Assembly (NCBI RefSeq): GCF_025699255.1
Contig: NZ_JAILWA010000001.1
Location: 62,001-126,000 of the forward strand
Length of the DNA: 64,000 nucleotides
Direction of reading: 5' to 3'
Source of the DNA: Nitrosopumilus sp.
Lineage (GTDB): Archaea; Thermoproteota; Nitrososphaeria; Nitrososphaerales; Nitrosopumilaceae
Shown in pieces: positions 1 through 64,000 of this stretch (positions are counted from its first letter, which is position 1; each line of letters opens with the position of its first letter). The position numbers and the translations under genes were made by a program. Below the pieces are notes generated by a model. It was not told where the DNA came from. It made no database searches and was given only the letters and a program-made list of their open reading frames with translations.

Positions 1-1739
1 AATGTTTTATCCTCAATTGTTCCATCTGCCCACCATCTTGCATTATTTTTAATCCACACAGGAACACTTTGTTCAGATGTATTGGTTTGAGAGTCCAAAT
101 TCATTTCTCTAATTAACACAATTTGTATTCCTTCACTTTCAATCCTTTCAATTAATTTCTTCAGTTCTAAGATCTGTTCTAAATTAGATTCATTAACATA
201 TGTTCCATTAACCACTTTTGAAAATTCTTGCGGGTGAGAAGTAATTACTGCAAACCCATAATTATCTAGACCGTTTATTACATCGGTAAATGTTTGTTCA
301 TGTGAAATCCCTACAAAGATATTTTGATCTGGTTCAAACGTTCCAGTAGTTGCAATTTCTGGGAATTGATATAACTCCTCTCCTTTTAATGGAAATGGCG
401 GAGGATCACCGTGAAGTAGACTTGAACTGATATGTGTAAACCCATTATCTGATAATACTTGTTTTGTGTCTTCATTGAATCTGTTTTGAGGAGGAATGAA
501 TACTTTGGAATCAATACCTAATTTTTCTTTAAGCAATTGCATTGATAATTTTAATTTCGCATCTTGTTCTTCTTTCACAAATTCCGTAAAGGGATTGTTT
601 CCAATTCCATGGTTGGCAATATCAAATTTATTATTTTTTTGAGATTTTACAAAATCCAACAATGTTAAATCATTTCCAAATGAATCTGAAATAACACCTA
701 TGGTTAGTGGGATATTTTTGTCAACAAATACTTGCATAAACTGAATTTGTACTTTATTTAACCAATAATCTTGTACATCATCAAATCTAAATGCCACACA
801 ATTACAAGATTCTATATGAGATAATTCTTGTTTTTCTGAAACATTTTGAATTTCTTTTTTGAAAATATTGAACTGGTTATCTTTTCCAATTATTTGAATT
901 TCAGTTTCAGGCCATAAATTCTCTAAATTAGGTTCAATTTTTACATTATATGTGCCTGTTTTTAGATTTGAAAATTTAGCTTGTCCTCTAAAATCAACAT
1001 TACTTGTTATTGATTCATTCCCTAATTTTTTGTTTAACGTAACTGTAATTTTATCATTTGATGAACTGACTTTGTTTGTTGAATTATTGTATAGAGTTAC
1101 AGTAATTAAATCCTCTACAATTTTTGGTACTCCGACTATTATCTTTTCATTAATTGATGATCCTGGTAGTAATTTTACAGGATATTGTGATTTCAGAAAT
1201 ATTTCTCCTAAATAAACATCTACTATATAATATTCATCAGGATTAACTGTTGATTGAATCCAATAACGTAAAGTTTCTCCCATTTTGTTGGTTATTCCTT
1301 GACGTAATTCTGCATTGTCAAAAGTTTTGATGACTACTCTTGCATCTTCAATTGGAGTTTCCCCGTCCTCATAAAACACATTAATTTTCAAACCTCCTGA
1401 TAATGGAATATTGATTTGGATCTTTTTTGATGTGTTATCTAATTGTACATATTCTACATCCGCATAAATTCCATTGACAAATACTTCAATTTTATATCTG
1501 TGATTTTCAGGAACCATTATGACATCAGGATTACTTTCTAATTTTTTTTCTAAAAATACTTCTTTGTTAAAATCTTGATACACTAATAATTTTATTTCAC
1601 TATGATCTGCTCTATCTCCATTAGTGTATTTTATTTCGACTTCGATTTTTTCTAATTCTTCTGCATCTAGAGTCTCAACAGATGTTATTATCACTAAGAA
1701 TGAAATAATCAAACACAGTCCTAGATATTTTGGTTTCAT
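1..1739 (-). CDS. Secreted polysaccharide deacetylase, 3' end outside window
   Basis: Read by hand from ATG at 1737-1739; it stays open to base 1, so the C-terminus is missing. An N-terminal hydrophobic signal segment (MKPKYLGLCLIISFLVIITS) is followed by about 280 residues of beta-rich, Ig/carboxypeptidase-regulatory-like sequence. A polysaccharide deacetylase (NodB-like) domain begins near CVAFRFDDVQDYWL, with the metal-site Asp pair and the later HGIGNNPFTEF. The visible end carries WIKNNARWWADGTIEDKT, the same small domain as in the PhnD-like protein at 60381-61469. Known of the family: N- or O-deacetylation of surface polysaccharide. One base separates it from the downstream end of the GT2 gene at 1741, which is transcribed first, so the two probably form one operon resembling PgaB/PgaC pairs. 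Substrate is unknown. Confidence 0.85.
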   Translation of the reverse strand, partial: MKPKYLGLCLIISFLVIITSVETLDAEELEKIEVEIKYTNGDRADHSEIKLLVYQDFNKEVFLEKKLESNPDVIMVPENHRYKIEVFVNGIYADVEYVQLDNTSKKIQINIPLSGGLKINVFYEDGETPIEDARVVIKTFDNAELRQGITNKMGETLRYWIQSTVNPDEYYIVDVYLGEIFLKSQYPVKLLPGSSINEKIIVGVPKIVEDLITVTLYNNSTNKVSSSNDKITVTLNKKLGNESITSNVDFRGQAKFSNLKTGTYNVKIEPNLENLWPETEIQIIGKDNQFNIFKKEIQNVSEKQELSHIESCNCVAFRFDDVQDYWLNKVQIQFMQVFVDKNIPLTIGVISDSFGNDLTLLDFVKSQKNNKFDIANHGIGNNPFTEFVKEEQDAKLKLSMQLLKEKLGIDSKVFIPPQNRFNEDTKQVLSDNGFTHISSSLLHGDPPPFPLKGEELYQFPEIATTGTFEPDQNIFVGISHEQTFTDVINGLDNYGFAVITSHPQEFSKVVNGTYVNESNLEQILELKKLIERIESEGIQIVLIREMNLDSQTNTSEQSVPVWIKNNARWWADGTIEDKT

Positions 1740-1740
1740 T

Positions 1741-3564
1741 CTATATTCCTACTCTCTTTGCACTAGTCCAAATAGCTTTCTTGTTTCTTAATTGTTCTAT
1801 AATTGCTTTCAACAACAGGAAATCTACTATTTGTTTGAATCCAAAAACCAAAAATATTGCATACCACAACAATTTTGGATCTTCTTTATCTATTCTTAAT
1901 GCTAATGCAGTCATAAGATAGTGCACTACTATGAATATTGCAGAAATTTGGAGGATGTACAAACCATCTCCCATAATAACTCCCAATATTGCATTTGCAG
2001 TAGCAATAAATCCGATAATAGGGGTTACAACCATGCCTAAAAATAGATAAGGTAATGACAGCCTTTGCAAATATCCGAATCTTGGGTTTGTCAGTGCATC
2101 TGAATGACGTTTTAAAACTTGAATATTGCCTCTATACCACCGTTTTCTCTGCGCCACAAAATCTTTCAAAGTGTTAGGGGCTTCTGTATATGCTGTTGCT
2201 TTACTACTTCCTTGGGTGATGAGGCCTGCTTTTAGTAGTTTAATAGTTTGATCAAAATCTTCTACGATGGTGTCTTTTCCATATGCTCCTGCTTCAGTCA
2301 AAAAAGATTTTCTAAAAGCTCCTAGTGCTCCTGGAACTATGGTGATTGAACCAAATATGTCAAATGCTCTACGAATAATTTGAATTCCTGTAATGTATTC
2401 TAGTGCTTGGCATATAGTTATCCAATTTTTTCTATTCCTTACTTTTATGTTTCCTGCAACAGCAGCTACATGTTCATTAACTTCAAATCCTTTTACAATT
2501 TCTTTTAGTGCGTTTCTTCCAATAATTGTATCTGCATCAACAATCACAATTATTTCACCCTTGGCATAAACCATTCCATAATTTAATGCAGTAGCCTTTC
2601 CTCCGTTTTCTTTATGCAGCACTCTGATTTTATCTTTATATCTAGATGCGATTGATAATGTTGCATCTTTACTCCCATCATCTACAAAAATTATTTCTTT
2701 ATTGGGGTATTTTGTTTCTAGTAAACCTTCTATGGTGTTTGCAATTACTTTCTCTTCATTATATGCAGGTATGACTACTGAAACTTTAGGAAATGTTTTT
2801 ACATTTTCTTGCATGTCTTCTCTATATTTGCTTACAACTGCCATTGGGACAAATAACATAACAGACCAAAATGATATGGTTAATGCCCATAGTAAAATTA
2901 TCCTTACTGGAGATTCTAACAGTGTATATCCTTCATAAGCTATCATTGTACCTATGAGAAATGGAGATCCTAGAAGGAACATTAAAAATATCGATGGAGC
3001 CTTTTGCCCTGGTTTATTTTTAGAATATAATTTGCCTGTAGAACCTAATACATGATACAGTGTAAGGACTCCTCCAATACCCATTGCTATCATGCTAAGT
3101 GGTCCTAAAATGAAATATACACTAGCTACAAGAAACGCCACGATTGTTACTGTTAATCCTATTTGGACCGGATCTGGTTTCGATTTTTTATGAGATGCCG
3201 TTGGTATTGTAGGCTTTGAATTTTGTATAACGACATCAATACAATTTGCATGATACCATTTATTCTGATATCTAGATGATTTTTCATCGAGATTGATATC
3301 TGTTTTACATTTGGTACATTTTATCATATTTGGATTTAAAAAAACAGATTTATCGTTTTTAGATAACAGATTATGGGTTTTTGGTTGCTCAAAATCCACA
3401 TTGGTTATTTCAAAATCTAAAATTTTTTCTAAATATCGTCTATCTGAATTTATAATCTCTTTATTTTGATTTAGTCTTTTTAACAAATATTGATTTCTTC
3501 CATCATCTCCTAGTGATTGCTCAATAGCATTTTTTAGCTTTGTAACGATGATCTTTTTATCCAA
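1741..3564 (-). CDS. Membrane glycosyltransferase family 2 with N-terminal zinc finger
   Basis: 607 residues. The soluble N-terminus (about 1-130) holds a LIM/zinc-knuckle-like set C83, C86, H105, C108. Four hydrophobic segments follow (about 135-245). The GT2 domain starts near residue 260 with VSVVIPAYNEE, then VDDGSKDAT, the DxD-type DADT, the VEDFD acidic motif and the processive-enzyme QRKRW motif. Further membrane spans lie at the C-terminus. This arrangement matches chitin/hyaluronan/PNAG synthase-like processive enzymes that polymerise and export a polysaccharide. The adjacent deacetylase supports synthesis of a deacetylated surface polysaccharide. The zinc-finger extension is unusual for this family. 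The polymer made cannot be read from sequence. Confidence 0.9.
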   Translation of the reverse strand: MDKKIIVTKLKNAIEQSLGDDGRNQYLLKRLNQNKEIINSDRRYLEKILDFEITNVDFEQPKTHNLLSKNDKSVFLNPNMIKCTKCKTDINLDEKSSRYQNKWYHANCIDVVIQNSKPTIPTASHKKSKPDPVQIGLTVTIVAFLVASVYFILGPLSMIAMGIGGVLTLYHVLGSTGKLYSKNKPGQKAPSIFLMFLLGSPFLIGTMIAYEGYTLLESPVRIILLWALTISFWSVMLFVPMAVVSKYREDMQENVKTFPKVSVVIPAYNEEKVIANTIEGLLETKYPNKEIIFVDDGSKDATLSIASRYKDKIRVLHKENGGKATALNYGMVYAKGEIIVIVDADTIIGRNALKEIVKGFEVNEHVAAVAGNIKVRNRKNWITICQALEYITGIQIIRRAFDIFGSITIVPGALGAFRKSFLTEAGAYGKDTIVEDFDQTIKLLKAGLITQGSSKATAYTEAPNTLKDFVAQRKRWYRGNIQVLKRHSDALTNPRFGYLQRLSLPYLFLGMVVTPIIGFIATANAILGVIMGDGLYILQISAIFIVVHYLMTALALRIDKEDPKLLWYAIFLVFGFKQIVDFLLLKAIIEQLRNKKAIWTSAKRVGI

Positions 3565-3673
3565 TTTTGTAATTGTAAATGCCTAATTTGTGATTATATG
3601 TGAGATCGTCATGAAAGTTTTCCTTTCAGTCTATTTTTTTTGCAAAAAATGCAAATGTTATTTGAGAAACAAA

Positions 3674-3976
3674 TCATTCTCTGTTTATTTCATAAAATTC
3701 AACTGGATGAGTAAATTGCCTGTTGTGATCTACTTCCTGCCAAAATTTTTCTTCATCTATATTCCGACCTTCGTTTATCCATACGTTTAGAACTTTTTGC
3801 ATAAACATTTCTGTATTTTGATCAATTTGAGGTCTAATTCCTGTTTCTTTTTCTACTCTGTCTCTTTCCTCTTTGAATTTTTTTAACAATTCTTTAAGGT
3901 GTTTTCCATTTATTTCTGAAGCTTTTTTCTTTTTTTCAGATTGGATGGATTTTTTCATATTTGTAAAAAATCCCAT
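3674..3976 (-). CDS. Small charged hypothetical protein
   Basis: 100 residues, unrecognised. The N-terminus is Lys-rich and helical (MKKSIQSEKKKKASEINGKH); the rest is mixed charged sequence with aromatic residues (EEKFWQEVDHNRQFTHPVEF), which looks like a folded soluble protein. No signal peptide or cysteine. It lies upstream of the GT2 gene on the same strand, separated by about 110 bases that hold no clear gene. Confidence 0.6.
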   Translation of the reverse strand: MGFFTNMKKSIQSEKKKKASEINGKHLKELLKKFKEERDRVEKETGIRPQIDQNTEMFMQKVLNVWINEGRNIDEEKFWQEVDHNRQFTHPVEFYEINRE

Positions 3977-4070
3977 ATTTGTTGTATGAATTCTTTAATT
4001 AAAAAGTTATAATGCTAGGATAACTGATTGAAAATTATCTTCACAGACATTTTTATGATTTTTTTACCTT

Positions 4071-4196
4071 CTACATTTTAGGCAAATTTCCACTATTATC
4101 TAAATTTGATTTACAAACTTTGCAATATAGTCTTACTTCTTTTGATGGAAATTCTGTACCGCAGTTTTTACATGTAAAGAATTTTTCTTTATTCAT
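4071..4196 (-). CDS. 41-residue zinc-ribbon mini-protein
   Basis: Short reading frame found by eye: ATG at 4194-4196, TAG at 4071-4073. It encodes two CxxC pairs (CKNCG and CKVCK) 16 residues apart, the layout of a single zinc ribbon, with no other domain. Small stand-alone zinc ribbons are frequent in this window (4603, 15628, 15734, 20412, 21380, 61557). Function unknown; a nucleic-acid or protein-binding role is inference. Confidence 0.6.
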   Translation of the reverse strand: MNKEKFFTCKNCGTEFPSKEVRLYCKVCKSNLDNSGNLPKM

Positions 4197-4245
4197 AATG
4201 TGTAACTACAAATAATGAACTTAAGCATGTTGGTGTGTTTTTGAT

Positions 4246-4557
4246 TTATCTGCCAGGTCTTCTAAAACCACGTTCAATTTTACAATTTGACGCAGATGCT
4301 TTTTGGAATTTTTTATTTTGTATTTTATTTTTAGGTTTATTATTTGAAATATCTTTTTCAACTTTAAATTTTCTTTCAGTACTATGTTCTATTTTTTCAT
4401 TTTCTTTTTTAGATATGTTGTTTGTTGGTGAGATCTTCTTTTTACTTTTTTTCTTTGATTTTTTAAAATTCTGTGTATTTTTTTGAGTCCATTGTATATT
4501 ATTCAAATCTGATGATGAGGATTTTTCTTTGTTATAATCCCCAAGTGATTTTATCAT
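4246..4557 (-). CDS. Lys-rich hypothetical protein
   Basis: 103 residues, very basic and low-complexity (runs such as KKSKKKSKKKISP), ending GFRRPGR. No hydrophobic core is obvious, so it is probably disordered; the composition would suit nucleic-acid or ribosome binding, but that is inference. It lies between two zinc mini-protein genes on the same strand. Low-complexity A/T composition leaves some doubt that it is a real gene. Confidence 0.45.
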   Translation of the reverse strand: MIKSLGDYNKEKSSSSDLNNIQWTQKNTQNFKKSKKKSKKKISPTNNISKKENEKIEHSTERKFKVEKDISNNKPKNKIQNKKFQKASASNCKIERGFRRPGR

Positions 4558-4602
4558 AGAATTAATTATTTGGAATTAACTTAAGAGTATTGATATTTTT
4601 AA

Positions 4603-4791
4603 TTATTTTTCTCCTTGATTTACTTCATCTTTTATTGCTTGAATACAGTCATGACAAATTATTGATTTATCATCCATTTTACGGATTTCGTCATGATTTT
4701 GAAATTCTGAATCATATGTAGCAGATATAACTATTTTATTATTCCAAACTTCATACTCTTTCTTCTTTTTAGAACATCTTTGACAATTCAT
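4603..4791 (-). CDS. Small CxxC-CxxC protein
   Basis: 62 residues: an N-terminal CQRC, a central beta-like stretch (EVWNNKIVISATYDSEF), then CHDC and a short helix. The widely spaced Cys pairs could bind one zinc. The start ATG (4789-4791) sits about 80 bases from the divergent gap start, so the two share an intergenic promoter region. Function unknown. Confidence 0.6.
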   Translation of the reverse strand: MNCQRCSKKKKEYEVWNNKIVISATYDSEFQNHDEIRKMDDKSIICHDCIQAIKDEVNQGEK

Positions 4792-4868
4792 ACCTTTTTA
4801 GATTTATAATTATCTAGTATGTGTATTTTCAAACTAATGTAAATAAATGGGTAAATAAAATCAATTTC

Positions 4869-5918
4869 ATGAAGCAAATATTTGTCAATGGATATGGTTC
4901 TATTGGGAGTAGAATTGTTTCATTCCTCAAAGATGATCCTGAAATAGTAGTTGTAGGTGTTGGAAAATATTCTCCTGATAAAAAAGTAGAAGAAGCAATT
5001 TCTAAAGGTCTTGATGTGTATGTTCCTGAATCAAAGATTGATTCTTTTTCAAGTTATAAAATATCTGGTACAATTGAATCGGCATTAGATAAATCTGATT
5101 TAGTAATTGATGCTTCCCCTGGTGGACATGGGTTTAAAAATAAAAAAAATCTATACGAACCAAAAAATATTCCTGCAATTTATCAAGGCGGGGAATCTAC
5201 TATGGGTTCTGAAGCTGTTTCTGATTTATTGTTCAATTCTAGAGCCAATTATGATCAAGCATTAGGAAAATTTCATGTTATGCAGGGTAGTTGTAATGTT
5301 ACTGGTATGGGACGTATTCTAGAACCACTACGTGATAAATTTAGTGAACAGCTAGTCAGATTTGATGTAACTTTAGTTAGAAGATGGGCAGACATAGAAC
5401 AAACAGAAAAAAAATTATCCGACACAATTGAAATGACTGAAAAACCTCATCACGGTGATGACGTCAAACTCTATTTTGGAAAAGATGCTCCTCTATATGT
5501 TAGAGCAATCAAGGTACCTACTCGTCAAATGCATTTGCATATTATGGATATTAGATTCAAAAATGTTGCGCCTAAACCATCTATTATTCACGATATATTC
5601 ACAAATGAGTTTGGAGTTGCAACATTATGGACTGCAAAAGGTACTAAGGATGTAAGAGATTATGCTCAAACTATGGACTTTAACTTTACAGATACGAATA
5701 TGATTCACATTCATGCAAATATGACTACATCTATAGGTGACACTGTACAAATGATGTATTCTGATGATCAAACTGGAATTGTGATTCCTGAAAACCATAT
5801 GTTGATGCAAGCAATGCTTTTTGAACGTTCATATCAAGATGCATTTGCTCATACTGAATCTATTTTTCACATGAAAGAAAAGAAAAAAATGTTAGAAGAA
5901 CATTTTAAAAACAATTAG
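4869..5918 (+). CDS. gap: Type II (archaeal) glyceraldehyde-3-phosphate dehydrogenase
   Basis: The ATG at 4869 is chosen over an in-frame ATG at 4821 because the family begins directly with the Rossmann motif (MKQIFVNGYGSIGSRI); it gives 349 residues, the normal family length. Seen: nucleotide-binding GYGSIG, QGGE, the catalytic Cys142 in QGSCNVTGM, LVRRWADIEQ and MHLHIMDIRF. Archaeal GAPDH (EC 1.2.1.59) interconverts glyceraldehyde 3-phosphate and 1,3-bisphosphoglycerate with NAD(P); in an autotroph it would work mainly toward sugar synthesis. An A/T-rich TAAATAAATG at 4840-4849 lies about 25 bases before the ATG, consistent with leaderless transcription. Its end overlaps the convergent gene at 5915 by 4 bases. 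Confidence 0.95.
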   Translation: MKQIFVNGYGSIGSRIVSFLKDDPEIVVVGVGKYSPDKKVEEAISKGLDVYVPESKIDSFSSYKISGTIESALDKSDLVIDASPGGHGFKNKKNLYEPKNIPAIYQGGESTMGSEAVSDLLFNSRANYDQALGKFHVMQGSCNVTGMGRILEPLRDKFSEQLVRFDVTLVRRWADIEQTEKKLSDTIEMTEKPHHGDDVKLYFGKDAPLYVRAIKVPTRQMHLHIMDIRFKNVAPKPSIIHDIFTNEFGVATLWTAKGTKDVRDYAQTMDFNFTDTNMIHIHANMTTSIGDTVQMMYSDDQTGIVIPENHMLMQAMLFERSYQDAFAHTESIFHMKEKKKMLEEHFKNN

Positions 5919-7174
5919 CTTTTTTCATTAATTTTTTCTATACGAACTTCTACAGGTAAATTTTTAACAACTTTTTGAACGATGATTTTAAGATGATTAA
6001 CTTCTACTTTATCTCCCTCATGTGGAATGTCTTGTAATTTGTGATGCAGTAATCCATTTAATGTTGAAAAATCATCTCCTTGAGGAATTTCTGTTTTGAA
6101 TATCTCGTTAATTTTATCAATTTCTACATCTCCACTTGTTATTATGGTATTTTTATCCACAACATGAAATTTTGCTTTCTTTTCTGCATCTGTTTCATCC
6201 TCTATTTCTCCCACAATTTCTTCGATAAGATCTTCTAATGTAACTAGTCCTTCTACCCCTCCATGTTCATCAATAACTATTGCCATGTGTGTTTTTCTAC
6301 CCTTCATTTCTTTTAATAAAGCACTTACCATTTTTTCTTGAGATGCAAACACGGGGTCTCTAGAAATTTGTTTTAATGTCATCATTTTATTTTCGTCTTC
6401 TAACACTCTTAAAACATCACGTACGTGAATGAATCCTACAATGTCATCATTTGTTTTTCCATAAATTGGAAATCTGGAATGTGAGCTTTGGTTGATTAAT
6501 GGTAATGCATCAAAAATTAACATGTTTGCTGGCAGTACAAACATCTTTGTTCTGGGAGTCATAACTGCTCTGATTACTGTATCATCAAAGTTTAATGCAC
6601 CATGAACTAAATCTCGTTCTGTTTTTTCTAATGCATCATCTTTAAACCCTTGATCTATTATGCCTCTGATTTCTTTCTCGGTTAGTGCAGGTGGATGATA
6701 ATCACTTCCCGTAATTTTTATCATTCCGCGTGTAATTTTTTCTAAAATCCAAACTACTGGAAAAGTAGCATAACTAAAGAAGAGCAATATGCCACTAGAT
6801 CTTAATGCTACTTTTGAGGCATTAGCATTACAATAAGTTTTTGGAGTCACTTCCCCAAAAATAATAATTAAAAAGGTCATAATTCCCACTGCAATACCTA
6901 ATCCGCTATCCCCGAAAATTTTTATTGCAACTACAGTTGCCAGTGCTGATGAACCAATGTTTACTAAATTATTGCCTAGGTTTACTGCAGACATCATCCA
7001 TCCAGGATTTGATTTTAACTTGTAGAGTGCTTTAGAACCTCTTCGTTTTTCTTTAACTAAACGTTCAACTGTAGCTTGAGTAGTTCCAACTAGTGCAACT
7101 TCCAATCCACTAAAAAATCCAGATAACCCAATTAATCCTGCTAATGCAGCAAGCTCCATCCAGAGTTCTACCAT
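5915..7174 (-). CDS. CNNM/CorC-family membrane protein (DUF21 + CBS pair)
   Basis: 419 residues. An N-terminal DUF21 membrane domain of about four hydrophobic segments (residues 1-170, GLSGFFSGLEVALVGTTQAT) is followed by two CBS domains (about 190-310, including VMTPRTKMFVLP and HGGVEGLVTLEDLIEEIVGE) and a C-terminal CorC/HlyC transporter-associated domain. Proteins with this order are linked to Mg2+ or other divalent cation transport, sensing nucleotides through the CBS pair. The old hemolysin label is historical. It stands alone, convergent with gap. Confidence 0.9.
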   Translation of the reverse strand: MVELWMELAALAGLIGLSGFFSGLEVALVGTTQATVERLVKEKRRGSKALYKLKSNPGWMMSAVNLGNNLVNIGSSALATVVAIKIFGDSGLGIAVGIMTFLIIIFGEVTPKTYCNANASKVALRSSGILLFFSYATFPVVWILEKITRGMIKITGSDYHPPALTEKEIRGIIDQGFKDDALEKTERDLVHGALNFDDTVIRAVMTPRTKMFVLPANMLIFDALPLINQSSHSRFPIYGKTNDDIVGFIHVRDVLRVLEDENKMMTLKQISRDPVFASQEKMVSALLKEMKGRKTHMAIVIDEHGGVEGLVTLEDLIEEIVGEIEDETDAEKKAKFHVVDKNTIITSGDVEIDKINEIFKTEIPQGDDFSTLNGLLHHKLQDIPHEGDKVEVNHLKIIVQKVVKNLPVEVRIEKINEKS

Positions 7175-7316
7175 GAAATCCTCCAGAAAATCAAATTAGA
7201 ATAACCATGTTTGTTACTCATTTATTTATTATACACCATCTTTTGGTTATACTGATTTTATGAAACTTGGATTTAACTCTTAGTATATTTCTGAAAAAAC
7301 TTGTCTAGAACTAAGG

Positions 7317-8654
7317 CTAATTTTTAGGAGGTTTTGCAAACCTATTTTCTGGATTTCTATGATAGTCTACAGGAATCATGGCATCTTTTTGTCTTCCAGT
7401 GAGAATACCTACTACTATGTCGTCTTTTTTAATAATTTCTTCATTCATTAATTTTTTAATACCTATCACAGATGCCCCTGATGCCATTTCACAATCAAAC
7501 CCATTAAGACCTACGACAGACATGCCATCTAACATTTCTGAATCTGAAACTGTGGTTGCTACACCATTTGTAAATTCTAATGCTCGTAATCCTTTCAAAA
7601 TATTTGCAGGTCTACCAATCTGAATTGCAGTAGCTTTTGTTTTTGGTCTTAACCCTTCATTATCTAAATATTCATAATATTTTGAGATAAGTTCTGTATT
7701 TGGTTTTCCTTTATTCCATCTAAGCTCTTCTCCTTCAAATTTTCCATTATACAAATCAGATAATGTGCTTGCTCCTTCCGAATTAATTACTGCAATTCTT
7801 GGAATTTTTTTTATCCATCCCCATTCATACAATTCCATTAACGCCTTACCACAACTAGATGTATTACCTAATGCTCCTCCAGGATAAACAATCCAATCAG
7901 GTACTTCCCAATTCAAATATTCTAATGCTCTAAAAGGAATTGTTTTTTGACCTTCGATTCTAAATGGATTTACTGAATTTACTGTATATCCGTCATGATT
8001 TTGCGCGTCATCCAATGATTGTTTTAACGCATCATCAAAATTTCCATCTACTTCCACAATCTGTGCACCAAATTGATATGCTTGACTGAGTTTTCCTGGA
8101 GCAATTTGACCTGCAGGAATATACACATCACAGTTGATTCCTTCATTTGCAGCAAACATTCCTGCTGATGCTGAGGTATTACCTGTAGATGCACAAACAA
8201 TTTTTTTTGCACCTACCATTTTTGCATGTGTAACAGCTGTTGCCATCCCATTATCCTTGAATGAACCACTAGGATTGTATCCTTCAGGCTGCAACCATAA
8301 ATTATCATTTGAAATTCCAATAAAATTTGCAGCTTTTGACATATGATATGGTTTTGATTGTCTGCCTTCAGAACCATCAAGAGAAACAAGATATTTTGAA
8401 CATTCTTCCATGTTTTCTGTATCTATTTGACAAAAATTTAACAAATCTCTAAAACGCCATACTCCACTTTCATTGAAAATACTTCCTTCAGAATTCCTTC
8501 GTTTGTAAAAAATTTCTTTTAGTGTTGTTGAAGGTGTTTTTTTGTATTTTACATCTAAAAGATGCCCTTTTTCACATTGCACATTGGTGTTATCTATAGG
8601 GTATTCTAATCCACATTGGGGATCAATACATTTGAGATAAGCATCACCTTGCAT
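7317..8654 (-). CDS. thrC: Threonine synthase
   Basis: 445 residues. The N-terminus has a zinc-ribbon-like C9/C14/C27/H31 set, typical of archaeal threonine synthases. The PLP-dependent fold II core shows the lysine motif PSGSFKDNGM (near residue 133), STGNTSASAG for phosphate binding, and a later Gly-rich GGALGNTSS. The enzyme converts O-phosphohomoserine to threonine and phosphate. A paralogous fold II enzyme, threonine dehydratase, lies at 18122-19330; the zinc-ribbon N-terminus and lack of an ACT domain distinguish this one. Confidence 0.92.
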   Translation of the reverse strand: MQGDAYLKCIDPQCGLEYPIDNTNVQCEKGHLLDVKYKKTPSTTLKEIFYKRRNSEGSIFNESGVWRFRDLLNFCQIDTENMEECSKYLVSLDGSEGRQSKPYHMSKAANFIGISNDNLWLQPEGYNPSGSFKDNGMATAVTHAKMVGAKKIVCASTGNTSASAGMFAANEGINCDVYIPAGQIAPGKLSQAYQFGAQIVEVDGNFDDALKQSLDDAQNHDGYTVNSVNPFRIEGQKTIPFRALEYLNWEVPDWIVYPGGALGNTSSCGKALMELYEWGWIKKIPRIAVINSEGASTLSDLYNGKFEGEELRWNKGKPNTELISKYYEYLDNEGLRPKTKATAIQIGRPANILKGLRALEFTNGVATTVSDSEMLDGMSVVGLNGFDCEMASGASVIGIKKLMNEEIIKKDDIVVGILTGRQKDAMIPVDYHRNPENRFAKPPKN

Positions 8655-8759
8655 CGTAATTTCAATTATTGGGTGATAATTTAAAGGAAATCCTGTAAAA
8701 ATTGTTAAAGTTAAGCTATTTTTGCTAAACTATAGATTAGATGCGATTCAAACATCCTC

Positions 8760-9134
8760 ATGGTTTCTTACAATGACCATCTTAAGAAAATTCTTATTCA
8801 AATAATTGACTCCTACCAAACATTAAAAGAAATTAAAGACAATCCAGGAGATCTTGATCTAATTAGAAAAGAAATGCTAAAAATCAATGGCTTTCTCAAG
8901 GTTTCTACAAACAATATCGATGAGTATAAAATCACAGTATCTGATTTTAAAAATTTAAAATCAAAGTTTAATCATTATTTAGATAATTTTTTCTTTGAAA
9001 AAGAAATAGAAACCATGGCTCCTTTATACTCTAATGATATTCATAGAATTAAAAATATGCGTTTAAAAATAATTGAATCTCTGGAAGATAAAAAAATGAT
9101 TGATTCTATAAAGGAGATAATAGACAAATTATGA
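8760..9134 (+). CDS. Helical hypothetical protein
   Basis: 124 residues, unrecognised, almost wholly charged amphipathic helix (IQIIDSYQTLKEIKDNPGDL, IKNMRLKIIESLEDKKM), so a small helical bundle or coiled coil. No Cys, no membrane span. Its TGA overlaps the start of the following Cys-rich mini-gene (ATGA at 9131), which suggests the two are translated together. About 105 bases separate it from the divergent thrC start. Confidence 0.6.
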   Translation: MVSYNDHLKKILIQIIDSYQTLKEIKDNPGDLDLIRKEMLKINGFLKVSTNNIDEYKITVSDFKNLKSKFNHYLDNFFFEKEIETMAPLYSNDIHRIKNMRLKIIESLEDKKMIDSIKEIIDKL

Positions 9135-9235
9135 CTGAAGAAAAAAAATGCATATTGTGTGGATGTCGTGATCATAAATTGTTTGGGTGTAACAGACATA
9201 TGTCAAAAAAATGCAGTTGTTTTAAGAACTCTTAA
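9131..9235 (+). CDS. 34-residue Cys-rich mini-protein
   Basis: Found by hand: ATG at 9131 overlaps the previous stop by 4 bases; TAA at 9233-9235. It encodes six cysteines in 34 residues (CILCGC, GC, CSC) plus two histidines. The coupling to the helical protein upstream supports reality. Metal binding is likely from composition; role unknown. It faces another Cys-rich mini-gene at 9246-9362. Confidence 0.55.
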   Translation: MTEEKKCILCGCRDHKLFGCNRHMSKKCSCFKNS

Positions 9236-9245
9236 TTTACAAATA

Positions 9246-9362
9246 TTATTTTCGTTTAGGTCCAGATCTTTCATGAAAATTTAAACAACATTTGCACTCT
9301 TTTTCTAAACATTCTGATTCCTTATGATGACCACAAATACCACATTCACAACTTTTTGACAT
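9246..9362 (-). CDS. 38-residue Cys-rich mini-protein
   Basis: Found by hand: ATG at 9360-9362, TAA at 9246-9248. Eight cysteines in 38 residues (CECGICGHHKESECLEKECK then CC) and three histidines, so a metal-binding mini-protein is very likely. It is convergent with the other Cys-rich mini-gene, with only 10 bases between the stops. The two are alike in composition (CGxC followed by HxxxxC) and may be distant paralogues. Confidence 0.6.
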   Translation of the reverse strand: MSKSCECGICGHHKESECLEKECKCCLNFHERSGPKRK

Positions 9363-9431
9363 GATTATGATTAATGTATTTAGAATATAATTTATCCCCC
9401 AATTTTTTATGAGTTTAAGGTCAAAATGAGA

Positions 9432-9743
9432 TTATTTTTTAGATTTTTGTTTTTTTGTGGGTTTGCCTTCTAACTCTTTTTTGATTTCTTCTGCTTTATT
9501 ATCTACAGCCTTTATAATTTCTTGAATAATTCCATCTAAATCACTATCTTCTGCTTCTGGTTCAACGGTGCTCGCAATTTCATTGATAGTTGTAGAAATT
9601 TCAGAACTAACATCCTCAAAGCTTTCAGGATCTTCATATGCTGCATTGTAAAGATTTTTGAGGTTATTTACATGGCCAATTACTTGTTCTGTAAGCACTA
9701 TTTTGTAATCTGTACCATTAACATCAAATTCTTTTGAACTCAT
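9432..9743 (-). CDS. Acidic hypothetical protein with basic tail
   Basis: 103 residues. An N-terminal beta-like segment (KEFDVNGTDYKIVLTEQVIG) is followed by an acidic helical middle and a Lys-rich C-terminal tail (GKPTKKQKSKK). No recognised domain. Nothing in the neighbourhood points to a role. Confidence 0.6.
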   Translation of the reverse strand: MSSKEFDVNGTDYKIVLTEQVIGHVNNLKNLYNAAYEDPESFEDVSSEISTTINEIASTVEPEAEDSDLDGIIQEIIKAVDNKAEEIKKELEGKPTKKQKSKK

Positions 9744-9813
9744 ATTGCTTTTTCAAATTCTTTTGTTTATAATGTTTTCAGCTAAAAAATTATCAACAGA
9801 ACGTAATTTATTA

Positions 9814-10278
9814 TTAAAATACAATATAGTCTAGTGCTGAAGCATCACTAATTAATCTGGTATGTTTCGAACCTACAACATAACCATTTTTGATGTCTTC
9901 TGCAGGAATCCATCTATTAGTGGATGTATAATGTCTTTTTTCAGCTAATTCTCTTTCAATTGCTTCGATATCAAATTCTGCTTCTTCCACCTGCTGTGTT
10001 GTAAGATGTTTAATTGTGACTAAAATTTTTGTAACTTTAACACGATCCCCAAACTTCCATTTGAGTACTGGGTTTTCATCTGAAACCTCTAACACTTTGA
10101 TTTTCATCTGCTTTTTTCCAAATGCATCATGACTAATCAACACCCTCTCATCAGTAAATTCTTCAAAACTAATTCTTGAATTTACTTCTGCATCAGATAC
10201 TGTTTCTAGTAATGATTCAGTAATTTTATCAGATGAATCATTGTTGATCTTTTCTTCTGACATACACCTACTTGACAT
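9814..10278 (-). CDS. Hypothetical soluble protein
   Basis: Up to 154 residues from ATG 10278; an alternative ATG at 10263 gives 149 (MSEEKINNDSSDKI) and is equally plausible. The acidic Ser/Asp-rich N-terminus is probably disordered, followed by a beta-rich region (ERVLISHDAFGKKQMKIKVL) and a C-terminus with RWIPAEDIKNGYVVGSKH. Not recognised. It lies downstream of the Hjc-like gene on the same strand, 35 bases away, so an operon with that nuclease is possible. Confidence 0.6.
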   Translation of the reverse strand: MSSRCMSEEKINNDSSDKITESLLETVSDAEVNSRISFEEFTDERVLISHDAFGKKQMKIKVLEVSDENPVLKWKFGDRVKVTKILVTIKHLTTQQVEEAEFDIEAIERELAEKRHYTSTNRWIPAEDIKNGYVVGSKHTRLISDASALDYIVF

Positions 10279-10313
10279 CTTATACTTAAAAACGATTTGA
10301 GAGTAAAATAGTC

Positions 10314-10886
10314 TTAGGCACTAGTTCTTTGTTTTGTTTTAAATGGCATTTTGCATTCTTTAAGAAAAATCTCTTTTCTTTTGCCCTCGGATTTTGCAAA
10401 AAACTTGCCATCATAATTACACACACAATCAGTAATTTCTAGAGATTCATCCCATATTTTGAAATATTCGCGTAATTCTCTACTCTCATATTTTCCAATA
10501 TCTACTCGTTTTTTTGATAGGAATTTGAATGCCAAGAGAACATTTCGTTTTTTGTAAATGTCAAATGTCTTAATCCAATCTAAACATCGTTCAATCTGAT
10601 CAGCAGGAACTGGTAATGAAGTACTGGTGCCTGATTTTGCTTCAATTGTAAAAATTGTACTATTTTTTGTATTTACAGCTAAAACATCAGGTAATGCAAT
10701 ACTTGGCGATCCTAATCTAAATGCCTTCCAGTCTTGTGTAGTTTTAAATCGTTTAACAATAGTATCCTCCCATTGATATCCTCTTTGTCTTCTAGTTCTA
10801 GCTGCTTTTTGATTATTTGATGTTTCTTTTTGATTTTTTATCTGTCTAGTAATAGTTAATGTAGAAATTTTTTGTTTCAATATCAT
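10314..10886 (-). CDS. Hjc-like Holliday-junction resolvase/nuclease
   Basis: 190 residues from ATG 10886; a longer frame from TTG 10937 looks less natural. After a basic N-terminus (TRRQRGYQWEDTIVKRF) it shows the PD-(D/E)XK pattern of archaeal Hjc: a Glu in the first helix, GSPSIALPDVLAV with the catalytic Asp, and EAKSG with the E-x-K pair, then a helix matching Hjc (VPADQIERCLDWIKTF). Hjc enzymes cleave four-way DNA junctions as dimers in recombination and fork repair. It is longer than usual Hjc (about 120-140), with an extra C-terminal segment of about 60 residues. Assignment to the fold is firm; the exact substrate is inferred. Confidence 0.75.
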   Translation of the reverse strand: MILKQKISTLTITRQIKNQKETSNNQKAARTRRQRGYQWEDTIVKRFKTTQDWKAFRLGSPSIALPDVLAVNTKNSTIFTIEAKSGTSTSLPVPADQIERCLDWIKTFDIYKKRNVLLAFKFLSKKRVDIGKYESRELREYFKIWDESLEITDCVCNYDGKFFAKSEGKRKEIFLKECKMPFKTKQRTSA

Positions 10887-11004
10887 GATGTTGCTCCTTT
10901 TTAGTATAGAAAAGCAGGTAATTACATAATAACTCAAACAAATCTTAGAGATAAGTCATATTCAGTACTGAATCTTTTAAAATCTATAAAAAATACTGTA
11001 GAAT

Positions 11005-11217
11005 ATGTATTCAGAAGATATTGTGATTGAGAAGCTTTTGGAACAAAGAGACGTTAATCTAAACATGCTTAAACATTTGGATTTTGAAATGATGATGGAA
11101 CCTACTACAAATGAAAAAATAAAAATTCAAAAATTGCAAAAAAATACTATATCTAAATTAAAAAAAATTGAACAGGAAATTGCATTTTTGACCTCTAAAA
11201 AACATAGTATACAATGA
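11005..11217 (+). CDS. 70-residue coiled-coil hypothetical protein
   Basis: Charged, heptad-like sequence (EKLLEQRDVNLNMLKHLDFE, KLKKIEQEIAFLTSKKHS) indicating a short coiled coil. No other domain. It is 31 bases ahead of the methyltransferase-like gene and divergent from the Hjc-like gene. Function unknown. Confidence 0.5.
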   Translation: MYSEDIVIEKLLEQRDVNLNMLKHLDFEMMMEPTTNEKIKIQKLQKNTISKLKKIEQEIAFLTSKKHSIQ

Positions 11218-11248
11218 GTTTATCAAACCCGACTTTCATATTGGATTT

Positions 11249-12076
11249 ATGCTAGAAGATTTTGTAAAAAATCTGATTTTAGTTAAACAAAGTTTTGCAA
11301 AAAATTATTCTGGTAACGCCCATATTCAAGAAGTTATTCCTACTAAGATTTCAGAAAAATTTAAGATTCGAAAAGAATTCTTGGAATCACTTCATAATTT
11401 TGCCTTGAAAAATCCAATCTATTTTAATAATTATGTTGATGAAATTGAGGGTATTTCTTGTACTGTTTACGAGGGAGATATCAACGAATATTGGTTGAAC
11501 AGTATCAAACATGGCTCTAGTTGTCAGCCGTTTTACCCTACGTGGATTCTCTCTTCATATGTAATGGCGTTCATAGCAAAAAACTTGGGGTATTCAGAGT
11601 TGGTAGATATTGGTTCTGGTGATGGTAGAATTGCATATTGTGGAACTGTACTAGGAATGAAGTCACATAGTATTGAAATTGATGATGTGTTAGTAGATCT
11701 TCAAAATACAATTTCTATATCAACAAATGAAAACTTTGATCCAATTTGCACAGATGCCTTGGAATTTGATTATTCAAAATTGAATTTGAAAAAACCGATA
11801 TTTTTCATAGGAGGGTTAGCTCAAATGGGAGGAGATGTTTTGGCAACCAGCATAATTGACAAAATTAACTCCATATCCAATTTACGAGATGAGACATCAA
11901 TAGTATTTGCAGGAACAAATACCAAAAGACAACTATCTGGAAATCTAGGTAATGGAGGGTGGAGTACATTGATTGAAAAGCATGATCTAAATGTAATTGA
12001 TACTGTTTCTTTACCAAGTATTTGGACTTTTGATCAAGATGTTGAAACACCTTACATATTCACAAAATTTAACTAA
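11249..12076 (+). CDS. SAM-dependent methyltransferase-like protein
   Basis: 275 residues. The second half begins with a class I methyltransferase nucleotide motif (LVDIGSGDGRIAYCGTVLGM followed by the acidic SIEIDD), fitting SAM binding, then strand/helix alternation. The N-terminal 100 residues include CTVYEGDINEYWLNSIKHGS and resemble no domain I know. Substrate unknown. Its 3' end overlaps the convergent DUF35 gene by 8 bases. Confidence 0.7.
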   Translation: MLEDFVKNLILVKQSFAKNYSGNAHIQEVIPTKISEKFKIRKEFLESLHNFALKNPIYFNNYVDEIEGISCTVYEGDINEYWLNSIKHGSSCQPFYPTWILSSYVMAFIAKNLGYSELVDIGSGDGRIAYCGTVLGMKSHSIEIDDVLVDLQNTISISTNENFDPICTDALEFDYSKLNLKKPIFFIGGLAQMGGDVLATSIIDKINSISNLRDETSIVFAGTNTKRQLSGNLGNGGWSTLIEKHDLNVIDTVSLPSIWTFDQDVETPYIFTKFN

Positions 12077-12377
12077 CTTCAAAGAAATAATTTCCATTCT
12101 TAATTCCACAGTTTGAAATTTTTACCCTTTGACCAATTTCTGGAACAGATAAAATATGTGCCATAATTCTAATTGATTTTTCGAACTCTACCATGCAAAA
12201 AAATTGCTCACCTTCGCGTGAAAATTCGATAATTTTACCCATAAAATCCCCTTTTTTTAGATGAACATTTCCAAAACAATTACTGCAAATTTCCGATGGC
12301 GGCCATACTATTTTTTGACAATTATCACATTCGGGAATACAAAATTCTCCTTTTTGTAATGTATCTTCAAAAATCAT
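12069..12377 (-). CDS. DUF35 zinc-ribbon/OB-fold protein, thiolase partner
   Basis: 102 residues: an N-terminal rubredoxin-like zinc ribbon (CDNCQKIVWPPSEICSNCF) and a C-terminal OB-fold (GKIIEFSREGEQFFCMVEFE). This is the DUF35 (YgiR/acyl-CoA-associated) layout. In archaea such proteins sit next to thiolases and, in the mevalonate pathway, bridge thiolase and HMG-CoA synthase. Its ATG overlaps the stop of the thiolase gene by 4 bases, which supports a complex of the two products. Confidence 0.88.
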   Translation of the reverse strand: MIFEDTLQKGEFCIPECDNCQKIVWPPSEICSNCFGNVHLKKGDFMGKIIEFSREGEQFFCMVEFEKSIRIMAHILSVPEIGQRVKISNCGIKNGNYFFEVS

Positions 12378-13483
12378 TTTTCTAAAACCAATACTGTTGA
12401 AGAAGTTGCAGCAGCAGACATGTTGTGGACTAGACCTACACTAGCATTATCTACTTGTCTTTTCAATGCATTTGATTGAAGTTGTTGAGTGATTTCTATT
12501 GTTTGTGCAATACCTGTAGCACCAAGAGGATGACCTGAGCCAATTAAACCGCCTCTAGGATTTATTTTAAAATTGTTTGTTTCATATGACTCACTGATCA
12601 TATCCATTCCTTTTCCTTCTTTTGAAAATCCAAGAGATTCTAATGCCATTGGTTCACAAACAGAAAATGCATCGTGTATTTCTAAAACATCCACATCCTT
12701 ATTTTCTTTTTGTGCCATTCTAAATGCATCTTGACTTGCATGTTTTGATGATTCCATAGAACTTAATGAAATGTTTTTTGTAAATCCAGCTGAAATTGTT
12801 TTTTGACCTATGCCTGATATCCAAACAGGTTCTTCTGATATTTTTTTCATTTTTTCTTCAGAAGCTAAAATGATTGATGCACTACCAGTACATGGTCGTG
12901 AACAATCAAGCAATCGTAAATCATCTGTTAATTTTTTTGATTCTAAAACATCTTTAATTGAATATGTTTTCTTGGATAATGCATTTGGGTTTTCTTGGGC
13001 ATGTTTATGGTTTTTAACAGATACAACTGCTAGATCTTCATCAGAAATGGAGTATTCTCGTTTGTAAGATTTTGCAAAAATTGAGGCCCAAAAAATAGGA
13101 TGTTTGAATTCTCCTCTAGAATTGTCCCATTGGAGGATTTGACCTGGACTATCATATCTTTCTGCACCTGAAATTAGAACTAAATCTGCAAGACCTGAGG
13201 CAATGTATGAGTATGCTGACACGATTGAATTTGTGCCTGAATTGCATAGACTTTCTATACTGTGTGATATTTTGGGCTGTATTCCTGCTAATTCACACAA
13301 TATTGGAGAAAGATATTTTGAATTGTTATTTGTAGATACTAAAACTGCATCAATTTCATTTTGATGAATTTTGTCGTTATTTTTGAAAATCTCCTTTGCC
13401 GAATCTAACAATACTTTTTCAATTTTGTTATCCTCTTTTGTAAACGGAGTGATTCCATAACCTGCAATTCCTACCTTGTTCAT
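12374..13483 (-). CDS. Thiolase-family acyl-CoA acetyltransferase
   Basis: ATG 13483 (MNKVGIAGYGITPF) is chosen over a frame extended to 13579, which would overlap the upstream gene; it gives 369 residues, as for archaeal SCP-x-like thiolases. Seen: the nucleophile region SIESLCNSGTNSIVSAYSYI with the cysteine, EIHDAFSVCEPMALE, and the C-terminal GGLIGSGHPLGATGIAQTIE. The family condenses or cleaves acyl-CoA thioesters. With DUF35 and an LLM oxidoreductase in the same operon it could be acetoacetyl-CoA synthesis or an unassigned acyl pathway. Confidence 0.88.
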   Translation of the reverse strand: MNKVGIAGYGITPFTKEDNKIEKVLLDSAKEIFKNNDKIHQNEIDAVLVSTNNNSKYLSPILCELAGIQPKISHSIESLCNSGTNSIVSAYSYIASGLADLVLISGAERYDSPGQILQWDNSRGEFKHPIFWASIFAKSYKREYSISDEDLAVVSVKNHKHAQENPNALSKKTYSIKDVLESKKLTDDLRLLDCSRPCTGSASIILASEEKMKKISEEPVWISGIGQKTISAGFTKNISLSSMESSKHASQDAFRMAQKENKDVDVLEIHDAFSVCEPMALESLGFSKEGKGMDMISESYETNNFKINPRGGLIGSGHPLGATGIAQTIEITQQLQSNALKRQVDNASVGLVHNMSAAATSSTVLVLEK

Positions 13484-13487
13484 ATCA

Positions 13488-14450
13488 TTACTCCAAAAAT
13501 GTTTTCTTGAATAATCCAAAAGATTTTTCTGTGTTCCCAATTGGATTAAATTGTAAAATAGGTTGATCAATTCCTGCATTAATAAAATTATTCAACTGCT
13601 TTTTACAATCATTGGGATTACCACATACTGCTAATGAACTTAACATTTTTTCTGAAACTAATTCATGATTTGATTTAAAATCTGATTTTTTAAACTCTTC
13701 AAAAATATTTGTTGTTTCTGATTCGAATCCATTACTTGCTAAAAATTTTCTATATATTTCTCCTACCGAAATGTAAAATGCTATGGTTTTTTTTGCTCTT
13801 TCAATTGCTTCTTCGGAATTTTCTGATACGCATGTAATTAACTGACAGGTAACATCAATTTTTTTCTTTGATTGCATTTTTGAAATTGTTTCTTTCATTT
13901 CGTTTATTGGACGAAGATAAAAAATTACTCCATTTCCAATTTCCCATGCTAATTCAACCATTTTTTTATTTATTGCAGCAACATAAATTGGAATTTCATT
14001 TCTTATGGGTTTGATTAATAATGTGAAATTATTCAACTTGAAAATTTCTCCATCATAATTGATTTGTTTTCCAGACAGAGCCAACCTTATAATTTCTACA
14101 TACTCTTTCATTCTTTGAACTGGTTTTTCAAATTTATTTCCATGAAATGACTCTACAATCGGAATGCTACTTGTACCCAAACCTAAAACCAATCTTCCTT
14201 TAGATAGCGTATCCACAGTGGAAGCACCCATAGCAATAGTTGATGGGCTTCTAGAATAGATATTGATGATGGATGAGCCTATTTTTTGTGAATTTGTTTT
14301 AGATGATACTGCCCCCAACATGGCAAAATTTTCCATCCCCCATGTTTCAGGCACCCAAATTGTGTCAGTATGAGTCTTTGAAATGATTTCTGAGCATCGT
14401 AATACCTCATTTATGGATAATAGAGACCCTAAACTACATGCTAGTCGCAT
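13488..14450 (-). CDS. LLM-class flavin/F420-dependent oxidoreductase
   Basis: 320 residues. Luciferase-like TIM-barrel features: DTIWVPETWGMENFAMLGAV, GSSIINIYSRSPSTIAMGAS, LSKGRLVLGLGTSSIPIVES, typical of the F420-dependent Mer-like branch. It probably transfers hydride with F420 or FMN; the substrate is unknown. It starts the operon; the thiolase begins 4 bases after its stop. Confidence 0.88.
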   Translation of the reverse strand: MRLACSLGSLLSINEVLRCSEIISKTHTDTIWVPETWGMENFAMLGAVSSKTNSQKIGSSIINIYSRSPSTIAMGASTVDTLSKGRLVLGLGTSSIPIVESFHGNKFEKPVQRMKEYVEIIRLALSGKQINYDGEIFKLNNFTLLIKPIRNEIPIYVAAINKKMVELAWEIGNGVIFYLRPINEMKETISKMQSKKKIDVTCQLITCVSENSEEAIERAKKTIAFYISVGEIYRKFLASNGFESETTNIFEEFKKSDFKSNHELVSEKMLSSLAVCGNPNDCKKQLNNFINAGIDQPILQFNPIGNTEKSFGLFKKTFLE

Positions 14451-14551
14451 GAAACTAGTAAAATTTTTGGATATTCTAGTGTATCTGTTTTAGCAATAGG
14501 TGAATTTTGGTTGAGGCGGAAGATTATCAGATCATAGGATAACAATAATTA

Positions 14552-14698
14552 TTGAGCGAACAAATATTCTCAGAAAAATCAGATGAAAAACCATCCTTTT
14601 GGGAAAATGCAACAAAATATGCATCCGTTAGCAAAGATGAACGATTTGTGGAAGAGATTGCATATTGTATGGTTACTCTTCATCGAACAGGCGCATAG
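14552..14698 (+). CDS. 48-residue hypothetical protein, TTG start
   Basis: Found by hand. The frame has a stop at 14546-14548, so the first possible start is TTG 14552; it ends TAG 14696-14698. The product (LSEQIFSEKSDEKPSFWENA then ATKYASVSKDERF and AYCMVTLHRTGA) has normal protein composition with several aromatic residues rather than the A/T-driven repeats of chance frames. Convergent with the nucleotidyltransferase gene, 9 bases away. Function unknown. Confidence 0.5.
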   Translation: MSEQIFSEKSDEKPSFWENATKYASVSKDERFVEEIAYCMVTLHRTGA

Positions 14699-14707
14699 AC
14701 ATTTTAA

Positions 14708-15376
14708 TTATTTTATTATTTTCTCTACTTCCAAAGAACATTCTTCCATATCTTTGAATGAATCTACAGAATACCATTTTACATCTTTGAATTTTACAAG
14801 ATGAAGTTTGCCTTTTTTAGCATAATCGGGAAACACTGTTTTTTCTATGTCGCCCTTTATTGGTAAATCCTTGATCATTTTTGTTTGTAAATGATATATT
14901 CCTGCATTCATCCATAAATCAGAAATTTCTTTTTTTTCTTTGAATTTAGTAATTTTATCTTCGTCGGTTTCTAAAATTCCAAACTTTGTTCTCAATTCTA
15001 CTGCAGCTATTGAGTTATCTGTTTTTGATAATTTTTTCAAATCGATATTGGTGATGGTGTCGCCGTTTAGAACCAAGAAAGTTTTATCCTTGATTGATTT
15101 TGCAGCTTTTTTGATTGCACCACCAGTTCCCAAGGGTGATTTTTCAATTGAATAATTGATTTTGATTCCTATTTTTTTTGTATCAAGATAATTTTCAATC
15201 ATTTCTTGTTTATATCCAGTACAAATTATGACTTCATTAATTCCAAATTTTTTAAGATATCTTAGTTGCCATTCAATTATTGGGATGTTGTTAATTGGTA
15301 CTAGGGGTTTTGGGACATAATCTGTGATTGGTCGTAATCTTTTTCCCCTACCGCCAGCTAAAATTATTGCTTTCAT
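14708..15376 (-). CDS. Sugar-phosphate nucleotidyltransferase
   Basis: 222 residues. The N-terminal NTP-binding signature AGGRGKRLRPITDYVPKPLV is complete, followed by NNIPIIEWQL, GTGGAIKKAA and LVLNGDTITNID with the catalytic Asp. This is the catalytic domain of glucose-1-phosphate/mannose-1-phosphate nucleotidyltransferases, which make NDP-sugars for glycans; the C-terminal beta-helix of longer members is absent. Its start overlaps the preceding gene stop by 4 bases. Sugar and nucleotide specificity cannot be assigned. Confidence 0.88.
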   Translation of the reverse strand: MKAIILAGGRGKRLRPITDYVPKPLVPINNIPIIEWQLRYLKKFGINEVIICTGYKQEMIENYLDTKKIGIKINYSIEKSPLGTGGAIKKAAKSIKDKTFLVLNGDTITNIDLKKLSKTDNSIAAVELRTKFGILETDEDKITKFKEKKEISDLWMNAGIYHLQTKMIKDLPIKGDIEKTVFPDYAKKGKLHLVKFKDVKWYSVDSFKDMEECSLEVEKIIK

Positions 15377-15624
15377 TGTTTCTTGTCAGATTGTTTGGGT
15401 TTTATGTTTTCAGCCTCTACTAATTCTTCCATTTTTTTTGCAAATTCATTGTATATTTTTTCAAGATCTTTTAAAGGCATTTCAATACCCAATAGTTTCA
15501 TAGTTTTGTTCCAAGACTCTATGTATTTTTCATCATCTAAGCCTTTTCCTAAAGTTTCAGCTATAGAGTGAACTCCTTCTGTTTTTCCTAGAGCATAAAT
15601 TGCAATTTCTTTATCTGTTAGCAT
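15373..15624 (-). CDS. Helical hypothetical protein
   Basis: 83 residues, helical and charged (KDLEKIYNEFAKKMEELVEA), with a Lys-rich end. Not recognised. It overlaps the nucleotidyltransferase gene by 4 bases, so both are probably translated from one message with the mini zinc genes upstream (stop of 15628-15741 is 3 bases before its ATG). Confidence 0.6.
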   Translation of the reverse strand: MLTDKEIAIYALGKTEGVHSIAETLGKGLDDEKYIESWNKTMKLLGIEMPLKDLEKIYNEFAKKMEELVEAENIKPKQSDKKQ

Positions 15625-15627
15625 ATC

Positions 15628-15741
15628 TTATTGGTCCTCAATAGATTCAGAATTTTCTGATAACTCAAGGGGTTCATTTACATAGTAATGCAATTCAGTG
15701 TAACAATCAGGACAATATGGGAATTTGGATAATTTACTCAT
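15628..15741 (-). CDS. 37-residue mini-protein with CxxC and CYTELHY motif
   Basis: Found by hand: ATG 15739-15741, TAA 15628-15630. One CPDC pair inside FPYCPDCYTELHYYV and an acidic tail. The block CxxCYTELHYxx is shared with the neighbouring gene at 15734-15871, so the two are paralogues; this copy lacks the first CxxC of the other and would bind metal only as a dimer, if at all. It overlaps that gene by 8 bases. Confidence 0.55.
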   Translation of the reverse strand: MSKLSKFPYCPDCYTELHYYVNEPLELSENSESIEDQ

Positions 15742-15871
15742 ATGTTTTTCCTTCTTCGGTGATATTGTAATGTAACTCGGTATAGCATTCTTTGCAGTAA
15801 TCTAAATAGTCGGTATGATCACAATCATAAACTTTGTTCACATCATTTTCACATTTTGCACAAGTTGGCAT
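15734..15871 (-). CDS. 45-residue zinc-ribbon mini-protein
   Basis: Found by hand: ATG 15869-15871, TAA 15734-15736. CAKC near the start and CKEC in YCKECYTELHYNITEE form a complete two-knuckle zinc site. Paralogue of the next gene. First of a tight chain of four genes (mini zinc, mini zinc, 83-residue protein, nucleotidyltransferase) with overlaps of 8 and 4 bases or gaps of 3. Confidence 0.6.
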   Translation of the reverse strand: MPTCAKCENDVNKVYDCDHTDYLDYCKECYTELHYNITEEGKTYE

Positions 15872-15881
15872 AATGTTTCGT

Positions 15882-16271
15882 TTAAGATTTTGTTATTTTA
15901 ATGCCGCCTAAAGCTAATTGAATTGCTGCTGGAACAAACATCATTGCCATAGATGCCATTGGATCTCTATCTGAAGACTCAGCAGCAGGGGCAGGATTTA
16001 CTAAAACTACAATTCCACCGACAATGATCAAAATACCCGAAATAATTATCATAATTCCTAATCCTTTTGATGGCTCTTTTCTAGAAATGAAAAATGCAAT
16101 TATTGGCAATATCAATGCAGGTGCGCCTAGACCCATACCTCTTTGCATATGATCAAGGGGTAAAAATCCATGATCACTATCTGAAGACATTGCAACGGCT
16201 ACATCTGCTGCATAAAGGACTAGTAATCCAATTGCAATTCCTGCAAGGATTAATGAAGCAGTTAGAGCCAT
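15882..16271 (-). CDS. Small integral membrane protein
   Basis: 129 residues with four hydrophobic segments: LTASLILAGIAIGLLVLYAA, GLGAPALILPIIAFFIS, GLGIMIIISGILIIVGGIVV, and a C-terminal MASMAMMFVPAAIQLALGGI. The loop after the first span is His/Asp rich (SSDSDHGFLPLDHMQRG). Not recognised. Head to tail with purK (34 bases) but with no obvious functional tie. Confidence 0.65.
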   Translation of the reverse strand: MALTASLILAGIAIGLLVLYAADVAVAMSSDSDHGFLPLDHMQRGMGLGAPALILPIIAFFISRKEPSKGLGIMIIISGILIIVGGIVVLVNPAPAAESSDRDPMASMAMMFVPAAIQLALGGIKITKS

Positions 16272-16305
16272 AAAGAAATTTTTTTAACACAATTAATAAA
16301 CTTAA

Positions 16306-17448
16306 TCAGATTGGCTGTACTGCTGCCTTTGCTTTAAGACTCTCTAGTTTTTCAATTAATTGATTAATAGATTCACCCTTACTTCCAACTAAGTTAAAAT
16401 GTCCTAGTTTTCTTAGAGGCTTTGAAACTTTTTTTCCGTACATTTTCAAAAATAAATTCTCTTCTGAAATCTCAAGGGGTTTGTATTCTCCTTGGAAATC
16501 TTTTGAACCTAAAATGTTGTACATGATAGTATTGTGGATTAATTTGGTACTTCCTAATTCTAATCCCAAAATTGCTCTGAGATGTTGTTCAAATTGTGAA
16601 GTTTCACTAGATTGTAATGAGTGATGTCCAGAATTATGAACTCGTGGTGCAATCTCATTAATTACAATTGAATCATCTTGAGTTACAAACATCTCTATGC
16701 CAAAAATACCTGCTCCTTTCAAAACAGTCATTGTCTTTTCAGCAATGATTTCTGCCTTTTTGGTTACTTTTTCTGAAACTCTGGCAGGAGCTATTGTTTG
16801 ACGAAGAATATTTTCTTCATGAATATTTTCAACTAAAGGATATGTTTTGATTTGTCCTTTTGTATTTCTAGCAGCAATTACTGATACTTCCATTTTAAAT
16901 GGGACAAATTTTTCTAATAGTAATTTCTGTCCTTGGAAATAATCATATGCTTTTCGAATATCTTCTTCTGAGTCAATTTTGTAATTTCCTCTGCCATCAT
17001 ATGCATCTCTTCGGGCTTTAAGTAATGCAGGATATCCATATTCTTTCAAAATATTTTTTACATCATCAATATTTTCAATTTTTGCAAAATCAGGAACAGG
17101 CATATTATTTTCTTTCAAAAAAGTTTTTTGCAGATATTTATCTTGAATTATTCTTAAAGTTTCAGGCGAAGGATTAATTTCTGCATTTTTTTCGACATAT
17201 TTTAAAACATCACTATCTCCAGATTCAATTTCATATGTGATGATGTCTGATTTTTTAGATAATTCTATAATTGCATCTCTATCTTTAAAATCTGCAACTA
17301 TTTGAGATGCACCAACTTGTGCTGCAGGACAATTTTCAGTAGGATCTAAAACAATGATTTTAGATATTTCACTGGGCATTTTTTTGGCAGCTTCAGCTAT
17401 CATCATCCCTAATTGGCCTCCACCAATAATTCCAAGAATTTTCCCCAT
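16306..17448 (-). CDS. purK: N5-carboxyaminoimidazole ribonucleotide synthase
   Basis: 380 residues, the usual length. N-terminal IIGGGQLGMMIAEAAKKM, an ATP-grasp core with YDGRGNYKI and LLLEKFVPFKMEVSVI, and the metal/ATP region INEIAPRVHNSGHHS. PurK carboxylates AIR with ATP and bicarbonate to N5-CAIR, which PurE then rearranges. purE is divergent from it, with starts 105 bases apart and A/T-rich promoters between. Confidence 0.95.
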   Translation of the reverse strand: MGKILGIIGGGQLGMMIAEAAKKMPSEISKIIVLDPTENCPAAQVGASQIVADFKDRDAIIELSKKSDIITYEIESGDSDVLKYVEKNAEINPSPETLRIIQDKYLQKTFLKENNMPVPDFAKIENIDDVKNILKEYGYPALLKARRDAYDGRGNYKIDSEEDIRKAYDYFQGQKLLLEKFVPFKMEVSVIAARNTKGQIKTYPLVENIHEENILRQTIAPARVSEKVTKKAEIIAEKTMTVLKGAGIFGIEMFVTQDDSIVINEIAPRVHNSGHHSLQSSETSQFEQHLRAILGLELGSTKLIHNTIMYNILGSKDFQGEYKPLEISEENLFLKMYGKKVSKPLRKLGHFNLVGSKGESINQLIEKLESLKAKAAVQPI

Positions 17449-17553
17449 TACAAAATTGATATTTTTGGATTAAAAATATCTAATGTTGATTTTGAATGTT
17501 AATCTGTTAATTATAATCGAATTGTTAATTACTCTCTAGTTTTTCTTATTATC

Positions 17554-18129
17554 ATGGCATATTCTAAAAAACCTCTTGTCGGCATCATCATGGGATCTAG
17601 TTCAGATACTAGGATAATGCAAGGGGCTGCAGAAATTCTAGATCAATTTAAAATTAAACATGAAGATCAAATTGTATCTGCACATAGAACTCCTGCACGA
17701 TTAGCAGAATATGCAAAACATGCTGAAAAAATGGGGTTTAAAATAATTATTGCAGGAGCTGGTGGTGCTGCTCATTTACCTGGAATGATTGCATCTCATA
17801 CAATAATTCCTGTTATCGGAGTTCCCATTCTGGTTTACAACGACAAACATCCAAAAAAATCAGATACTACAAAATTTTCTGCTTTTGGAGGTTTAGATTC
17901 ATTACTATCAATTACAGAAATGCCTTCAGGATCACCGGTAGTTGCAGTAGGAGTAAACAAAGCAGGAAATGCAGGAATTTATGCAATGAAAATACTTGCA
18001 AATGAATTTCCAGATTTGAAAAATAAACTCAAACAACATAAATCAAATCAACATAATTCAGTTATGAAAGAATCCGATCAATTAAAAAAACAAGGATTGT
18101 CAAAATTTGCCAAGAAAAAATTCAAGTAA
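17554..18129 (+). CDS. purE: N5-CAIR mutase
   Basis: 191 residues. Class I PurE motifs: GIIMGSSSDTRIMQGAAEIL, SAHRTPARLAEYA with the active-site His, and AGGAAHLPGMIASHT. It converts N5-CAIR to CAIR in purine synthesis, pairing with PurK next door. A basic tail of about 30 residues (KQHKSNQHNSVMKES) extends beyond the usual end of the family. A TATA-like TTATAATCG at 17511-17519 lies about 40 bases before the ATG. Its 3' end overlaps the convergent ilvA by 8 bases. Confidence 0.95.
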   Translation: MAYSKKPLVGIIMGSSSDTRIMQGAAEILDQFKIKHEDQIVSAHRTPARLAEYAKHAEKMGFKIIIAGAGGAAHLPGMIASHTIIPVIGVPILVYNDKHPKKSDTTKFSAFGGLDSLLSITEMPSGSPVVAVGVNKAGNAGIYAMKILANEFPDLKNKLKQHKSNQHNSVMKESDQLKKQGLSKFAKKKFK

Positions 18130-19330
18130 GTAATGTAAACTGAATATTTTTCTTTTTCAACGCATCAATTAGTAATTGAGCTTGGTCTTTTCCTTGAGTT
18201 TCTAAACTTAGTGTAACGCCCGCGGAACCTGCATTGATTTCAGAGCTTAATCTATCATGTACCACTTCTACAATATTGGCATTGGCCAAAGTAATTTCAT
18301 CGACAATTTCTTTGAATGCTCCAGGTCTATCAGGTAATAAAATAGATAATTTAAGTAATCTTCCCATTGCTGCAAGTCCTTTATCTACAATTTGTCCCAA
18401 AAGATACATGTCTACATTTCCTCCTGCCAAAATAGCTACGACCTTTTTTCCTATGGCCGGTTTTTTAGATATCAAATATGCTAAACTTGAAGCTCCCGCT
18501 GGCTCAACAACAAATTTCATTCTTTCCATCAATAGAAACATGGCCTTGGTAATTTCAACATCATCTACTAAGACAATTTCGTCAATTAGTTCTTTGATTA
18601 TCGTGTATGTTAACTGACCAGGAACTTTTACAGATATACCATCAGCTATAGTTCTTTCGCCTCCACTAGATGTGATAGAGCCTTGTTTTATTGAATCATA
18701 CATTGCGGGAAATGATTTTGATTGAACACCAATAATTCTAATTTGAGGATTTTTTGTTTTTATTGCAATCAAAGTACCTGCTGCCAATCCTCCTCCTCCT
18801 ATTGGAAGATATATCTCGTCCACATCTGGCAGATCATCCAAAATTTCTAATCCTATAACTCCTTGTGCTGCAATTATCTGTGGATCATCAAATGCATGTA
18901 TCATAGTTGCACCAGTATCTTTTGCTATTTGTTTAGCTTTAGATGATGATTCATCATAATTTACTCCCTCTAAGATTACATTAGCTCCATAACCTCTAGT
19001 AGCAGCAACTTTTGCAGGAGAGGCATTTTTTGGCATCACTATAGTACATGGAATTTTTTCTAAGGAGGATGCAAATGCAACACCTTGAGCATGGTTACCT
19101 GCAGATGCAGCTACCACACCTCTTTTTTTTTCTTCATCGGACAAAGATTTTATTTTAAAATAAGCTCCACGAATTTTAAACGAACCTGTTTTTTGTCTAA
19201 ATTCAGCTTTTAGATAAATGTCTGAGCCAGTAATTTCACTGAATATTGGAGATTGTATCAAAGGTGTTTTTTTTATTTGATTTCCTCTAAGTGTATTAGC
19301 TGCCAGTACATCATCATACGTAGGGTTCAT
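18122..19330 (-). CDS. ilvA: Threonine dehydratase (threonine ammonia-lyase)
   Basis: 402 residues. Fold II PLP enzyme with the lysine motif KTGSFKIRGAY near residue 50, AASAGNHAQGVAFA, and GGGGLAAGT; a C-terminal ACT-like domain (about 330-402, LSILLPDRPGAFKEIVDEIT) would allow feedback control. It deaminates threonine to 2-oxobutyrate, the first step to isoleucine. A TATA-like GTATTTTA at 19353-19360 (read on the complement) is about 27 bases before the ATG with no ribosome site, as in leaderless genes. Confidence 0.93.
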   Translation of the reverse strand: MNPTYDDVLAANTLRGNQIKKTPLIQSPIFSEITGSDIYLKAEFRQKTGSFKIRGAYFKIKSLSDEEKKRGVVAASAGNHAQGVAFASSLEKIPCTIVMPKNASPAKVAATRGYGANVILEGVNYDESSSKAKQIAKDTGATMIHAFDDPQIIAAQGVIGLEILDDLPDVDEIYLPIGGGGLAAGTLIAIKTKNPQIRIIGVQSKSFPAMYDSIKQGSITSSGGERTIADGISVKVPGQLTYTIIKELIDEIVLVDDVEITKAMFLLMERMKFVVEPAGASSLAYLISKKPAIGKKVVAILAGGNVDMYLLGQIVDKGLAAMGRLLKLSILLPDRPGAFKEIVDEITLANANIVEVVHDRLSSEINAGSAGVTLSLETQGKDQAQLLIDALKKKNIQFTLLT

Positions 19331-19513
19331 TGGAAATGTTGCTATTGATTCCGTGTATTTTACTTCTTCTACAGAAAAGTTACATCTTTTGTCAAATTTT
19401 ATGCGTAAAATTTGAGGAATGCCTAAATAGTTTAAAATTCTCGTTCAAATTATACCCAGGACCGGTTCTCCCCTTTGAGAGAATATCTCATTTACCGGTT
19501 CCTTGGTTTATTG
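19331..19513. other. Intergenic stretch with ACCGGT repeats
   Basis: The right part holds a GC-richer pocket. GACCGGTTC near 19459 and TACCGGTTC near 19492 are near-direct copies about 35 bases apart, each with the palindromic core ACCGGT. Between them lies the imperfect inverted repeat GAGAGAATATCTC. No tRNA fold and no reading frame fit. The ilvA promoter is at the left end. It could be an operator or a short structured RNA; unproven. Confidence 0.3.
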
Positions 19514-20353
19514 TTACGATTGAATAATTTTTTCAAGATCAGATAAATAGTTTAAAATATTTTCTTTAACAGAAGCAGACATCTTTCTCGGATCAAATAC
19601 TCCTTCACGAGTTTCGTTTTTAACAAATTCTAAATCTAATGTTAACAAACATCCTTCTTCTCCTCCTACTAATTTTGGGTCATCAATTAATACTGGAGAT
19701 GTTTGATATGTTTCAATCAAAAGAGAGTCAAGTTCCGAAAATAATCTAGTCTTTTTTTCAGATAATTCTTGAAAATCTACTCCCACATCTTTTTGAATTT
19801 CTGCAAAGACTTTTTCCCTAAATTCATCATTCTCATAAAATATCTCAAATAATTTTTGATGGTCAAAATCTTTGTAACCCATCTCTTTGAGTTTATTTAA
19901 TACCAGTTGGTCACTGTTATCAGAGAGTTGTTCTTGTTCGTGTTTTGTCAAATCAACAATTTCAGATAATTCTTTTTGACAATCAATGACTCGTTGATCT
20001 GGTTTGTAATACAACAAAACATGAAATTGTATAGACAGGTGTCCTGAGATTAAATAATTTCCTTCTTTAATCTCAAATTTTGTGAAAATTCTTCGAATAT
20101 CTTGATTATTTGTAATTGAAACATCTTGCAAGGACCAATCAGTTAGAGAATCATTAATTTTTTGGAAATAGTCAGATACTAATTTTGGATCAAATGTAGT
20201 TTGCTCAGTGACCGTAGAATCCCCAAGCATTACTTTAAGAGAGGTTGTTTTTGTTAATTCGATAATTTTTGTATGAAAAGATTTTTGAAGTGATTCATTT
20301 TTTCTGTTTAGCAATTGAATGAATTCATTAGAAGATCTTGAACCTAATCTCAC
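19514..20353 (-). CDS. Hypothetical soluble protein
   Basis: 279 residues, unrecognised. Mixed alpha/beta sequence with no Cys, signal peptide or membrane span; segments such as QDVSITNNQDIRRIFTKFEI and HLSIQFHVLLYYKPDQRV look like a beta sheet, and the middle is acidic and helical. Single gene, divergent from the zinc-ribbon/cyclase pair. Function unknown. Confidence 0.75.
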   Translation of the reverse strand: MRLGSRSSNEFIQLLNRKNESLQKSFHTKIIELTKTTSLKVMLGDSTVTEQTTFDPKLVSDYFQKINDSLTDWSLQDVSITNNQDIRRIFTKFEIKEGNYLISGHLSIQFHVLLYYKPDQRVIDCQKELSEIVDLTKHEQEQLSDNSDQLVLNKLKEMGYKDFDHQKLFEIFYENDEFREKVFAEIQKDVGVDFQELSEKKTRLFSELDSLLIETYQTSPVLIDDPKLVGGEEGCLLTLDLEFVKNETREGVFDPRKMSASVKENILNYLSDLEKIIQS

Positions 20354-20411
20354 AAAAAATATCGATAAGATCCACTCCTTAAACCTTCATGATTAAATCT
20401 AAATAGATTGT

Positions 20412-20549
20412 ATGAGCATTATTAGTATGAGTGCTGAAAAAAACACCTGTTTTTATTGTAAAGTAGTCATAACCGAGTATTACCATGAGGGATACAGGGG
20501 AAATAGAGGAAAATGCCCCCAATGCGGCGTGGATTTTCCCCTAGAATAA
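20412..20549 (+). CDS. Zinc-ribbon mini-protein upstream of cyclase
   Basis: Found by hand: ATG 20412 (or in-frame ATG 20427), TAA 20547-20549, 45 or 40 residues. CFYC and CPQCG pairs 19 residues apart give one zinc ribbon; KCPQCGVDFPLE at the end is typical. It is 12 bases before the nucleotide cyclase ATG and so probably in the same message. Confidence 0.6.
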   Translation: MSIISMSAEKNTCFYCKVVITEYYHEGYRGNRGKCPQCGVDFPLE

Positions 20550-20561
20550 GAGGTAATTGAT

Positions 20562-21365
20562 ATGGCTGATGAAAAAACTGAATCAACTCCAAAATCTGAA
20601 AAAACAGATCAAGGTAATAGTGTTGTAGATATGCTGCTCAGCAAGAATCAACAACAAACATTAGATTCGGAAACAATGATTTTAGAAACTCAAAAACGTG
20701 TTTGGGCTGCTTTGAAAAAAGGTTATGAATATAGTGGATTAATTGACGAGTCTGACGCGTTTTTGAGAAAAAATGTTTTCTCTAAATTAGACATGGTTGT
20801 CCTTTATGTGGATCTAGTTGGTTCTACCACGATGACATTAGAAATGCCTGCAGAGAAAATTGCAATTATTGTAAGTTCATTTTCTCAAGAAATGGCAGCA
20901 GTGGTAAGACAACATCATGGATATGTTTTAAAATTTGTAGGAGATGCAGTAATTGGATATTTTGTAGGAGATGGAAATAGTTTGCTTGCAGCAGATAATG
21001 CTGTAAACTGTGCAAAATCTATGATTTCAGTAATTCAAAAAGGAATCAATCCAATCCTTAATCAATATGATTATCCTGATTTAATGGTAAAAGTAGGATT
21101 AGATTTTGGACAAAATATTGTTGTAAGGTATGGTTCAGATGTTGAAAATTCTCACGTGGATTTGATGGGTCCAGCTATGAATATTGCAGCTAAAATACAA
21201 AACATGGCAAAGCCAAATCAAATTTTAATTGGAAATGATGTTTATCAAAGATTACATCCAAGCTCAAAAAAAGAATTTGTTAAAATAATTTGGAAAAAAG
21301 ATGAATGGAAATATAGATCTAGAACAACAGGCGAAGTATACAGTGTTTATGAATTTAAGGGATAA
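20562..21365 (+). CDS. Class III adenylate/guanylate cyclase
   Basis: 267 residues. After a disordered 50-residue N-terminus the class III catalytic domain begins with VVLYVDLVGSTTMTLEMPAE (first metal Asp), continues with GYVLKFVGDAVIGYF (second metal Asp) and VGLDFGQNIVV, and closes with MNIAAKIQNMAKPNQILIGN. The domain makes cAMP or cGMP from ATP or GTP; specificity cannot be read safely. No membrane span, HAMP or sensor domain. GAGGT at 20550-20554, 7 bases before the ATG, is a plausible ribosome site. Confidence 0.88.
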   Translation: MADEKTESTPKSEKTDQGNSVVDMLLSKNQQQTLDSETMILETQKRVWAALKKGYEYSGLIDESDAFLRKNVFSKLDMVVLYVDLVGSTTMTLEMPAEKIAIIVSSFSQEMAAVVRQHHGYVLKFVGDAVIGYFVGDGNSLLAADNAVNCAKSMISVIQKGINPILNQYDYPDLMVKVGLDFGQNIVVRYGSDVENSHVDLMGPAMNIAAKIQNMAKPNQILIGNDVYQRLHPSSKKEFVKIIWKKDEWKYRSRTTGEVYSVYEFKG

Positions 21366-21379
21366 TTTTTATGATATAA

Positions 21380-21526
21380 TTAAATTGTAAATTTATCAGG
21401 ACATTCTACGTGTTCATAGTGATGTTCGGTGAATTTTTCCTGAACAACATAAATCACAATTTTGTGTAAATCTTTTTCTTGAATCTCTTTTTTACATTTT
21501 AGGCAAGATTTTTTCGAGTTGTCCAT
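21380..21526 (-). CDS. 48-residue CxxC mini-protein
   Basis: Found by hand: ATG 21524-21526, TAA 21380-21382. CLKC near the start, a beta-like middle (KIVIYVVQEKFTEHHYEH) with His pair, and one more Cys (VECPDKF), so a Cys3/His metal site is possible. Convergent with the cyclase gene. A TATA-like CTTATAGA about 30 bases upstream (complement of 21553-21560) suggests leaderless expression. Confidence 0.55.
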   Translation of the reverse strand: MDNSKKSCLKCKKEIQEKDLHKIVIYVVQEKFTEHHYEHVECPDKFTI

Positions 21527-21532
21527 GTGTAA

Positions 21533-21585
21533 CTGCGATCAAAATTAGGAATCTATAAGGATCTGCGATCAGCTCAAGTTGAGCT
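21533..21585. promoter_or_regulatory. Divergent promoter region with palindrome
   Basis: Between the divergent starts at 21526 and 21664. CTGCGATCA occurs at 21533-21541 and again at 21563-21571, 30 bases apart, bracketing the TATA-like element of the leftward gene. Immediately after the second copy comes the perfect inverted repeat AGCTCAAGTTGAGCT (21571-21585, 7-base arms around one base). The layout fits a regulator binding between two promoters; the regulator is unknown. Confidence 0.4.
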
Positions 21586-21663
21586 AAAATGCCTGAAAAT
21601 TAACTAAATAGTATATCAAACGACTAAAGCAAGCCACAAATATAGCAAATATCGACCAATATT

Positions 21664-22035
21664 ATGGATAATATGGTAACGAATCATTTACGTGATTTGT
21701 ATGGATTAAATCCAAACATACCACATTTAGCATTTCAGTTCCCAAGAATTCCACCAGGAATTTCAAATCCAATGTTCAAAAATCATGAAAATCCAATGAA
21801 AGAACAATTCTTACGAAATGCTGAGACAATTAATCAAAAATTACAAGGGTTCCAACAAATGTATCAGCAATATGCAGCAGGATTATTAACCATGAATTCT
21901 ACAGTAATTCCACCAGGACATCCTGCATACACAAGACAAAATTCAATTGAAACTCTACAAACAGAAAATGATAAACTGATAAAAGAAAACTTGGAATTAA
22001 AGAAAAAATTAGAAAAAGAATCAAATTCAAAATAA
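21664..22035 (+). CDS. Hypothetical protein with C-terminal coiled coil
   Basis: 123 residues. The N-terminus is Pro/Asn/Phe rich (PHLAFQFPRIPPGISNPMFK), the middle Gln-rich and the end a clear coiled coil (LQTENDKLIKENLELKKKLE). Unrecognised. A TATA-like AAATATAG at 21638-21645 about 25 bases before the ATG fits a leaderless start. Confidence 0.65.
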   Translation: MDNMVTNHLRDLYGLNPNIPHLAFQFPRIPPGISNPMFKNHENPMKEQFLRNAETINQKLQGFQQMYQQYAAGLLTMNSTVIPPGHPAYTRQNSIETLQTENDKLIKENLELKKKLEKESNSK

Positions 22036-22098
22036 TATCATAGTTCTAAGAATTGCAATCAGTCAATATCCTTATTAATTTCAAAAATTAGTTTGATT

Positions 22099-22485
22099 AT
22101 GGTAAAAACTCCTGCAGAGAAATGGAAAGATACAGTTGTAAAATATAGAAAACAATGTCAAAAAATTTTAGAGATTTCAAATAACATAAGATATGCAGGG
22201 GTGGTAAATCCATATGGAAGAACATTAACAGGAATGATCAAACCAAATCTAAAACCTCTTTTACAGTCAGAAGATTTTAAAAATGAATTATTTGTAATAT
22301 CGACATTAATTTCATTGAGAAAAAACTCTGTTGGTACAATTGGCAAATTAGAACATGTTGTTTTAGAACACCAAAAAATTACAATTGTGATTTTACAAAA
22401 AAATAATGTTACATATTACGTTTCTATCAATAGAAAAGAAAAAGGCTTAGAGAAGATTATTTCTTCTATAAAGAAAACAATCTAA
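22099..22485 (+). CDS. Small conserved-looking hypothetical protein
   Basis: 128 residues from ATG 22099 (an in-frame TTG at 22093 is less likely). Helix at the start (AEKWKDTVVKYRKQCQKILE), then alternating strands (KITIVILQKNNVTYYVSINR) and a final helix. The pattern, an N-terminal helix plus an antiparallel sheet, recalls roadblock/profilin-like folds, but I cannot assign it. Its stop overlaps the convergent VOC gene by 4 bases. Confidence 0.65.
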   Translation: MVKTPAEKWKDTVVKYRKQCQKILEISNNIRYAGVVNPYGRTLTGMIKPNLKPLLQSEDFKNELFVISTLISLRKNSVGTIGKLEHVVLEHQKITIVILQKNNVTYYVSINRKEKGLEKIISSIKKTI

Positions 22486-22895
22486 GCTGGTGTAAATCCT
22501 TGGTATCCGCCTGTTTGTTGATCTTTGTCATCAAAACTTGGTTCGAACAATGAAATAAGATAATCATCAGGATCTAAAATTACTGCATTTTTTCCTGCAT
22601 CTTTTTCAACTATATCACGATGAATTGTGACACCTTTTGTTCTTAATTCATCAACAGCAGATTGTAAATCTCCAACAAGAAATCCTATAGTAATTCCATT
22701 TTCAATAGAACTTCCAATATGTTGAGCTGTTAATGAAGCCGGATGTAAACTCAATAAAGCACCAGATGTACCCAAATCAACCCAAGATCTTCTCTGATTT
22801 TTAATAGGAAGACCTATGATTTCATGGTAAAATTGTAGGGATTTGTCAATGTCTTTAACAGCTAAAATAACATTGCCTACTTTTTTGATGTTCAC
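22482..22895 (-). CDS. VOC/glyoxalase-family protein
   Basis: 137 residues with two beta-alpha-beta-beta-beta halves. First half starts KVGNVILAVKDIDKSLQFYH and includes GLPIKNQRRSWVDLG; second half has TIGFLVGDLQSAVDELRTKG, then DPDDYLISLFEP with a C-terminal metal-ligand Glu. Similar proteins are glyoxalases, dioxygenases or isomerases; substrate unknown. The usual first His ligand is not obvious (V at that position), so the metal site may differ from glyoxalase I. Confidence 0.8.
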   Translation of the reverse strand: MNIKKVGNVILAVKDIDKSLQFYHEIIGLPIKNQRRSWVDLGTSGALLSLHPASLTAQHIGSSIENGITIGFLVGDLQSAVDELRTKGVTIHRDIVEKDAGKNAVILDPDDYLISLFEPSFDDKDQQTGGYQGFTPA

Positions 22896-22931
22896 AGAGA
22901 TACTAGCTTTAAGTTCTTTAAATCCATTGCG

Positions 22932-23150
22932 TCATTGGACTTCAACCATTGTTTCAGTTCTTTCTACACCAGTAATTTTTTGGATTTGGTTTGCTACTTC
23001 TTTAATTTGTACTAATTCACTAACATCTATCACAGCAACGGCATCAAATTGTCCACTGGTAGGAAATGAATCAGAAACTGAAGGAATTTTTCTCAATCGG
23101 GCAGCGATTAGTTTTTTTGGAGATTTAACCAAAATTATTGCTCTTACCAT
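22932..23150 (-). CDS. Stand-alone Lrp/AsnC ligand-binding (RAM) domain
   Basis: 72 residues, the size of an isolated RAM domain: MVRAIILVKSPKKLIAARLR, GQFDAVAVIDVSELVQIKEV and a final strand RTETMVEVQ. It has no DNA-binding helix-turn-helix. Such proteins bind amino acids and oligomerise, alone or with full-length Lrp proteins. It overlaps the preceding RAM gene by 7 bases. Confidence 0.85.
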   Translation of the reverse strand: MVRAIILVKSPKKLIAARLRKIPSVSDSFPTSGQFDAVAVIDVSELVQIKEVANQIQKITGVERTETMVEVQ

Positions 23151-23383
23151 CCCATGTTGACCTCCACTTCAATCAAGGTTTCAGTAGTTACAATATCTTT
23201 AATTTTTTTAAAATCAATTACTATGTTGTTTATTTCATCAATATTGCCCTGTAAAAGAACACTAATGTCTGCTCGTCCTGTAACTACCATGATTTGTTTT
23301 ACAATTTTTCGCTTTTTCTTTAAAATTTCAACTACAGAATCTACTTTACCTGGTTTTACAGTAATTAGACATAATGCTCGCAT
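23144..23383 (-). CDS. Stand-alone Lrp/AsnC ligand-binding (RAM) domain
   Basis: 79 residues from ATG 23383 (an upstream TTG at 23398 is rejected because the family begins MRALCLITVKPGK). Strands and helices match the next gene: VTGRADISVLLQGNIDEINN and TTETLIEVEVNMGW. Second of two tandem, DNA-binding-less paralogues that overlap by 7 bases, so probably expressed together and possibly forming a mixed oligomer. Confidence 0.85.
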   Translation of the reverse strand: MRALCLITVKPGKVDSVVEILKKKRKIVKQIMVVTGRADISVLLQGNIDEINNIVIDFKKIKDIVTTETLIEVEVNMGW

Positions 23384-23419
23384 AAATAGTATATACAAGC
23401 ATATTGAATAAAGATTCCT

Positions 23420-23698
23420 CTAATCAAACGCTTCTTGAGATCGTGCTTCTTCTAGATATGCACGTCGTTCTTCATTGACTTTTTCTTGATCAATTTCAAT
23501 ATCATCATCAACTATAACAATACCCATATCACCAGAGGGTTCATCCTTAATTTTTTTAGTTTTAGCTTTACTTTTAGCTTTTGTGGTTTTCTTAGTAGTT
23601 GCTTTAGCTTTAGTTTTCTTAGTAGTTGCTTTAGCTTTAGTTTTCTTAGTAGTTGCTTTAGCTTTAGTTTTCTTAGTAGTTGCTTTTTTTTCAGCCAT
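23420..23698 (-). CDS. Lys/Ala/Thr-rich repeat protein
   Basis: 92 residues. The first half is a tandem repeat of the 9-residue unit AKATTKKTK, resembling histone H1 or bacterial HU-tail sequences; the second half is acidic (GIVIVDDDIEIDQEKV) and ends in a short helix. A strongly basic tail joined to an acidic module suggests DNA or RNA binding; that is inference. It is followed by the two RAM-domain genes on the same strand. Confidence 0.7.
   Translation of the reverse strand: MAEKKATTKKTKAKATTKKTKAKATTKKTKAKATTKKTTKAKSKAKTKKIKDEPSGDMGIVIVDDDIEIDQEKVNEERRAYLEEARSQEAFD
23587..23687 (-). repeat. 27-base tandem repeat in the Lys-rich gene
   Basis: Three perfect copies of a 27-base unit (23587-23613, 23614-23640, 23641-23667) and a partial fourth to about 23687. 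On the coding strand each copy encodes nine residues of the AKATTKKTK repeat. Perfect identity of the copies at DNA level suggests recent expansion and likely length variation between strains. Confidence 0.9.
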
Positions 23699-23852
23699 GA
23701 ATCTCGAAAAACAAGAGGTGGGGTAGTTTTTAAAGATTATGCAGATATTATTTAGAATATCATATCAAAATATTATCGATCTACTAGAACACTTAAGTCA
23801 AGATTGAACTAAACACGGACTTTATCATTTAACGATCTGAAGTCTTAACAGT

Positions 23853-23860
23853 GGAGGTGA
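23853..23860 (+). promoter_or_regulatory. Strong Shine-Dalgarno GGAGGTGA
   Basis: GGAGGTGA matches the archaeal anti-Shine-Dalgarno at full length, far stronger than at other genes here. Six bases after it comes ATA at 23867, the first codon of an open frame running to 24202. No ATG, GTG or TTG lies in that frame between the stop at 23858-23860 and 24017. Confidence 0.75.
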
Positions 23861-23866
23861 AAAGAA

Positions 23867-24202
23867 ATAGCAACATTAGCAGATTACCAAATTACAGGAA
23901 ATAGTGCATCATTAGCAAAAATAGGAGATCAATCATTTACAATAACATTTGTAGAAGATTCTGATTATTCTCAAGGAGACATAGTCACAAAAGGAGTAAA
24001 AATAACCACAAAAGAAATGTTTGAAGTGGATGGAAATCAGATAAACAAATTTCATACAACTCGTGTGGCAATAGTAAATAAATTCAAAAATGAAAAACTA
24101 CGAGAAGACATTAATCAAAAACACGTTCCATTAGGACCTGTAAAATGCATCTCAGAAAAAACAACATCTGGAAAAAATTTCTTTAATTTGATAGATGCAT
24201 AG
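23867..24202 (+). CDS. 111-residue hypothetical protein with apparent AUA start
   Basis: The frame is open from an in-frame TGA at 23858-23860 to TAG 24200-24202. A start at the only ATG (24017) would discard about 50 residues of good protein-like sequence (LADYQITGNSASLAKIGDQS, TFVEDSDYSQGDIVTKGVKI) and would lack any ribosome site. The perfect Shine-Dalgarno at 23853-23860 points instead to ATA 23867. The product is small, beta-rich and acidic/basic mixed (TTRVAIVNKFKNEKLREDIN), without membrane span or signal peptide. Not recognised. The strong ribosome site and the hairpin after the stop suggest a well expressed single gene. Alternatives: a sequencing error at the start, or initiation at another non-standard codon. 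Confidence 0.65.
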   Translation: MATLADYQITGNSASLAKIGDQSFTITFVEDSDYSQGDIVTKGVKITTKEMFEVDGNQINKFHTTRVAIVNKFKNEKLREDINQKHVPLGPVKCISEKTTSGKNFFNLIDA

Positions 24203-24218
24203 TAGAAGATATTTTAAA

Positions 24219-24259
24219 AAAAGGTTTTCCGCCTTTTCTTTATTTTATTAAAGAAAAGG
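24219..24259 (+). terminator. Hairpin(s) after the AUA-start gene
   Basis: A perfect inverted repeat with 10-base arms, CCTTTTCTTT (24232-24241) and AAAGAAAAGG (24250-24259), around an 8-base loop, 29 bases after the stop. A second, mutually exclusive pairing joins AAAAGG (24219-24224) to CCTTTT (24232-24237) and is followed by a T-rich run, the more terminator-like of the two. Confidence 0.5.
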
Positions 24260-24275
24260 GAATAAAATGAAAACC

Positions 24276-24357
24276 AAGTAGATTACAACAAATATCTACT
24301 TAATAGTATTGTAATTTTAAAAAATGACGATCTCTGGAAATTATTATTTTTTAAAAT
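24276..24357. other. Intergenic inverted repeats
   Basis: Two further inverted repeats lie in the 271-base gap before the tRNA. AAGTAGAT (24276-24283) pairs with ATCTACTT (24294-24301). ATTTTAAAAAAT (24314-24325) pairs with ATTTTTTAAAAT (24346-24357). No reading frame covers them. A/T richness makes the second partly expected by chance, but together they could be a folded RNA 3' region or a small RNA. Confidence 0.3.
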
Positions 24358-24473
24358 CATTACACTGTAGTAAAATGTATGAACTCAAAAACTTATCATT
24401 CTTTTATGCCATATTCTAGTAATTTTGATAGTATTTGTACGGTGCATATAGTAAGTGTAAATTTTAAAAACAG

Positions 24474-24547
24474 TGCCGCGGGCGGGATTTGAACGCGCGA
24501 CAGCCCGGTCTTCAGCCGAGTGCTCTCCCAGGCTGAGCTACCACGGC
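24474..24547 (-). tRNA. tRNA-Phe (anticodon GAA)
   Basis: Read on the complement from G1 at 24547. Acceptor GCCGTGG pairs with CCGCGGC, discriminator A at 24474, TA at positions 8-9, D arm GCTC..GAGC, anticodon stem CTCGG/CCGGG with loop CTGAAGA (anticodon GAA), and T loop TTCAAAT. No intron; CCA is not encoded. The T stem GCGCG/CCCGC contains one C-C mismatch at its second-from-loop pair. Confidence 0.95.
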
Positions 24548-24591
24548 ACTTAGAGAAAAAGGATTATGTTGAGGAATTAAAGTTTGTCTTT

Positions 24592-25128
24592 TCAGATCTT
24601 CCAAGGAATATCGGGGATGTTTTTTCGGCGATTAATCAACCTGCCAATTACAAAAAATAAATCAGATAATCGATTTAGATATTTAATACAATTAGCATTA
24701 ATTTCATCTTTTTCACTTAATTGAACTGTTTGAGATTCTGCTCGTCTAATCACAGTTCTGACATAATGCAGTTGAGCAGCAGATGGATCCCCTCCTGGCA
24801 AAATAAAGTTTTTCAAGGTAGGTAATTCTGATTCAAATTGATCAATGTATTGTTCTAATTTTTCAACCATGGATAATGAAACTCGATTCTGGACATCATT
24901 GAGATTGGGATTAGATAAATCCGCACCCACCAAAAACAAATCATTTTGAATTTGAGTTAAAATCGATGCAATGTCTTTATCCAAAGGATTTGTTAATACG
25001 ATACCTAATGCAGCATTTGCCTCATCAACAGTACCATAAGACAGTATTCTTGGGTGAGATTTTGAAATTCGAAGATTTCCTTGCAGACTTGTATTGCCAT
25101 CATCACCTGTTTTAGTATATATTTTCAT
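24592..25128 (-). CDS. pduO: ATP:cob(I)alamin adenosyltransferase (PduO type)
   Basis: 178 residues from ATG 25128, chosen because the family begins MKIYTKTGDDGNTSL; a longer frame from 25176 adds an unrelated 16 residues. Seen: SYGTVDEANAALG, the ATP/cobalamin region YVRTVIRRAESQTVQ, and LNRLSDLFFVIGRLIN. It attaches the adenosyl group to cob(I)alamin, needed by methylmalonyl-CoA mutase, an enzyme of the 3-hydroxypropionate/4-hydroxybutyrate cycle used by these archaea. CbtAB, the putative cobalt uptake pair, is also in this window. Confidence 0.93.
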   Translation of the reverse strand: MKIYTKTGDDGNTSLQGNLRISKSHPRILSYGTVDEANAALGIVLTNPLDKDIASILTQIQNDLFLVGADLSNPNLNDVQNRVSLSMVEKLEQYIDQFESELPTLKNFILPGGDPSAAQLHYVRTVIRRAESQTVQLSEKDEINANCIKYLNRLSDLFFVIGRLINRRKNIPDIPWKI

Positions 25129-25213
25129 TAACTTCACATTCTTGAAATAACTATTATGTGATTCGAAATCATTCAATATGAAAATTCATTAGTAGATTAC
25201 TTAATGCCATAAT

Positions 25214-25741
25214 ATGATAACAAATTTTTTCAAGACTGCAGTAAACCTAAAAGATATTCAAAGACAAGGATGGATTGAGAAACTATCAATCCATAATCCC
25301 GAATCAGTTGCAGATCATTCGTATTCTATGGCAATAATGGGCATGGTGTTATCAGATATGGAAAATATGAATTCAGAAAAAGTACTTAAAATGATACTTC
25401 TTCATGATTTGGCAGAATCTATTATTGGAGATTTTACTCCTGAACAAATTATCTCGAATGTAAAAAAAGAATTAGAAGAAAAGACTTTTTTAAAAATTTT
25501 AGATGATTTGCCAAATTCTCTTAAAGCACAGTATAGAGACATTTGGAATGAATTTCAAAATCACAATACCGAAGAATCAAAATTTGTACATCAAATAGAC
25601 AGATTGGAAATGGCTTTACAAGCAAAGACATATCAAAAAACCCAACACAAAGATGTATCTGTATTTTTAAAAACAGCAGAAAACGACATCATACATCCTA
25701 AACTAAAAGAATTATTTAGAAAGATCATTAAAGATGAATAA
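25214..25741 (+). CDS. HD-domain hydrolase (YfbR/HDDC2-like)
   Basis: 175 residues. The H...HD...D metal set is visible: ADHSYSMAIMG, LLHDLAESIIGDFTPEQI and FVHQIDRLEMALQAKTYQ. This pattern and length match HDDC2/YfbR 5'-deoxynucleotidases, which remove phosphate from dNMPs. Substrate not proven. Followed 3 bases later by a small helical gene, likely the same operon. Confidence 0.85.
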   Translation: MITNFFKTAVNLKDIQRQGWIEKLSIHNPESVADHSYSMAIMGMVLSDMENMNSEKVLKMILLHDLAESIIGDFTPEQIISNVKKELEEKTFLKILDDLPNSLKAQYRDIWNEFQNHNTEESKFVHQIDRLEMALQAKTYQKTQHKDVSVFLKTAENDIIHPKLKELFRKIIKDE

Positions 25742-25744
25742 AGC

Positions 25745-25963
25745 ATGTCTGAAAAAGATGAATTAATTGAGGCACAAAAACAAGTAATTGGGATACTATT
25801 TGAAGTGATTAAAAGATTACAAGCAAATAATGATCTAGACAAGGAATATTTTCAAATAATTTCCAAAGACAACAAAGATGAAAAAAGAATCAAAGAGATT
25901 TTAGATGAAAGAACAGAGAATGCAAAAATTGTAGGCAGACTCTTAGAGAAACTTGAAATTTAG
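25745..25963 (+). CDS. Small coiled-coil hypothetical protein
   Basis: 72 residues, charged and helical throughout (KDELIEAQKQVIGILFEVIK, KRIKEILDERTENAKIVGRL). Unrecognised. Its position 3 bases after the HD gene suggests it is translated with it. Overlaps the convergent gene by 4 bases. Confidence 0.6.
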   Translation: MSEKDELIEAQKQVIGILFEVIKRLQANNDLDKEYFQIISKDNKDEKRIKEILDERTENAKIVGRLLEKLEI

Positions 25964-26259
25964 TGTCCACAACTACAGTCATCATCAGATATGACTCGTA
26001 GATGAGCTGTTTGCATATACTTGTCTTGAACATAATTTGCTAAATTTACAATTCTTATACGTGGTTCTTTGGTTATCCAATTTCCTTCATTTTCAAACCA
26101 AAACTCAATTTCATCAAGATCATATCGTTCATTTTGCTCGACAAGATTTTTGAAAATTATTTTTATTTCCTCAATTTCAGACTCGGACAACTTTGATTTG
26201 TCTTCAACCATAGTGGTTATTTCATTTAATTTGATGATTACATTATTTGTAAGTGGCAC
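25960..26259 (-). CDS. Acidic hypothetical protein with C-terminal CSCGH
   Basis: 99 residues. A helical N-terminal half (KLSESEIEEIKIIFKNLVEQ), then DLDEIEFWFENEGNW and a strand RIRIVNLANYVQDKY, ending DDDCSCGH with two Cys and a His that could hold metal. Unrecognised. Convergent with the HD operon. Confidence 0.6.
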   Translation of the reverse strand: MPLTNNVIIKLNEITTMVEDKSKLSESEIEEIKIIFKNLVEQNERYDLDEIEFWFENEGNWITKEPRIRIVNLANYVQDKYMQTAHLRVISDDDCSCGH

Positions 26260-26332
26260 ATTTCTTTACATTTAGGATTCTATAACAATCTTTAGAAGTA
26301 AAATTGTTATATCATCCAAAAGATTTGAAAAT

Positions 26333-26680
26333 ATGCAATATTTTCAGGCTTTAAAATTAGGACAAAAGAGAGTGGCAGAAGCAAGAGAATATCTCAATAC
26401 ATTAACGGATGGAAAAGCCATGCCTGCATTAGCTCTTGTCGATACCAAATCTAACGTGTGGAATCCAGTAGGTGAAGAGAATTTGTATGCATTTGTAGAT
26501 GAATCAGCAGGATTTGTGCTTACAGACAATAGTGGTTATATTTTAGCACTTGTTGACAAAACAGGTTCTTCAAAAACTATCGTACAAGGAGTGACAAAAC
26601 AGCAAAAAGAAAAACTTGAAAAAGCATTTCAAAACGACAATATTCCAAAATTTGAAGGTAAAGTAATTTTACCTGTCTAA
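26333..26680 (+). CDS. Hypothetical beta-rich protein
   Basis: 115 residues. Helical start (YFQALKLGQKRVAEAREYLN) followed by alternating strands (ALALVDTKSNVWNPVGEENL, GYILALVDKTGSSKTIVQGV) and a final helix. Soluble, no Cys. Unrecognised. 45 bases before the LOR/SDH gene, same strand. Confidence 0.6.
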   Translation: MQYFQALKLGQKRVAEAREYLNTLTDGKAMPALALVDTKSNVWNPVGEENLYAFVDESAGFVLTDNSGYILALVDKTGSSKTIVQGVTKQQKEKLEKAFQNDNIPKFEGKVILPV

Positions 26681-26725
26681 TCTTAAAACGTAAGCTTTAG
26701 TTATGATGCGTTATAGAATAATAAA

Positions 26726-27949
26726 ATGAAGAAATTTTCTCAAGAAATTGAGGTAGGAGGCCATTTGATTGACTCTTCAATTTTGACCAAGATTTTTGAT
26801 AAAATAATGGACTTGAAGGGGGAATTTGAAGTAGAAGAAATAGAAATAGGTAAAAAGAAAAAGGATGAATCTTTTGCCAGACTATCAGTTACAGGAAAAA
26901 ATCAAAAACATTTAGATGAAATTTTAGAAACCATATATCGTTTAGGTGCAGTTTCAAAAATTCAACAGCAAATTACTTTGAAAAAATCACCAAAAAATTA
27001 TGTGATGCCAGACAATTTTTACAGTACTACCAATAATCACACTAGTGTTTTTCATAAAGGAAAATGGATTACTGTAGAAAATATGATGATGGACAAATGT
27101 ATTGTTGTCAAAGGCGATAGAGCTTTTTGTGTTCCAGTTAGAGATGTGAAAAAAAATGATCAAATTATTGTGGGGGAGAAAGGAATCAAAATCACCCCTC
27201 CTGAGAGACCTCGAGAAGGAGTAAATGTTTTTGAATTTATGGGAAGTTCAAGCTCTAGTGAGAGACCAACACAACATATTGCTAAAAAAGTTGCTGATGA
27301 TATTTACAATACCAAAAAGAATGGCGGGAAGATTGTGATTGTGGGAGGACCAGCAATTGTCCATACAGGAGCTGATGATGCAGTTTCAGAATTAATCAGG
27401 TCTGGTTATATAGACGGAGTATTAGCAGGCAATGCCTTGGCAGTCCATGATATTGAATATGCCACATTAGGCACTTCATTAGGAATGAATGTTCATGATG
27501 CGACTCTTGCATTTCACGGTCACAGAAATCATATGGATACAATCAATGCAGTATTCAAGGCAGGTTCAATTGCAAACATGGTAAAAACTAAAAAATTAAC
27601 CAAAGGCATAATGTATGAATGTGTAAAAAACAAGGTTCCATTTGTTTTGGCAGGATCAATTAGAGATGATGGCCCCCTGCCCGATGTAATAACAGATGTT
27701 GCTCAAGCTCAGAGAGAATACAAAAAAGTTCTAAAAGATGCTAGCATGGTGATCATGATTTCTACAATGCTACATTCAATTGCTACAGGAAATATGTTAC
27801 CTGCAAACGTCAAAGTGATTGTAGTGGATATTAGTCAACCAACAGTAACTAAATTAATGGACAGAGGAACATGGCAAGCCTTGGGAATTGTGTCTGATGT
27901 AGGGGCATTTTTGCCCATGGTTGCACAGCAAATTAGAAAAAAGAAATAA
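26726..27949 (+). CDS. LOR/SDH-family enzyme (TIGR00300), possible ornithine cyclodeaminase
   Basis: 407 residues, the family length. N-terminal alpha/beta domain (GGHLIDSSILTKIFDKIMDL), a middle with KGDRAFCVPVRDV, and a C-terminal Rossmann-like domain with VIVGGPAIVHTGADDAVSEL, YIDGVLAGNALAVHDIEYA and LAGSIRDDGPLPDVITD. This matches the archaeal LOR/SDH bifunctional-like family, some members of which deaminate and cyclise ornithine to proline. That activity would give this organism a proline route; here it is inferred from family only. Convergent with the KaiC-like gene, no gap between the stops. Confidence 0.85.
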   Translation: MKKFSQEIEVGGHLIDSSILTKIFDKIMDLKGEFEVEEIEIGKKKKDESFARLSVTGKNQKHLDEILETIYRLGAVSKIQQQITLKKSPKNYVMPDNFYSTTNNHTSVFHKGKWITVENMMMDKCIVVKGDRAFCVPVRDVKKNDQIIVGEKGIKITPPERPREGVNVFEFMGSSSSSERPTQHIAKKVADDIYNTKKNGGKIVIVGGPAIVHTGADDAVSELIRSGYIDGVLAGNALAVHDIEYATLGTSLGMNVHDATLAFHGHRNHMDTINAVFKAGSIANMVKTKKLTKGIMYECVKNKVPFVLAGSIRDDGPLPDVITDVAQAQREYKKVLKDASMVIMISTMLHSIATGNMLPANVKVIVVDISQPTVTKLMDRGTWQALGIVSDVGAFLPMVAQQIRKKK

Positions 27950-28687
27950 TCAAGGCATCAATCTAGGGTGTAGTAACTGTAACCCATCTGCATTAAGATC
28001 AATTGGATGGATTTGTTCACTATGTTTAATTCCACGCATTTTTGTTACTTGTATTGTTCTTTCCATAGTATCTTCAATTCTAGTATGACGTAATTGAATA
28101 ATACCAGATGTGACAAACCATTCTAAAGGTATTTCATCACTTTCAGAATATTCTGAAAGGATAATACTAGTTACTCCAAAATTTTCTAGTGCTTGAACCA
28201 TTCCTTGTAATCCTTGTCTCAGGTAAAATTTATCAGAATATTGCATTGCCAAGATTGTAATTGAGTCTATAACAACACGTTTAGCTTCTATTCGTTTAAT
28301 GCTACTCAACAGTAATTTTGTTAAATGTTCAAAAGGCAATTGTTCACCACGGAATAATGAATCATCCTTGGCAATCAACTCATCTTGAATTTTAAACGGT
28401 CTTGCATCAATCATTAGAATTTTATCTTGAGAGACTAAATTATCAAAATCCCAACCATATGATTTACAATCGTTTTTTACTTCTTCTATATTTTGAGACA
28501 TTGTAACATATATTCCAGATTCATCAAAATCCTTAGCACCAGAATAGAGATATTGTAGTCCAAAAGTTGTTTTACCACTTCCAGGAGGGCCAGAAACAGT
28601 AATGGTTCTTCCAGGTTTAAATCCCCCAGAAATAACAGAGTCCAATCCAGGAATACCTGTTTTCACTTTAGAATATGTCGAATCCAT
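27950..28687 (-). CDS. KaiC-like RecA-superfamily ATPase
   Basis: 245 residues. Starts GIPGLDSVISGGFKPGRTI, Walker A GPPGSGKTTFGLQYL, Walker B RVVIDSITILA, and the KaiC-type end KMRGIKHSEQIHPIDL. One KaiC domain, no HTH. The archaellum component ArlH is also of this superfamily, but the C-terminal KMRG..HS motif fits the KaiC/RAD55 group better. It is the last gene of the minus-strand arm of the pilus island, next to a TrmB regulator. Confidence 0.85.
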   Translation of the reverse strand: MDSTYSKVKTGIPGLDSVISGGFKPGRTITVSGPPGSGKTTFGLQYLYSGAKDFDESGIYVTMSQNIEEVKNDCKSYGWDFDNLVSQDKILMIDARPFKIQDELIAKDDSLFRGEQLPFEHLTKLLLSSIKRIEAKRVVIDSITILAMQYSDKFYLRQGLQGMVQALENFGVTSIILSEYSESDEIPLEWFVTSGIIQLRHTRIEDTMERTIQVTKMRGIKHSEQIHPIDLNADGLQLLHPRLMP

Positions 28688-28768
28688 ATGTACAAAGAAA
28701 TTAACGATAATTTTGTATATAAAGACGAAGACGAGTTTGATTCTAACAAATATTTTGTTATGAACTTA

Positions 28769-29620
28769 TTACAAGTGAATATTTTTTGAATTAGTCCATA
28801 AAGACTCAAAAAGTAATTTCATAGAATAAACCATTGATTTTGAATTAGTCCACATTGCAAATAACTCTTCAGATGAATTAGCATTTTTAGTAAAGAATAA
28901 CATTTCACCATTGTCTTTTAAAATAAAACACAGATGATTTTCTATATCTTTGCTTAATTTCTTAATGTTTTTTCTTTCCAAATCATCAAAAATGTAAGTG
29001 GTTTTATCAGAACATGCACTTAGTAATCTGAATGATTGTTTTGATTTTATGAATGATTCTAAGAAATCCCCATGATATAATTTCAGATAATCCTTTTCAG
29101 AACCTAAAATTAAAAATTCATCGTTGTAACTGTCAGTCATTTCAGTAATTTTTGAATGAATTTGATTTGCACCTTGCAACATTTGAAATTTTTCTTCAAC
29201 TTCATCATGAATTGAATCAAATGCGGGTATGTTGTCCCACAATTCAGACAACCCTTTTTCCATCTGTTCAAGGGATTTTACTCTTTCTTTTTCAGAATTT
29301 ACCAAAATCCAAATAGCTTTGTCTAAAGGTAGTGCTGTAAATTGAATTGGATGTTGGAAAGTTGCAGAAACTATTCCTTTGTTTTGTAATGCAGATAACA
29401 GATGATATGTTTCTGTTCGGGGTAATTTTAGTGCCTTGCATACTTCAGGGGCAGTTTTTGCACCATATTTTCCAAGATAAATGAAAACCTTACTTTGATT
29501 AGATGTTAATCCATATTGTAATAATTCAGTTTGAACCTTTTCAACAGATAATTTGTATTCATACATTTGTGAATCAGGAGTGGAATCAAATACGGATGTT
29601 TGTGTTGTGTTTTTTGCCAT
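28769..29620 (-). CDS. TrmB-like transcriptional regulator
   Basis: 283 residues. The N-terminal winged helix (about 30-100) reads LTSNQSKVFIYLGKYGAKTA then LKLPRTETYHLLSALQNKGI; a coiled segment and an alpha/beta effector domain follow (NDEFLILGSEKDYLKLYHGD). Clearly paralogous to the protein at 45540-46499 at the other end of the pilus island (LPRTETYHLLS versus IPRTETYHLLS). Role inferred: control of the pilus genes. Confidence 0.88.
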   Translation of the reverse strand: MAKNTTQTSVFDSTPDSQMYEYKLSVEKVQTELLQYGLTSNQSKVFIYLGKYGAKTAPEVCKALKLPRTETYHLLSALQNKGIVSATFQHPIQFTALPLDKAIWILVNSEKERVKSLEQMEKGLSELWDNIPAFDSIHDEVEEKFQMLQGANQIHSKITEMTDSYNDEFLILGSEKDYLKLYHGDFLESFIKSKQSFRLLSACSDKTTYIFDDLERKNIKKLSKDIENHLCFILKDNGEMLFFTKNANSSEELFAMWTNSKSMVYSMKLLFESLWTNSKNIHL

Positions 29621-29749
29621 GTTTTTTCAGGATCCTCTGTTAGAAAACACTAGACTAAATTCTTGCATAGCTAAATTTGTTAGATCGGATTGATCGTTTT
29701 TGTCCATTTTTAGATGAAATTGTTGAGCATATTTAGGCATGAATAGTCA

Positions 29750-30361
29750 TTAAACTCCAATTTTTATCATATTGTCAACAGGAATTGCTTTACCTGAGTA
29801 GATCGACTTTAAAGTAAAATTCTCTCTCATACCAGATGATTTTAAGAAAGTTATTTCTAAAATTCCTTCTTTTCCTCTAAATGCAACACAGCCCATATCT
29901 TCTTTGAGTCCTTTCTCCATAACATTAGACAAAGTAGATAATGTTCTTTGAAGGTTTTCCAGTTTTGCTTTTAACTCATCAACTGCTTTAAAGTATAATT
30001 CCAATTCTCCCTTGAGGCCTATTCCATTATACACTAAAATTTCATTTAGATTATACCATTTATCGCTAATTCCTTTTTTTCCTTTTTTCTTTTTCTCAGG
30101 TTTTGTCTTGGTTTTCTTGTCATTTGCTTTTTTATCCTCTATTTTCTTATCGTCAGATTTTGATTTGGGAGGTTCGCCAGCTAATTTTGCTTTTAGAGCA
30201 ATAAAATCAGGATCATCTGCAGAAGATTCTTCATTAGAGCGGATTTTTTCTCCCAACATGTTTGAATATTCTTTGATTTGGAATTCTGTATCTTCTATTT
30301 CTTTTTCCAGATTAACTTTAAGAGAATTAACAGAGTTAAATCTCTCTATCAGAGATTTCAA
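29750..30361 (-). CDS. Coiled-coil hypothetical protein, pilus island
   Basis: 203 residues from TTG 30361, whose TTGA overlaps the upstream stop by 4 bases. An N-terminal coiled coil, a Lys/Asp-rich linker (about 65-100, DDKKIEDKKANDKKTKTKPE), a second coiled coil (FKAVDELKAKLENLQRTLST) and a C-terminal beta segment (CVAFRGKEGILEITFLKSSG). No membrane span. Unrecognised. Coupling to the next gene implies a joint product. Confidence 0.65.
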   Translation of the reverse strand: MKSLIERFNSVNSLKVNLEKEIEDTEFQIKEYSNMLGEKIRSNEESSADDPDFIALKAKLAGEPPKSKSDDKKIEDKKANDKKTKTKPEKKKKGKKGISDKWYNLNEILVYNGIGLKGELELYFKAVDELKAKLENLQRTLSTLSNVMEKGLKEDMGCVAFRGKEGILEITFLKSSGMRENFTLKSIYSGKAIPVDNMIKIGV

Positions 30362-30891
30362 GATTCTTCGTCTAGTGGAACTATAGATGGTAGATTTTCT
30401 TTGAGTTGAGATAATGTGCTTAGTTGTTTAGTGGCAGTTCTCAAGAAGGTAATTTTCTCAGTCAAATATGATTTCTGTTTTTGAATTAATTCCAATAATT
30501 GAGGAGTGACAAATTCTACGATGCTAGTAATGACTTCTGGAGGATAATCAGTGAATTTTTTAGTCTCTGTTTTTCCATTTGCTAGTTTAATAATTAATTT
30601 CAAATTTGGAAGCATTGTGATATTGCTATCGGATGGTAAGTTGAAAATTTCAGGATGTACATTTGTTGAAAATGATAAAAATTGAGTTATTACCTGTAAT
30701 GCATTGTGTAAATCATCAATGACATTTGTTTTTTGATCCTCTAGTTCATAAATTTGAAGCGATTCCTCCATCAGAGTATTTAGCTGTGTTAGAGTCTTTG
30801 CATTAATATCATTAGGTTCAATCGAAACTTGTTCAGGAGCTTCCTGTTGTTCAGGAGCTGTTGAATTATCTGTAGATTCTGCAGATTGCAA
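30358..30891 (-). CDS. Helical hypothetical protein, pilus island
   Basis: 177 residues from TTG 30891; an in-frame stop three codons upstream excludes a longer start. Gln/Glu/Pro-rich disordered N-terminus, then helices (LNTLMEESLQIYELEDQKTN, LEKLIQKQKSY-like stretches) and a short beta part (NITMLPNLKLIIKLANGKTE). Soluble. Unrecognised, translationally coupled to the following coiled-coil gene. Confidence 0.65.
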   Translation of the reverse strand: MQSAESTDNSTAPEQQEAPEQVSIEPNDINAKTLTQLNTLMEESLQIYELEDQKTNVIDDLHNALQVITQFLSFSTNVHPEIFNLPSDSNITMLPNLKLIIKLANGKTETKKFTDYPPEVITSIVEFVTPQLLELIQKQKSYLTEKITFLRTATKQLSTLSQLKENLPSIVPLDEES

Positions 30892-30965
30892 TGACTTTCA
30901 GATGCCAAAAGATCACATTAAAAGTTGTATGTACCACAATGTTACAGATCTGTAATGGAGCCTGA

Positions 30966-33641
30966 TTATGGATTCCCGTAAATATGTATCAGCCCAAGAT
31001 CTATGGTTTTTTTGAACGTTTCTCCAGATTCATCATACCCTTGGAGATACAATGCACCATCATAATCCCCTGTTGGAACTGTATTTTCAGCTTTTGGAGC
31101 AGAGTCAGGAGACGGAGGGGATTGTAGTTGATAGAAATCAATTTCGGCATAATATTCAGCAGGTATGTATATGCTATCTTGATATGGAGTTATTTCAGAA
31201 TAATCCGCAATAGGAGTTGGTTGAGTAGTTGCATTCACAGTATATGGGACTGCAGCATATGAAGTTAAACCATCATTGGAAGTCAGGACCAGTCTTGTTC
31301 CAGCATAAACAAACCAAATTCCACCAGGGCCTTCATTATATGCCAAATAATTTATTTCCTCATCATATGAAAAAGATAGAAACGTAGGCCAACGTGGGGT
31401 TGGTGGAGGCGTTTGAAAGAATGAGGGGCCATCAGGAACATTAAAGAAACCTCCAAAATCATTATCAAATGTTATGTTGATAGGTAAATTTGATTCGTCT
31501 TCATCTTTCCAATCAAGAATTATTTTGATGCGATCACCTATATCAAAATCTATTACACTTGTTGAGGCCGCTGTCATATTTGCCTGCGAATATTTTAATT
31601 CAGAATCTTCATCATTGTCAGTGAAATTGTGGGTTTGAAGACTCAACCAATTGGTAGGATCCGAATCATCTTGATTTATGGTTGGATCATGAAATGGTAA
31701 CACTATTTTTTTCTCAAGTACAACATCTTCAATCCAAACCCCGTCTTCATCGGTACGTTCAACGGTCATGTATAACCGCGTACCGTTGTTACCATAGTTT
31801 GTGTAATACAAATCATTAACTTGATCAGCATCTAATGCAGCATTATCCCAAAACAGATAAGAAGCAATGTCGGCTTTCGCATCAGGTTCACCATCGCTAT
31901 TTTTTGCAAAAATTGCATTAAAATCTGGATCTACACTTGAATCACCAGAATATGTATCAGTATCAGAAACAACGAGTGTCCCATTAATGTATAGTTTACA
32001 TGACCAAGCGGCATCCCTAACACCTACAATGTGAATCCATTCGTTAGTATCATAAGCAGTTGGAGTTACACAATCTACAATCTTATTGTGACGATCAGGA
32101 GAATATTTGAATTCTATTTCTCCACCAGTTCCAACAAATAGACCAAATATGTCTTCATCTGAGCCATCTGAATCAGGACAATCATTACCTGGATCATAAC
32201 AAGGATCCTCTCCAAAAGCTACTAGAGGTTGTCCTCTTACATCAGCTCCTAGGTTTTCACTAATATCTGGAATTCTCACCCAAACAGCAATTGTGTCAGG
32301 AGCATAATTTTGTTCTACATTGTCAAATTCCCCATCATCTTGAAACCACTGATCTCCGTAAGTATCAGGATCAGACCTAAAGTAATTATCTCCATGAGGC
32401 CCGCCACCAGAATCAAAATCTCCTGAAAAACGTGGGTCTCCTTCTTCTTCTTTCATCCCTTTATCGTTATCAACTGTTCCCATCACATCACAAATTCTTT
32501 GACCATTTCCACAATCCTTAGAGTCCATCATAAATGCAAAAGTAGGTTCTGGAAAACCCAGAGGCACTGCATTAGAAAAATAATTCAAAGATGCATTAAA
32601 AGTTCCAATGGGTAATGATGTTGATGCAGTCATAGGTGCAGAAATAAATTCCAATGTGTTTCCATTGGGAGACAGGGTAAGTCCTGCAGAGTTTGGAGAT
32701 GAGCCATCCATGCCATATTCAGCATTAGGAGTTAGTGATGTATCAATATGAAAAAACAGTACATCAGTCAAAACAGAATCAGATTCAGTTAATCCTAAAG
32801 ATGTAAGTGCAGAACCTGCATCAGTTGCAATTGGAACTTCTTTGATAGATACAGATGTAGTTGCAAAATTTCCAGTATTTGCATTTGTCAGGGTAGCATT
32901 GAAAATCTGTTTATCGCCAACAGTATCGCCTGTTAATTCATAGGAATAGGTGAAAATTGCCACTTCGCCTGGGCCCAATGAATCATATGAAGTAGGGATT
33001 GGCCCTGAAATTAGTGAGTTTGACAGTCCTGCAGATGTTTCAACGAGGTCTTGTTCTGAAACATCCATCACAGGAACCAAATTATACAAATAATTTCCAT
33101 TGGACATGTTGTTTACAACTGTAAACAGGAGGGTAGACTCGAAGGTACTAGGAATTACTGAAGGATTTGGAGTCAAGCTCATGTAAACATTTTCATCAGC
33201 AAGAGAATTAACATAAAAAGAATTTATTTCGCCTCTAGATGAGACAACTTTCATGTTGTATCCTTTATCTACATCCATTGTAAAATCAACTAGACTGCTA
33301 AGATCAGCAGTATTGCCAGGTGCAATCTCTGCATCTAAATCAAATTTTTGAACTACGTCGTTTACTCCTTGCTCATCAATATACAGTGTAGTAATTTTTA
33401 CAGGTATTTCCCCAGTGTTTTTAATAATCCCATCTAATTTGTCAGATGCAGTAATATCAATTGAAGATATTTCAAATGCTTCAGATTGTTTATCTCTCTG
33501 TCTTGATTCCTCTACAATTAATGATTGAGAGTAATTACCCATCACATCCAAACTGTACGAAACATAAGACAGTGCACCAACAACCACTGCAACTAAAAAT
33601 ACAGTTCCAACTACAGCACTTAGACCTCTGTGAGATGTCAT
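30966..33641 (-). CDS. Giant pilin-like surface protein with LamG-like domain
   Basis: 891 residues. The N-terminus is a type IV pilin/archaellin signal: SHR then GLSAVVGTVFLVAVVVGALS, with predicted cleavage after Arg5. Beyond the hydrophobic helix come Ig/beta-sandwich segments, then a LamG/concanavalin-like module (about 425-615, with DTIAVWVRIPDISEN, WIHIVGVRD, KLYINGTLVVSD and calcium-type Asp-rich loops), and a C-terminal beta region. Pilins are normally 100-250 residues, so this is likely an adhesive minor or tip pilin. The stop of the smaller pilin-like gene overlaps its ATG by 4 bases. Confidence 0.82.
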   Translation of the reverse strand: MTSHRGLSAVVGTVFLVAVVVGALSYVSYSLDVMGNYSQSLIVEESRQRDKQSEAFEISSIDITASDKLDGIIKNTGEIPVKITTLYIDEQGVNDVVQKFDLDAEIAPGNTADLSSLVDFTMDVDKGYNMKVVSSRGEINSFYVNSLADENVYMSLTPNPSVIPSTFESTLLFTVVNNMSNGNYLYNLVPVMDVSEQDLVETSAGLSNSLISGPIPTSYDSLGPGEVAIFTYSYELTGDTVGDKQIFNATLTNANTGNFATTSVSIKEVPIATDAGSALTSLGLTESDSVLTDVLFFHIDTSLTPNAEYGMDGSSPNSAGLTLSPNGNTLEFISAPMTASTSLPIGTFNASLNYFSNAVPLGFPEPTFAFMMDSKDCGNGQRICDVMGTVDNDKGMKEEEGDPRFSGDFDSGGGPHGDNYFRSDPDTYGDQWFQDDGEFDNVEQNYAPDTIAVWVRIPDISENLGADVRGQPLVAFGEDPCYDPGNDCPDSDGSDEDIFGLFVGTGGEIEFKYSPDRHNKIVDCVTPTAYDTNEWIHIVGVRDAAWSCKLYINGTLVVSDTDTYSGDSSVDPDFNAIFAKNSDGEPDAKADIASYLFWDNAALDADQVNDLYYTNYGNNGTRLYMTVERTDEDGVWIEDVVLEKKIVLPFHDPTINQDDSDPTNWLSLQTHNFTDNDEDSELKYSQANMTAASTSVIDFDIGDRIKIILDWKDEDESNLPINITFDNDFGGFFNVPDGPSFFQTPPPTPRWPTFLSFSYDEEINYLAYNEGPGGIWFVYAGTRLVLTSNDGLTSYAAVPYTVNATTQPTPIADYSEITPYQDSIYIPAEYYAEIDFYQLQSPPSPDSAPKAENTVPTGDYDGALYLQGYDESGETFKKTIDLGLIHIYGNP

Positions 33642-34168
33642 GGTGCAACCACCTGAGAAATGAATTGGTTGTCCCTATTTGTAAAAACAATCACATCAAG
33701 TTCATCTGATGATTGCCACGGATATGTTGCGTTTAATGAAAGAGATTCAGATTTTACAACACCGGCATCAGTATATGTATAGGTAAACGAAGTATTGTTA
33801 GTTCCAGTGACATTAGTGACCTGAATTGATGTAACATTTAATCCTAAAATTCCAACATTAGCTATCGTGACATTTAGATGGTTGGCAGTCATTATTCCTG
33901 AAGGAGTTGCAAACCAAATATTTTCAAAAATTAAATCTTCACGAATTTTATTCATTTGAGTATTAAACACCTCATCCATTTCTTGTTGTTGCTGAGAAAT
34001 ACTAGTTTGAGACCATCCAAGTAACATAACTCCTATTATGCTGACAGATGCCAAAAGAATTCCACTGGTAACAACATTTGCAATTCCTCTATGATGAGAA
34101 ATTCTAAACTTTACCGTGCATGTCTTGAAATTTTTATCGAGGTTAAAAGAAAACATATCTTTTATCAT
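33638..34168 (-). CDS. Minor pilin-like protein
   Basis: 176 residues. A 27-residue basic leader ends SHHR before GIANVVTSGILLASVSIIGV, the hydrophobic pilin helix; predicted cleavage is between R and G. The rest is a beta domain with several N-glycosylation sequons (NVT, NTS, NAT). Size and layout recall the DUF1628 pilin-like or ArlF/ArlG group. Translationally coupled (ATGA) to the 891-residue pilin-like gene, so the two may form a tip complex. Confidence 0.8.
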   Translation of the reverse strand: MIKDMFSFNLDKNFKTCTVKFRISHHRGIANVVTSGILLASVSIIGVMLLGWSQTSISQQQQEMDEVFNTQMNKIREDLIFENIWFATPSGIMTANHLNVTIANVGILGLNVTSIQVTNVTGTNNTSFTYTYTDAGVVKSESLSLNATYPWQSSDELDVIVFTNRDNQFISQVVAP

Positions 34169-34185
34169 TTTAGCAGTATGTGAGT

Positions 34186-34713
34186 TTATGTACCAGATTG
34201 GACGATGTCAGGGTTTTCAATTTTCTCATCAGTAGATGGATCTGCTTTATCGGATGTCTCAGATGAAGATTCTAAAATTTCTTCAGGTAGATCCTCAGAA
34301 ATATTTTCATCAATAGATTCAGAATTTATGAGTTCATCAGGTTCTATTAAGGAGTCATTCATTGTTCCAATTGTATGTGGAGGACTGGAAACGTTCAAAC
34401 TCTTTGAAAGTAAAAAGAAAGTTGGAAAAAGTTCATGGTAAATCATTGTAAGGATTTTAGGAATATCATTTTCATCTTTTTCTAAAATTTCATTTCGCTC
34501 TACAGAATCTCCTGAAATTTTTGCAATTCCTTCAATTGCTAATCGCACATTTTTTGGGTTGGATAATGCTGTAAAACCATATTTAAAAACAGATTGTTCC
34601 TCGCTATTATCAACTTCTTCAATATTTGCCTCTACATCGTATTTATCCAATTTGTTTAGTGTAGGATCATTTTTACTCATAGCAATAGAGGTAAGCTCAA
34701 CATGTGTATTCAT
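34186..34713 (-). CDS. Acidic hypothetical protein, pilus island
   Basis: 175 residues from ATG 34713 (or 164 from ATG 34680). A HEAT-like or helical middle (KYGFTALSNPKNVRLAIEGI, then PKILTMIYHELFPTFFLLSK) and a disordered Ser/Asp/Glu-rich C-terminal 65 residues. No signal peptide. First gene of the minus-strand arm, divergent from the AAA+ gene. Function unknown. Confidence 0.65.
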   Translation of the reverse strand: MNTHVELTSIAMSKNDPTLNKLDKYDVEANIEEVDNSEEQSVFKYGFTALSNPKNVRLAIEGIAKISGDSVERNEILEKDENDIPKILTMIYHELFPTFFLLSKSLNVSSPPHTIGTMNDSLIEPDELINSESIDENISEDLPEEILESSSETSDKADPSTDEKIENPDIVQSGT

Positions 34714-34809
34714 ACCTAAAAAGTGCTAAATTTTCATTATTACAATGTGTATGTAATATCTACACACACATAACAGCATTAACTATATCTGAATATAAAA
34801 TAAGCATAA

Positions 34810-35832
34810 TTGGAACAAAAAAAACAGCTTATTTCATCTGTTAATCGAACTAGAATCAGTTCTGATAATGTTAATCTTTCAGTATCCATTTCAAAGATTA
34901 AGAAAAATACACACGAATTATCAAAAATGTATGATTTTAAAAAATACATGGATTCATCAGACATGCATTTTCCTGAAGAAATGGATGAAATGATTCCAAA
35001 GGATACTCCTCCTTATCTTGATAATGGAGAGCATTATGTAGAAAGAATTGGAAGGGCGTTAAAATTTTTCAAGCAGTGTGCACTAATTGGTCCGAGTGGA
35101 ACGGGAAAAACTCACATCGTATATCTTGTTGCAGAATTAGCTGGATTGCCAATGTGGGAAATTAACTGTGGTTTGGCAACTTCGGTTTTTGATTTATTTG
35201 GAAGATATGTAGGATTGGGAAAAGAGAATTGGATTGATGGATTGATTACAGGTTGGTGTAGAAAAGGGGGAATTCTCTATCTGGACGAAGCAAATATGAT
35301 GAAACAGGATGTTGCAACAAAACTTAACCCGTTATTAGATCAAAGAGGCCACATGGTTTTAACTGAAAAAGATAGTGAAATTATTCACAGGCATAAACAT
35401 GCATATATGATAATTAGTATGAACCCCGTTTCATCAGAATTTGCAGGTACAAAACCAATCAACGCAGCCATGAGAAGAAGGATGAGTGTTTGGTTGAACT
35501 TTGACTACATGAGTGTAGGAGACAATATTGATGAAAAAGAGATCAACATGGTTTCAAAGAAAGGAGGCATTCCCATGAGTGATGCTGAAGTTATTGTAAA
35601 GGCAGGAGCCAAAATAAGACAAGAATACAAAATGGGTGATTTGCCATATGGTCCATCTGTTGGAGATTTGGTCAATTGGGCAAAGATTTGTTCTGATGGT
35701 ATGTCAATTATTGATGGAGGAAATGAAACATTAATCCCTATGACCAGTGATGACCCTGAAGTTCAAGATGAAGTTAGACACATTGTAAAGAAGATTATTG
35801 AAAGCCATGTGGCAGCAAAGAAAAAGGAGTAA
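34810..35832 (+). CDS. MoxR/CbbQ-type AAA+ ATPase
   Basis: 340 residues from TTG 34810; the next ATG (34927) would remove 39 residues but keep the ATPase core, so the start is uncertain. Walker A GPSGTGKTHIVYLVAE, Walker B GGILYLDEANMM, sensor 1 MIISMNPVSSEF and an Arg cluster AAMRRRMSVWLNFD. The order and the LPMWEINC..FDLFGRYV loop resemble CbbQ/NorQ/GvpN. Such ATPases work with a VWA protein as a remodelling or insertion chaperone; that partner is the next gene, 5 bases downstream. Confidence 0.85.
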   Translation: MEQKKQLISSVNRTRISSDNVNLSVSISKIKKNTHELSKMYDFKKYMDSSDMHFPEEMDEMIPKDTPPYLDNGEHYVERIGRALKFFKQCALIGPSGTGKTHIVYLVAELAGLPMWEINCGLATSVFDLFGRYVGLGKENWIDGLITGWCRKGGILYLDEANMMKQDVATKLNPLLDQRGHMVLTEKDSEIIHRHKHAYMIISMNPVSSEFAGTKPINAAMRRRMSVWLNFDYMSVGDNIDEKEINMVSKKGGIPMSDAEVIVKAGAKIRQEYKMGDLPYGPSVGDLVNWAKICSDGMSIIDGGNETLIPMTSDDPEVQDEVRHIVKKIIESHVAAKKKE

Positions 35833-35837
35833 GATAA

Positions 35838-37409
35838 ATGAAAGAAACAGTGCAAGAAATTGCACATCAATTATTCTTTGATATTTCAGAAAGAAAACCA
35901 ATAGATGTGGACATGTTCTTTTTAGAACAACAATATTTTCCTCAGATTGATTATGAACCAAGAATGACAGTATATCTTCCAATGCCAAGACAAATTCAAG
36001 GGATAGAAACAATTCAGGGTTGCACATTTGCAAATTTAGAAAAATATCAAAATACAATTTTTGGATTGTTTTTAGCATCTGTATGTCATGCAGCAGGACA
36101 TGCCAGAGTCACAGATTTTAAAAAATACAAAAAATGGATGGTAAATAAAAACAAAAAACGAGCATATGAAACATTTGAGTTTATTGAAGATGTCAGAGTA
36201 AACCAATTTTTAAAAAATAAATTTCCACAGTATTTTTTAGAAATTCAAAAAATTCAGAATTATTTTGTGCAATTAAATGAAAACAAACTAAAACAAGATA
36301 TTAAAAAAAACTCAAAAAAAATATTTTCAAACAAATTCATTACAGACATCAAAATTAAAAGAGAAATAATTGAGGAAAAGGTATTACAAATGACATCTGA
36401 AAATTATACAGAGTTTGAAGAAATTGCAGACGAAATTTATGAATCATCAAATATCTTAACCGATAACAAACTACCTTTTGCAGATCACTATAGTCATCCA
36501 AAAAGAATAGAAAAATGGATAGAGAATGTCAGTATTTCGACTAAAGGGGAATTTCTTAGCATTGTAGAAAGATTTGGAGAAGTGTGGTTTGAGCAGCTAA
36601 AACGTAGAGCCAAAGTTAGAAAAAAATATGGTGGAATTACAGAAGATTTGGAATTTGACAAGATAGATTTTGCACCGGAAAATATTGGAGAATACCTTAG
36701 ATTGAAAAATGCCACTCACTTGTTTTTGAAAAAAATGTCAGCACAGATGAAAATGACACCAAATGTCATGGATGAGGGAATGCCAGAAGATATGGGGTTG
36801 TTACAGATGCAAGCAGCCATTCAGGCAGTTGCAGCACAAAATAACAGCATTCAGATTTTTGAACAAGACGACTATAGGAGAATTGAGGAAGAGTGGGCAA
36901 TAGTTGTGGATACTAGCAGCAGTATGAGGCTAAAATTTGATGAAATGAAGAAATTTGCAATATGTTTAGGAGAAGCAGCAAATGAGGTGAATTCAAAAAA
37001 TGGAAAATGGGGATTTTTTACATTTAATAACAATTTCACCATTGTAAAAGATCATTATGAGAACTATGATCAAAATTCAAAATCACGAATTGGCGGTATC
37101 GAAATTAAAGGATTCTCATTTATAGCAGATGCCGTAAAATTATGTTCTAGGATATTAGAAAGAGAGAATATTGAAAGAAGATACATCTTTTTAATTACAG
37201 ATGGCCAAGCTTTAGGAACATATGAAGCAGACAAAAAAATGGAAGAAGCTGTTGAAGCAGCAAGGAAAAAAGGAATTAGCATAGTAGCAATTGGAATGCC
37301 TGCAGGAATTACAAAAATTTTTTCAATGTGTATGCCTTATGAGGGATTAAGAAAAACAGTTGCAAGGTTTCTAGGAGCTTATACAATGATTGCTGGCGAC
37401 GATATGTAA
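35838..37409 (+). CDS. VWA-domain protein of CbbO/NorD type
   Basis: 523 residues. The N-terminal helical region carries ASVCHAAGHARV and FEFIEDVRVNQFLKN, similar to the HAAxH and IEDxRVE blocks of NorD/CbbO. The C-terminal von Willebrand A domain (about 350-520) has a MIDAS site, VVDTSSSMRLKFDEM, and FLITDGQALGTYEAD. GGAG at 35826-35829 precedes the ATG. In known pairs CbbQ/CbbO and NorQ/NorD activate or load metal into a target enzyme. Here the pair sits directly ahead of the pilin genes, so a pilus-related target is inferred. Confidence 0.85.
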   Translation: MKETVQEIAHQLFFDISERKPIDVDMFFLEQQYFPQIDYEPRMTVYLPMPRQIQGIETIQGCTFANLEKYQNTIFGLFLASVCHAAGHARVTDFKKYKKWMVNKNKKRAYETFEFIEDVRVNQFLKNKFPQYFLEIQKIQNYFVQLNENKLKQDIKKNSKKIFSNKFITDIKIKREIIEEKVLQMTSENYTEFEEIADEIYESSNILTDNKLPFADHYSHPKRIEKWIENVSISTKGEFLSIVERFGEVWFEQLKRRAKVRKKYGGITEDLEFDKIDFAPENIGEYLRLKNATHLFLKKMSAQMKMTPNVMDEGMPEDMGLLQMQAAIQAVAAQNNSIQIFEQDDYRRIEEEWAIVVDTSSSMRLKFDEMKKFAICLGEAANEVNSKNGKWGFFTFNNNFTIVKDHYENYDQNSKSRIGGIEIKGFSFIADAVKLCSRILERENIERRYIFLITDGQALGTYEADKKMEEAVEAARKKGISIVAIGMPAGITKIFSMCMPYEGLRKTVARFLGAYTMIAGDDM

Positions 37410-37504
37410 ATTATTATTTTAAAATAAAGACAAAAATAAGAAAACCCATCATTGGGAAATTCGCTCCTACTTTTTAAGATGTTACATAATTCATATGATA
37501 ATAC

Positions 37505-38149
37505 TTGAAAACCAAACTAAGCAAAAAACGTGCAATCAGTACAGTGCTCACAACAGTCATCATATTGGTGTCTTCAGTTGTTCTTGGTTCAGGTGTCGTG
37601 CTTTACGGAACATCATTGTTTCAGGGCGGTACACAAACTGAAAACATTAACGTTTCAGGAATCAAGGTATGGGTACACGATACTGATACCGTAGGTGTAG
37701 CTTGGGGAGCAGCAGCTGTAAGAAACACAGGTGACAAAGTAGTTGCAGTTGATAAAATATCAATTAGAGGTACAGACATTCCATTTGAAAATTGGTATGC
37801 AGATACATCACTAACATCATCTGAATTCCAACAAGCTCTGAATCACACAGGTTGGGTAAATGCAGCTCCAGGAACAGATGGACCTGCAATAGCTAAACTT
37901 GGAACTTGTGCATCAAATACATCCTATCTATGTATTGATCAAGATTCAGCAGGATCAGGAACAAGCATAATTTCCGCAGATGCTGCTACAGGTCCAGTAT
38001 CTCTGAATCCTGGTGGAACAGCAGTTATTTACTTTAAGGTAGGTAACGGGACATACACTACATTGGATTCAGGCATTCAATCAAATGTAAGCATATTTGC
38101 AGGAAATGCAGGCTCACCCTATTCAATCATAGTAGAAGGCCAACTATAG
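37505..38149 (+). CDS. Type IV pilin, copy 1
   Basis: 214 residues from TTG 37505. Basic leader KTKLSKKR, then AISTVLTTVIILVSSVVLGS, the class III signal and assembly helix; predicted cleavage after Arg9. The mature domain has N-glycosylation sequons (NVS, NHT, NTS, NGT) and a likely disulphide between C135 and C143. Residues 2-183 are identical to copy 2; the last 31 differ (YTTLDSGIQSNVSIFAG versus LTTLDSGASTTVSVFAG). Probably a major pilin. Confidence 0.9.
   Translation: MKTKLSKKRAISTVLTTVIILVSSVVLGSGVVLYGTSLFQGGTQTENINVSGIKVWVHDTDTVGVAWGAAAVRNTGDKVVAVDKISIRGTDIPFENWYADTSLTSSEFQQALNHTGWVNAAPGTDGPAIAKLGTCASNTSYLCIDQDSAGSGTSIISADAATGPVSLNPGGTAVIYFKVGNGTYTTLDSGIQSNVSIFAGNAGSPYSIIVEGQL
37506..38049 (+). 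repeat. 544-base direct repeat, pilin copy 1 part
   Basis: Bases 37506-38049 appear identical to 38264-38807, an offset of 758. Identity stops abruptly at codon 182, after which the genes differ at many sites including amino-acid changes. The flanks of the two genes are unrelated. Pattern fits a recent duplication kept uniform by gene conversion with a diversifying 3' end. Confidence 0.92.
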
Positions 38150-38262
38150 AACAAGTGAACACCGCCCAATTCATTCTTAAAGTATGATTCTTTTTACTCT
38201 GTAATTCAAAAAAATTACATACTTGACTAGATATTCTATTAATTTGGAGATTAAGCAATAAA

Positions 38263-38907
38263 ATGAAAACCAAACTAAGCAAAAAACGTGCAATCAGTAC
38301 AGTGCTCACAACAGTCATCATATTGGTGTCTTCAGTTGTTCTTGGTTCAGGTGTCGTGCTTTACGGAACATCATTGTTTCAGGGCGGTACACAAACTGAA
38401 AACATTAACGTTTCAGGAATCAAGGTATGGGTACACGATACTGATACCGTAGGTGTAGCTTGGGGAGCAGCAGCTGTAAGAAACACAGGTGACAAAGTAG
38501 TTGCAGTTGATAAAATATCAATTAGAGGTACAGACATTCCATTTGAAAATTGGTATGCAGATACATCACTAACATCATCTGAATTCCAACAAGCTCTGAA
38601 TCACACAGGTTGGGTAAATGCAGCTCCAGGAACAGATGGACCTGCAATAGCTAAACTTGGAACTTGTGCATCAAATACATCCTATCTATGTATTGATCAA
38701 GATTCAGCAGGATCAGGAACAAGCATAATTTCCGCAGATGCTGCTACAGGTCCAGTATCTCTGAATCCTGGTGGAACAGCAGTTATTTACTTTAAGGTAG
38801 GTAACGGTACACTTACTACATTGGATTCAGGTGCATCGACTACAGTCAGTGTATTTGCAGGAAAAGCTGGTGGCCCACAAAGCATCACAGTAGCAGGTCA
38901 ATCCTAG
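38263..38907 (+). CDS. Type IV pilin, copy 2
   Basis: 214 residues from ATG 38263. Identical to copy 1 in the leader, assembly helix and most of the mature domain; the C-terminal strands are different (GGPQSITVAGQS). Copy 1 begins with TTG and this one with ATG, so translation strengths may differ. Both lie just before the ATPase gene. One copy may be dominant, or the pilus may be mixed. Confidence 0.9.
   Translation: MKTKLSKKRAISTVLTTVIILVSSVVLGSGVVLYGTSLFQGGTQTENINVSGIKVWVHDTDTVGVAWGAAAVRNTGDKVVAVDKISIRGTDIPFENWYADTSLTSSEFQQALNHTGWVNAAPGTDGPAIAKLGTCASNTSYLCIDQDSAGSGTSIISADAATGPVSLNPGGTAVIYFKVGNGTLTTLDSGASTTVSVFAGKAGGPQSITVAGQS
38264..38807 (+). repeat. 544-base direct repeat, pilin copy 2 part
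   Basis: Second copy of the repeat at 37506-38049, covering codons 1 (second base) to about 182 of pilin copy 2. Recombination between the copies would delete one pilin gene or swap the C-terminal segments. Confidence 0.92.
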
Positions 38908-38971
38908 GATAATTGACTTTTTTAAAATTATCCACAACAATCTTTTTACTTTTTAGATAGAAGAAGAAAAT

Positions 38972-39008
38972 TGTGTGTATTGTAATGTTTCACACTGTTG
39001 GATATAAC
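38972..39008 (+). promoter_or_regulatory. Shared 37-base promoter element, copy A
   Basis: Contains GTATTGTAATGTTTCA (38977-38992), nine bases of spacer and the TATA-like ATATAAC (39002-39008), about 25-30 bases before the ATPase start. The same element precedes the gene at 42084: 31 of 37 bases match, with identical spacing to the TATA box. Placement just upstream of TATA suggests an activator site. Confidence 0.6.
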
Positions 39009-39037
39009 CAAAAAATCAAGATCAAGTATTGAAGAAC

Positions 39038-40573
39038 ATGGGTAAAAAGAAAGAAGAGCAAGGACTAGAAACATTTCTTAAAAGTGAATTCCTAGATGAA
39101 ATTAATAACACTACTCCAAAAGGTTCCAAAATTTTAGAAAAATACCCACTAAAGGCACCATTTAGTTATGCAAATATCATACAAAATCAGGATACAGGAA
39201 GCATATCTTATCAAGTAGATGAAACTAAACTTAATGCTTCAGAAGAAATAGTATACAATCAGCTATACAGATTAATTGAAGAAAACTTAGATTCTCCAGA
39301 AAATATTGAAAAAGATTTTGGGTTTATGTCATTTGTAAATAAAATTCTAAAAGAAAACGAGAAACTGTTTCAAGAACAGCCATTGGCAAGTATTGAAAAA
39401 GTAAAATACTATTTGGAAAGAGACATTGATGGATTTGGCAACATAGATCCCATAATGAATGATCCAAACATAGAAGACGTAAGTTGTAGTGGAATTCTTA
39501 CACCAATTTATGTTTGGCACAGAAAATATGACAGCATTCCATGCAACATTACATTTGAAAATGAAAAATTAAATTCCTTTGTTTCACGAATTGTGTTCAG
39601 AGCTGGAAAACACATTAGTTCAGCACATCCAATTTCAGATTTAGCTTTACAAGGAAATCATAGAATTTCAGTATTATATCAAAAAGAAGTCACACCAAAA
39701 GGGACTAGTTTTACCATAAGAAAATTTAAAGAAGATCCATATTCAGTGATAGATTTAATTTCGTTTGGAACCATCAATGTAGATATCGCATCATATCTAT
39801 GGCTATTAATGGAAGCCAAGATGTCCATCATGGTAATAGGTTCAACTGGAAGTGGCAAAACAACAATTCTAAATGCAATTACGGGTTTAGTGAATCCAGA
39901 TTACAAGATTTTTTCCGTAGAAGATGTATCTGAAATCAACATAAAACATGAAAATTGGTTTAGTTTAGTATCACGAGTAGGATTTGGACCTGAAGGGGAA
40001 GGAGAAATTGGTCTATATGATTTAATTAAATCAGGAGTAAGGCACAGACCAGATTATATTGTAGTAGGTGAGATTAGAGGGTCAGAAGCATATGTAATGT
40101 TTCAAGCAATGGCCACAGGTCATGGAGGATTATGTACAATGCATGCTGATAGTTTAGAATCTGCAAGTAAAAGATTACAACAAAAACCGATGGACATTCC
40201 AGCATCATATATGGCATTAATGAATTGTGCAATTGTAGTTAGAAGGGTTACAGACAAAGACGGGAAGAGTACCAGAAGAGCAATATCGATTCAAGAAATA
40301 AAAACTGCAGATTCTTATCATAATGCATTCAAATGGGAACCAAAATCAGATTATTTTAGTCCACAATTAGAAGATAGTGAAATGTTAGAAAGAATCTCAC
40401 AGCAAACAGGTAAAAGTATTGACGAAGTTTTAGAAGAATTTGAAAGAAGAAAAATTGTTTTAAAATGGTTGGTTCAGAGAGGCATTAGAGCATATGATAA
40501 AGTAGCAGAGATAGTTGGAAAATACTATAGAGAACCAGAGACATTGATGAAAAAAATAGAATACGGAGTGTAA
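39038..40573 (+). CDS. Pilus assembly/secretion ATPase (PilB/ArlI-like)
   Basis: 511 residues from ATG 39038; a TTG at 39029 is an alternative suggested by the TATA spacing. Walker A VIGSTGSGKTTILNAITGLV, Asp box SVEDVSEINI, Walker B region YIVVGEIRGSEAYVMFQAMA, and His box GHGGLCTMHADS. Hexameric motor of the type II/IV secretion superfamily that powers pilin assembly at the cytoplasmic face. Two bases separate its stop from the platform gene. Confidence 0.93.
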   Translation: MGKKKEEQGLETFLKSEFLDEINNTTPKGSKILEKYPLKAPFSYANIIQNQDTGSISYQVDETKLNASEEIVYNQLYRLIEENLDSPENIEKDFGFMSFVNKILKENEKLFQEQPLASIEKVKYYLERDIDGFGNIDPIMNDPNIEDVSCSGILTPIYVWHRKYDSIPCNITFENEKLNSFVSRIVFRAGKHISSAHPISDLALQGNHRISVLYQKEVTPKGTSFTIRKFKEDPYSVIDLISFGTINVDIASYLWLLMEAKMSIMVIGSTGSGKTTILNAITGLVNPDYKIFSVEDVSEINIKHENWFSLVSRVGFGPEGEGEIGLYDLIKSGVRHRPDYIVVGEIRGSEAYVMFQAMATGHGGLCTMHADSLESASKRLQQKPMDIPASYMALMNCAIVVRRVTDKDGKSTRRAISIQEIKTADSYHNAFKWEPKSDYFSPQLEDSEMLERISQQTGKSIDEVLEEFERRKIVLKWLVQRGIRAYDKVAEIVGKYYREPETLMKKIEYGV

Positions 40574-40575
40574 CC

Positions 40576-42021
40576 ATGTCTTTTTTAAAAAAACATGAAG
40601 AAGAAGACAAGAAGAAGAAATTAAATAAAAAAATTAATGCAGAATTGCCCTTTTTTATTACCATAGTTACTCTATTGGCAACTAGTGGTTTTGGACCCTA
40701 TACTATTTTTTTGAAAATAAAAGATTTGGAATTATTACCAAATGTCAGATTAGAAGGAATAAAGATCCTTAAAAAAATCGATATTTTAGGTAAAGACCCA
40801 CTAGTAGTAATGTCTGAAACAAATGAGAGAGGATCAAATTTTGGAGATTTTTTAAATGGTTGGGTATCCTCGATTCAAAGTGGAGGAGACGTAGTAAATT
40901 TTCTTACCACAAAAATGAATTCAGCATTTGACATGTATGAATCACAACAAGCAGAATTGGCAAAAAAAGTTGAAACCGTGATTGAGACATACATGACAAT
41001 GCAGGTAGTAGTTTTAGCAATTTACATCATAGTTACTGCCACATCCACAGAAGGAATAGGGAGTACTAATGCAATTGGAGAAATTGATCCCCTCTACATG
41101 GTAATAATCATGCCACCTGTAGTATCAATATTATTTTCAATTATTGCAAGCAAATTAAACAAATCAAAAGTCAAAGAATTGGATTGGAAAAAAATCACAA
41201 TGTTTGGAATCCCTGGAATATTGGCAGCAATTGTAATAATTACACTAAAAATATTACCTGATTTTAACCTCTATATTTTAGGAGGAGCATTGATTGCAGC
41301 TGCAATGTGGCCTGCGTTAAATTTTAAAAATAAATATAAATTTTCTTTAGATTCAGAATCAGCAACAGCACAAATTATGAGAGATGTTGCAGAATCAAGA
41401 AAAGCAGGTTTAGGTCCTGAAAAATGTGTAATACAAACAACCAAAAGGAAAGATTATGGATTGTTTAATCGAATTGCAAATGGAATTGCAAATAAATTAG
41501 AATGGGGGATGACATTGGACAACATTTTTGAGTTTATTAAAAAAGAAATTACAGATTTCCAAATTTTAATTAATTTCAAAGTGTTGTTTGAAATTATCTC
41601 CTCTGGAGGAGGTAATGTTAATACACTTAGTACATTAGCAGGGGTTGCAGAAAAAATTCACACTATAGAAAAAACAAAGAGAGAGAAATTAAAACCATAT
41701 GTCATGGTAGGTTTTATGTTAATTGCAATTACAGGATTTACTACATTACTAGTAATTGAGTCATTAACAAGTTTGGGAGCTCAACTAGAAGAAGATGAAG
41801 TAAAAAGAACAGCATTAGAATTAGAATCAAAATCAAGATTTGAATTACTTGGAATTGCAATACTTGTTCAATCTTGGATTTCAGGTTTATTTTTAGGTAA
41901 AATTACCACTGGATCATATTCTGGAGGTTTCATGTATTCAATATTTCTGGTAGGAGTATCTATTGGAGCAATAGTGGTCATTCAGATGAAAATTTTTAGT
42001 GTTTCTTCAATATTCGGCTAA
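40576..42021 (+). CDS. Pilus membrane platform protein (TadC/ArlJ-like)
   Basis: 481 residues. Two T2SSF-type cytoplasmic helical domains (INAELPFFITIVTLLATSGF near the start; the second begins DSESATAQIMRDVAESRKAG) separated and followed by paired membrane spans (VVVLAIYIIVTATS, MVIIMPPVVSILFSIIASKL, GFMLIAITGFTTLLVIES, YSIFLVGVSIGAIVVI). It anchors the ATPase and pilin assembly. Same operon as the ATPase. Confidence 0.92.
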   Translation: MSFLKKHEEEDKKKKLNKKINAELPFFITIVTLLATSGFGPYTIFLKIKDLELLPNVRLEGIKILKKIDILGKDPLVVMSETNERGSNFGDFLNGWVSSIQSGGDVVNFLTTKMNSAFDMYESQQAELAKKVETVIETYMTMQVVVLAIYIIVTATSTEGIGSTNAIGEIDPLYMVIIMPPVVSILFSIIASKLNKSKVKELDWKKITMFGIPGILAAIVIITLKILPDFNLYILGGALIAAAMWPALNFKNKYKFSLDSESATAQIMRDVAESRKAGLGPEKCVIQTTKRKDYGLFNRIANGIANKLEWGMTLDNIFEFIKKEITDFQILINFKVLFEIISSGGGNVNTLSTLAGVAEKIHTIEKTKREKLKPYVMVGFMLIAITGFTTLLVIESLTSLGAQLEEDEVKRTALELESKSRFELLGIAILVQSWISGLFLGKITTGSYSGGFMYSIFLVGVSIGAIVVIQMKIFSVSSIFG

Positions 42022-42022
42022 C

Positions 42023-42059
42023 TGTATGTATTGTAATGTTTCATACTATCCAATATAAC
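42023..42059 (+). promoter_or_regulatory. Shared 37-base promoter element, copy B
   Basis: GTATTGTAATGTTTCA at 42028-42043, spacer, and ATATAAC at 42053-42059, 25 bases before ATG 42084. Matches copy A at 38972-39008. It begins one base after the platform-gene stop, so the Ig-like gene has its own promoter under the same control. Confidence 0.6.
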
Positions 42060-42083
42060 AAAAATTTATCAATTTAGTTTAAG

Positions 42084-44696
42084 ATGAAAGCATATTTTTT
42101 GATATTTTGTGTTTTTTTGAGTATCTTTGTAATTCCTGTACAGGCTCAAATTACGTCAGAATTTGGATATCAGTTACATCCTGAAAAATTACTTGAGAAT
42201 ACAGAGGGGAAATTACAAATTTTTGTTACATCTAACAACATGATGGTTCCAAAACAAATTGAAAATCTAAAAGTTGTAAGTTCTGATAACTCAATAATTC
42301 AAATTCTAGGAGTCGAAGATAGCAATGATAAATTTACAAAAAATATTTTAATTAAAGCAGTAAACCCAGGAATAACTACTATAGCATTAGCTGCATCAGG
42401 ATTCTCATCTAAAGAAATTTCGCTTGAAGTTTTTAATAACAATAATCACCCAACACAAATTTTGATGAAAACAACACCGGAAGTATTTCCTGTAGATGGT
42501 CCCAGACATGGATATGTGGCATTAGAACTAGCTACAACAGGAGGATTGCCCACACTGGCATCAGAAGATACAACCATACACCTGTACACTCCAAATAATG
42601 ATGTGATAGCATTAAAAAATTCTGAAATTGTGATTGCAAGTGGTAATTACTATGCAATTACAGAATTTGATATCATAGGTAGTGGAGATGCAATAATTTT
42701 TGCAGAAACGGAAGGAATGAAAAAAATCAGTAGTATTGTAAGTGTATTAGAAGCTTCAAAACCTCTTAAATTACAATTATCTGTATTCCCAGAAAATTAT
42801 AATAGTTTTAGTGGAAACAAAGGGTTTGCAATAATTCAATTACTTGATGCAGAAAATATTCCAGTTTTAGCAGAAGAAGACATACCTTTCAAATTAGAAA
42901 TAGAAAATCCAGATGTTGCAATTAACACTAGCCATGATTTTGAAGAAGTCATATTTGATAAAAATCAATTAAAAATTGAGAAAGGAGAATATTCAACATT
43001 TACAACATTTACACCCAGACCCAATATTGGAGATTTTACTGATGATTCTGAACAGACATACAATATGTTTATTTCAGCAAATAATATTTTGACCGAAGGA
43101 GATCAGATAAAAATAATTCACGATGAAATAGGAGCATTAGAAGGCAAGGGGCCATCAGTTACCAAAGTTTTACCATTTCTGACTACAGGTAAAGAAGAAA
43201 TCATTGCTGTCACATATTATGAGACCAGTATTGAAGTGTCTAGACAAACAGGAGGCAGTAGTCAAGGAAGTACAAATAGGGAACTTGTCACAGTAACTGT
43301 ACCTGTTCAGGCCAATGAAGAACATGAAATTAATTTCTCATCTTCAGAATCAGACACAGTAAATCCCATCAATCCAATAATGAAGAAAGGAGAAAGTGGA
43401 GTAATTGTTTATGGTAAAACAGGGACGATTATTCCTGATGATTCTGTAACGTTCTACATTACAGATAACGAAGGAGTTAAAACAGCATTAGGAAATCCAA
43501 TAGGTCCAATCAAAGGAGATATTTCATTGGTTGTTGAACCTATGCTTCCAATGATTTTAGCAGAAAAACAATTTCCAGTGTTAGGATATTTGCAAGAAGG
43601 AAATAAAGGTGAAGAAACTACAACAGAAACTACAACAGAAGACGGGGAAGATGCAGAAGAAGATGCAAGGTCGGGAGTTACACCATTTATTGAAGACGGA
43701 GTATTAACTTTTTCAGCAAATAATTTTGTAGATGTAGATTCCACCGCAATTAAAAGAAACCAACCATATTCAGTAATCAACATATTGTCAAATGAGGTTG
43801 GATCTTCCACATTGTTATATCAAATGGGAGGATTTGACGGAAGTACAGATATTGAGACACATACAACAGATCCTGCACAAATTCATTTATCATTTCCAAA
43901 AAATATTTTAGCAAATTCTGAAACTTTAGCTACAGTACAATTACTAGATTCAGTAGGAAACCCAGTATATGCAAAAAAAGATATTGGAATTAAACTAGTC
44001 TCAAATAACGAGAGCATTTTGAAAATTCCTCAAGAAGTAACAATAGAAGAGGGACAATATTTTACAACATTTGATTTAGAAACAATTGAAGAAGGTATTG
44101 TTGAACTTGCTTTACTTTCGGAAGATTTCTCATTATCAAAATATGACATCAATATTGTTGACATCAGCCCAGTTTTGACATTAGATCTTTTAGGTACAAT
44201 GAATTGGAATGAAAGAATTGAAGGTAAATTATCGGTCAGTATACCAGAAATACAAACATCTCTTTCAGGATTTGAAGTAGAATGGATTGTAGAGGGGGGT
44301 GAATTAATAAAAATGGATGAATCGACAAACAATGAAGGAATTGCAACAGTAAACGTTATGGCAAATGATAAAGATAAAGTATCGATCTCAGCAAAAGTAT
44401 TAGGAAATGGACTAAGTGAATCTACAATTTCAAAAACAGCTAGCATACTAAATATGCCAATTGTTGAAGAAGTGTCAGATATAGAATCTGAGAATTCAGT
44501 AAACGAACTATCTTTAGACCCCATCATTATGATTATCATCATAATTCCCACATCTATAGCAGGAATGTTATTTTTCCTAAAACGTACAGATAGGTTAGAA
44601 TTAATTACAGAAAAAATTCCAATTGCAGATAAGTTGAATTTGGGAGACAGGATAGAAGAAATTAAGGAGAAAATATCAGACATCAAAAATCGTTAA
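42084..44696 (+). CDS. Membrane-anchored Ig-like repeat protein, pilus island
   Basis: 870 residues. Signal peptide MKAYFLIFCVFLSIFVIPVQ; a long extracellular part with at least three related beta modules, each with a signature like (A/I)xVQLLDSxGxPVxAxxDI and IExGxYxTxF (around residues 150, 260 and 620); a Thr/Glu linker (EETTTETTTEDGEDAEED); a C-terminal membrane helix (IMIIIIIPTSIAGMLFFLKR) and a basic/acidic cytosolic tail. Probably exposed on the surface or forming a collar around the pilus base. Not an ArlF/G homologue by size. Function inferred from location only. Confidence 0.8.
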   Translation: MKAYFLIFCVFLSIFVIPVQAQITSEFGYQLHPEKLLENTEGKLQIFVTSNNMMVPKQIENLKVVSSDNSIIQILGVEDSNDKFTKNILIKAVNPGITTIALAASGFSSKEISLEVFNNNNHPTQILMKTTPEVFPVDGPRHGYVALELATTGGLPTLASEDTTIHLYTPNNDVIALKNSEIVIASGNYYAITEFDIIGSGDAIIFAETEGMKKISSIVSVLEASKPLKLQLSVFPENYNSFSGNKGFAIIQLLDAENIPVLAEEDIPFKLEIENPDVAINTSHDFEEVIFDKNQLKIEKGEYSTFTTFTPRPNIGDFTDDSEQTYNMFISANNILTEGDQIKIIHDEIGALEGKGPSVTKVLPFLTTGKEEIIAVTYYETSIEVSRQTGGSSQGSTNRELVTVTVPVQANEEHEINFSSSESDTVNPINPIMKKGESGVIVYGKTGTIIPDDSVTFYITDNEGVKTALGNPIGPIKGDISLVVEPMLPMILAEKQFPVLGYLQEGNKGEETTTETTTEDGEDAEEDARSGVTPFIEDGVLTFSANNFVDVDSTAIKRNQPYSVINILSNEVGSSTLLYQMGGFDGSTDIETHTTDPAQIHLSFPKNILANSETLATVQLLDSVGNPVYAKKDIGIKLVSNNESILKIPQEVTIEEGQYFTTFDLETIEEGIVELALLSEDFSLSKYDINIVDISPVLTLDLLGTMNWNERIEGKLSVSIPEIQTSLSGFEVEWIVEGGELIKMDESTNNEGIATVNVMANDKDKVSISAKVLGNGLSESTISKTASILNMPIVEEVSDIESENSVNELSLDPIIMIIIIIPTSIAGMLFFLKRTDRLELITEKIPIADKLNLGDRIEEIKEKISDIKNR

Positions 44697-44773
44697 TAGA
44701 GTATAAAAAATGACTAAAAAGAGAACCTATTTTCTCAAACACATGAAATAGAATTTAAAAAAAAAGAATCATA

Positions 44774-45472
44774 ATGATTGAGCATATAACCAATTATGAA
44801 ATAATTGGAATAAGTATCGCGTTAGTGATGTTAGTAATTGGTTCAATCATTGATTTTTGGAAACGTGAAATCCATGATTATTATTGGATTGGATTTGGAG
44901 CAACTGGATTGATATTGGTGTTTTTAAGCTCAGAGATTGTTTCTAATTTACTAGTAATTGGATTTGCACTCATTATAGCACCATTTGTAATATTAGTATG
45001 GAGAATAGGTTTGTTTGGAGGTGCAGATGCATTTGCATTAATTGCTTTAGCGATCATTGCGCCAATGGCAACATTAAGTGAAAGTCCGATATCTCCATTT
45101 ACTACATTATCAAATGCAGCAATATTATTTGTAATTCCATTTATTGTAAATATTTCTAGAAATATATTTTCTCAATTAAAAGGAGAGAAAATTTTTGAAG
45201 GGTTTGAAGAAACCAAAATAAAAAAAATTATTGCATTATTAATAGGATATAAGGCAAAAAATCCAAAATTCGCATTTTCTATCGAAAAAGTAGAAAAAAA
45301 TAAGAGAAAATTTACTTTTGCAATGCATCATGCAGAAAATGAAGAATTCTGCAACACCCCAAATACATGGATAACTCCTGGAATTCCATATTTGCTTCTA
45401 ATTACAGGAGGATTTGTTATTCAGTTGTTATATGGAGACATAATTTTGAGCCAATTATTGGTCATGAGGTAG
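44774..45472 (+). CDS. Prepilin peptidase (A24 family)
   Basis: 232 residues with about six membrane segments. The first catalytic Asp is in SIIDFWKREIHDYYWIG and the GxGD-type second site is FGGADAFALIALAIIAPMAT. Such aspartyl proteases (FlaK/PibD) cut class III leaders of pilins and archaellins, here the four pilin-like products of the island. A hydrophilic region of about 80 residues sits before the last membrane span. Confidence 0.88.
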   Translation: MIEHITNYEIIGISIALVMLVIGSIIDFWKREIHDYYWIGFGATGLILVFLSSEIVSNLLVIGFALIIAPFVILVWRIGLFGGADAFALIALAIIAPMATLSESPISPFTTLSNAAILFVIPFIVNISRNIFSQLKGEKIFEGFEETKIKKIIALLIGYKAKNPKFAFSIEKVEKNKRKFTFAMHHAENEEFCNTPNTWITPGIPYLLLITGGFVIQLLYGDIILSQLLVMR

Positions 45473-45539
45473 AATTTTAGATCTGTAATATGCAATAACA
45501 TACACCCCCTTATGTCATCATTGAATGTAATTATTTTGA

Positions 45540-46499
45540 ATGACAGTAACAGAGACTGTAGAAGAAGGAGTTTTTCAATCAGAAAATCCAATTCACGAAT
45601 TAAACAGAATGCTTGTCAGATATGATCTTACACCGAACCAAGCCAAAGTGTATTTATTTCTGAGTAAAATAGGCATAAAAACAGCATCAGAAATATCAAA
45701 AGCGCTAAAAATCCCAAGAACTGAAACATATCATCTGTTATCCACATTACAGCAGAAAGGAATAATTTTTTCAGTGTTTGGAAAACCCACTAAATTTAAC
45801 GCAGTAGGACTAGAAGAATCACTAGAGATCTTAGTGAATAATGAAAAGAACAGAATCAATGAACTAGAAGCAGGCAAAGAAACCCTGATCAAATTATGGA
45901 ATATAATCCCCAAGTATGGAGAAGCAGAACCAGAATCACAAGACAATAAATTCCAATCACTGCAGGGAAGAAATTCAATTTTGGTTAAATTAGAACAGAT
46001 GATAAAAGAGTCAAAGGAAAATATTCTAGTTTTAGGAACAGATGCAGATTTTAAGAGGTTTTACTTTACAGAATTTACAGAATTACTAAACAAAACAAAA
46101 TCAGAATTAAAGGTATTAACGGATCATCAAGCAGACATGCCAAATATTTTTGAAAGCATTGAACCTAAAAAAGTGAAAAAAATAGAAGATAAAAATAGAG
46201 AAGATTTTTGTTTCATCATCAAAGACGATAGTGAAGTTATTTTCTTTATAAGCAATAACAAAGTAAAAGACATGTTAGCAGTTTGGACAGATTCTAAAGC
46301 ATTTGTAACAACATTAAGATCATTGTTTAGTTTAATGTGGAAAAAATCACACCATATTGACGAAACTGATGCTGAATCATTATTAGGTTCAGAGATTACA
46401 TATGAACACAGACTAAGAGAAATAGAACAAGAAAAAATGATTTTAAATTATTTACAAGAAAACTTTCAATTGTTAGGGAATAGGAGAAATGAAAATTGA
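45540..46499 (+). CDS. TrmB-like transcriptional regulator
   Basis: 319 residues. Winged helix LTPNQAKVYLFLSKIGIKTA then LKIPRTETYHLLSTLQQKGI; effector part with SKENILVLGTDADFKRFYFT, and a longer C-terminal helix than the paralogue at 28769-29620. First of three overlapping or close genes (regulator, response regulator, kinase). Likely senses a small molecule or protein state and controls the island. Confidence 0.88.
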   Translation: MTVTETVEEGVFQSENPIHELNRMLVRYDLTPNQAKVYLFLSKIGIKTASEISKALKIPRTETYHLLSTLQQKGIIFSVFGKPTKFNAVGLEESLEILVNNEKNRINELEAGKETLIKLWNIIPKYGEAEPESQDNKFQSLQGRNSILVKLEQMIKESKENILVLGTDADFKRFYFTEFTELLNKTKSELKVLTDHQADMPNIFESIEPKKVKKIEDKNREDFCFIIKDDSEVIFFISNNKVKDMLAVWTDSKAFVTTLRSLFSLMWKKSHHIDETDAESLLGSEITYEHRLREIEQEKMILNYLQENFQLLGNRRNEN

Positions 46500-46903
46500 C
46501 AAAAGACAAAGTTAAACAAAAAGAAGAATTGCAAAGTTTGAATATTTTGATTATTGACGATAATGAACAAATTACAAAAATGCTAACAACATTTCTCGAA
46601 TTAAAAGATCATAAATGTACAGTAGCAAATGACGGTAGAGAAGGATTAAAAATAATCAAAGAAAATCATCATGATGTAATATTATTAGATTTAGCCATGC
46701 CTGAATTTGATGGCTACTCAGTAATCAAGGATCTTGAAGAAAACAATTCTCTTAAAGATCATAAAATTATTGTATTTACAGCTTCTACAATCACACAGGA
46801 AGAACTTGATGATCTTGTAAAACAAGGTGTGACAGGATATATCCTAAAACCAATTGATATAGATATTTTACATTCTAAACTAATCGATACTGCAGAATTA
46901 TAA
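46496..46903 (+). CDS. Response regulator, single receiver domain
   Basis: 135 residues from TTG 46496, overlapping the TrmB stop by 4 bases (TTGA); GGAG at 46484-46487 is 8 bases upstream. Receiver signature: acidic IIDDNEQ, phosphorylation site ILLDLAMPEFDGYSVI, Thr switch VFTAST and Lys in YILKPIDID. No output domain, so it must act through a partner such as the TrmB protein or the kinase next to it. Confidence 0.92.
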   Translation: MTKDKVKQKEELQSLNILIIDDNEQITKMLTTFLELKDHKCTVANDGREGLKIIKENHHDVILLDLAMPEFDGYSVIKDLEENNSLKDHKIIVFTASTITQEELDDLVKQGVTGYILKPIDIDILHSKLIDTAEL

Positions 46904-46921
46904 TAATCAGGAGTATACTAA

Positions 46922-47989
46922 ATGCTTCCAATAAAACACACTTTATTTCTAGTATCAGGAGTTTCAAGTTTCATTATATTTTACATGGGAATTGTAAATT
47001 TTCTAACTTCAATAGAAGAAAGTACTGGAATGATACTACTAATATTTTCAGTTTTTGTTGCAACTGGAACTTTGCTAGGAACTGTTCATATATCAACTAG
47101 CATTACCAAGCCCATTCAAAAATTGGCAAAAAACATGTCAGATTTTTCAAAATCCAATAAAATGTCAGAAGAAAATCAAGTCAAGACAAACGTAAAAGAA
47201 ATTTTTGAATTAAATGAAAATTTTGTTAGTATGGGAGAAAAAGTAGAAAAAACGATTAACCTGCAAAATGAATATGTACAAAAATTAAAAGATATGGATA
47301 GAAAAAAACTAGAGTTTTCATCAATGGTATCTCATGAATTAAAAACACCAATAGTTCCAATTTTAGGATATGTCCAGATGTTACAAAAGAAAAATTTTTT
47401 GGGAGAGTTGAATGAAAAACAGACTGATGCAGTAAATGAAATTTATTCATCAACAGTAAAACTGCAAAGATTAGTAGGAGATATACTCACCACACAAAAA
47501 TTAGATTTAGGTAAACTAGATTTTAATGAAGAAGAACTTGATATTTCAGAACTATTGAATGTAGTGATAAAAGAATTCAAACCAGTTGCAGATACGAAAA
47601 ACATACAATTGATATCAGATTATAAAGGAAATGAGCATATTTTTACAGATAAAGACAGGATAAATCAAGTGTTTTCAAATTTAGTAAAAAATGCAATAGA
47701 TTTTGTTTCTGAAAATTCGGGAAAAGTCATAATTGGTGCAAGAAACAACCCAACAAATACAGAATTTTTTGTGCAAGACAATGGACCAGGAATTTCTGCT
47801 GAGAATCAAAACGAAGTTTTCAAAAAATTTTATCAAATTGATACATCCACAAGTAGGAAAAGAAGTGGTAGCGGCTTAGGTTTAGCAATATGTAAAGGAA
47901 TCATTGAAGCATTGGGAGGAAAAATTTGGGTAAACAGTGAAGAAAATATTGAAACTACTTTTTATTTCCAAGTTCCAAAAAACCATTAA
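46922..47989 (+). CDS. Membrane histidine kinase
   Basis: 355 residues. Two membrane spans near the N-terminus (LFLVSGVSSFIIFYMGIVNF, LIFSVFVATGTLLGTVHI) with almost no extracellular loop, a HAMP-like linker, a dimerisation domain with the phospho-His in MVSHELKTPIVPIL, and an ATPase domain with VKNAIDFV, DNGPGIS and GSGLGLAICKGIIEA. The tiny external loop suggests sensing in the membrane or cytosol. Pairs with the receiver protein 18 bases upstream. Confidence 0.92.
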   Translation: MLPIKHTLFLVSGVSSFIIFYMGIVNFLTSIEESTGMILLIFSVFVATGTLLGTVHISTSITKPIQKLAKNMSDFSKSNKMSEENQVKTNVKEIFELNENFVSMGEKVEKTINLQNEYVQKLKDMDRKKLEFSSMVSHELKTPIVPILGYVQMLQKKNFLGELNEKQTDAVNEIYSSTVKLQRLVGDILTTQKLDLGKLDFNEEELDISELLNVVIKEFKPVADTKNIQLISDYKGNEHIFTDKDRINQVFSNLVKNAIDFVSENSGKVIIGARNNPTNTEFFVQDNGPGISAENQNEVFKKFYQIDTSTSRKRSGSGLGLAICKGIIEALGGKIWVNSEENIETTFYFQVPKNH

Positions 47990-48106
47990 AAGTTTCGACA
48001 CAAAGCCAATCTGAAGCAGAAACCTAAAATTTGCATTTATCTTTTACGTATAAAAAATCTGAATGAATACTACGTGTATCTTAAATGAAAAAATACCCAA
48101 AAGATC

Positions 48107-49063
48107 TTGTTGAGCAGAAGAAGGTATGGGATCTATACTCTTGGTATGTTTGTACTGTTAGGAATGTTTACAAATAATGTATTTGCAGAAGTTGTGGACA
48201 TTCAAGTAAATAATAAAATATTTGAAATGGGAGACAAAATCGAATTTTCAGGAAAAGTTGAAGAAAAATCTACAGGAATAGTAACAATTGTAATTAGAGA
48301 TTTTAATGAACAATTTGTTTTACTTTCTCAAGCAACAATAAATTATGATAATACTTTTGAAAAAAGTATGGTTATAGGAAATGAGTTTATAGAATATGAC
48401 ACCTATACAGCTACTGGATTTATTTTAAATATGTCAAAAGGAGTTACGACAGAATTCAAAATTACAGAAGACAATTTACAAGATTATCATCATGAAGATT
48501 CAGTTATTATTGAAAACAATGTAGATTCAGAAAATCAAAAAATAATTAATAAGATTATACATGAACCAAAATCAGAAAAACTGGATTTTGTGGATCCTAG
48601 CAAAGACCCTATCCATTATATTGAAAGATATTATTCAGAGCCTACGTACAAAAGTTGGTTTAATAGAAATTATCCAGGATGGACTATTGAGGAAGCGGTA
48701 GGATACACAGACAATAATCTAGAGATAAAGGAAATCTCAAAAGAAATTACAGATAACAGCATAATTCCAAATGCACAAGCATCATCAATTCTTGAACCCA
48801 ATCAAGAAATTACAGATAATTCAGACATTGCACAAATTTCATTAGCTGTTGCAGGATTAGGGATATTATTTGGGGCAGTATATGGGATAAAAAGACAAGT
48901 GGATGATAATTCAAGGCAAATTTCACTCAACAAAAACACCATCAGAAAAAAATTAATCCGTTCCATAATAGGTTCTAATCCAAAGGAAATTTTGGAAACA
49001 AGATTGGCAAAAGGAGAAATATCTTTAGATGAATTTGAGTTGTTGAAATCAAAATTAACTTGA
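48107..49063 (+). CDS. Secreted/membrane protein with C-terminal SHOCT-like motif
   Basis: 318 residues from TTG 48107 (TTG 48110 also possible). Signal peptide GIYTLGMFVLLGMFTNNVFA, an Ig/beta-sandwich part (QVNNKIFEMGDKIEFSGKVE), a region containing YSEPTYKSWFNRNYPGWTIE, a membrane helix (IAQISLAVAGLGILFGAVYG) and a cytosolic tail ending LETRLAKGEISLDEFELLKS, which resembles the SHOCT oligomerisation motif. YKSWFNRNYPGWTIEEAVG resembles the WWADG-type small domain loosely. Last gene of the island. Confidence 0.75.
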   Translation: MLSRRRYGIYTLGMFVLLGMFTNNVFAEVVDIQVNNKIFEMGDKIEFSGKVEEKSTGIVTIVIRDFNEQFVLLSQATINYDNTFEKSMVIGNEFIEYDTYTATGFILNMSKGVTTEFKITEDNLQDYHHEDSVIIENNVDSENQKIINKIIHEPKSEKLDFVDPSKDPIHYIERYYSEPTYKSWFNRNYPGWTIEEAVGYTDNNLEIKEISKEITDNSIIPNAQASSILEPNQEITDNSDIAQISLAVAGLGILFGAVYGIKRQVDDNSRQISLNKNTIRKKLIRSIIGSNPKEILETRLAKGEISLDEFELLKSKLT

Positions 49064-50413
49064 TGTAATCATAGAACTTTTTTTGCTATCAAAGTTAGAT
49101 AAAGTATCTTTTTTTAATTTGTCAAAGAAATCTGCAATCATATCTATTCCTGCAACAACTTTAGGGGCATTCATTTTTACAAATTCTAATTTTTCAGCAT
49201 TAGATTGAGGTTTGTTTTCAAGGTAATTTTTGTATGTACTAGCACCATCATAATCAACATATGCAATTCTTGCACTAAAATCAGTTCGTTCTAAAACCAA
49301 ACTATCTCCACCAACAATGGCAGTATGATAAGGATGAACGATAAGGGATTCAGATAATTTTTGGGAAGTAGAAATTCTGGCTTTTTGTAGATCAGTTGCA
49401 AACGCGTTAAAATCTGCAAGGAGGTAAAATGTCGCATCAGGTTTTGTAGCCTTTACGCCATCTATTGCACTTAGTGCATGATAAGTATAATCGCCCATAA
49501 TTTGATGAATATTTCTAGTCGTGACAAAATATTCGTCCATTTCTTTGCTGATTTCAAATCCAGCTACGGCAGCATGTTGAATTGGGGTAGATACTGCAGT
49601 ATATTCAGTGGCAAGGATTTTTTTGAATTGTGTTTTGAGATCTGCTGCATGTTGAGGAAAAATTACATATCCTAATCTATATCCTCCAGCTGCATGAGAT
49701 TTGGACAAACCATTTGTGACAAAAGTCCCTTCAGGGTAAATTTTTCCCATACTAGTAAATTTTGAAAAGTCATATGTAGTGAGTGCATAAATTTCATCAG
49801 AAATCACAGTGATGTTTTGTTCTCTGCAAACATCTGCAATTTCTTCTAATTCTAATTGATCATATAGTAATCCAGTAGGATTATTGGGATTATTCAAAAT
49901 CAATATTTTTTGTCGGTCTTGCAATCTTAGTGCAAGACGTCGAAGATCACTAGGAGAAATTTTTTTGTTTGCACGAGTAGGCAACATGTGATAATTTTTT
50001 TTCAAAAATCTTATTTGTGGAAGATATCCCAACCATGCAGGAGTTGGCAATATTACAGTTCCATGTAGGATTTCTAAAAGATTGAAAATCAACTCTTTAG
50101 TTCCCGGACCTACATAGATTCGTTCAGGAGCTACATCCATCTTGAAATAATATTTGTTATATTTTGAAATTGCATTTCTTAATTCAGGAATTCCAGAAAT
50201 TGGAGCGTAGGCTCCTTTCTCAACATTTTTGATTAAGGTATTTTGAATTAATTGTGGTACTGGAAATGGGGATTGTCCAAAAGCAAATCCATAGAAACCA
50301 AAACTGCATTCAGGATGAGGGCAATTAGAATGAAATTCTTGTAAAAATGTATTTAATTTGAGATTTTCAGGCATCTCAATGTCTTCTACTTGTTGATCAA
50401 CTACAAATTTCAA
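49055..50413 (-). CDS. PLP-dependent aminotransferase, class I/II
   Basis: 452 residues. Fold type I markers: NNPNNPTGLLYDQLELEEIA, VISDEIYALTTYD, the Schiff-base Lys in VTNGLSKSHAAGGYRLGYV. Somewhat longer than the usual 400, with an N-terminal extension containing CPHPECSFG. Probably an amino-acid or aspartate-type transaminase; the substrate is not clear. Overlaps the convergent gene by 9 bases. Confidence 0.88.
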   Translation of the reverse strand: MKFVVDQQVEDIEMPENLKLNTFLQEFHSNCPHPECSFGFYGFAFGQSPFPVPQLIQNTLIKNVEKGAYAPISGIPELRNAISKYNKYYFKMDVAPERIYVGPGTKELIFNLLEILHGTVILPTPAWLGYLPQIRFLKKNYHMLPTRANKKISPSDLRRLALRLQDRQKILILNNPNNPTGLLYDQLELEEIADVCREQNITVISDEIYALTTYDFSKFTSMGKIYPEGTFVTNGLSKSHAAGGYRLGYVIFPQHAADLKTQFKKILATEYTAVSTPIQHAAVAGFEISKEMDEYFVTTRNIHQIMGDYTYHALSAIDGVKATKPDATFYLLADFNAFATDLQKARISTSQKLSESLIVHPYHTAIVGGDSLVLERTDFSARIAYVDYDGASTYKNYLENKPQSNAEKLEFVKMNAPKVVAGIDMIADFFDKLKKDTLSNFDSKKSSMITSS

Positions 50414-50483
50414 CTAGTATTGGTAACAAGATTGAAATTATAAGTTAAGCGTAAAATAGTAAATAACAAAAGGTTAGAATAAT

Positions 50484-52409
50484 TCAACTCAATTTTTGAA
50501 TTTCATCCAAAATAGAAGGATCCTCAAGAGAAGACAAATCTCCCAATTCATTCCCTAGTAATTTTGATTTTAACAATCTGCGCATTATCTTGCCAGTACG
50601 TGTTTTAGGAAGATCAGATATCTGAAAAATATATTTGGGTTTTGCCAATTTACCAATTTTTTCTGAAAGATAATTTGATATTTCAGATTTGTTGATTTTT
50701 TCAGATTTGTTTTCAGAAACAAAAAAAACTACAATTGCCTCACCTGTAAGATAATCAGGAATAGCAATTGATGCAGCATCAGATATTTTATCATGAGAAA
50801 TAATAGTTTGTTCTATCTCAGCAGTGCTCATCCTATGACCAGATACATTGATGACATCATCTGTCCTTCCACGCATATACCAAAGATTATCTTTGTCAAC
50901 GTAAACGTAATCACCATGAAACCAAATATTTTCAAATCTTGACCAGTATGTATCAAAATATTTTTGAGCATCATGTAGTAATCCTCGAGTCATTGCAGGC
51001 CAAGGGGATTTGATTACTAAAAACCCATTTTGTTCTCGTACAGAATTTTCATCATCATCAAATACATCTAAGTTCATTCCAGGAACAGGAATACCCACAG
51101 TGGATGGTTTTAATTTCATTCCAGGAAAAACAGAAAGCATTGCACCTCCAATCTCAGTTCCACCAGACAGATTCATGATAGGGATTTTTTTGTTTCCGAC
51201 TTTTTCAAATAGCCACCACCATGAATCTTCATCAAGAGGTTCTCCAGTAGTGGGAATATTTTTGATATTGTTTAGTGAAAATGATTTTAAAGGTTCAATG
51301 TTATGTTTTTTAAATAAGCGAACAGCCGTTGGAGATATACCAAAGATGGTTGCCTTATAATCAGATAACATTTTCCAGATTCTATCAGATGTAGGAAAAT
51401 CCAATCCACCATCATAAATCACTGCGCTTGCTCCCATCATCAATAATCCATAAACATTCCATACTAGTCCTGTAATCCATCCAATATCTGCAGGCCAAAA
51501 CAAAGTATCCTGTGCCTGAATATCAACAAGATATGCTGCCTGATGACCGGCAAAAACAGAAAATCCACCATGTACATGCACTACGCCTTTAGGTTTTCCA
51601 GTAGTTCCAGAGGTATACAAAATAAACAAAGGATCCTCTGAATCCATCACCTCAGTTTTACAAATTTCATTGTGAGACGATACAAGATCATTATAAAAAA
51701 GGAATTGTTCAGATTTTTCATATTTGTCAATTCCTTTATAATTAACAACAATAATTTTTTCTACTTGTGTATTCTGTATTGCAGTTTCAACAGATTGTTT
51801 TTGTGATACAGGTTTTCCTTTTCTTTGAAACCCATCAGAAATTAAAAGAATTTTTGCATTACAATCTTTTAATCTAATATGTAATGACTCAGAACTATAG
51901 CCAGAAAAAATTACAGTTTGAATTGCACCAATTTTAGCAGCTGCTAAAATTGATATTATTGCTTCTTCAATCATCGGCAAATATATTGCAATAACATCGC
52001 CTTTTTTCACTCCAAGAGATTTCAAACCATTTGCAAGTTTAGAAACTTTGGAGTTTAATTCCATGTAAGAAATTTGTGATTTTACGCCATCTTCAGATTC
52101 AAAATAATAAGCAGTTTTATGAGGAGTCTTACTGGCAAATTTTTCAACAGAAGATTTGTAGATATTTGTTTTTCCATCAACAAACCATTTACTCCAAGGA
52201 ATTCCTTTTGATATATCCATTATTTTTGAATAGGGGGCATCCCATTCAATACCTATATCTTCGTCTACAGATTTCCAAAACCATTCTAAATTATTTTTTG
52301 CTTTTTCAGATAATTCTTCTATTGTAGTTATGTTATGTTTATTCATAAATTTGTAAATATTAGAATCTAGAATTTGACTTCTAGTAGGAACAAATTCAAA
52401 AGGAGTCAA
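50484..52409 (-). CDS. AMP-forming acyl-CoA synthetase (acetyl-CoA synthetase-like)
   Basis: 641 residues. Adenylation motif LYTSGTTGKPKGVVHVHGGF, LFWPADIGWITG, FHGDYVYVDKDNLWYMRGRT and a C-terminal acetylatable lysine KTRTGKIMRRLL, all of the acetyl/propionyl-CoA synthetase type. It activates a short-chain acid with ATP and CoA, releasing AMP. Acetate, propionate and 3-hydroxypropionate are candidates. Stand-alone. Confidence 0.9.
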   Translation of the reverse strand: MTPFEFVPTRSQILDSNIYKFMNKHNITTIEELSEKAKNNLEWFWKSVDEDIGIEWDAPYSKIMDISKGIPWSKWFVDGKTNIYKSSVEKFASKTPHKTAYYFESEDGVKSQISYMELNSKVSKLANGLKSLGVKKGDVIAIYLPMIEEAIISILAAAKIGAIQTVIFSGYSSESLHIRLKDCNAKILLISDGFQRKGKPVSQKQSVETAIQNTQVEKIIVVNYKGIDKYEKSEQFLFYNDLVSSHNEICKTEVMDSEDPLFILYTSGTTGKPKGVVHVHGGFSVFAGHQAAYLVDIQAQDTLFWPADIGWITGLVWNVYGLLMMGASAVIYDGGLDFPTSDRIWKMLSDYKATIFGISPTAVRLFKKHNIEPLKSFSLNNIKNIPTTGEPLDEDSWWWLFEKVGNKKIPIMNLSGGTEIGGAMLSVFPGMKLKPSTVGIPVPGMNLDVFDDDENSVREQNGFLVIKSPWPAMTRGLLHDAQKYFDTYWSRFENIWFHGDYVYVDKDNLWYMRGRTDDVINVSGHRMSTAEIEQTIISHDKISDAASIAIPDYLTGEAIVVFFVSENKSEKINKSEISNYLSEKIGKLAKPKYIFQISDLPKTRTGKIMRRLLKSKLLGNELGDLSSLEDPSILDEIQKLS

Positions 52410-52450
52410 CAGATGATTTTGTCAATTGGTCAACAGTAAAAAGATTTTTG

Positions 52451-52717
52451 TCATGAAATATCTAGCCCCAATCTTCTAGCACAGGCTATGGCGGATTTTC
52501 CTGTATCTTCATCTATTCCAACATCTAATAATTTTTGAGTCCAACCAGTCTGTAACCCCATTGTGTGTTCCCTGTAATATTCTCGTAAAATTGTGCCTAT
52601 TTCATCATTTAATTTGCTTCTAGTAGCATCATTCATTCCCGCTTGTAAAATTGTTGCATCAGATGTGGCTAAAATTTTGATAAATTCGATATTTTCAAGA
52701 GATAGACGAGTCATCAT
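52451..52717 (-). CDS. Small helical protein at end of gatCAB operon
   Basis: 88 residues, helical, with LEKTLATSDA-like start (SLENIEFIKILATSDATILQ) and GIDEDTGKSAIACARRLGLD at the end. Not recognised. Its ATG overlaps the gatB stop by 4 bases, so it is co-translated with the amidotransferase and may be an accessory subunit; that is inference. Confidence 0.65.
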   Translation of the reverse strand: MMTRLSLENIEFIKILATSDATILQAGMNDATRSKLNDEIGTILREYYREHTMGLQTGWTQKLLDVGIDEDTGKSAIACARRLGLDIS

Positions 52718-54120
52718 AATCCAATTTGTTTTTTCAGTAATTCTAATGTTAAAACAGGATCTGCCTTTCCTTTTGTTTTTTGCATCACTTTTCCAACCAA
52801 ATAATTAATTGTCTGGGGGTTAGATTTTGCTTGCTCTACAGCTTGTGATTCTTCTGTAATAATATTAGATATAATTTCTGATAATTCAGATTCATCAGAA
52901 ACATTTCCAAGGTCTAGTTCAGAAATTACAGTAGATACAGATTTTCCTGTTTTTAAAATTTCATGTAATGCATTCTTTGATGAATTTCTTGAAACCTTTC
53001 CAGATTGTATCGAATCAGCTAATTCCTTTAAATGAGTTGCAGTGAATTTAGAGGATTCACGTTTTTCTCTAGTATCAACTAGCCCCATCAATTCGGTGGT
53101 AATGATATTTGCAACCTCTTTTGCATTTGATTCAATATGAGATTCTTCAAATAAATCCGAATAGTATTTGTCAGCAGATAATACTTCAGCAACTTGTGGA
53201 GGAATATTATATTTTGAAATATATCTTTCTTTTTTTGAACTAATACTTTCAGGCATTTCAGATTCAAGTTTTTTGTGAATTTCAGAATCCATCTTTATCC
53301 AAGGGATATCACCTTCAAGGAAATAACGATAGTCAAGTTCTTCTTCTTTTGAACGAGATGAAACTGTAATTTTTCTCCTATCATCCCAATGCCGAGTCTC
53401 CTGAATAATTTCTATTCCTCTTGAATGCAAACTTTCTTGTCTTGTAATTTCAAAATGAGTTGCTTTTTCTAGATCATGAAAAGAGCCAATATTTTTGATT
53501 TCAACTTTTTTGCCACCTTCAATTGAAACATTAGCGTCTGCTCTCATTGCCCCTTCTAAACTAGGATCCGCAACTCCAAGATTTGTGAGAATATCAGATA
53601 ATATGTTGAGAAAATCACGAACTTCTTTAGGGGTTTCAAAGTCAGGCTCTGTAACAATTTCTACCAAAGGAGTGCCTGCACGGTTGTAATCTACAAGAGT
53701 AATTTGATTTTTTGATGAATTTCCTTCATAGATTAACCTTCCAGGATCCTCCTCTAATTGAATTCGGGTGATTCGAATTTTTTTATTCCCAATCATTACT
53801 GAGCCTTGTCCACCAACACTGGTGTCTCCATAGATATTCAATTGAGTGATTTGAAAATTTTTTGGAGAGTCAGGATAAAAATAATTTTTTCTAAAAAATG
53901 CAATTTTTTCCGGTGTTGAGCAATTTAGAGCCATAGCAATTATAGTTGCTTTTTTTACTGCCTCTTGATTTAATCTTGGCAAACTTCCAGGCAATCCCAT
54001 GCAAATGGGACAAATGTTTTCATTAATTTCAAATTCTCTATAGTTTGCCTTGCATGAACAAAATAATTTGCTGTTTAGGTTAGTTAGCTGGCAGTGAATT
54101 TCTAATCCTATCATCGTCAT
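52714..54120 (-). CDS. gatB: Asp/Glu-tRNA amidotransferase subunit B
   Basis: 468 residues. N-terminal MIGLEIHCQLTNLNSKLFCS with a zinc-type set (CSCKAN, CPICMGLPGSLP), DYNRAGTPLVEIVTEPDFET and a C-terminal YqeY-like tRNA-binding tail (about 320-468). GatB carries the kinase site and binds the tRNA in the GatCAB complex. Overlaps gatA by 4 bases. Confidence 0.95.
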   Translation of the reverse strand: MTMIGLEIHCQLTNLNSKLFCSCKANYREFEINENICPICMGLPGSLPRLNQEAVKKATIIAMALNCSTPEKIAFFRKNYFYPDSPKNFQITQLNIYGDTSVGGQGSVMIGNKKIRITRIQLEEDPGRLIYEGNSSKNQITLVDYNRAGTPLVEIVTEPDFETPKEVRDFLNILSDILTNLGVADPSLEGAMRADANVSIEGGKKVEIKNIGSFHDLEKATHFEITRQESLHSRGIEIIQETRHWDDRRKITVSSRSKEEELDYRYFLEGDIPWIKMDSEIHKKLESEMPESISSKKERYISKYNIPPQVAEVLSADKYYSDLFEESHIESNAKEVANIITTELMGLVDTREKRESSKFTATHLKELADSIQSGKVSRNSSKNALHEILKTGKSVSTVISELDLGNVSDESELSEIISNIITEESQAVEQAKSNPQTINYLVGKVMQKTKGKADPVLTLELLKKQIGL

Positions 54121-55562
54121 AGCGGAACCTCTGGTAATTGAACAGTTTGTTCTAATGCATATGCTGTTTGCAATAGTAGTTTATCATTCATTGAGTCAGC
54201 CATCAATTGAATTCCAATTGGCAACCCATTTGAAATCGAGTATGGAATTGAAATGGCAGGTTTTCCAGTAAGATTTGCAGTAACGGTATTGATATCTACT
54301 AAGAACAAGGAGACAGGATCATTAATTTTTTCTCCTATCTTAAATGGAGGCAAAGGAACAGTAGGTGCAATAAGTAAATCAAATCTTTTGAATGCCTCAT
54401 TGATTTCTTTGGTAAGTTTACTTTTTACTTTTAGTGCTTTTAAGAAATATTTTCCGGCATGGCCTGCTGAAGGAACAAAGCCTCCAATAATCATTCTACG
54501 TGTGACTTCAGGTCCAAAATTGCGTCTAGCTTTTGAAATATATGAATTAAACTCATATCCCTCTACTGGGAATTCATAACCATATCTAAGATTATCATAT
54601 CTTGCAAGATTGCTTCCAGCTTCAGTGGCAGTAATTGTATAATATGCCGCAACAGAATATTTCACCATATCAAGGGAAATTTCCTCACATATAGCTCCCA
54701 AGTTTTCTAATTTTGAAATGGCATCTTTTGTTGTAGATAAGACCTCAGGAGATATTCCTTCTCCGATCATCTCCTTAATTATGCCTATTTTTTTACCTTC
54801 GATACCAGATTCTATTCCCAAAAGATAATCTTCATTTTTGTTATCAACTGTAGTATTATCATTAGGATCAATTCCTGAAATAATATTTAGTAAAAATGCA
54901 GTATCTTTTACAGTTCTGGTAAGAGGTCCAATTTGTTCAATACTGTTTGCATAAGAAATCAGACCATATCTACTAATCAATCCATAAGTTGGTTTGTATC
55001 CAACAGTAGAACAAAAGCTGGCAGGATTTCTTACTGAACCTCCAGTATCAGAACCAAGTGATGCAACACATTCAAATGCACTTACAGAAACTGCACTTCC
55101 GCCAGATGAACCGCCAGGAACACAATTAACATCCCATGGATTTTTGCTAGGACCATATGCACTAAATTCAGTGGTAAGCCCCATTGCAAATTCATCCATG
55201 TTAGCTTTACCAATAAAAACAGCATCTTCAGATTTTAATTTGGAAATTACTGTTGCATCATAAGGAGCAATAAAATTTTCAAGCATTTTAGATGCACAAG
55301 TAGTCTTTGAATCTTTGATGCATATGTTATCCTTGATTGAAATTGGCATTCCAAAACATTTGCCAACTTTTTCACCAGATTTAATTTTTTTATCAATTTG
55401 TCTGGCTTGAACAACTGCATTGTCATTAACGGACAAAAAAGCATGAAGTTTTGTATCAACTGTTTGGATTTGTTCAAGGGTTTTTGCTATAAAATCTTCT
55501 GCAGAAATATTTCCAGTTTGTACTTCTTGCACATACTCAAGGGCAGATATTTTTAGATTCAT
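54117..55562 (-). CDS. gatA: Asp/Glu-tRNA amidotransferase subunit A
   Basis: 481 residues. Amidase signature with the catalytic Ser-cisSer-Lys triad: Lys in ISIKDNIC, VPGGSSGGSAVSVSAFECVA and SLGSDTGGSVRNPASFC. GatA releases ammonia from Gln or Asn for GatB. Overlaps gatC by 4 bases and gatB by 4. Confidence 0.96.
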   Translation of the reverse strand: MNLKISALEYVQEVQTGNISAEDFIAKTLEQIQTVDTKLHAFLSVNDNAVVQARQIDKKIKSGEKVGKCFGMPISIKDNICIKDSKTTCASKMLENFIAPYDATVISKLKSEDAVFIGKANMDEFAMGLTTEFSAYGPSKNPWDVNCVPGGSSGGSAVSVSAFECVASLGSDTGGSVRNPASFCSTVGYKPTYGLISRYGLISYANSIEQIGPLTRTVKDTAFLLNIISGIDPNDNTTVDNKNEDYLLGIESGIEGKKIGIIKEMIGEGISPEVLSTTKDAISKLENLGAICEEISLDMVKYSVAAYYTITATEAGSNLARYDNLRYGYEFPVEGYEFNSYISKARRNFGPEVTRRMIIGGFVPSAGHAGKYFLKALKVKSKLTKEINEAFKRFDLLIAPTVPLPPFKIGEKINDPVSLFLVDINTVTANLTGKPAISIPYSISNGLPIGIQLMADSMNDKLLLQTAYALEQTVQLPEVPL

Positions 55563-55828
55563 GAAGACATCTTTGGTGCGCGTACGTATGAACCTCTAAA
55601 ATGATTTAATTTTTCAATTAGTTTTTCATTAAATGAGATATATTCGTCGGATCTAAGATCATTAATGGAAATTTCAGGCATAGATATTTCTTCAGATTCA
55701 ACACCTGCAGAATCTAAAATATCAAAATAATCGATCATAGTATGAACTTTATCCACATACTCTTTATGATCATCAATATCTATTCTCATCAATTTTGAAA
55801 CTTGTTCAATCTCTTCTTCAGTAACCAT
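55559..55828 (-). CDS. gatC: Asp/Glu-tRNA amidotransferase subunit C
   Basis: 89 residues, typical size. EEEIEQVSKLMRIDIDDHKE at the start and DILDSAGVESEEIS in the middle match GatC, the small linker wrapping GatA and GatB. Begins 9 bases after aspS. Confidence 0.93.
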   Translation of the reverse strand: MVTEEEIEQVSKLMRIDIDDHKEYVDKVHTMIDYFDILDSAGVESEEISMPEISINDLRSDEYISFNEKLIEKLNHFRGSYVRAPKMSS

Positions 55829-55837
55829 TCAATCCAC

Positions 55838-57148
55838 CTAAGGTGTAAGTCTGTCAACATCTCTAGGATAAAATGTTGTATCACGAATATTTTCTGTGCC
55901 TGTCAATACCATTATCAGCCTCTCAAGACCAATACCACAACCTGCGTGAGGAGGAACGCCATAGTCAAAAGCTCCAAGGTGATATTCAAAAGCATCTGTT
56001 TTCATTCCTTTATTTTTCATTCTTTCTTCCAACTCATTTCTTTTTTCAATTCTTGTACTGCCAGAAGATAATTCTAAATCACCATACATCAAGTCAAAAG
56101 ACTCTGAAACTTTAGGATTGGATTTACTGTCTTTCACATAGAAGGGTTTAGGAGCCAAAGGCCAATCGGTAATAAAATAAAATCCATCTAAACCAATTTT
56201 TTTCAAATTAGAAGGATACAGATCATCTCCCCATTCTGTTTTTGCACCTGCCTTTTGCATTTTATCAACTAATTCATCATAAGTATATCTTGGAATACGT
56301 TCAGGAATTTCTAGAATAGGAAATTCTGCAGAAGGATTTTCTTTTGAATATTCATTTACAGTTTGAATTGAAACTTTGACAATATCTTCAATTCGATTCA
56401 TTACATCATTATAATCAACAAAAGCTTCTTCTAGATCGATAGATATTGCTTCGGCCAGATGTCTATTTGTTCTAGAAGGTTCTGCCCTAAAAATAGGAGC
56501 AATTTCAAATACTTTTTCAAAACTCATTGTTAGTTGTTCTTTGTACAATTGTGGACTTTGAGCTAAAAATGCTTCTTTGTTATAGTAAAATATTGGAAAT
56601 AATGCAGCCCCACCTTCAGTAGCTGTTGCAATCATTTTAGGAGTGTTTATTTCTACAAAATTTTCATTTGCAAAATATTCTCTAATGGATTTTAAAACAG
56701 AGCTTCGGGTTTTGAAAATATGTTGAAGTACATCACGTCTAAGGTCAATCGGCCTCACCTCAAGTCTTGTGTCAATATTTTTCACAGTTTTTACAGTGGG
56801 TTCAAACGGAGGTATTTTTTCCACATCAGAGAAAACGCGCAATTCAGTTGGAACAATTTCATATCCTGCAGGTGCTTTTTCAGATGCTTTGACATTGCCA
56901 GTAACTGCAATTGAAGAGTGAGCTTTTAATGAAGAGATTTTTTCACGAATTTCATCAGGACAGTCTCCTTTTTTTGCAACAATTGAAATCTCACCATTTT
57001 TGTCTCGAATGGTTCCAAAGCTAATATTTCCATGACCCCGAATAGTTAAAACCCACCCCATGACTGTGACTTTTTGTCCATTCATAGAGGGAGTAATTTC
57101 ATCAGAATAATGTGATCTACGTAAAGATCCTAGCTCAGTTTCAATCAT
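55838..57148 (-). CDS. aspS: Archaeal-type aspartyl-tRNA synthetase
   Basis: 436 residues. N-terminal OB-fold (VTVMGWVLTIRGHGNISFGT), class II motif 2 FRAEPSRTNRHLAE and motif 3 GCGIGLERLIMVLTG. The short archaeal AspRS often also charges tRNA-Asn; co-transcription with gatCAB fits a two-step route to Asn-tRNA, the mischarged Asp-tRNA being amidated. Non-discriminating specificity is inferred from this context. Confidence 0.95.
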   Translation of the reverse strand: MIETELGSLRRSHYSDEITPSMNGQKVTVMGWVLTIRGHGNISFGTIRDKNGEISIVAKKGDCPDEIREKISSLKAHSSIAVTGNVKASEKAPAGYEIVPTELRVFSDVEKIPPFEPTVKTVKNIDTRLEVRPIDLRRDVLQHIFKTRSSVLKSIREYFANENFVEINTPKMIATATEGGAALFPIFYYNKEAFLAQSPQLYKEQLTMSFEKVFEIAPIFRAEPSRTNRHLAEAISIDLEEAFVDYNDVMNRIEDIVKVSIQTVNEYSKENPSAEFPILEIPERIPRYTYDELVDKMQKAGAKTEWGDDLYPSNLKKIGLDGFYFITDWPLAPKPFYVKDSKSNPKVSESFDLMYGDLELSSGSTRIEKRNELEERMKNKGMKTDAFEYHLGAFDYGVPPHAGCGIGLERLIMVLTGTENIRDTTFYPRDVDRLTP

Positions 57149-57260
57149 AATTTACTTTATTCCTCATATCAAGGTGTAATTAATTTTTATACAAAATAGT
57201 GAACCTTTGCCTTAATTTTCATAATGCTTATAGCCAGTTAAAATTCCACACAAAAACAAG

Positions 57261-57452
57261 ATGATGATACTGATGGCTCTAGTAATTGCAATGTTTGTGA
57301 TTGTCGGAGTGTATGTCGGATATCATGCATCACAGCAAGTTGAAGATCAAGGAGAAGCTCACAGCATTAACTTTGAATTAGAATTACTAGAACAAAATAC
57401 AGAAAACATGCAAATTCTTCATAACCAAGAAATTCGAAAAACAATGATATAA
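57261..57452 (+). CDS. Small single-span membrane protein
   Basis: 63 residues. One N-terminal hydrophobic helix (MMILMALVIAMFVIVGVYVG) and an acidic/amphipathic cytosolic or external tail (NFELELLEQNTENMQILHNQ). Divergent from aspS. Unrecognised. Confidence 0.55.
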   Translation: MMILMALVIAMFVIVGVYVGYHASQQVEDQGEAHSINFELELLEQNTENMQILHNQEIRKTMI

Positions 57453-57490
57453 AATATTTAGATTAAATTATACTAGATTATCTAATATTT

Positions 57491-57700
57491 GTGGCACTAA
57501 CAGACAAGGAAAAAATCATAGCAATTATTTCAAATGGAATTGCAGTTTTTTCATTGCTTCAGGAAAGAGAAGAATTGCCAAAAAATACAACAATGTACGA
57601 TTTTGTGCTAAAAGTAATTCCGGCAGACATTAAATCAGAATTAAGTGTAGAATTGATTGATGAGATTTTTCAATATGTTACATCCGCACATAGTTCATAA
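57491..57700 (+). CDS. Small helical hypothetical protein, GTG start
   Basis: 69 residues from GTG 57491. Helical and mildly hydrophobic (ALTDKEKIIAIISNGIAVFS, SELSVELIDEIFQYVTSAHS), a folded small soluble protein. 25 bases before purP on the same strand, so possibly in the purP operon. Unrecognised. Confidence 0.55.
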   Translation: MALTDKEKIIAIISNGIAVFSLLQEREELPKNTTMYDFVLKVIPADIKSELSVELIDEIFQYVTSAHSS

Positions 57701-57725
57701 AGTACAAGAATAAACTGTAATTATA

Positions 57726-58751
57726 ATGACCTCGATTGCAACCTTAGGCTCACACTGTTCTTTACAAGTACTTAAAGGAGCAAAAGACGAAGGTCTCAAA
57801 ACAATCTTAGTATGTGAAAAAAAACGAGAAAAACTATACAAAAGGTTTCCATTTATTGATGAACTTATCATCGTAGATTCTTTTAAAGAAGTTCTTGATC
57901 AAAAATGCCAATCAATTCTTGAAGAAAATAATGCAGTCTTAATTCCTCATGGTACACTAATTGCACAGATGAATTCTAAAGAAATTGAATCAATTAAAAC
58001 ACCAGTATTTGGCAACAAATGGATTCTTAGATGGGAATCAGATAGAGAAATGAAAGAAAAACTGATGAGAGAGGCAAAACTACCAATGCCAAAACCAGTC
58101 ACAGATCCTAAAGAAATTGAAAAATTAGTAATTGTAAAAAGACAAGGAGCTGCAGGAGGCAAAGGCTACTTTATGGCAGCAAATGAACAAGATTACAATA
58201 CAAAAAGAAACCAATTGATTTCAGAAGGAATAATTTCAGATGATGAAACACTATACATTCAAGAATATGCTGCAGGAGTTTTAGCTTACTTGACATTTTT
58301 TTATTCACCACTAAAAGAAGAGTTAGAATTTTTTGGAGTTGATCAGAGACATGAATCAGACATCGAAGGGTTAGGAAGAATTCCTGCTGAGCAACAATTA
58401 AAATCAAACAAAGTACCATCTTTTAACGTCATTGGAAACAGTCCACTTGTTTTACGAGAATCATTATTAGATGAAGTTTATACAATGGGAGAAAATTTTG
58501 TAGAGGCAGCTAAAAGAGTCGTATCCCCTGGAATGAATGGGCCATTTTGTATAGAAGGAGTATATGACGAAAATGCAAAATTTACATCCTTTGAATTTTC
58601 AGCAAGGATTGTAGCAGGATCAAACATATACATGGACGGTTCTCCATATTACTCATTATTGTTCAACGAGACTATGAGTATGGGAAAACGAATTGCTCGA
58701 GAAGTAAAAACGGCTACCAATTCAAATCAATTAGACAAAATTACGACATAA
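57726..58751 (+). CDS. purP: 5-formaminoimidazole-4-carboxamide ribonucleotide synthetase
   Basis: 341 residues. N-terminal SIATLGSHCSLQVLKGAKDE, ATP-grasp core with VKRQGAAGGKGYFMA and FCIEGVYDENAKFTSFEFSA, C-terminal GSNIYMDGSPYYSLLF. PurP, specific to archaea, makes FAICAR from AICAR, formate and ATP, replacing the folate-dependent step of PurH. With purK and purE in this window, three purine steps are covered, though not in one operon. Confidence 0.94.
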   Translation: MTSIATLGSHCSLQVLKGAKDEGLKTILVCEKKREKLYKRFPFIDELIIVDSFKEVLDQKCQSILEENNAVLIPHGTLIAQMNSKEIESIKTPVFGNKWILRWESDREMKEKLMREAKLPMPKPVTDPKEIEKLVIVKRQGAAGGKGYFMAANEQDYNTKRNQLISEGIISDDETLYIQEYAAGVLAYLTFFYSPLKEELEFFGVDQRHESDIEGLGRIPAEQQLKSNKVPSFNVIGNSPLVLRESLLDEVYTMGENFVEAAKRVVSPGMNGPFCIEGVYDENAKFTSFEFSARIVAGSNIYMDGSPYYSLLFNETMSMGKRIAREVKTATNSNQLDKITT

Positions 58752-58763
58752 AAATAATCTGTT

Positions 58764-59549
58764 TTATTTTGCAGTAACTTCCATACCGTGTTGAGATTTT
58801 ATGATGTATTTATCTCGAATTTTAACACTGGCCCAGTCAATAAACAACACAGTTACCAATACAACTAGCATGAATACAGCAGCTTTTCCATACTCAAAGA
58901 ATTTGATGTAGTTTATGATATAGAATCCAATTCCCCCTGCACCCACTAATCCAAGAATACTGGTTTGACGTACGTTATAGTCAAACATGTAGAGAATTTG
59001 ACTTAGTAAATGTGATGCAGATTCAGGAATTACCACATAGCGAATTAGTTGCCATTTTGAGACACCGATGGAACTTACAGCATCCATAGGATCAGAATCA
59101 ATTGTTTCTATTGCTTCGTATTGAAGTTTCGCAATAAACCCAACGGTATACATTACAATTGCCAAGATGCCTGCAAAAGTACCTAAACCAACCATAATTA
59201 CAAACAAAATTGCCCATAAAATAGAAGGGAATGTTCTGATGGCTGCAAGCAACGCACGGATTGGTGCATAAACATACTTGCTATTCAAATTTCTTGCTGC
59301 AAACATACTAAGAGGCAAAGCAAGGGCAGTACCAACTACAGTTCCAATAAATGCCATTTGAATAGTTTCAAACATCGCCCAAAGTGCAGTAGGAACATAC
59401 TTTGGTTCTACTAATAGCATCTCTTCAACTACAATTGCAATATTTGGCAATCCTTCTACAAATTCAATAGGATTAGCATCGACATTGTATGATGCAACTA
59501 CAACAAGTGCTACAATAATTCCAATTACAATATTATTTTTAGGAGTCAT
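58764..59549 (-). CDS. phnE: Phosphonate-type ABC transporter permease
   Basis: 261 residues, about six membrane segments; permease EAA-like loop AIETIDSDPMDAVSSIGVSK followed by WQLIRYVVIPESASHLL. PhnE forms the membrane channel for the phosphonate/phosphate uptake system. Its ATG is 11 bases inside the end of phnC. Last gene of the operon. Confidence 0.9.
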   Translation of the reverse strand: MTPKNNIVIGIIVALVVVASYNVDANPIEFVEGLPNIAIVVEEMLLVEPKYVPTALWAMFETIQMAFIGTVVGTALALPLSMFAARNLNSKYVYAPIRALLAAIRTFPSILWAILFVIMVGLGTFAGILAIVMYTVGFIAKLQYEAIETIDSDPMDAVSSIGVSKWQLIRYVVIPESASHLLSQILYMFDYNVRQTSILGLVGAGGIGFYIINYIKFFEYGKAAVFMLVVLVTVLFIDWASVKIRDKYIIKSQHGMEVTAK

Positions 59550-60363
59550 CTGAGTACATCTCCATTATTTCTTCAGTATTCAAATCGCCTGTTTGAAAAT
59601 CAACAATAGTGTCACCTTCAACACCAATTTCTAAAATTTTGTGACCTTCTTTGATAACTGCTACACGATTTGCATATTCTAATGCCAGTTGCATATCATG
59701 ATGAACCATGATTGCAGTGAGATTCATTCTCTTTTGAGCATCAGCAATCAAATTCATAATTTCTCTGGCAGTAACATGATCTAATTCAGAAACAATTTCA
59801 TCTGCCAATAAGATAGTGGGTTTTTGCATTAAAGCTCTAGCAATTGCAACTCTACGTTTCTCACCACCACTTAACATGTAGGCCTTTCTTTCTTCTTTCC
59901 CAGATAATCCAACAAGAGACAATATTCTTTTTGCCTCTTCAATTTCATGATCAGGGAATTTTTTTAGTAAAGATTGCATAGTGTTTAATCGAGGTAATGC
60001 TCCAATCAAAATATTTTCAAGAACAGTACTATTTTTTACCAATCCCAAACTTTGGGGAATGTATCCAATACCATGCATCATTTTTTTGAATTTTTTATTA
60101 TTCATATTGGGTGTTACATAATCAATTTTGATAGTACCCTTGCTGGGAATCATCATACCGTTCATCAGTTTCAATAAAGTAGATTTTCCTGAACCTGATT
60201 GTCCTACAATTGCATAATTTGTGCCTCTATCAATAGAGAGATGGATTCCTTCCAAAGCAAAATTTTTGGAATCATATGAGGTCCAGACATCATTCATTTG
60301 AATGATTTTATTTGTTGAAATTAATGAAAAAGAAGGGTTTTGGGTCATCTGAATTTGTTTCAT
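59539..60363 (-). CDS. phnC: Phosphonate-type ABC transporter ATPase
   Basis: 274 residues. Walker A VGQSGSGKSTLLKLMNGMMI, Q-loop IGYIPQSLGLV, signature LSGGEKRRVAIARALMQ, Walker B ILLADEIVSELD, switch His MVHHDM. PhnC-type length and NSTVLENILIGAL. Follows phnD by 17 bases and overlaps phnE. Confidence 0.92.
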   Translation of the reverse strand: MKQIQMTQNPSFSLISTNKIIQMNDVWTSYDSKNFALEGIHLSIDRGTNYAIVGQSGSGKSTLLKLMNGMMIPSKGTIKIDYVTPNMNNKKFKKMMHGIGYIPQSLGLVKNSTVLENILIGALPRLNTMQSLLKKFPDHEIEEAKRILSLVGLSGKEERKAYMLSGGEKRRVAIARALMQKPTILLADEIVSELDHVTAREIMNLIADAQKRMNLTAIMVHHDMQLALEYANRVAVIKEGHKILEIGVEGDTIVDFQTGDLNTEEIMEMYSDDS

Positions 60364-60380
60364 TTTCAGAATCCCGGGTT

Positions 60381-61469
60381 TTATTTGCTCTTGTTGTAGG
60401 AGTCAAGAATTAATTGATCAAGTCCAGTTAAAGCATCGATAAAATCACCAAATTCACCAATATGCATACTAGTGGTTGTTGGAAGTAATGCTTCTGCACC
60501 ATACAAATCAGTCAAAATATGATTATTGTCATCATAATTGAGTTCTGTTAGCGCATCAACTAGTGCATCTTTGGTAGATTCTGACATATCAGAATTTACC
60601 ATAAACACATGTGATGGAACTGGTCCAATTGTAGCAACTGGACGTAATTTTGTTTGATCTTCTAATTCAAGATATTTTTGAGGAGCAATATCTGAACCAA
60701 ATGCAACATCTACATTTCCATTAAGGAGTAATTGTAATGCGGCTTTGTAACCTCCTGCAAAAGTATAACTTTCAAAGTTATTTGCCAATGCTGATTCCAA
60801 TGCAACAATATCATCACCTTCTATGGTTACATATCCCTCAGTAACCAAGGTTCCCATAGGCCTCACAAACCCAGAAGAACCTGTAATGCTAGTAAATGCT
60901 ACTTTTTTCCCAACTGTGTCTTCTAATGAATGAATTGAATCATTTGAAGCCAATGTCCAAACAGTTGCTTGATAGTTTACCTTACCTTGGACAACTTCTG
61001 CCATTACAGCTTCTGCACCAGTTCGTTGGTGGGTAATCCATGCAGGACCAGTATCCATAAAGGCAGCATCAATGTGACCAAATCTCATTCCTTCGATTAT
61101 AGTCTCATAGTTTGTTGGGACAACGATTTCTACATCTATACCAAGTTCAGATTCTAGGAATGTTTCCAAAGCTTGAGCTTTTGGAGTTAATTCATCAGCT
61201 TTTTCAACTGGAATAAATCCAATGGTAAGTGTATCAACATCTACAATGTCAGATTCAGATGAAACCTCAATGATGTCATTTTCTAGAAGGAATGTAATCC
61301 CATTTAGAAAAGTTTCATCATCTAATGCACCATCAGCCCACCATCCAGCATTTGTTTTAATCCAATCAGGGACTAAACTTTCAGCCTGGGCGGTTTGCGA
61401 TAATGGCACAGACATAACACCAATTGCTGCAAATACAGCAATTAATGCAAACGTAATTTGTCGTTTCAT
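60381..61469 (-). CDS. phnD: PhnD-like substrate-binding protein with WWADG domain
   Basis: 362 residues. Signal peptide (ITFALIAVFAAIGVMSVPLS ending QTAQA), then a short module (about 36-75) WIKTNAGWWADGALDDETF, then a periplasmic-binding-protein fold typical of PhnD: TIGFIPVEKADELTPKAQAL, IDAAFMDTGPAWITHQ, ALQLLLNGNVDVAFGSDIAP. It captures a phosphonate, phosphate or related anion for PhnCE. The N-terminal module is not part of ordinary PhnD; the same one ends the deacetylase at window start. Ligand unproven. Confidence 0.88.
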   Translation of the reverse strand: MKRQITFALIAVFAAIGVMSVPLSQTAQAESLVPDWIKTNAGWWADGALDDETFLNGITFLLENDIIEVSSESDIVDVDTLTIGFIPVEKADELTPKAQALETFLESELGIDVEIVVPTNYETIIEGMRFGHIDAAFMDTGPAWITHQRTGAEAVMAEVVQGKVNYQATVWTLASNDSIHSLEDTVGKKVAFTSITGSSGFVRPMGTLVTEGYVTIEGDDIVALESALANNFESYTFAGGYKAALQLLLNGNVDVAFGSDIAPQKYLELEDQTKLRPVATIGPVPSHVFMVNSDMSESTKDALVDALTELNYDDNNHILTDLYGAEALLPTTTSMHIGEFGDFIDALTGLDQLILDSYNKSK

Positions 61470-61493
61470 GATTTATAAAAAATTAGGATAAGC

Positions 61494-61549
61494 TAAATTA
61501 TTTAAATCAGGTTTTCATTCTAAATCATCATTCTAAGTCTATAGAATGA
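61494..61549 (-). promoter_or_regulatory. phnD promoter with three TCATTCTA half sites
   Basis: TATA-like TTTAAATAA (complement of 61497-61505) about 31 bases before the ATG. Just upstream lie three half sites TCATTCTA: 61515-61522, 61528-61535 and, inverted, 61542-61549; the last two form the palindrome TCATTCTA-6-TAGAATGA. Similar sites occur at the regulator (62549-62567) and cbtB (63552-63565) promoters. Confidence 0.55.
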
Positions 61550-61556
61550 GAATAAA

Positions 61557-61718
61557 CTACTCTATAGGCTCAATAGATACGATATCTTCAAGGTTGCCAA
61601 AATATCTTTTTTCATGACAATTCTCACAAACCAACCATTCAGGTTGATAATCACTACCTTTTACAGATTTGTAGATTATTTTGTAATTAGGAGTATGTAC
61701 TTCACTGCAAATATTCAT
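61557..61718 (-). CDS. 53-residue CxxC protein
   Basis: Found by hand: ATG 61716-61718, TAG 61557-61559. Residues PEWLVCENCHEKRYFGNLED hold one CxxC plus His, and a lone Cys4, so a Cys3/His zinc site is possible. It lies directly upstream of the phnD promoter on the same strand. Unrecognised. Confidence 0.55.
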   Translation of the reverse strand: MNICSEVHTPNYKIIYKSVKGSDYQPEWLVCENCHEKRYFGNLEDIVSIEPIE

Positions 61719-61819
61719 AAGACAATTTAACAAGATAGAAAAATTCTATATTAATCAATGACAAATATTCCAAAATAGAGATGTTCTAAAAATTGTAATT
61801 CTATTTTAATACAAAAAAA

Positions 61820-62170
61820 TCATGCAGATGATTTCGGATTTACTGTGTTTGAATAAAGATTAAGGCTCGGTTCTAGATCATCTAAAGTGATCTCAACTTT
61901 TCCAATTCTGCTTCTATACAATTTGATTTTTTTTCCTTCAGATGAAATTACATATTTATCTACTTCAGCAAGAGCAAGATCTTCTAAAGTAGACAATGTT
62001 TTGTAAACAGTAGATAATGAAATTTTTAATTCATCTGCAATTTGAGTGGCATCTTTTGATTCATTTTTTACAGAGAATAATACTGATCTAGTACAAACGT
62101 TGCTCAGAGATTCAATTATTCTCTGGGTGATGTCAAACTCAGATAATTGGATTATTGTGGGTTTTTGCAT
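61820..62170 (-). CDS. Winged-helix regulator, second of tandem pair
   Basis: 116 residues. HTH of the ArsR/TrmB type: SKDATQIADELKISLSTVYK TLSTLEDLAL-like pattern, then beta wing KYVISSEGKKIKLYRSRIGK. Close paralogue of the next gene (YxSRIxKxxI near the end of both). The gene begins 8 bases after the other stop. No Cys-rich metal motif is visible. Likely regulates phn and cbt genes around it. Confidence 0.8.
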   Translation of the reverse strand: MQKPTIIQLSEFDITQRIIESLSNVCTRSVLFSVKNESKDATQIADELKISLSTVYKTLSTLEDLALAEVDKYVISSEGKKIKLYRSRIGKVEITLDDLEPSLNLYSNTVNPKSSA

Positions 62171-62178
62171 AATATCAC

Positions 62179-62508
62179 TTAATTTGGAATTAGTGTTAAA
62201 CTAGGTTCTGGTTTTCTTATTGAAATATCTGCTTTACTAATTCTACTTCGATACACTTTGTATTTTCTGCCTTTGTCAGAAAGCATCCATTTTTCAACTT
62301 CTATCAGAGTTAATTCTTCAAGATCTGCCAATTTTTTGTATACAGAACTAAGAGGTATTTTGAGTTTGTCAGATAATTCAGCAGCAGTGTTGCCTTTTTT
62401 TATTATAGAAAAGAGAATAGCCCTAGATTCAGAATCTGCCAAAGCCTCAATAACTTTTTGAGTAATATCATATTTTTTTAATTGTGGGAGAGTTAATTTT
62501 CTAGACAT
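62179..62508 (-). CDS. Winged-helix regulator, first of tandem pair
   Basis: 109 residues. HTH GNTAAELSDKLKIPLSSVYK with wing KWMLSDKGRKYKVYRSRISK. Paralogous to the gene just downstream; the two probably form a heterodimer or answer to the same signal. Start ATG 62508 behind TATA-like TTTAAATAG about 30 bases upstream. Confidence 0.8.
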   Translation of the reverse strand: MSRKLTLPQLKKYDITQKVIEALADSESRAILFSIIKKGNTAAELSDKLKIPLSSVYKKLADLEELTLIEVEKWMLSDKGRKYKVYRSRISKADISIRKPEPSLTLIPN

Positions 62509-62532
62509 GCAAATATCAAAAATATTCTACAT

Positions 62533-62567
62533 CTATTTAAACGAGAGGGAATGATTCTCATTCTATG
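62533..62567 (-). promoter_or_regulatory. Regulator promoter with inverted repeat
   Basis: TATA-like TTTAAATAG (complement of 62533-62541) and, upstream, the inverted repeat GAATGA-TTC-TCATTC (62549-62563) running into TCATTCTAT (62559-62567). Same half site as in the phnD and cbtB promoters, so autoregulation is plausible. Confidence 0.5.
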
Positions 62568-62579
62568 GATTCAGAACCA

Positions 62580-63308
62580 TCATGAATATTGTTTTGTTTT
62601 TTCCTGTGATTCTATTTTGTTCCAAAAAATTCCCAGCATTATGCCAACTGACAACCAAAATGAAGAAACGCCTAGAACAGACATCAGCCTAAATTCATTG
62701 ACAAAACTCATTGGAGCAGATACGTCATCGGGATTTTCAGGCATTATAAAAAATACCACAGAAATGAATATTCCATATCCAATCAATGACACAAGTTTGT
62801 TTCTATGTTGTATTTTCTTAGATAATTTGTAAAATGATAATGCTCCAATTCCAGAAATTGCAATAAATGACAAGTACAATACTGCTCTTAGAACAATAGT
62901 TTCAGAATCACCTACAGTAGGAGGATTTGCAGGGTATTTGATAAACGGAATCAAGTATAATGTAATCCACATAATTCCTGCCAACACAAGAGATTTTTTC
63001 AGAGGATTATTCCCAGGCAAAGAATTTTTCGATAATGCAAACACAATTCCAAAAAGAGCACCTATTGATGTGCCCAAGATGACACCTGACACAATTTGAC
63101 CACTTTTTTGCCAAACTCTATACCCTTCATACTCTACCCAAAATTCCAAAGTGTCTTCTTCTTCACCAGTTGCAAAAAGATTTTGATTTTCAATTCCAAT
63201 TGCTTGATCAAGATAGGGTTCCACCATAGCAAAATTTACAGTTCCATGAATCAATCCTGCAAATGCTCCAGAAAGCAATACAATAATTATAAAAACAGAT
63301 GTTTTCAA
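62580..63308 (-). CDS. cbtA: CbtA-like cobalt transporter subunit
   Basis: 242 residues with about six membrane spans (IIIVLLSGAFAGLIHGTVNF, IVSGVILGTSIGALFGIVFA, LAGIMWITLYLIPFIKYPAN, LIGYGIFISVVFFIMPENPD, FWLSVGIMLGIFW). The pattern LAGxIHGTVNFxxVEPYLD, YPANPP and MPENPDDVSAP matches CbtA, predicted from B12-riboswitch contexts to move cobalt. Its start is 13 bases after the cbtB stop. Confidence 0.85.
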   Translation of the reverse strand: MKTSVFIIIVLLSGAFAGLIHGTVNFAMVEPYLDQAIGIENQNLFATGEEEDTLEFWVEYEGYRVWQKSGQIVSGVILGTSIGALFGIVFALSKNSLPGNNPLKKSLVLAGIMWITLYLIPFIKYPANPPTVGDSETIVLRAVLYLSFIAISGIGALSFYKLSKKIQHRNKLVSLIGYGIFISVVFFIMPENPDDVSAPMSFVNEFRLMSVLGVSSFWLSVGIMLGIFWNKIESQEKTKQYS

Positions 63309-63321
63309 GAGGGATTATTTC

Positions 63322-63549
63322 CTAATGACAAGGAAACCCTGCAGCGTGTCTCATATCATGAGTAAATTCATGTATTACTAAAGGGTCAATACCATCGGCA
63401 GAACCTATTTCGCCAAATACCAAATTTACAATATGACCATTATCAAATCCAACAACAAATAATCCAGCAGCAAATACAACTGCCAATGCAAGAATTGCAA
63501 GTTTTGACACTCCTGTTTTTGAGACAGTGATTTGTCTTGATTCAGACAT
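63322..63549 (-). CDS. cbtB: CbtB-like cobalt transporter subunit
   Basis: 75 residues from ATG 63549 (ATG 63561 is possible but lies on the wrong side of the TATA spacing). One membrane helix (LAILALAVVFAAGLFVVGFD) and the conserved His-rich C-terminus IHEFTHDMRHAAGFPCH, a metal ligand motif characteristic of CbtB. Acts with CbtA in cobalt uptake. Confidence 0.88.
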   Translation of the reverse strand: MSESRQITVSKTGVSKLAILALAVVFAAGLFVVGFDNGHIVNLVFGEIGSADGIDPLVIHEFTHDMRHAAGFPCH

Positions 63550-63551
63550 GA

Positions 63552-63579
63552 AAATCATCATTCTATGAATATATTTAAG
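63552..63579 (-). promoter_or_regulatory. cbtB promoter with TAGAATGATGATTT
   Basis: TATA-like TTAAATATAT (complement of 63568-63577) about 25 bases before ATG 63549, so no leader. Between TATA and the ATG is TAGAATGATGATTT (complement of 63552-63565), identical over 14 bases to a site in the phnD promoter (61522-61535). Here it overlaps the transcription start, a repressor-like position. Confidence 0.5.
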
Positions 63580-63693
63580 CTCTTGGATATCTATTTCATT
63601 TATAAAGAAATCATATTTTCTTTACGAAAACTGTTTGTATAAGATCTAACATACTGTTGCTTTTGATAGATTTTGCCAAGATAAAATAAGAAA

Positions 63694-64000
63694 ATGAGTG
63701 CGTCAAATTCAGAATCAAAAGACAAAAAATATGAAAAACAACTATCGGAGATCATACAAGGTGAATTAATTGAACTGTATGGCGGTGCAGGATACAAATC
63801 AATTATACAAACAATGGTCGGAATATCTGGAAAAAAAGAATATGAAATTATTACAAATTATGAATTGTTCAAAGAGTTATCTGAAGATGTTTTTGGAAGA
63901 TTAGCAGAATCAAAGATCCTAGGCCCAATCAAATTAAAAGTTGATAAAATTGGTGAAGAAAATATCAAACAAGAGAAAATCACCAAAAGAGAATCTTTAA
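63694..64000 (+). CDS. Unrecognised gene, 3' end at window edge
   Basis: Open from ATG 63694 to the end of the window (102 codons). The product begins MSASNSESKDKKYEKQLSEI, then a helix-rich region (GELIELYGGAGYKSIIQTMV, FKELSEDVFGRLAESKILGP) and a strand. Soluble; no Cys or signal peptide. Divergent from cbtB, with starts 144 bases apart. Not recognised. Confidence 0.65.
   Translation, partial: MSASNSESKDKKYEKQLSEIIQGELIELYGGAGYKSIIQTMVGISGKKEYEIITNYELFKELSEDVFGRLAESKILGPIKLKVDKIGEENIKQEKITKRESL

Follow-up and report, generated by a model that had tools for sequence, protein, structure and literature searches.

Among the closest described systems is the gene infC of Escherichia coli, which encodes IF3 and reportedly starts with AUU; according to the 1987 reports by Butler and by Brombach, as cited in PMC9845219, replacing AUU by AUG reportedly abolishes its autocontrol. 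A second is gene 32 of phage T4, which encodes an autogenously controlled ssDNA-binding protein, gp32, and starts with AUG. Proteins that bind ssDNA are a class whose amount often needs limiting.

For archaea, a review of translation initiation, as far as its available part goes, gives only AUG, GUG, and UUG as starts (PMC7531240). The literature searched revealed no archaeal gene that naturally starts with AUA; most subscription papers were outside the scope of that search, and absence remains unproven. Here we analyze a small gene, carried by ammonia-oxidising marine archaea, in a window of 64,000 nucleotides (the whole stretch of DNA examined) from the 1.65 Mb genome of a Nitrosopumilus sp., which appears to start with AUA behind a full Shine–Dalgarno (SD) sequence.

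By analogy, the arrangement resembles infC with its AUU. Both genes have a natural non-NUG start that lies one base from AUG and is kept weak, although this weakness is inferred in the archaeal gene, and one of the features taken to define the infC type, a start other than AUG, GUG, or UUG conserved across species, is present here. However, infC is bacterial, uses AUU, and encodes a factor that takes part in start-codon checking during initiation, whereas the gene studied here is archaeal, uses ATA, and encodes a predicted OB-fold product of unknown role for which feedback has not been shown. The likeness to T4 gene 32 lies in a small protein of the ssDNA-binding type and in a weakly structured, sequence-constrained translation start; gene 32 differs in its AUG, no sequence relation between the two is established, and there are no binding or feedback data for the ATA gene. 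The predicted fold of the product also resembles PRD1 P12 and podovirus ssDNA-binding proteins, but the ATA gene is cellular, with a conserved position in the chromosome, flanked by a Lys-rich gene and tRNA-Phe.

Organization of the locus

An earlier note on this DNA had read an SD sequence, GGAGGTGA, followed after six bases by ATA and a frame of 111 codons with its stop, and these coordinates proved exact (Table 1). Its statements that no ATG, GTG, or TTG lies in frame ahead of the ATG at 24017 (codon 51) and that a TGA within the SD bars any earlier start were likewise confirmed. Should the transcript begin about 25 bases downstream of the TATA-like TTTATC, which is an inference made without transcript data, the gene would have a very short leader bearing the SD. 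The predicted N-terminal tryptic peptide of the ATA-start frame (locus L008) is (M)ATLADYATVGDSVSLAK.

Table 1 Features of the ATA-start locus, in window coordinates
Feature	Position	Strand	Basis or remark
SD sequence GGAGGTGA	23853-23860	+	Read from sequence; contains in-frame TGA
In-frame TGA within SD, shuts frame upstream	23858-23860	+	
ATA start codon	23867-23869	+	Same codon in 37 of 38 readable orthologues
Coding frame, 111 codons and TAG, read from ATA	23867-24202	+	Orthologues, structure model, fold matches
TAG stop of the ATA-start frame	24200-24202	+	
First seven codons, possible RNA-level element overlapping the start	23867-23887	+	Low synonymous change; neighbour genes as control
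TATA-like TTTATC	23821-23826	+	TTTAT in the -60 to -25 stretch of 34 of 38 loci

The usual gene setting comprises a Lys-rich gene, tRNA-Phe, and a cobalamin adenosyltransferase-like gene, the last named from our own reading of its sequence. The divergent neighbour on the reverse strand (23420-23698) encodes Lys/Ala/Thr-rich tandem repeats (KATTKKTKA) that resemble a histone-H1-type tail, and its length differs among relatives.

Conservation of ATA and its SD sequence among orthologues

A profile search of 250 genomes of the family (Nitrosopumilaceae) gave matches in 45 at an E value of 0.001 or better, 38 of which carry a nearly full orthologue with a readable start. The other seven comprise a divergent copy (G217), a copy cut by a contig end (G188), a remnant (G202), and four genomes with a paralogue only (G143, G178, G193, and G212), the latter called from low scores and late match starts. 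One locus was dropped as identical to another (L001 to L002) and 11 as repeat genomes (L031-L037, L047, L049, L050, and L057), which left 39. The copy in G217 (L055; 43-44% identical, with GAA as the homologous codon, an in-frame TTG next, and no SD) was excluded from the 38; the starts in G188 and G202 were unreadable and were not counted; L030, with a broken frame, was also excluded from the 37-locus alignment of residues and codons. The gene may be undergoing loss in places: in G189 (L057/L030) the orthologue frame is broken, and in G202 (L135) a decayed remnant with internal stops is left.

The homologous start codon is ATA in 37 of the 38 orthologues and ATG in the remaining one (L054 of G183, 57% identical). 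An SD core is present in all 38, and a G[AG]GGTG[AG] core stands 5-6 bases before the codon in every one of the 37 ATA loci (six bases in 32, five in 5). Each of these genomes is different and represents its own species, so that neither an error nor some local accident can account for the conserved ATA. One ATA locus (L012 of G041) belongs to another genus, the only genus besides Nitrosopumilus in which the gene turned up in a draw of 400 genomes of the class from 82 genera, and both L012 and L051 retain ATA although they lie in a different gene context.

Residue 2 is small, as would be expected directly behind an initiator Met (Ala in 35 of the 37 aligned loci, Gly and Ser in one each), and residues 4-7 and 13-18 are conserved upstream of any canonical start common to the loci. 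The earlier note had proposed AUA initiation and held that an alignment of homologues would decide it; the alignment bears the proposal out, with conserved residues ahead of the internal ATG and ATA itself conserved behind an equally conserved SD. Similarity that begins only at 24017 would have spoken against the claim and was not seen in the orthologues, and a base error at 23867, which would also have undone it, is excluded because such an error cannot recur in 37 assemblies. Sequencing error or a pseudogene is virtually ruled out as an explanation: nothing at the window locus favors it, the remnant of G202 with its stops and the broken frame of G189 being elsewhere, and it is refuted by the same conserved codon in 37 loci with open frames and strongly conserved residues.

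Canonical starts as alternatives

We considered whether translation might begin at a canonical codon instead, either at an internal TTG (codon 16) or ATG (codon 51) or at a GTG within the SD. In 21 of 38 loci, the earliest canonical codon is the TTG at codon 16, which speaks for an internal start, but in others it varies with the species, falling at codon 4, 9, 10, 26, 29, 44, 46, 48, 51, or 54. Three species (L010, L012, and L043) lack ATG, GTG, and TTG altogether, both throughout the frame and in the stretch from the upstream stop to ATA, and the residues ahead of codon 16 are conserved as protein. An in-frame canonical codon does lie just upstream in six of the 38 loci, as a GTG that forms part of the SD, at codon -3 (L011, L013, L014, L046, and L048), or an ATG at codon -2 (L026), and a start there could not be excluded for those six. 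However, as read by eye, the GTG is out of frame wherever the spacing is six bases and is followed by TAG in L010. Overall, we regard canonical initiation as very unlikely.

Even less credit can be given to recoding, in which ribosomes would initiate out of frame at the SD and then shift frame, or would translate a tiny upstream frame ending in the TAG of ATAG and reinitiate at AUA. Inspection by eye revealed, in L012 and L051 but in no other locus, a mini-frame behind the SD (ATG-AGA-TAG or ATG-AAA-TAG) whose stop falls within the ATAG at the start; the window gene lacks one, with no start among the codons before that TAG. With ATA in 37 of 38 orthologues and no canonical start in three species, sequencing error is ruled out and initiation at AUA is by far the likeliest reading, albeit one made without protein, ribosome, or transcript data.

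Constraint on the start codon and the first seven codons

On a 37-locus tree with 7.1 substitutions per site, the mean number of changes at a third codon position is 7.6, whereas the third base of ATA shows none among the 36 ATA loci. Of 17 sites at which the residue is invariant and the codon mostly ends in A, 15 show a G-ending form in some loci. The weak codon has been kept across the genus though a single A-to-G change gives ATG. The low rate of change extends beyond it: codons 1-7 have 1, 2, 3, 1, 0, 2, and 4 third-position changes, respectively, compared with an average of 8.1 over codons 11-111; synonymous change in this stretch is roughly one-fourth of the normal level. This seven-codon window is the lowest of 105, and none of 20,000 random draws was equally low. 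In four neighbour genes taken as a control, the first seven-codon window ranks 25 of 78, 9 of 66, 21 of 131, and 23 of 188.

As codons 2-7 are also slow (0-4 changes each), the constancy of ATA may come partly from local nucleotide constraint. It is therefore conceivable, if rather improbable in our judgment, that translation starts at AUA without selection for weakness, the strong SD making the codon near-neutral while the surrounding DNA or RNA of codons 1-7 is constrained by something else, such as an operator, an sRNA target, or an unstructured A-rich start. The uniformly low third-position change across this lowest-ranking window is what such a constraint would leave. A near-neutral start should, however, occasionally turn into ATG, GTG, or TTG, as happens in three neighbour genes; in the same loci, one neighbour starts with ATG in 23 and GTG in 6 (n = 29) and another with GTG in 17 and ATG in 2 (n = 19). 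Moreover, within the ATA clade, one-base shifts in spacing and changes in codons 2-4 are tolerated, but a change from ATA to ATG is not. Neighbour starts were projected without gaps, and that of the fourth neighbour was unresolved. Homologues of the small neighbour on the reverse strand (22932-23150) start with ATG in 20, TTG in 8, and CTG in 1 (n = 29), the CTG possibly being a further non-standard start.

The sequence of the first seven codons is no regulon motif, as it matches exactly only at its own gene, with five other sites at three mismatches (two for the reversed control). The 60-base start regions fold weakly (-2.4 to -8.6 kcal/mol), and no RNA helix shared among them was visible by eye.

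Predicted structure of the product

The AlphaFold model of the protein has a pLDDT of 88.3, with low values for residues 1-10, and contains strands at residues 24-36, 39-54, 57-64, 89-98, and 104-110. By our own reading of the strand order and the structural matches, this is a five-stranded OB fold, the feature by which we compared the model with phage-type ssDNA-binding proteins. The top match in BFVD, A0A8S5LW65 (E = 6e-4, TM = 0.66/0.73), carries the name SsDNA binding protein, as do others ranked after it. Among solved structures, the best match is PRD1 P12 (Z = 4.6, rmsd = 3.9, 91 aligned), which is weak by itself; most of the top matches are OB-fold nucleic-acid-binding proteins, all with modest scores (Z < 5). 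Sequence identity to A0A8S5LW65 and PRD1 P12 is 6-12%. Pfam gave no family match, NCBIfam a single sub-threshold one (E = 0.14), and PHROGs only matches of unknown function at E = 0.012 or worse. Neither the family searches in Pfam and NCBIfam nor the OB fold speaks for or against a part of the product in start-codon selection. No solved relative was found by sequence, the search returning only two chains (E = 0.2 and 0.81), nor were sequence relatives found in phage records or viral contigs. Judging from the model, the product is probably an OB-fold protein like the phage-type ssDNA-binding proteins, and nucleic-acid binding is inferred from this.

Paralogues of about 100 residues in Nitrosopumilus (L015-L019) are 33-38% identical, have core motifs in common with the ATA-start protein, and are without its first ten residues. 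Their start codon is ATG in all seven read, suggesting that AUA belongs to the branch of the ATA gene and not to the fold family.

Decoding and proposed role of the AUA start

ARAGORN typed 41 of 42 tRNA genes (L167 remained untyped), three with a CAU anticodon, one of which has an initiator-type arm (GGG-CTCATAA-CCC) by our own reading. Neither a tRNA with a UAU anticodon nor a special initiator tRNA was found among the 41 of 42 typed. With one initiator-type CAU and no UAU, the simplest decoding has the ordinary initiator read AUA despite a third-position C-A mismatch. In the available part of a study of archaeal initiation, the strong aEF1A start of P. abyssi reads GGAGGUGA-UUUAA-AUG, with an SD spacing that matches that of the ATA gene (PMC6237735). 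The same part recalls that aIF1 destabilised the complex on a non-AUG mRNA in an S. solfataricus system (PMC6237735).

We consider it probable that the gene is translated from AUA and that selection keeps this codon as a weak start for an OB-fold protein. The near-perfect SD 5-6 bases upstream would position the 30S subunit, and the ordinary initiator Met-tRNA (CAU) would read AUA with its third-position mismatch. Met would be inserted and then probably removed, as residue 2 is nearly always Ala. Strong ribosome docking on a poor codon may give a low output that depends on start-codon checking, for example by aIF1, and the weak AUA may hold a nucleic-acid-binding protein low or under control. 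The earlier note suggested that a full SD may offset the weak codon, which is plausible and agrees with the invariance of the SD, although expression data are lacking.

More tentatively, and with considerable doubt, we suggest an autogenous switch in which the OB-fold protein would cover the SD and the first seven codons of its own mRNA, and AUA would slow the ribosome so that it loses the race. Feedback on a weakly structured leader is possible and would agree with the slow first codons, but there are no feedback data. If true, the gene would combine a natural AUA start with feedback control and would provide a native target for tests of archaeal start-codon proofreading by aIF1. An AUA start kept across the genus, and the sole possible start in some species, would in any case offer a native substrate for how the archaeal ribosome and aIF1 handle a third-position mismatch. 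Annotation programs that accept only NUG starts would overlook or shorten genes of this kind and, in the present case, remove 50 of 111 residues.

SD–ATA combinations elsewhere in the genome

The pattern GGAGGTGA-N4..7-ATA has four matches in the genome, against none for a reversed control pattern, and the three besides the window gene sit within longer open frames. A looser pattern, GGAGGT-N5..9-ATA, has 36 matches versus 60 for its reversed control; 31 of the 36 were inspected, and these, apart from the window gene, were inside genes, too short, or ATAATG, with the true ATG immediately after. The window gene is the only credible SD–ATA start among the matches examined, and the conservation of ATA in 37 of 38 orthologues places it far beyond chance.

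A putative SD–ATT start before a ychF-like gene (L071; named from our own reading of the sequence) was rejected, since none of the 29 relatives read has the SD and the gene starts with TTG or ATG in them. Upstream of this GTPase gene, about 35 bases, ATTAAACGATTTCTGCAATACTAATAAGTAGAATT (L071:1508-1542, G000:C4), hardly differ among nearly all of the 30 Nitrosopumilus loci compared, whereas the bases preceding them vary; we read this stretch as a putative conserved promoter or regulatory element.

Follow-up and report, generated by a model that had tools for sequence, protein, structure and literature searches.

A small pilin and a large LamG-bearing pilin as a candidate adhesive tip of a type IV pilus in Nitrosopumilus

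Gene pair and surrounding pilus locus

The window analysed here is a 64,000-nucleotide stretch of a Nitrosopumilus sp. contig, from a genome of 1.65 Mb (99.5% complete) that most likely belongs to a marine ammonia oxidiser of the Nitrosopumilaceae. It encodes two adjacent pilin-like proteins on the minus strand, whose open reading frames have the positions and lengths given in the original prediction. The pair and the neighbouring genes, in window coordinates, are as follows.

27950..28687, minus strand: KaiC-family ATPase, probably a regulator of the locus (KaiC 3.2e-58; below the ArlH/FlaH cut-offs)
28769..29620, minus strand: TrmB-type regulator, probably of the locus (TrmB 4.5e-11; syntenic)
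29750..30361, minus strand: 203-aa charged protein, probably coiled-coil (conserved, downstream of the pair)
30358..30891, minus strand: 177-aa conserved protein, downstream of the pair (conserved in the locus of relatives)
30966..33641, minus strand: predicted large modular pilin with a LamG domain, 891 aa (ORF, Pfam, family alignment A1, relatives)
33638..34168, minus strand: small pilin, presumed partner or minor pilin, 176 aa (ORF, family alignment A3)
34186..34713, minus strand: acidic protein encoded just upstream of the small-pilin gene (a conserved member of the locus)
34810..35832, plus strand: MoxR/GvpN-type AAA ATPase (GvpN-like, 5.5e-8; present in 51 of 250 genomes)
35838..37409, plus strand: vWA-domain partner of the MoxR ATPase (weak VWA matches; syntenic in relatives)
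37505..38149, plus strand: major pilin, copy 1 (leader KKRA/ISTVLTTVIILV; UpsA-like, 1e-7, below cut-off)
38263..38907, plus strand: major pilin, copy 2 (identical to copy 1 save near the C-terminus)
39029..40573, plus strand: pilus assembly ATPase of the PilB3/FlaI/UpsE type (T2SSE 1.3e-35; FlaI 1.9e-106, below the equivalog cut-off; co-occurrence)
40576..42021, plus strand: TadC/UpsF-type membrane platform protein (T2SSF 1.8e-13; UpsF 3.2e-21)
44774..45472, plus strand: FlaK/PibD-type prepilin peptidase candidate (FlaK 8e-15, below cut-off; Asp at 27, 35 and 85)

The pair lies on the opposite strand to the MoxR/vWA, major pilin, ATPase and TadC genes and diverges from them, a gene order that recurs across the family. 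In PMC4858521, linked MoxR/GvpN and vWA genes are a mark of thaumarchaeal subclade 4A pili, and KaiC ATPases are named as pilus regulators. By its gene content, comprising the ATPase, TadC, pilins and linked vWA and MoxR/GvpN genes, the locus is predicted to encode a type IV pilus of this subclade. Membership of the pair in a pilus assembly locus is well supported by sequence.

The locus ATPase and TadC protein also match BasE and BasF, as would suit a bindosome-like assembly, in which sugar-binding proteins with class III leaders serve nutrient capture at the membrane or S-layer, outside any long pilus. These matches fall far under the equivalog cut-offs, however (BasE, 241 versus 1000 bits; BasF, 61 versus 1300 bits), and the locus includes two genuine genes for major pilins. 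The LamG fold is not that of a solute-binding protein, and none of the genes adjoining the pair was recognised as a sugar transporter. A bindosome role appears very unlikely on these grounds.

As had been predicted, the ATG of the large-pilin gene overlaps the stop codon of the small-pilin gene, by 4 bp (ATGA). Overlaps of this length are ordinary by themselves, since they occur in 8 of 46 (17%) same-strand neighbours within the window, and the overlap alone was therefore rejected as evidence of coupling. The exact 4-bp overlap recurs in 22 of 51 large pilins of relatives.

Pilin module and extension of the large protein

A class III leader had been proposed for the large protein, with cleavage at SHR/GLSAVVG. 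Such a leader is present in all 25 large and all 28 small relatives, as a [KRS][GA][LIV][ASTG] motif followed by about 20 hydrophobic residues; the position of the cut requires correction. Archaeal prepilin peptidases recognise a positive residue at -2 and Gly/Ala at -1, and cleavage is therefore expected one residue further on, at HRG/LSAVVG. In the large relatives (25/25) the motif takes the form [KRS][GA]L[ST], with a leader of 6-7 residues, and the 20 residues that follow include none that is charged or polar. The leader of the small pilin reads SHHRG/IANVVTSGILL.

A run of about 20 hydrophobic N-terminal residues is common to both kinds of signal, and could also belong to an ordinary signal peptide on a secreted or membrane-anchored protein that is no pilin. 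Processing of the large pilin by signal peptidase I is nevertheless unlikely, because the leader motif is kept in 25 of 25 relatives and a FlaK-like prepilin peptidase is predicted in the same locus. The large protein also has a pilin head that shares homology with the small pilin, and its gene is set in a pilus locus; we regard the non-pilin reading as scarcely credible.

The large protein was divided into the following modules.

33213..33641, minus strand: pilin module, residues 1-143, with leader, hydrophobic helix and beta head (hhalign, profile matches)
32826..33206, minus strand: first beta/Ig-like module, residues 146-272 (conserved phylum-wide with the pilin module)
32544..32825, minus strand: second module (D3), residues 273-366 (conserved in alignment A1; own HMM)
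31788..32429, minus strand: LamG/ConA-like lectin-type domain, residues ~405-618 (Pfam, profile matches, low-confidence fold model)
30969..31787, minus strand: C-terminal domain, residues 619-891 (conserved in alignment A1)

The small-pilin family profile, over its whole length, aligns with residues 2-143 only of the large pilin (hhalign probability 98.4, E 5.9e-15), and the large-pilin profile (positions 3-143) matches an archaeal flagellin of solved structure, 8fk7 (E 1.9e-9). The match of the pilin module to UpsA (NCBIfam NF046073; E 5.9e-5) is below cut-off, at 23.2 versus 130 bits, and the small pilin matches Pfam Arch_flagellin (PF01917) weakly and below threshold (E 0.066; 14 bits against a gathering value of 29.5); the Pfam search reported no PF01917 match for the large pilin. 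Because residues 1-143 align to the small-pilin family from end to end, the large protein appears to be a complete archaeal pilin with an extension of about 750 aa. It combines the hallmarks of a modular pilin, namely a class III leader with an uncharged helix, an N-terminal pilin module and a recognised non-pilin domain (Laminin_G_3). Its assignment as a modular pilin, that is, a genuine archaeal pilin carrying an extension, is well supported at the level of sequence.

The LamG module anticipated at residues ~425-615 was recovered by Pfam as Laminin_G_3, at residues 493-608 (E 6.1e-11; 43.1 bits versus a cut-off of 27.6), a model matched by 18 of the 25 family members. With a profile of all 25 members, neurexin LNS domains were matched at 3.7e-20, over a span somewhat longer than that of Pfam and in agreement with 425-615. 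The residues C524, C548, W535 and W598 are invariant. These profile matches support the LamG/ConA-like domain as genuine.

Structure prediction used a two-row alignment of the window protein and its nearest named relative, from the MAG Nitrosopumilus sp. ECS24A2. AlphaFold2 gave a mean pLDDT of 29.5 for the full protein and a weak model of the LamG domain alone (pLDDT 51.7, pTM 0.55), the weakness being attributed to the two-row alignment. Searched with Foldseek, the weak LamG model returned LamG/ConA-like folds on top, none below E 1e-3, with perlecan LG3 as the best PDB match (E 1.7e-3, TM 0.36), and also CBM40 sugar-binding modules. The model is thus consistent with a LamG/ConA fold. The calcium-type Asp loops of the original prediction did not hold up: the most Asp-rich loop (~481-496) is an insertion almost confined to this sequence and lacking in most relatives, which leaves conserved calcium loops unsupported. 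The calcium-binding site is variable within the LamG/ConA-like superfamily, and the extension is acidic throughout.

The solved structures nearest by sequence are the LamG domains of neurexin, laminin, agrin and pikachurin. Several of these bind proteins, and LamG domains in general are often protein-binding rather than sugar-binding. They count towards a tip-displayed modular pilin whose LamG domain binds a protein partner, for recognition of other cells, kin or a host, instead of a glycan. The CBM40 modules among the weak fold-search matches point the other way, as do the ConA-like domains of bacterial modular pilins, which proved to be lectins (PMC9934059), and we hold a protein ligand to be rather doubtful. 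Glycan and protein ligands of LamG are inseparable by sequence.

Among the other modules, the Ig-like one has weak matches to DUF7507 and, in one relative, to CARDB; its own HMM (IG1) matches in 51 large pilins. The stretch between D3 and LamG is variable. A profile search against the PDB found no relative of known structure for the C-terminal domain (619-891), and the large pilin had no Pfam match at E ≤ 1 to a PilY1 beta-propeller or DUF2341.

Conservation and divergence of the pair

A large-pilin match was found in 71 of 250 Nitrosopumilaceae genomes. Among the 50 genomes that carry the cognate ATPase, 47 have the family, as do 24 of the 200 that lack it (Fisher 4e-29, uncorrected for ancestry, in a sample with some incomplete assemblies); three of the 50 ATPase-carrying genomes lack a large-pilin match. 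By models independent of the gene caller, 50 of 51 large pilins are preceded by a pilin gene of the same strand, the sole exception being one in genome G038 (L041) with no small partner nearby. In 46 of these 50 cases the upstream gene lies within 250 bases of the large pilin; the other four belong to the genomes' second pilus system and have one extra small pilin-like gene in between. The pairing extends to remote families within the phylum (L087-L093), where it mostly adjoins the ATPase and TadC genes, and the pair also moves as one unit to second loci without the ATPase. No relatives turned up in viral contigs, whether the search used the window protein or its paralogue.

Across the family the pilin and Ig core is kept and the distal part is variable. 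On a tree of this core the LamG state requires four changes, three of them being forced by well-supported branches. In two further Nitrosopumilus genomes (G092, G136), the same locus encodes a large pilin that has the pilin and Ig modules but neither LamG nor the C-terminal domain. In genome G266 (L087) the C-terminal domain is kept and LamG is missing between its two flanking modules, a state that either insertion or deletion could explain. Replacement of LamG by PA14 on the large pilin was considered and rejected: in genomes G177, G178 and G237, PA14 and SpaA_4 sit on enlarged small-pilin-type proteins adjoining LamG-less large pilins.

Between the window protein and its nearest relative, identity is 91% in the pilin module, 63% in the Ig and C-terminal modules and 42% in LamG. 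The dN/dS ratio is highest in LamG, at 0.46 versus 0.07 in the pilin module. Positive selection on LamG was not found: in the closest pairs, no module reached a dN/dS of 1. At a separate second locus (L033 versus L047), LamG evolves no faster than the pilin module. These comparisons suggest purifying selection throughout, with faster change of a probably exposed LamG module. Such divergence fits an exposed ligand-binding part; relaxed constraint may be an alternative cause.

The same comparisons bear on where the pair would sit. Minor pilins have been discussed as cell-proximal or distal caps (PMC11178815), and Makarova et al. (PMC4858521) assign most archaeal minor pilins a position close to the base, drawing an analogy with minor archaellins. 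The pair could accordingly lie at the pilus base or in the envelope, with the large pilin's domains docking the filament in the S-layer and LamG attaching to S-layer glycans of the cell itself instead of to foreign surfaces, and LamG gain and loss within the family could then track S-layer changes. Docking to the cell's own S-layer should, however, co-evolve more slowly than LamG does, given its much faster divergence than the pilin module. The same type of machine also serves LamG-less large pilins, and big C-terminal additions suit a cap more than a stacked base subunit. We therefore judge a basal or envelope position unlikely.

Proposed tip function and relation to known systems

We favour, as reasonably probable, a reading in which two co-translated minor pilins initiate and cap the filament and present a variable adhesin of lectin type, with LamG at the tip binding glycans. 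Counting against it are the strand of the pair, opposite to that of the major pilin and ATPase genes, the unpartnered large pilin of G038 and the three ATPase-carrying genomes that lack a large-pilin match. In the proposed mechanism, both pilins would enter the membrane, be cut after HRG by the FlaK/PibD-type peptidase and be built into the filament by the locus's own ATPase/TadC machine, the small pilin acting as the co-translated packing partner of the large one. The bulky extension of the large pilin would block stacking of further subunits, so that the pair would most likely start and cap the filament. LamG would thereby be held out at the tip, where it could bind glycans or glycosylated surfaces. 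Because it unites a whole pilin bearing a LamG domain with a small partner pilin, in a pairing conserved across the phylum, the pair is by sequence a strong candidate for the adhesive end of an archaeal pilus. We infer the tip location, the physical complex of the two proteins and glycan binding by LamG; a tip location with adhesion to glycans or particles is plausible.

The arrangement resembles that of Streptococcus sanguinis, in which PilC joins a pilin to an Ig module and a lectin module of ConA-like type; it recognises sialylated and sulfated glycans, and the small pilin PilA stabilises it (PMC9934059). Both systems pair a small with a large modular pilin carrying Ig-like and ConA-like modules in a type IV pilus locus, and tip glycan adhesion is the role proposed, here by analogy, in each. 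The pilins there belong to a bacterial family, whereas those of the window are archaeal flagellin/UpsA-like; the large protein here has 891 aa and extra modules compared with about 53 kDa, and binding is known only in the bacterial system. Convergence is more likely than common descent as the origin of this architecture. Lectin-bearing modular pilins are thus already known in bacteria, and bacteria were the subject of a modular-pilin survey (PMC8179133); the present data would extend the principle to a whole archaeal phylum.

Among archaeal systems, the locus is of the same kind as those for thaumarchaeal pili of subclade 4A (PMC4858521) and for the adhesion-like pili known from ammonia oxidisers (PMC7554672), with MoxR/GvpN and vWA, KaiC, ATPase, TadC and pilin genes in common. 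An extra adhesin or S-layer component is predicted there for such loci in general terms, and adhesin-like large proteins have already been predicted in archaeal pilus loci (PMC4858521, PMC5797428). The main texts of PMC4858521 and PMC7554672 make no mention of LamG or laminin domains, and their available parts describe neither a two-pilin pair nor a shared pilin and Ig core with exchangeable ends. In the open-licence literature we found nothing joining LamG, pilin, archaea and adhesin, nor anything on LamG in the pili of ammonia-oxidising archaea. The Ups, Aap and Bas systems of Sulfolobus have homologous ATPase, TadC and pilin modules, but AapA/AapB and UpsA/UpsB are described as ordinary small pilins, none bearing LamG, and their NCBIfam equivalog cut-offs are unreached here.

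To our knowledge, the makeup of the archaeal type IV pilus tip is not known. Even in the well-studied Aap pilus, a capping role for the second pilin is no more than conceivable (PMC11178815). The pair thus offers a concrete tip candidate in ammonia-oxidising archaea, a globally important group whose attachment to particles or other cells is difficult to investigate.

The more interesting part is the phylum-wide pair with exchangeable ends. Tentatively, and with less confidence than for the tip role itself, we propose a phylum-wide tip cassette, made of a small pilin and a pilin and Ig carrier with an exchangeable outer module, several such cassettes serving one machine as interchangeable tips. 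The outer modules might be LamG, unassigned domains or, in some cassettes, PA14 on an enlarged partner pilin. If true, the cassette would be the archaeal counterpart of the bacterial tip complexes PilA/PilB/PilC or KilLMN. The Myxococcus Kil pilus has interchangeable minor-pilin tips on one machine (PMC12075869), and KilLMN and TadEFG are likewise sets of minor pilins, of which a genome has several paralogous ones, with a large pilin whose C-terminal domain is variable. That system differs in being a bacterial Tad pilus with three pilins per tip and LamG unmentioned, and its tip role has been tested genetically (PMC12075869). The host genome of the window holds three sets of this kind: the window pair, a second LamG-bearing pair about 42 kb away with no adjoining ATPase (L033), and, belonging to the second pilus system, a set that lacks LamG (L094). 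Two of the three LamG proteins in this genome are these large pilins.

Further large pilins in the same genome

The genome encodes another LamG modular pilin, together with a small pilin of its own. Roughly 42 kb separates this second pair from the first, the 891-aa LamG pilin and its 176-aa small partner. No assembly ATPase was found near the second pair on contig C1, and this pair may serve the pilus of the first as an alternative tip. A further type IV pilus system lies elsewhere in the genome. It has an ATPase and TadC-type genes of its own, and three pilin-type genes in tandem, one of which encodes a 592-aa large pilin without LamG.

L033 6058-8982 (C1:48160-51072): second LamG modular pilin, 804 aa, with its small pilin
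L094 (C1:176000-192000): second type IV pilus system

Major pilins and conserved proteins of the pilus locus

In the window, the tandem major pilins share the same sequence to about residue 183, start codon excepted; towards the C-terminus they differ at roughly a dozen positions. The tandem looks like a recent duplication, with the exposed end diverging.

37505-38149: major pilin copy 1
38263-38907: major pilin copy 2
42084-44696: 870-aa protein, secreted-looking, with a C-terminal hydrophobic segment
34186-34713, 30358-30891 and 29750-30361: three conserved proteins with no assigned function

Relatives of the 870-aa protein, which is encoded directly after TadC, occur at further pilus loci (L056, L069, L071 and L094), and the protein is perhaps the S-layer-like component that has been predicted. 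In almost every copy of the locus the three conserved proteins bracket the pilin pair; they may be cytoplasmic parts of the pilus machine.

Enlarged small pilins and other LamG proteins

At three of the compared loci, the neighbours of LamG-less large pilins are small-pilin-type proteins enlarged to about 480-510 aa, which carry PA14 and SpaA_4 domains.

L065 6030-7481: PA14/SpaA_4 protein
L068 5625-7070: PA14/SpaA_4 protein
L069 17464-18999: PA14/SpaA_4 protein

Besides the LamG pilins, the sole LamG protein of the window's own genome (G000) has two LamG domains in an open frame of 2196 aa (C20:5192-6415; loci L099 and L100). In genome G134, stop codons break the paralogous LamG pilin (L046 6951-9131), which looks like a decaying copy.
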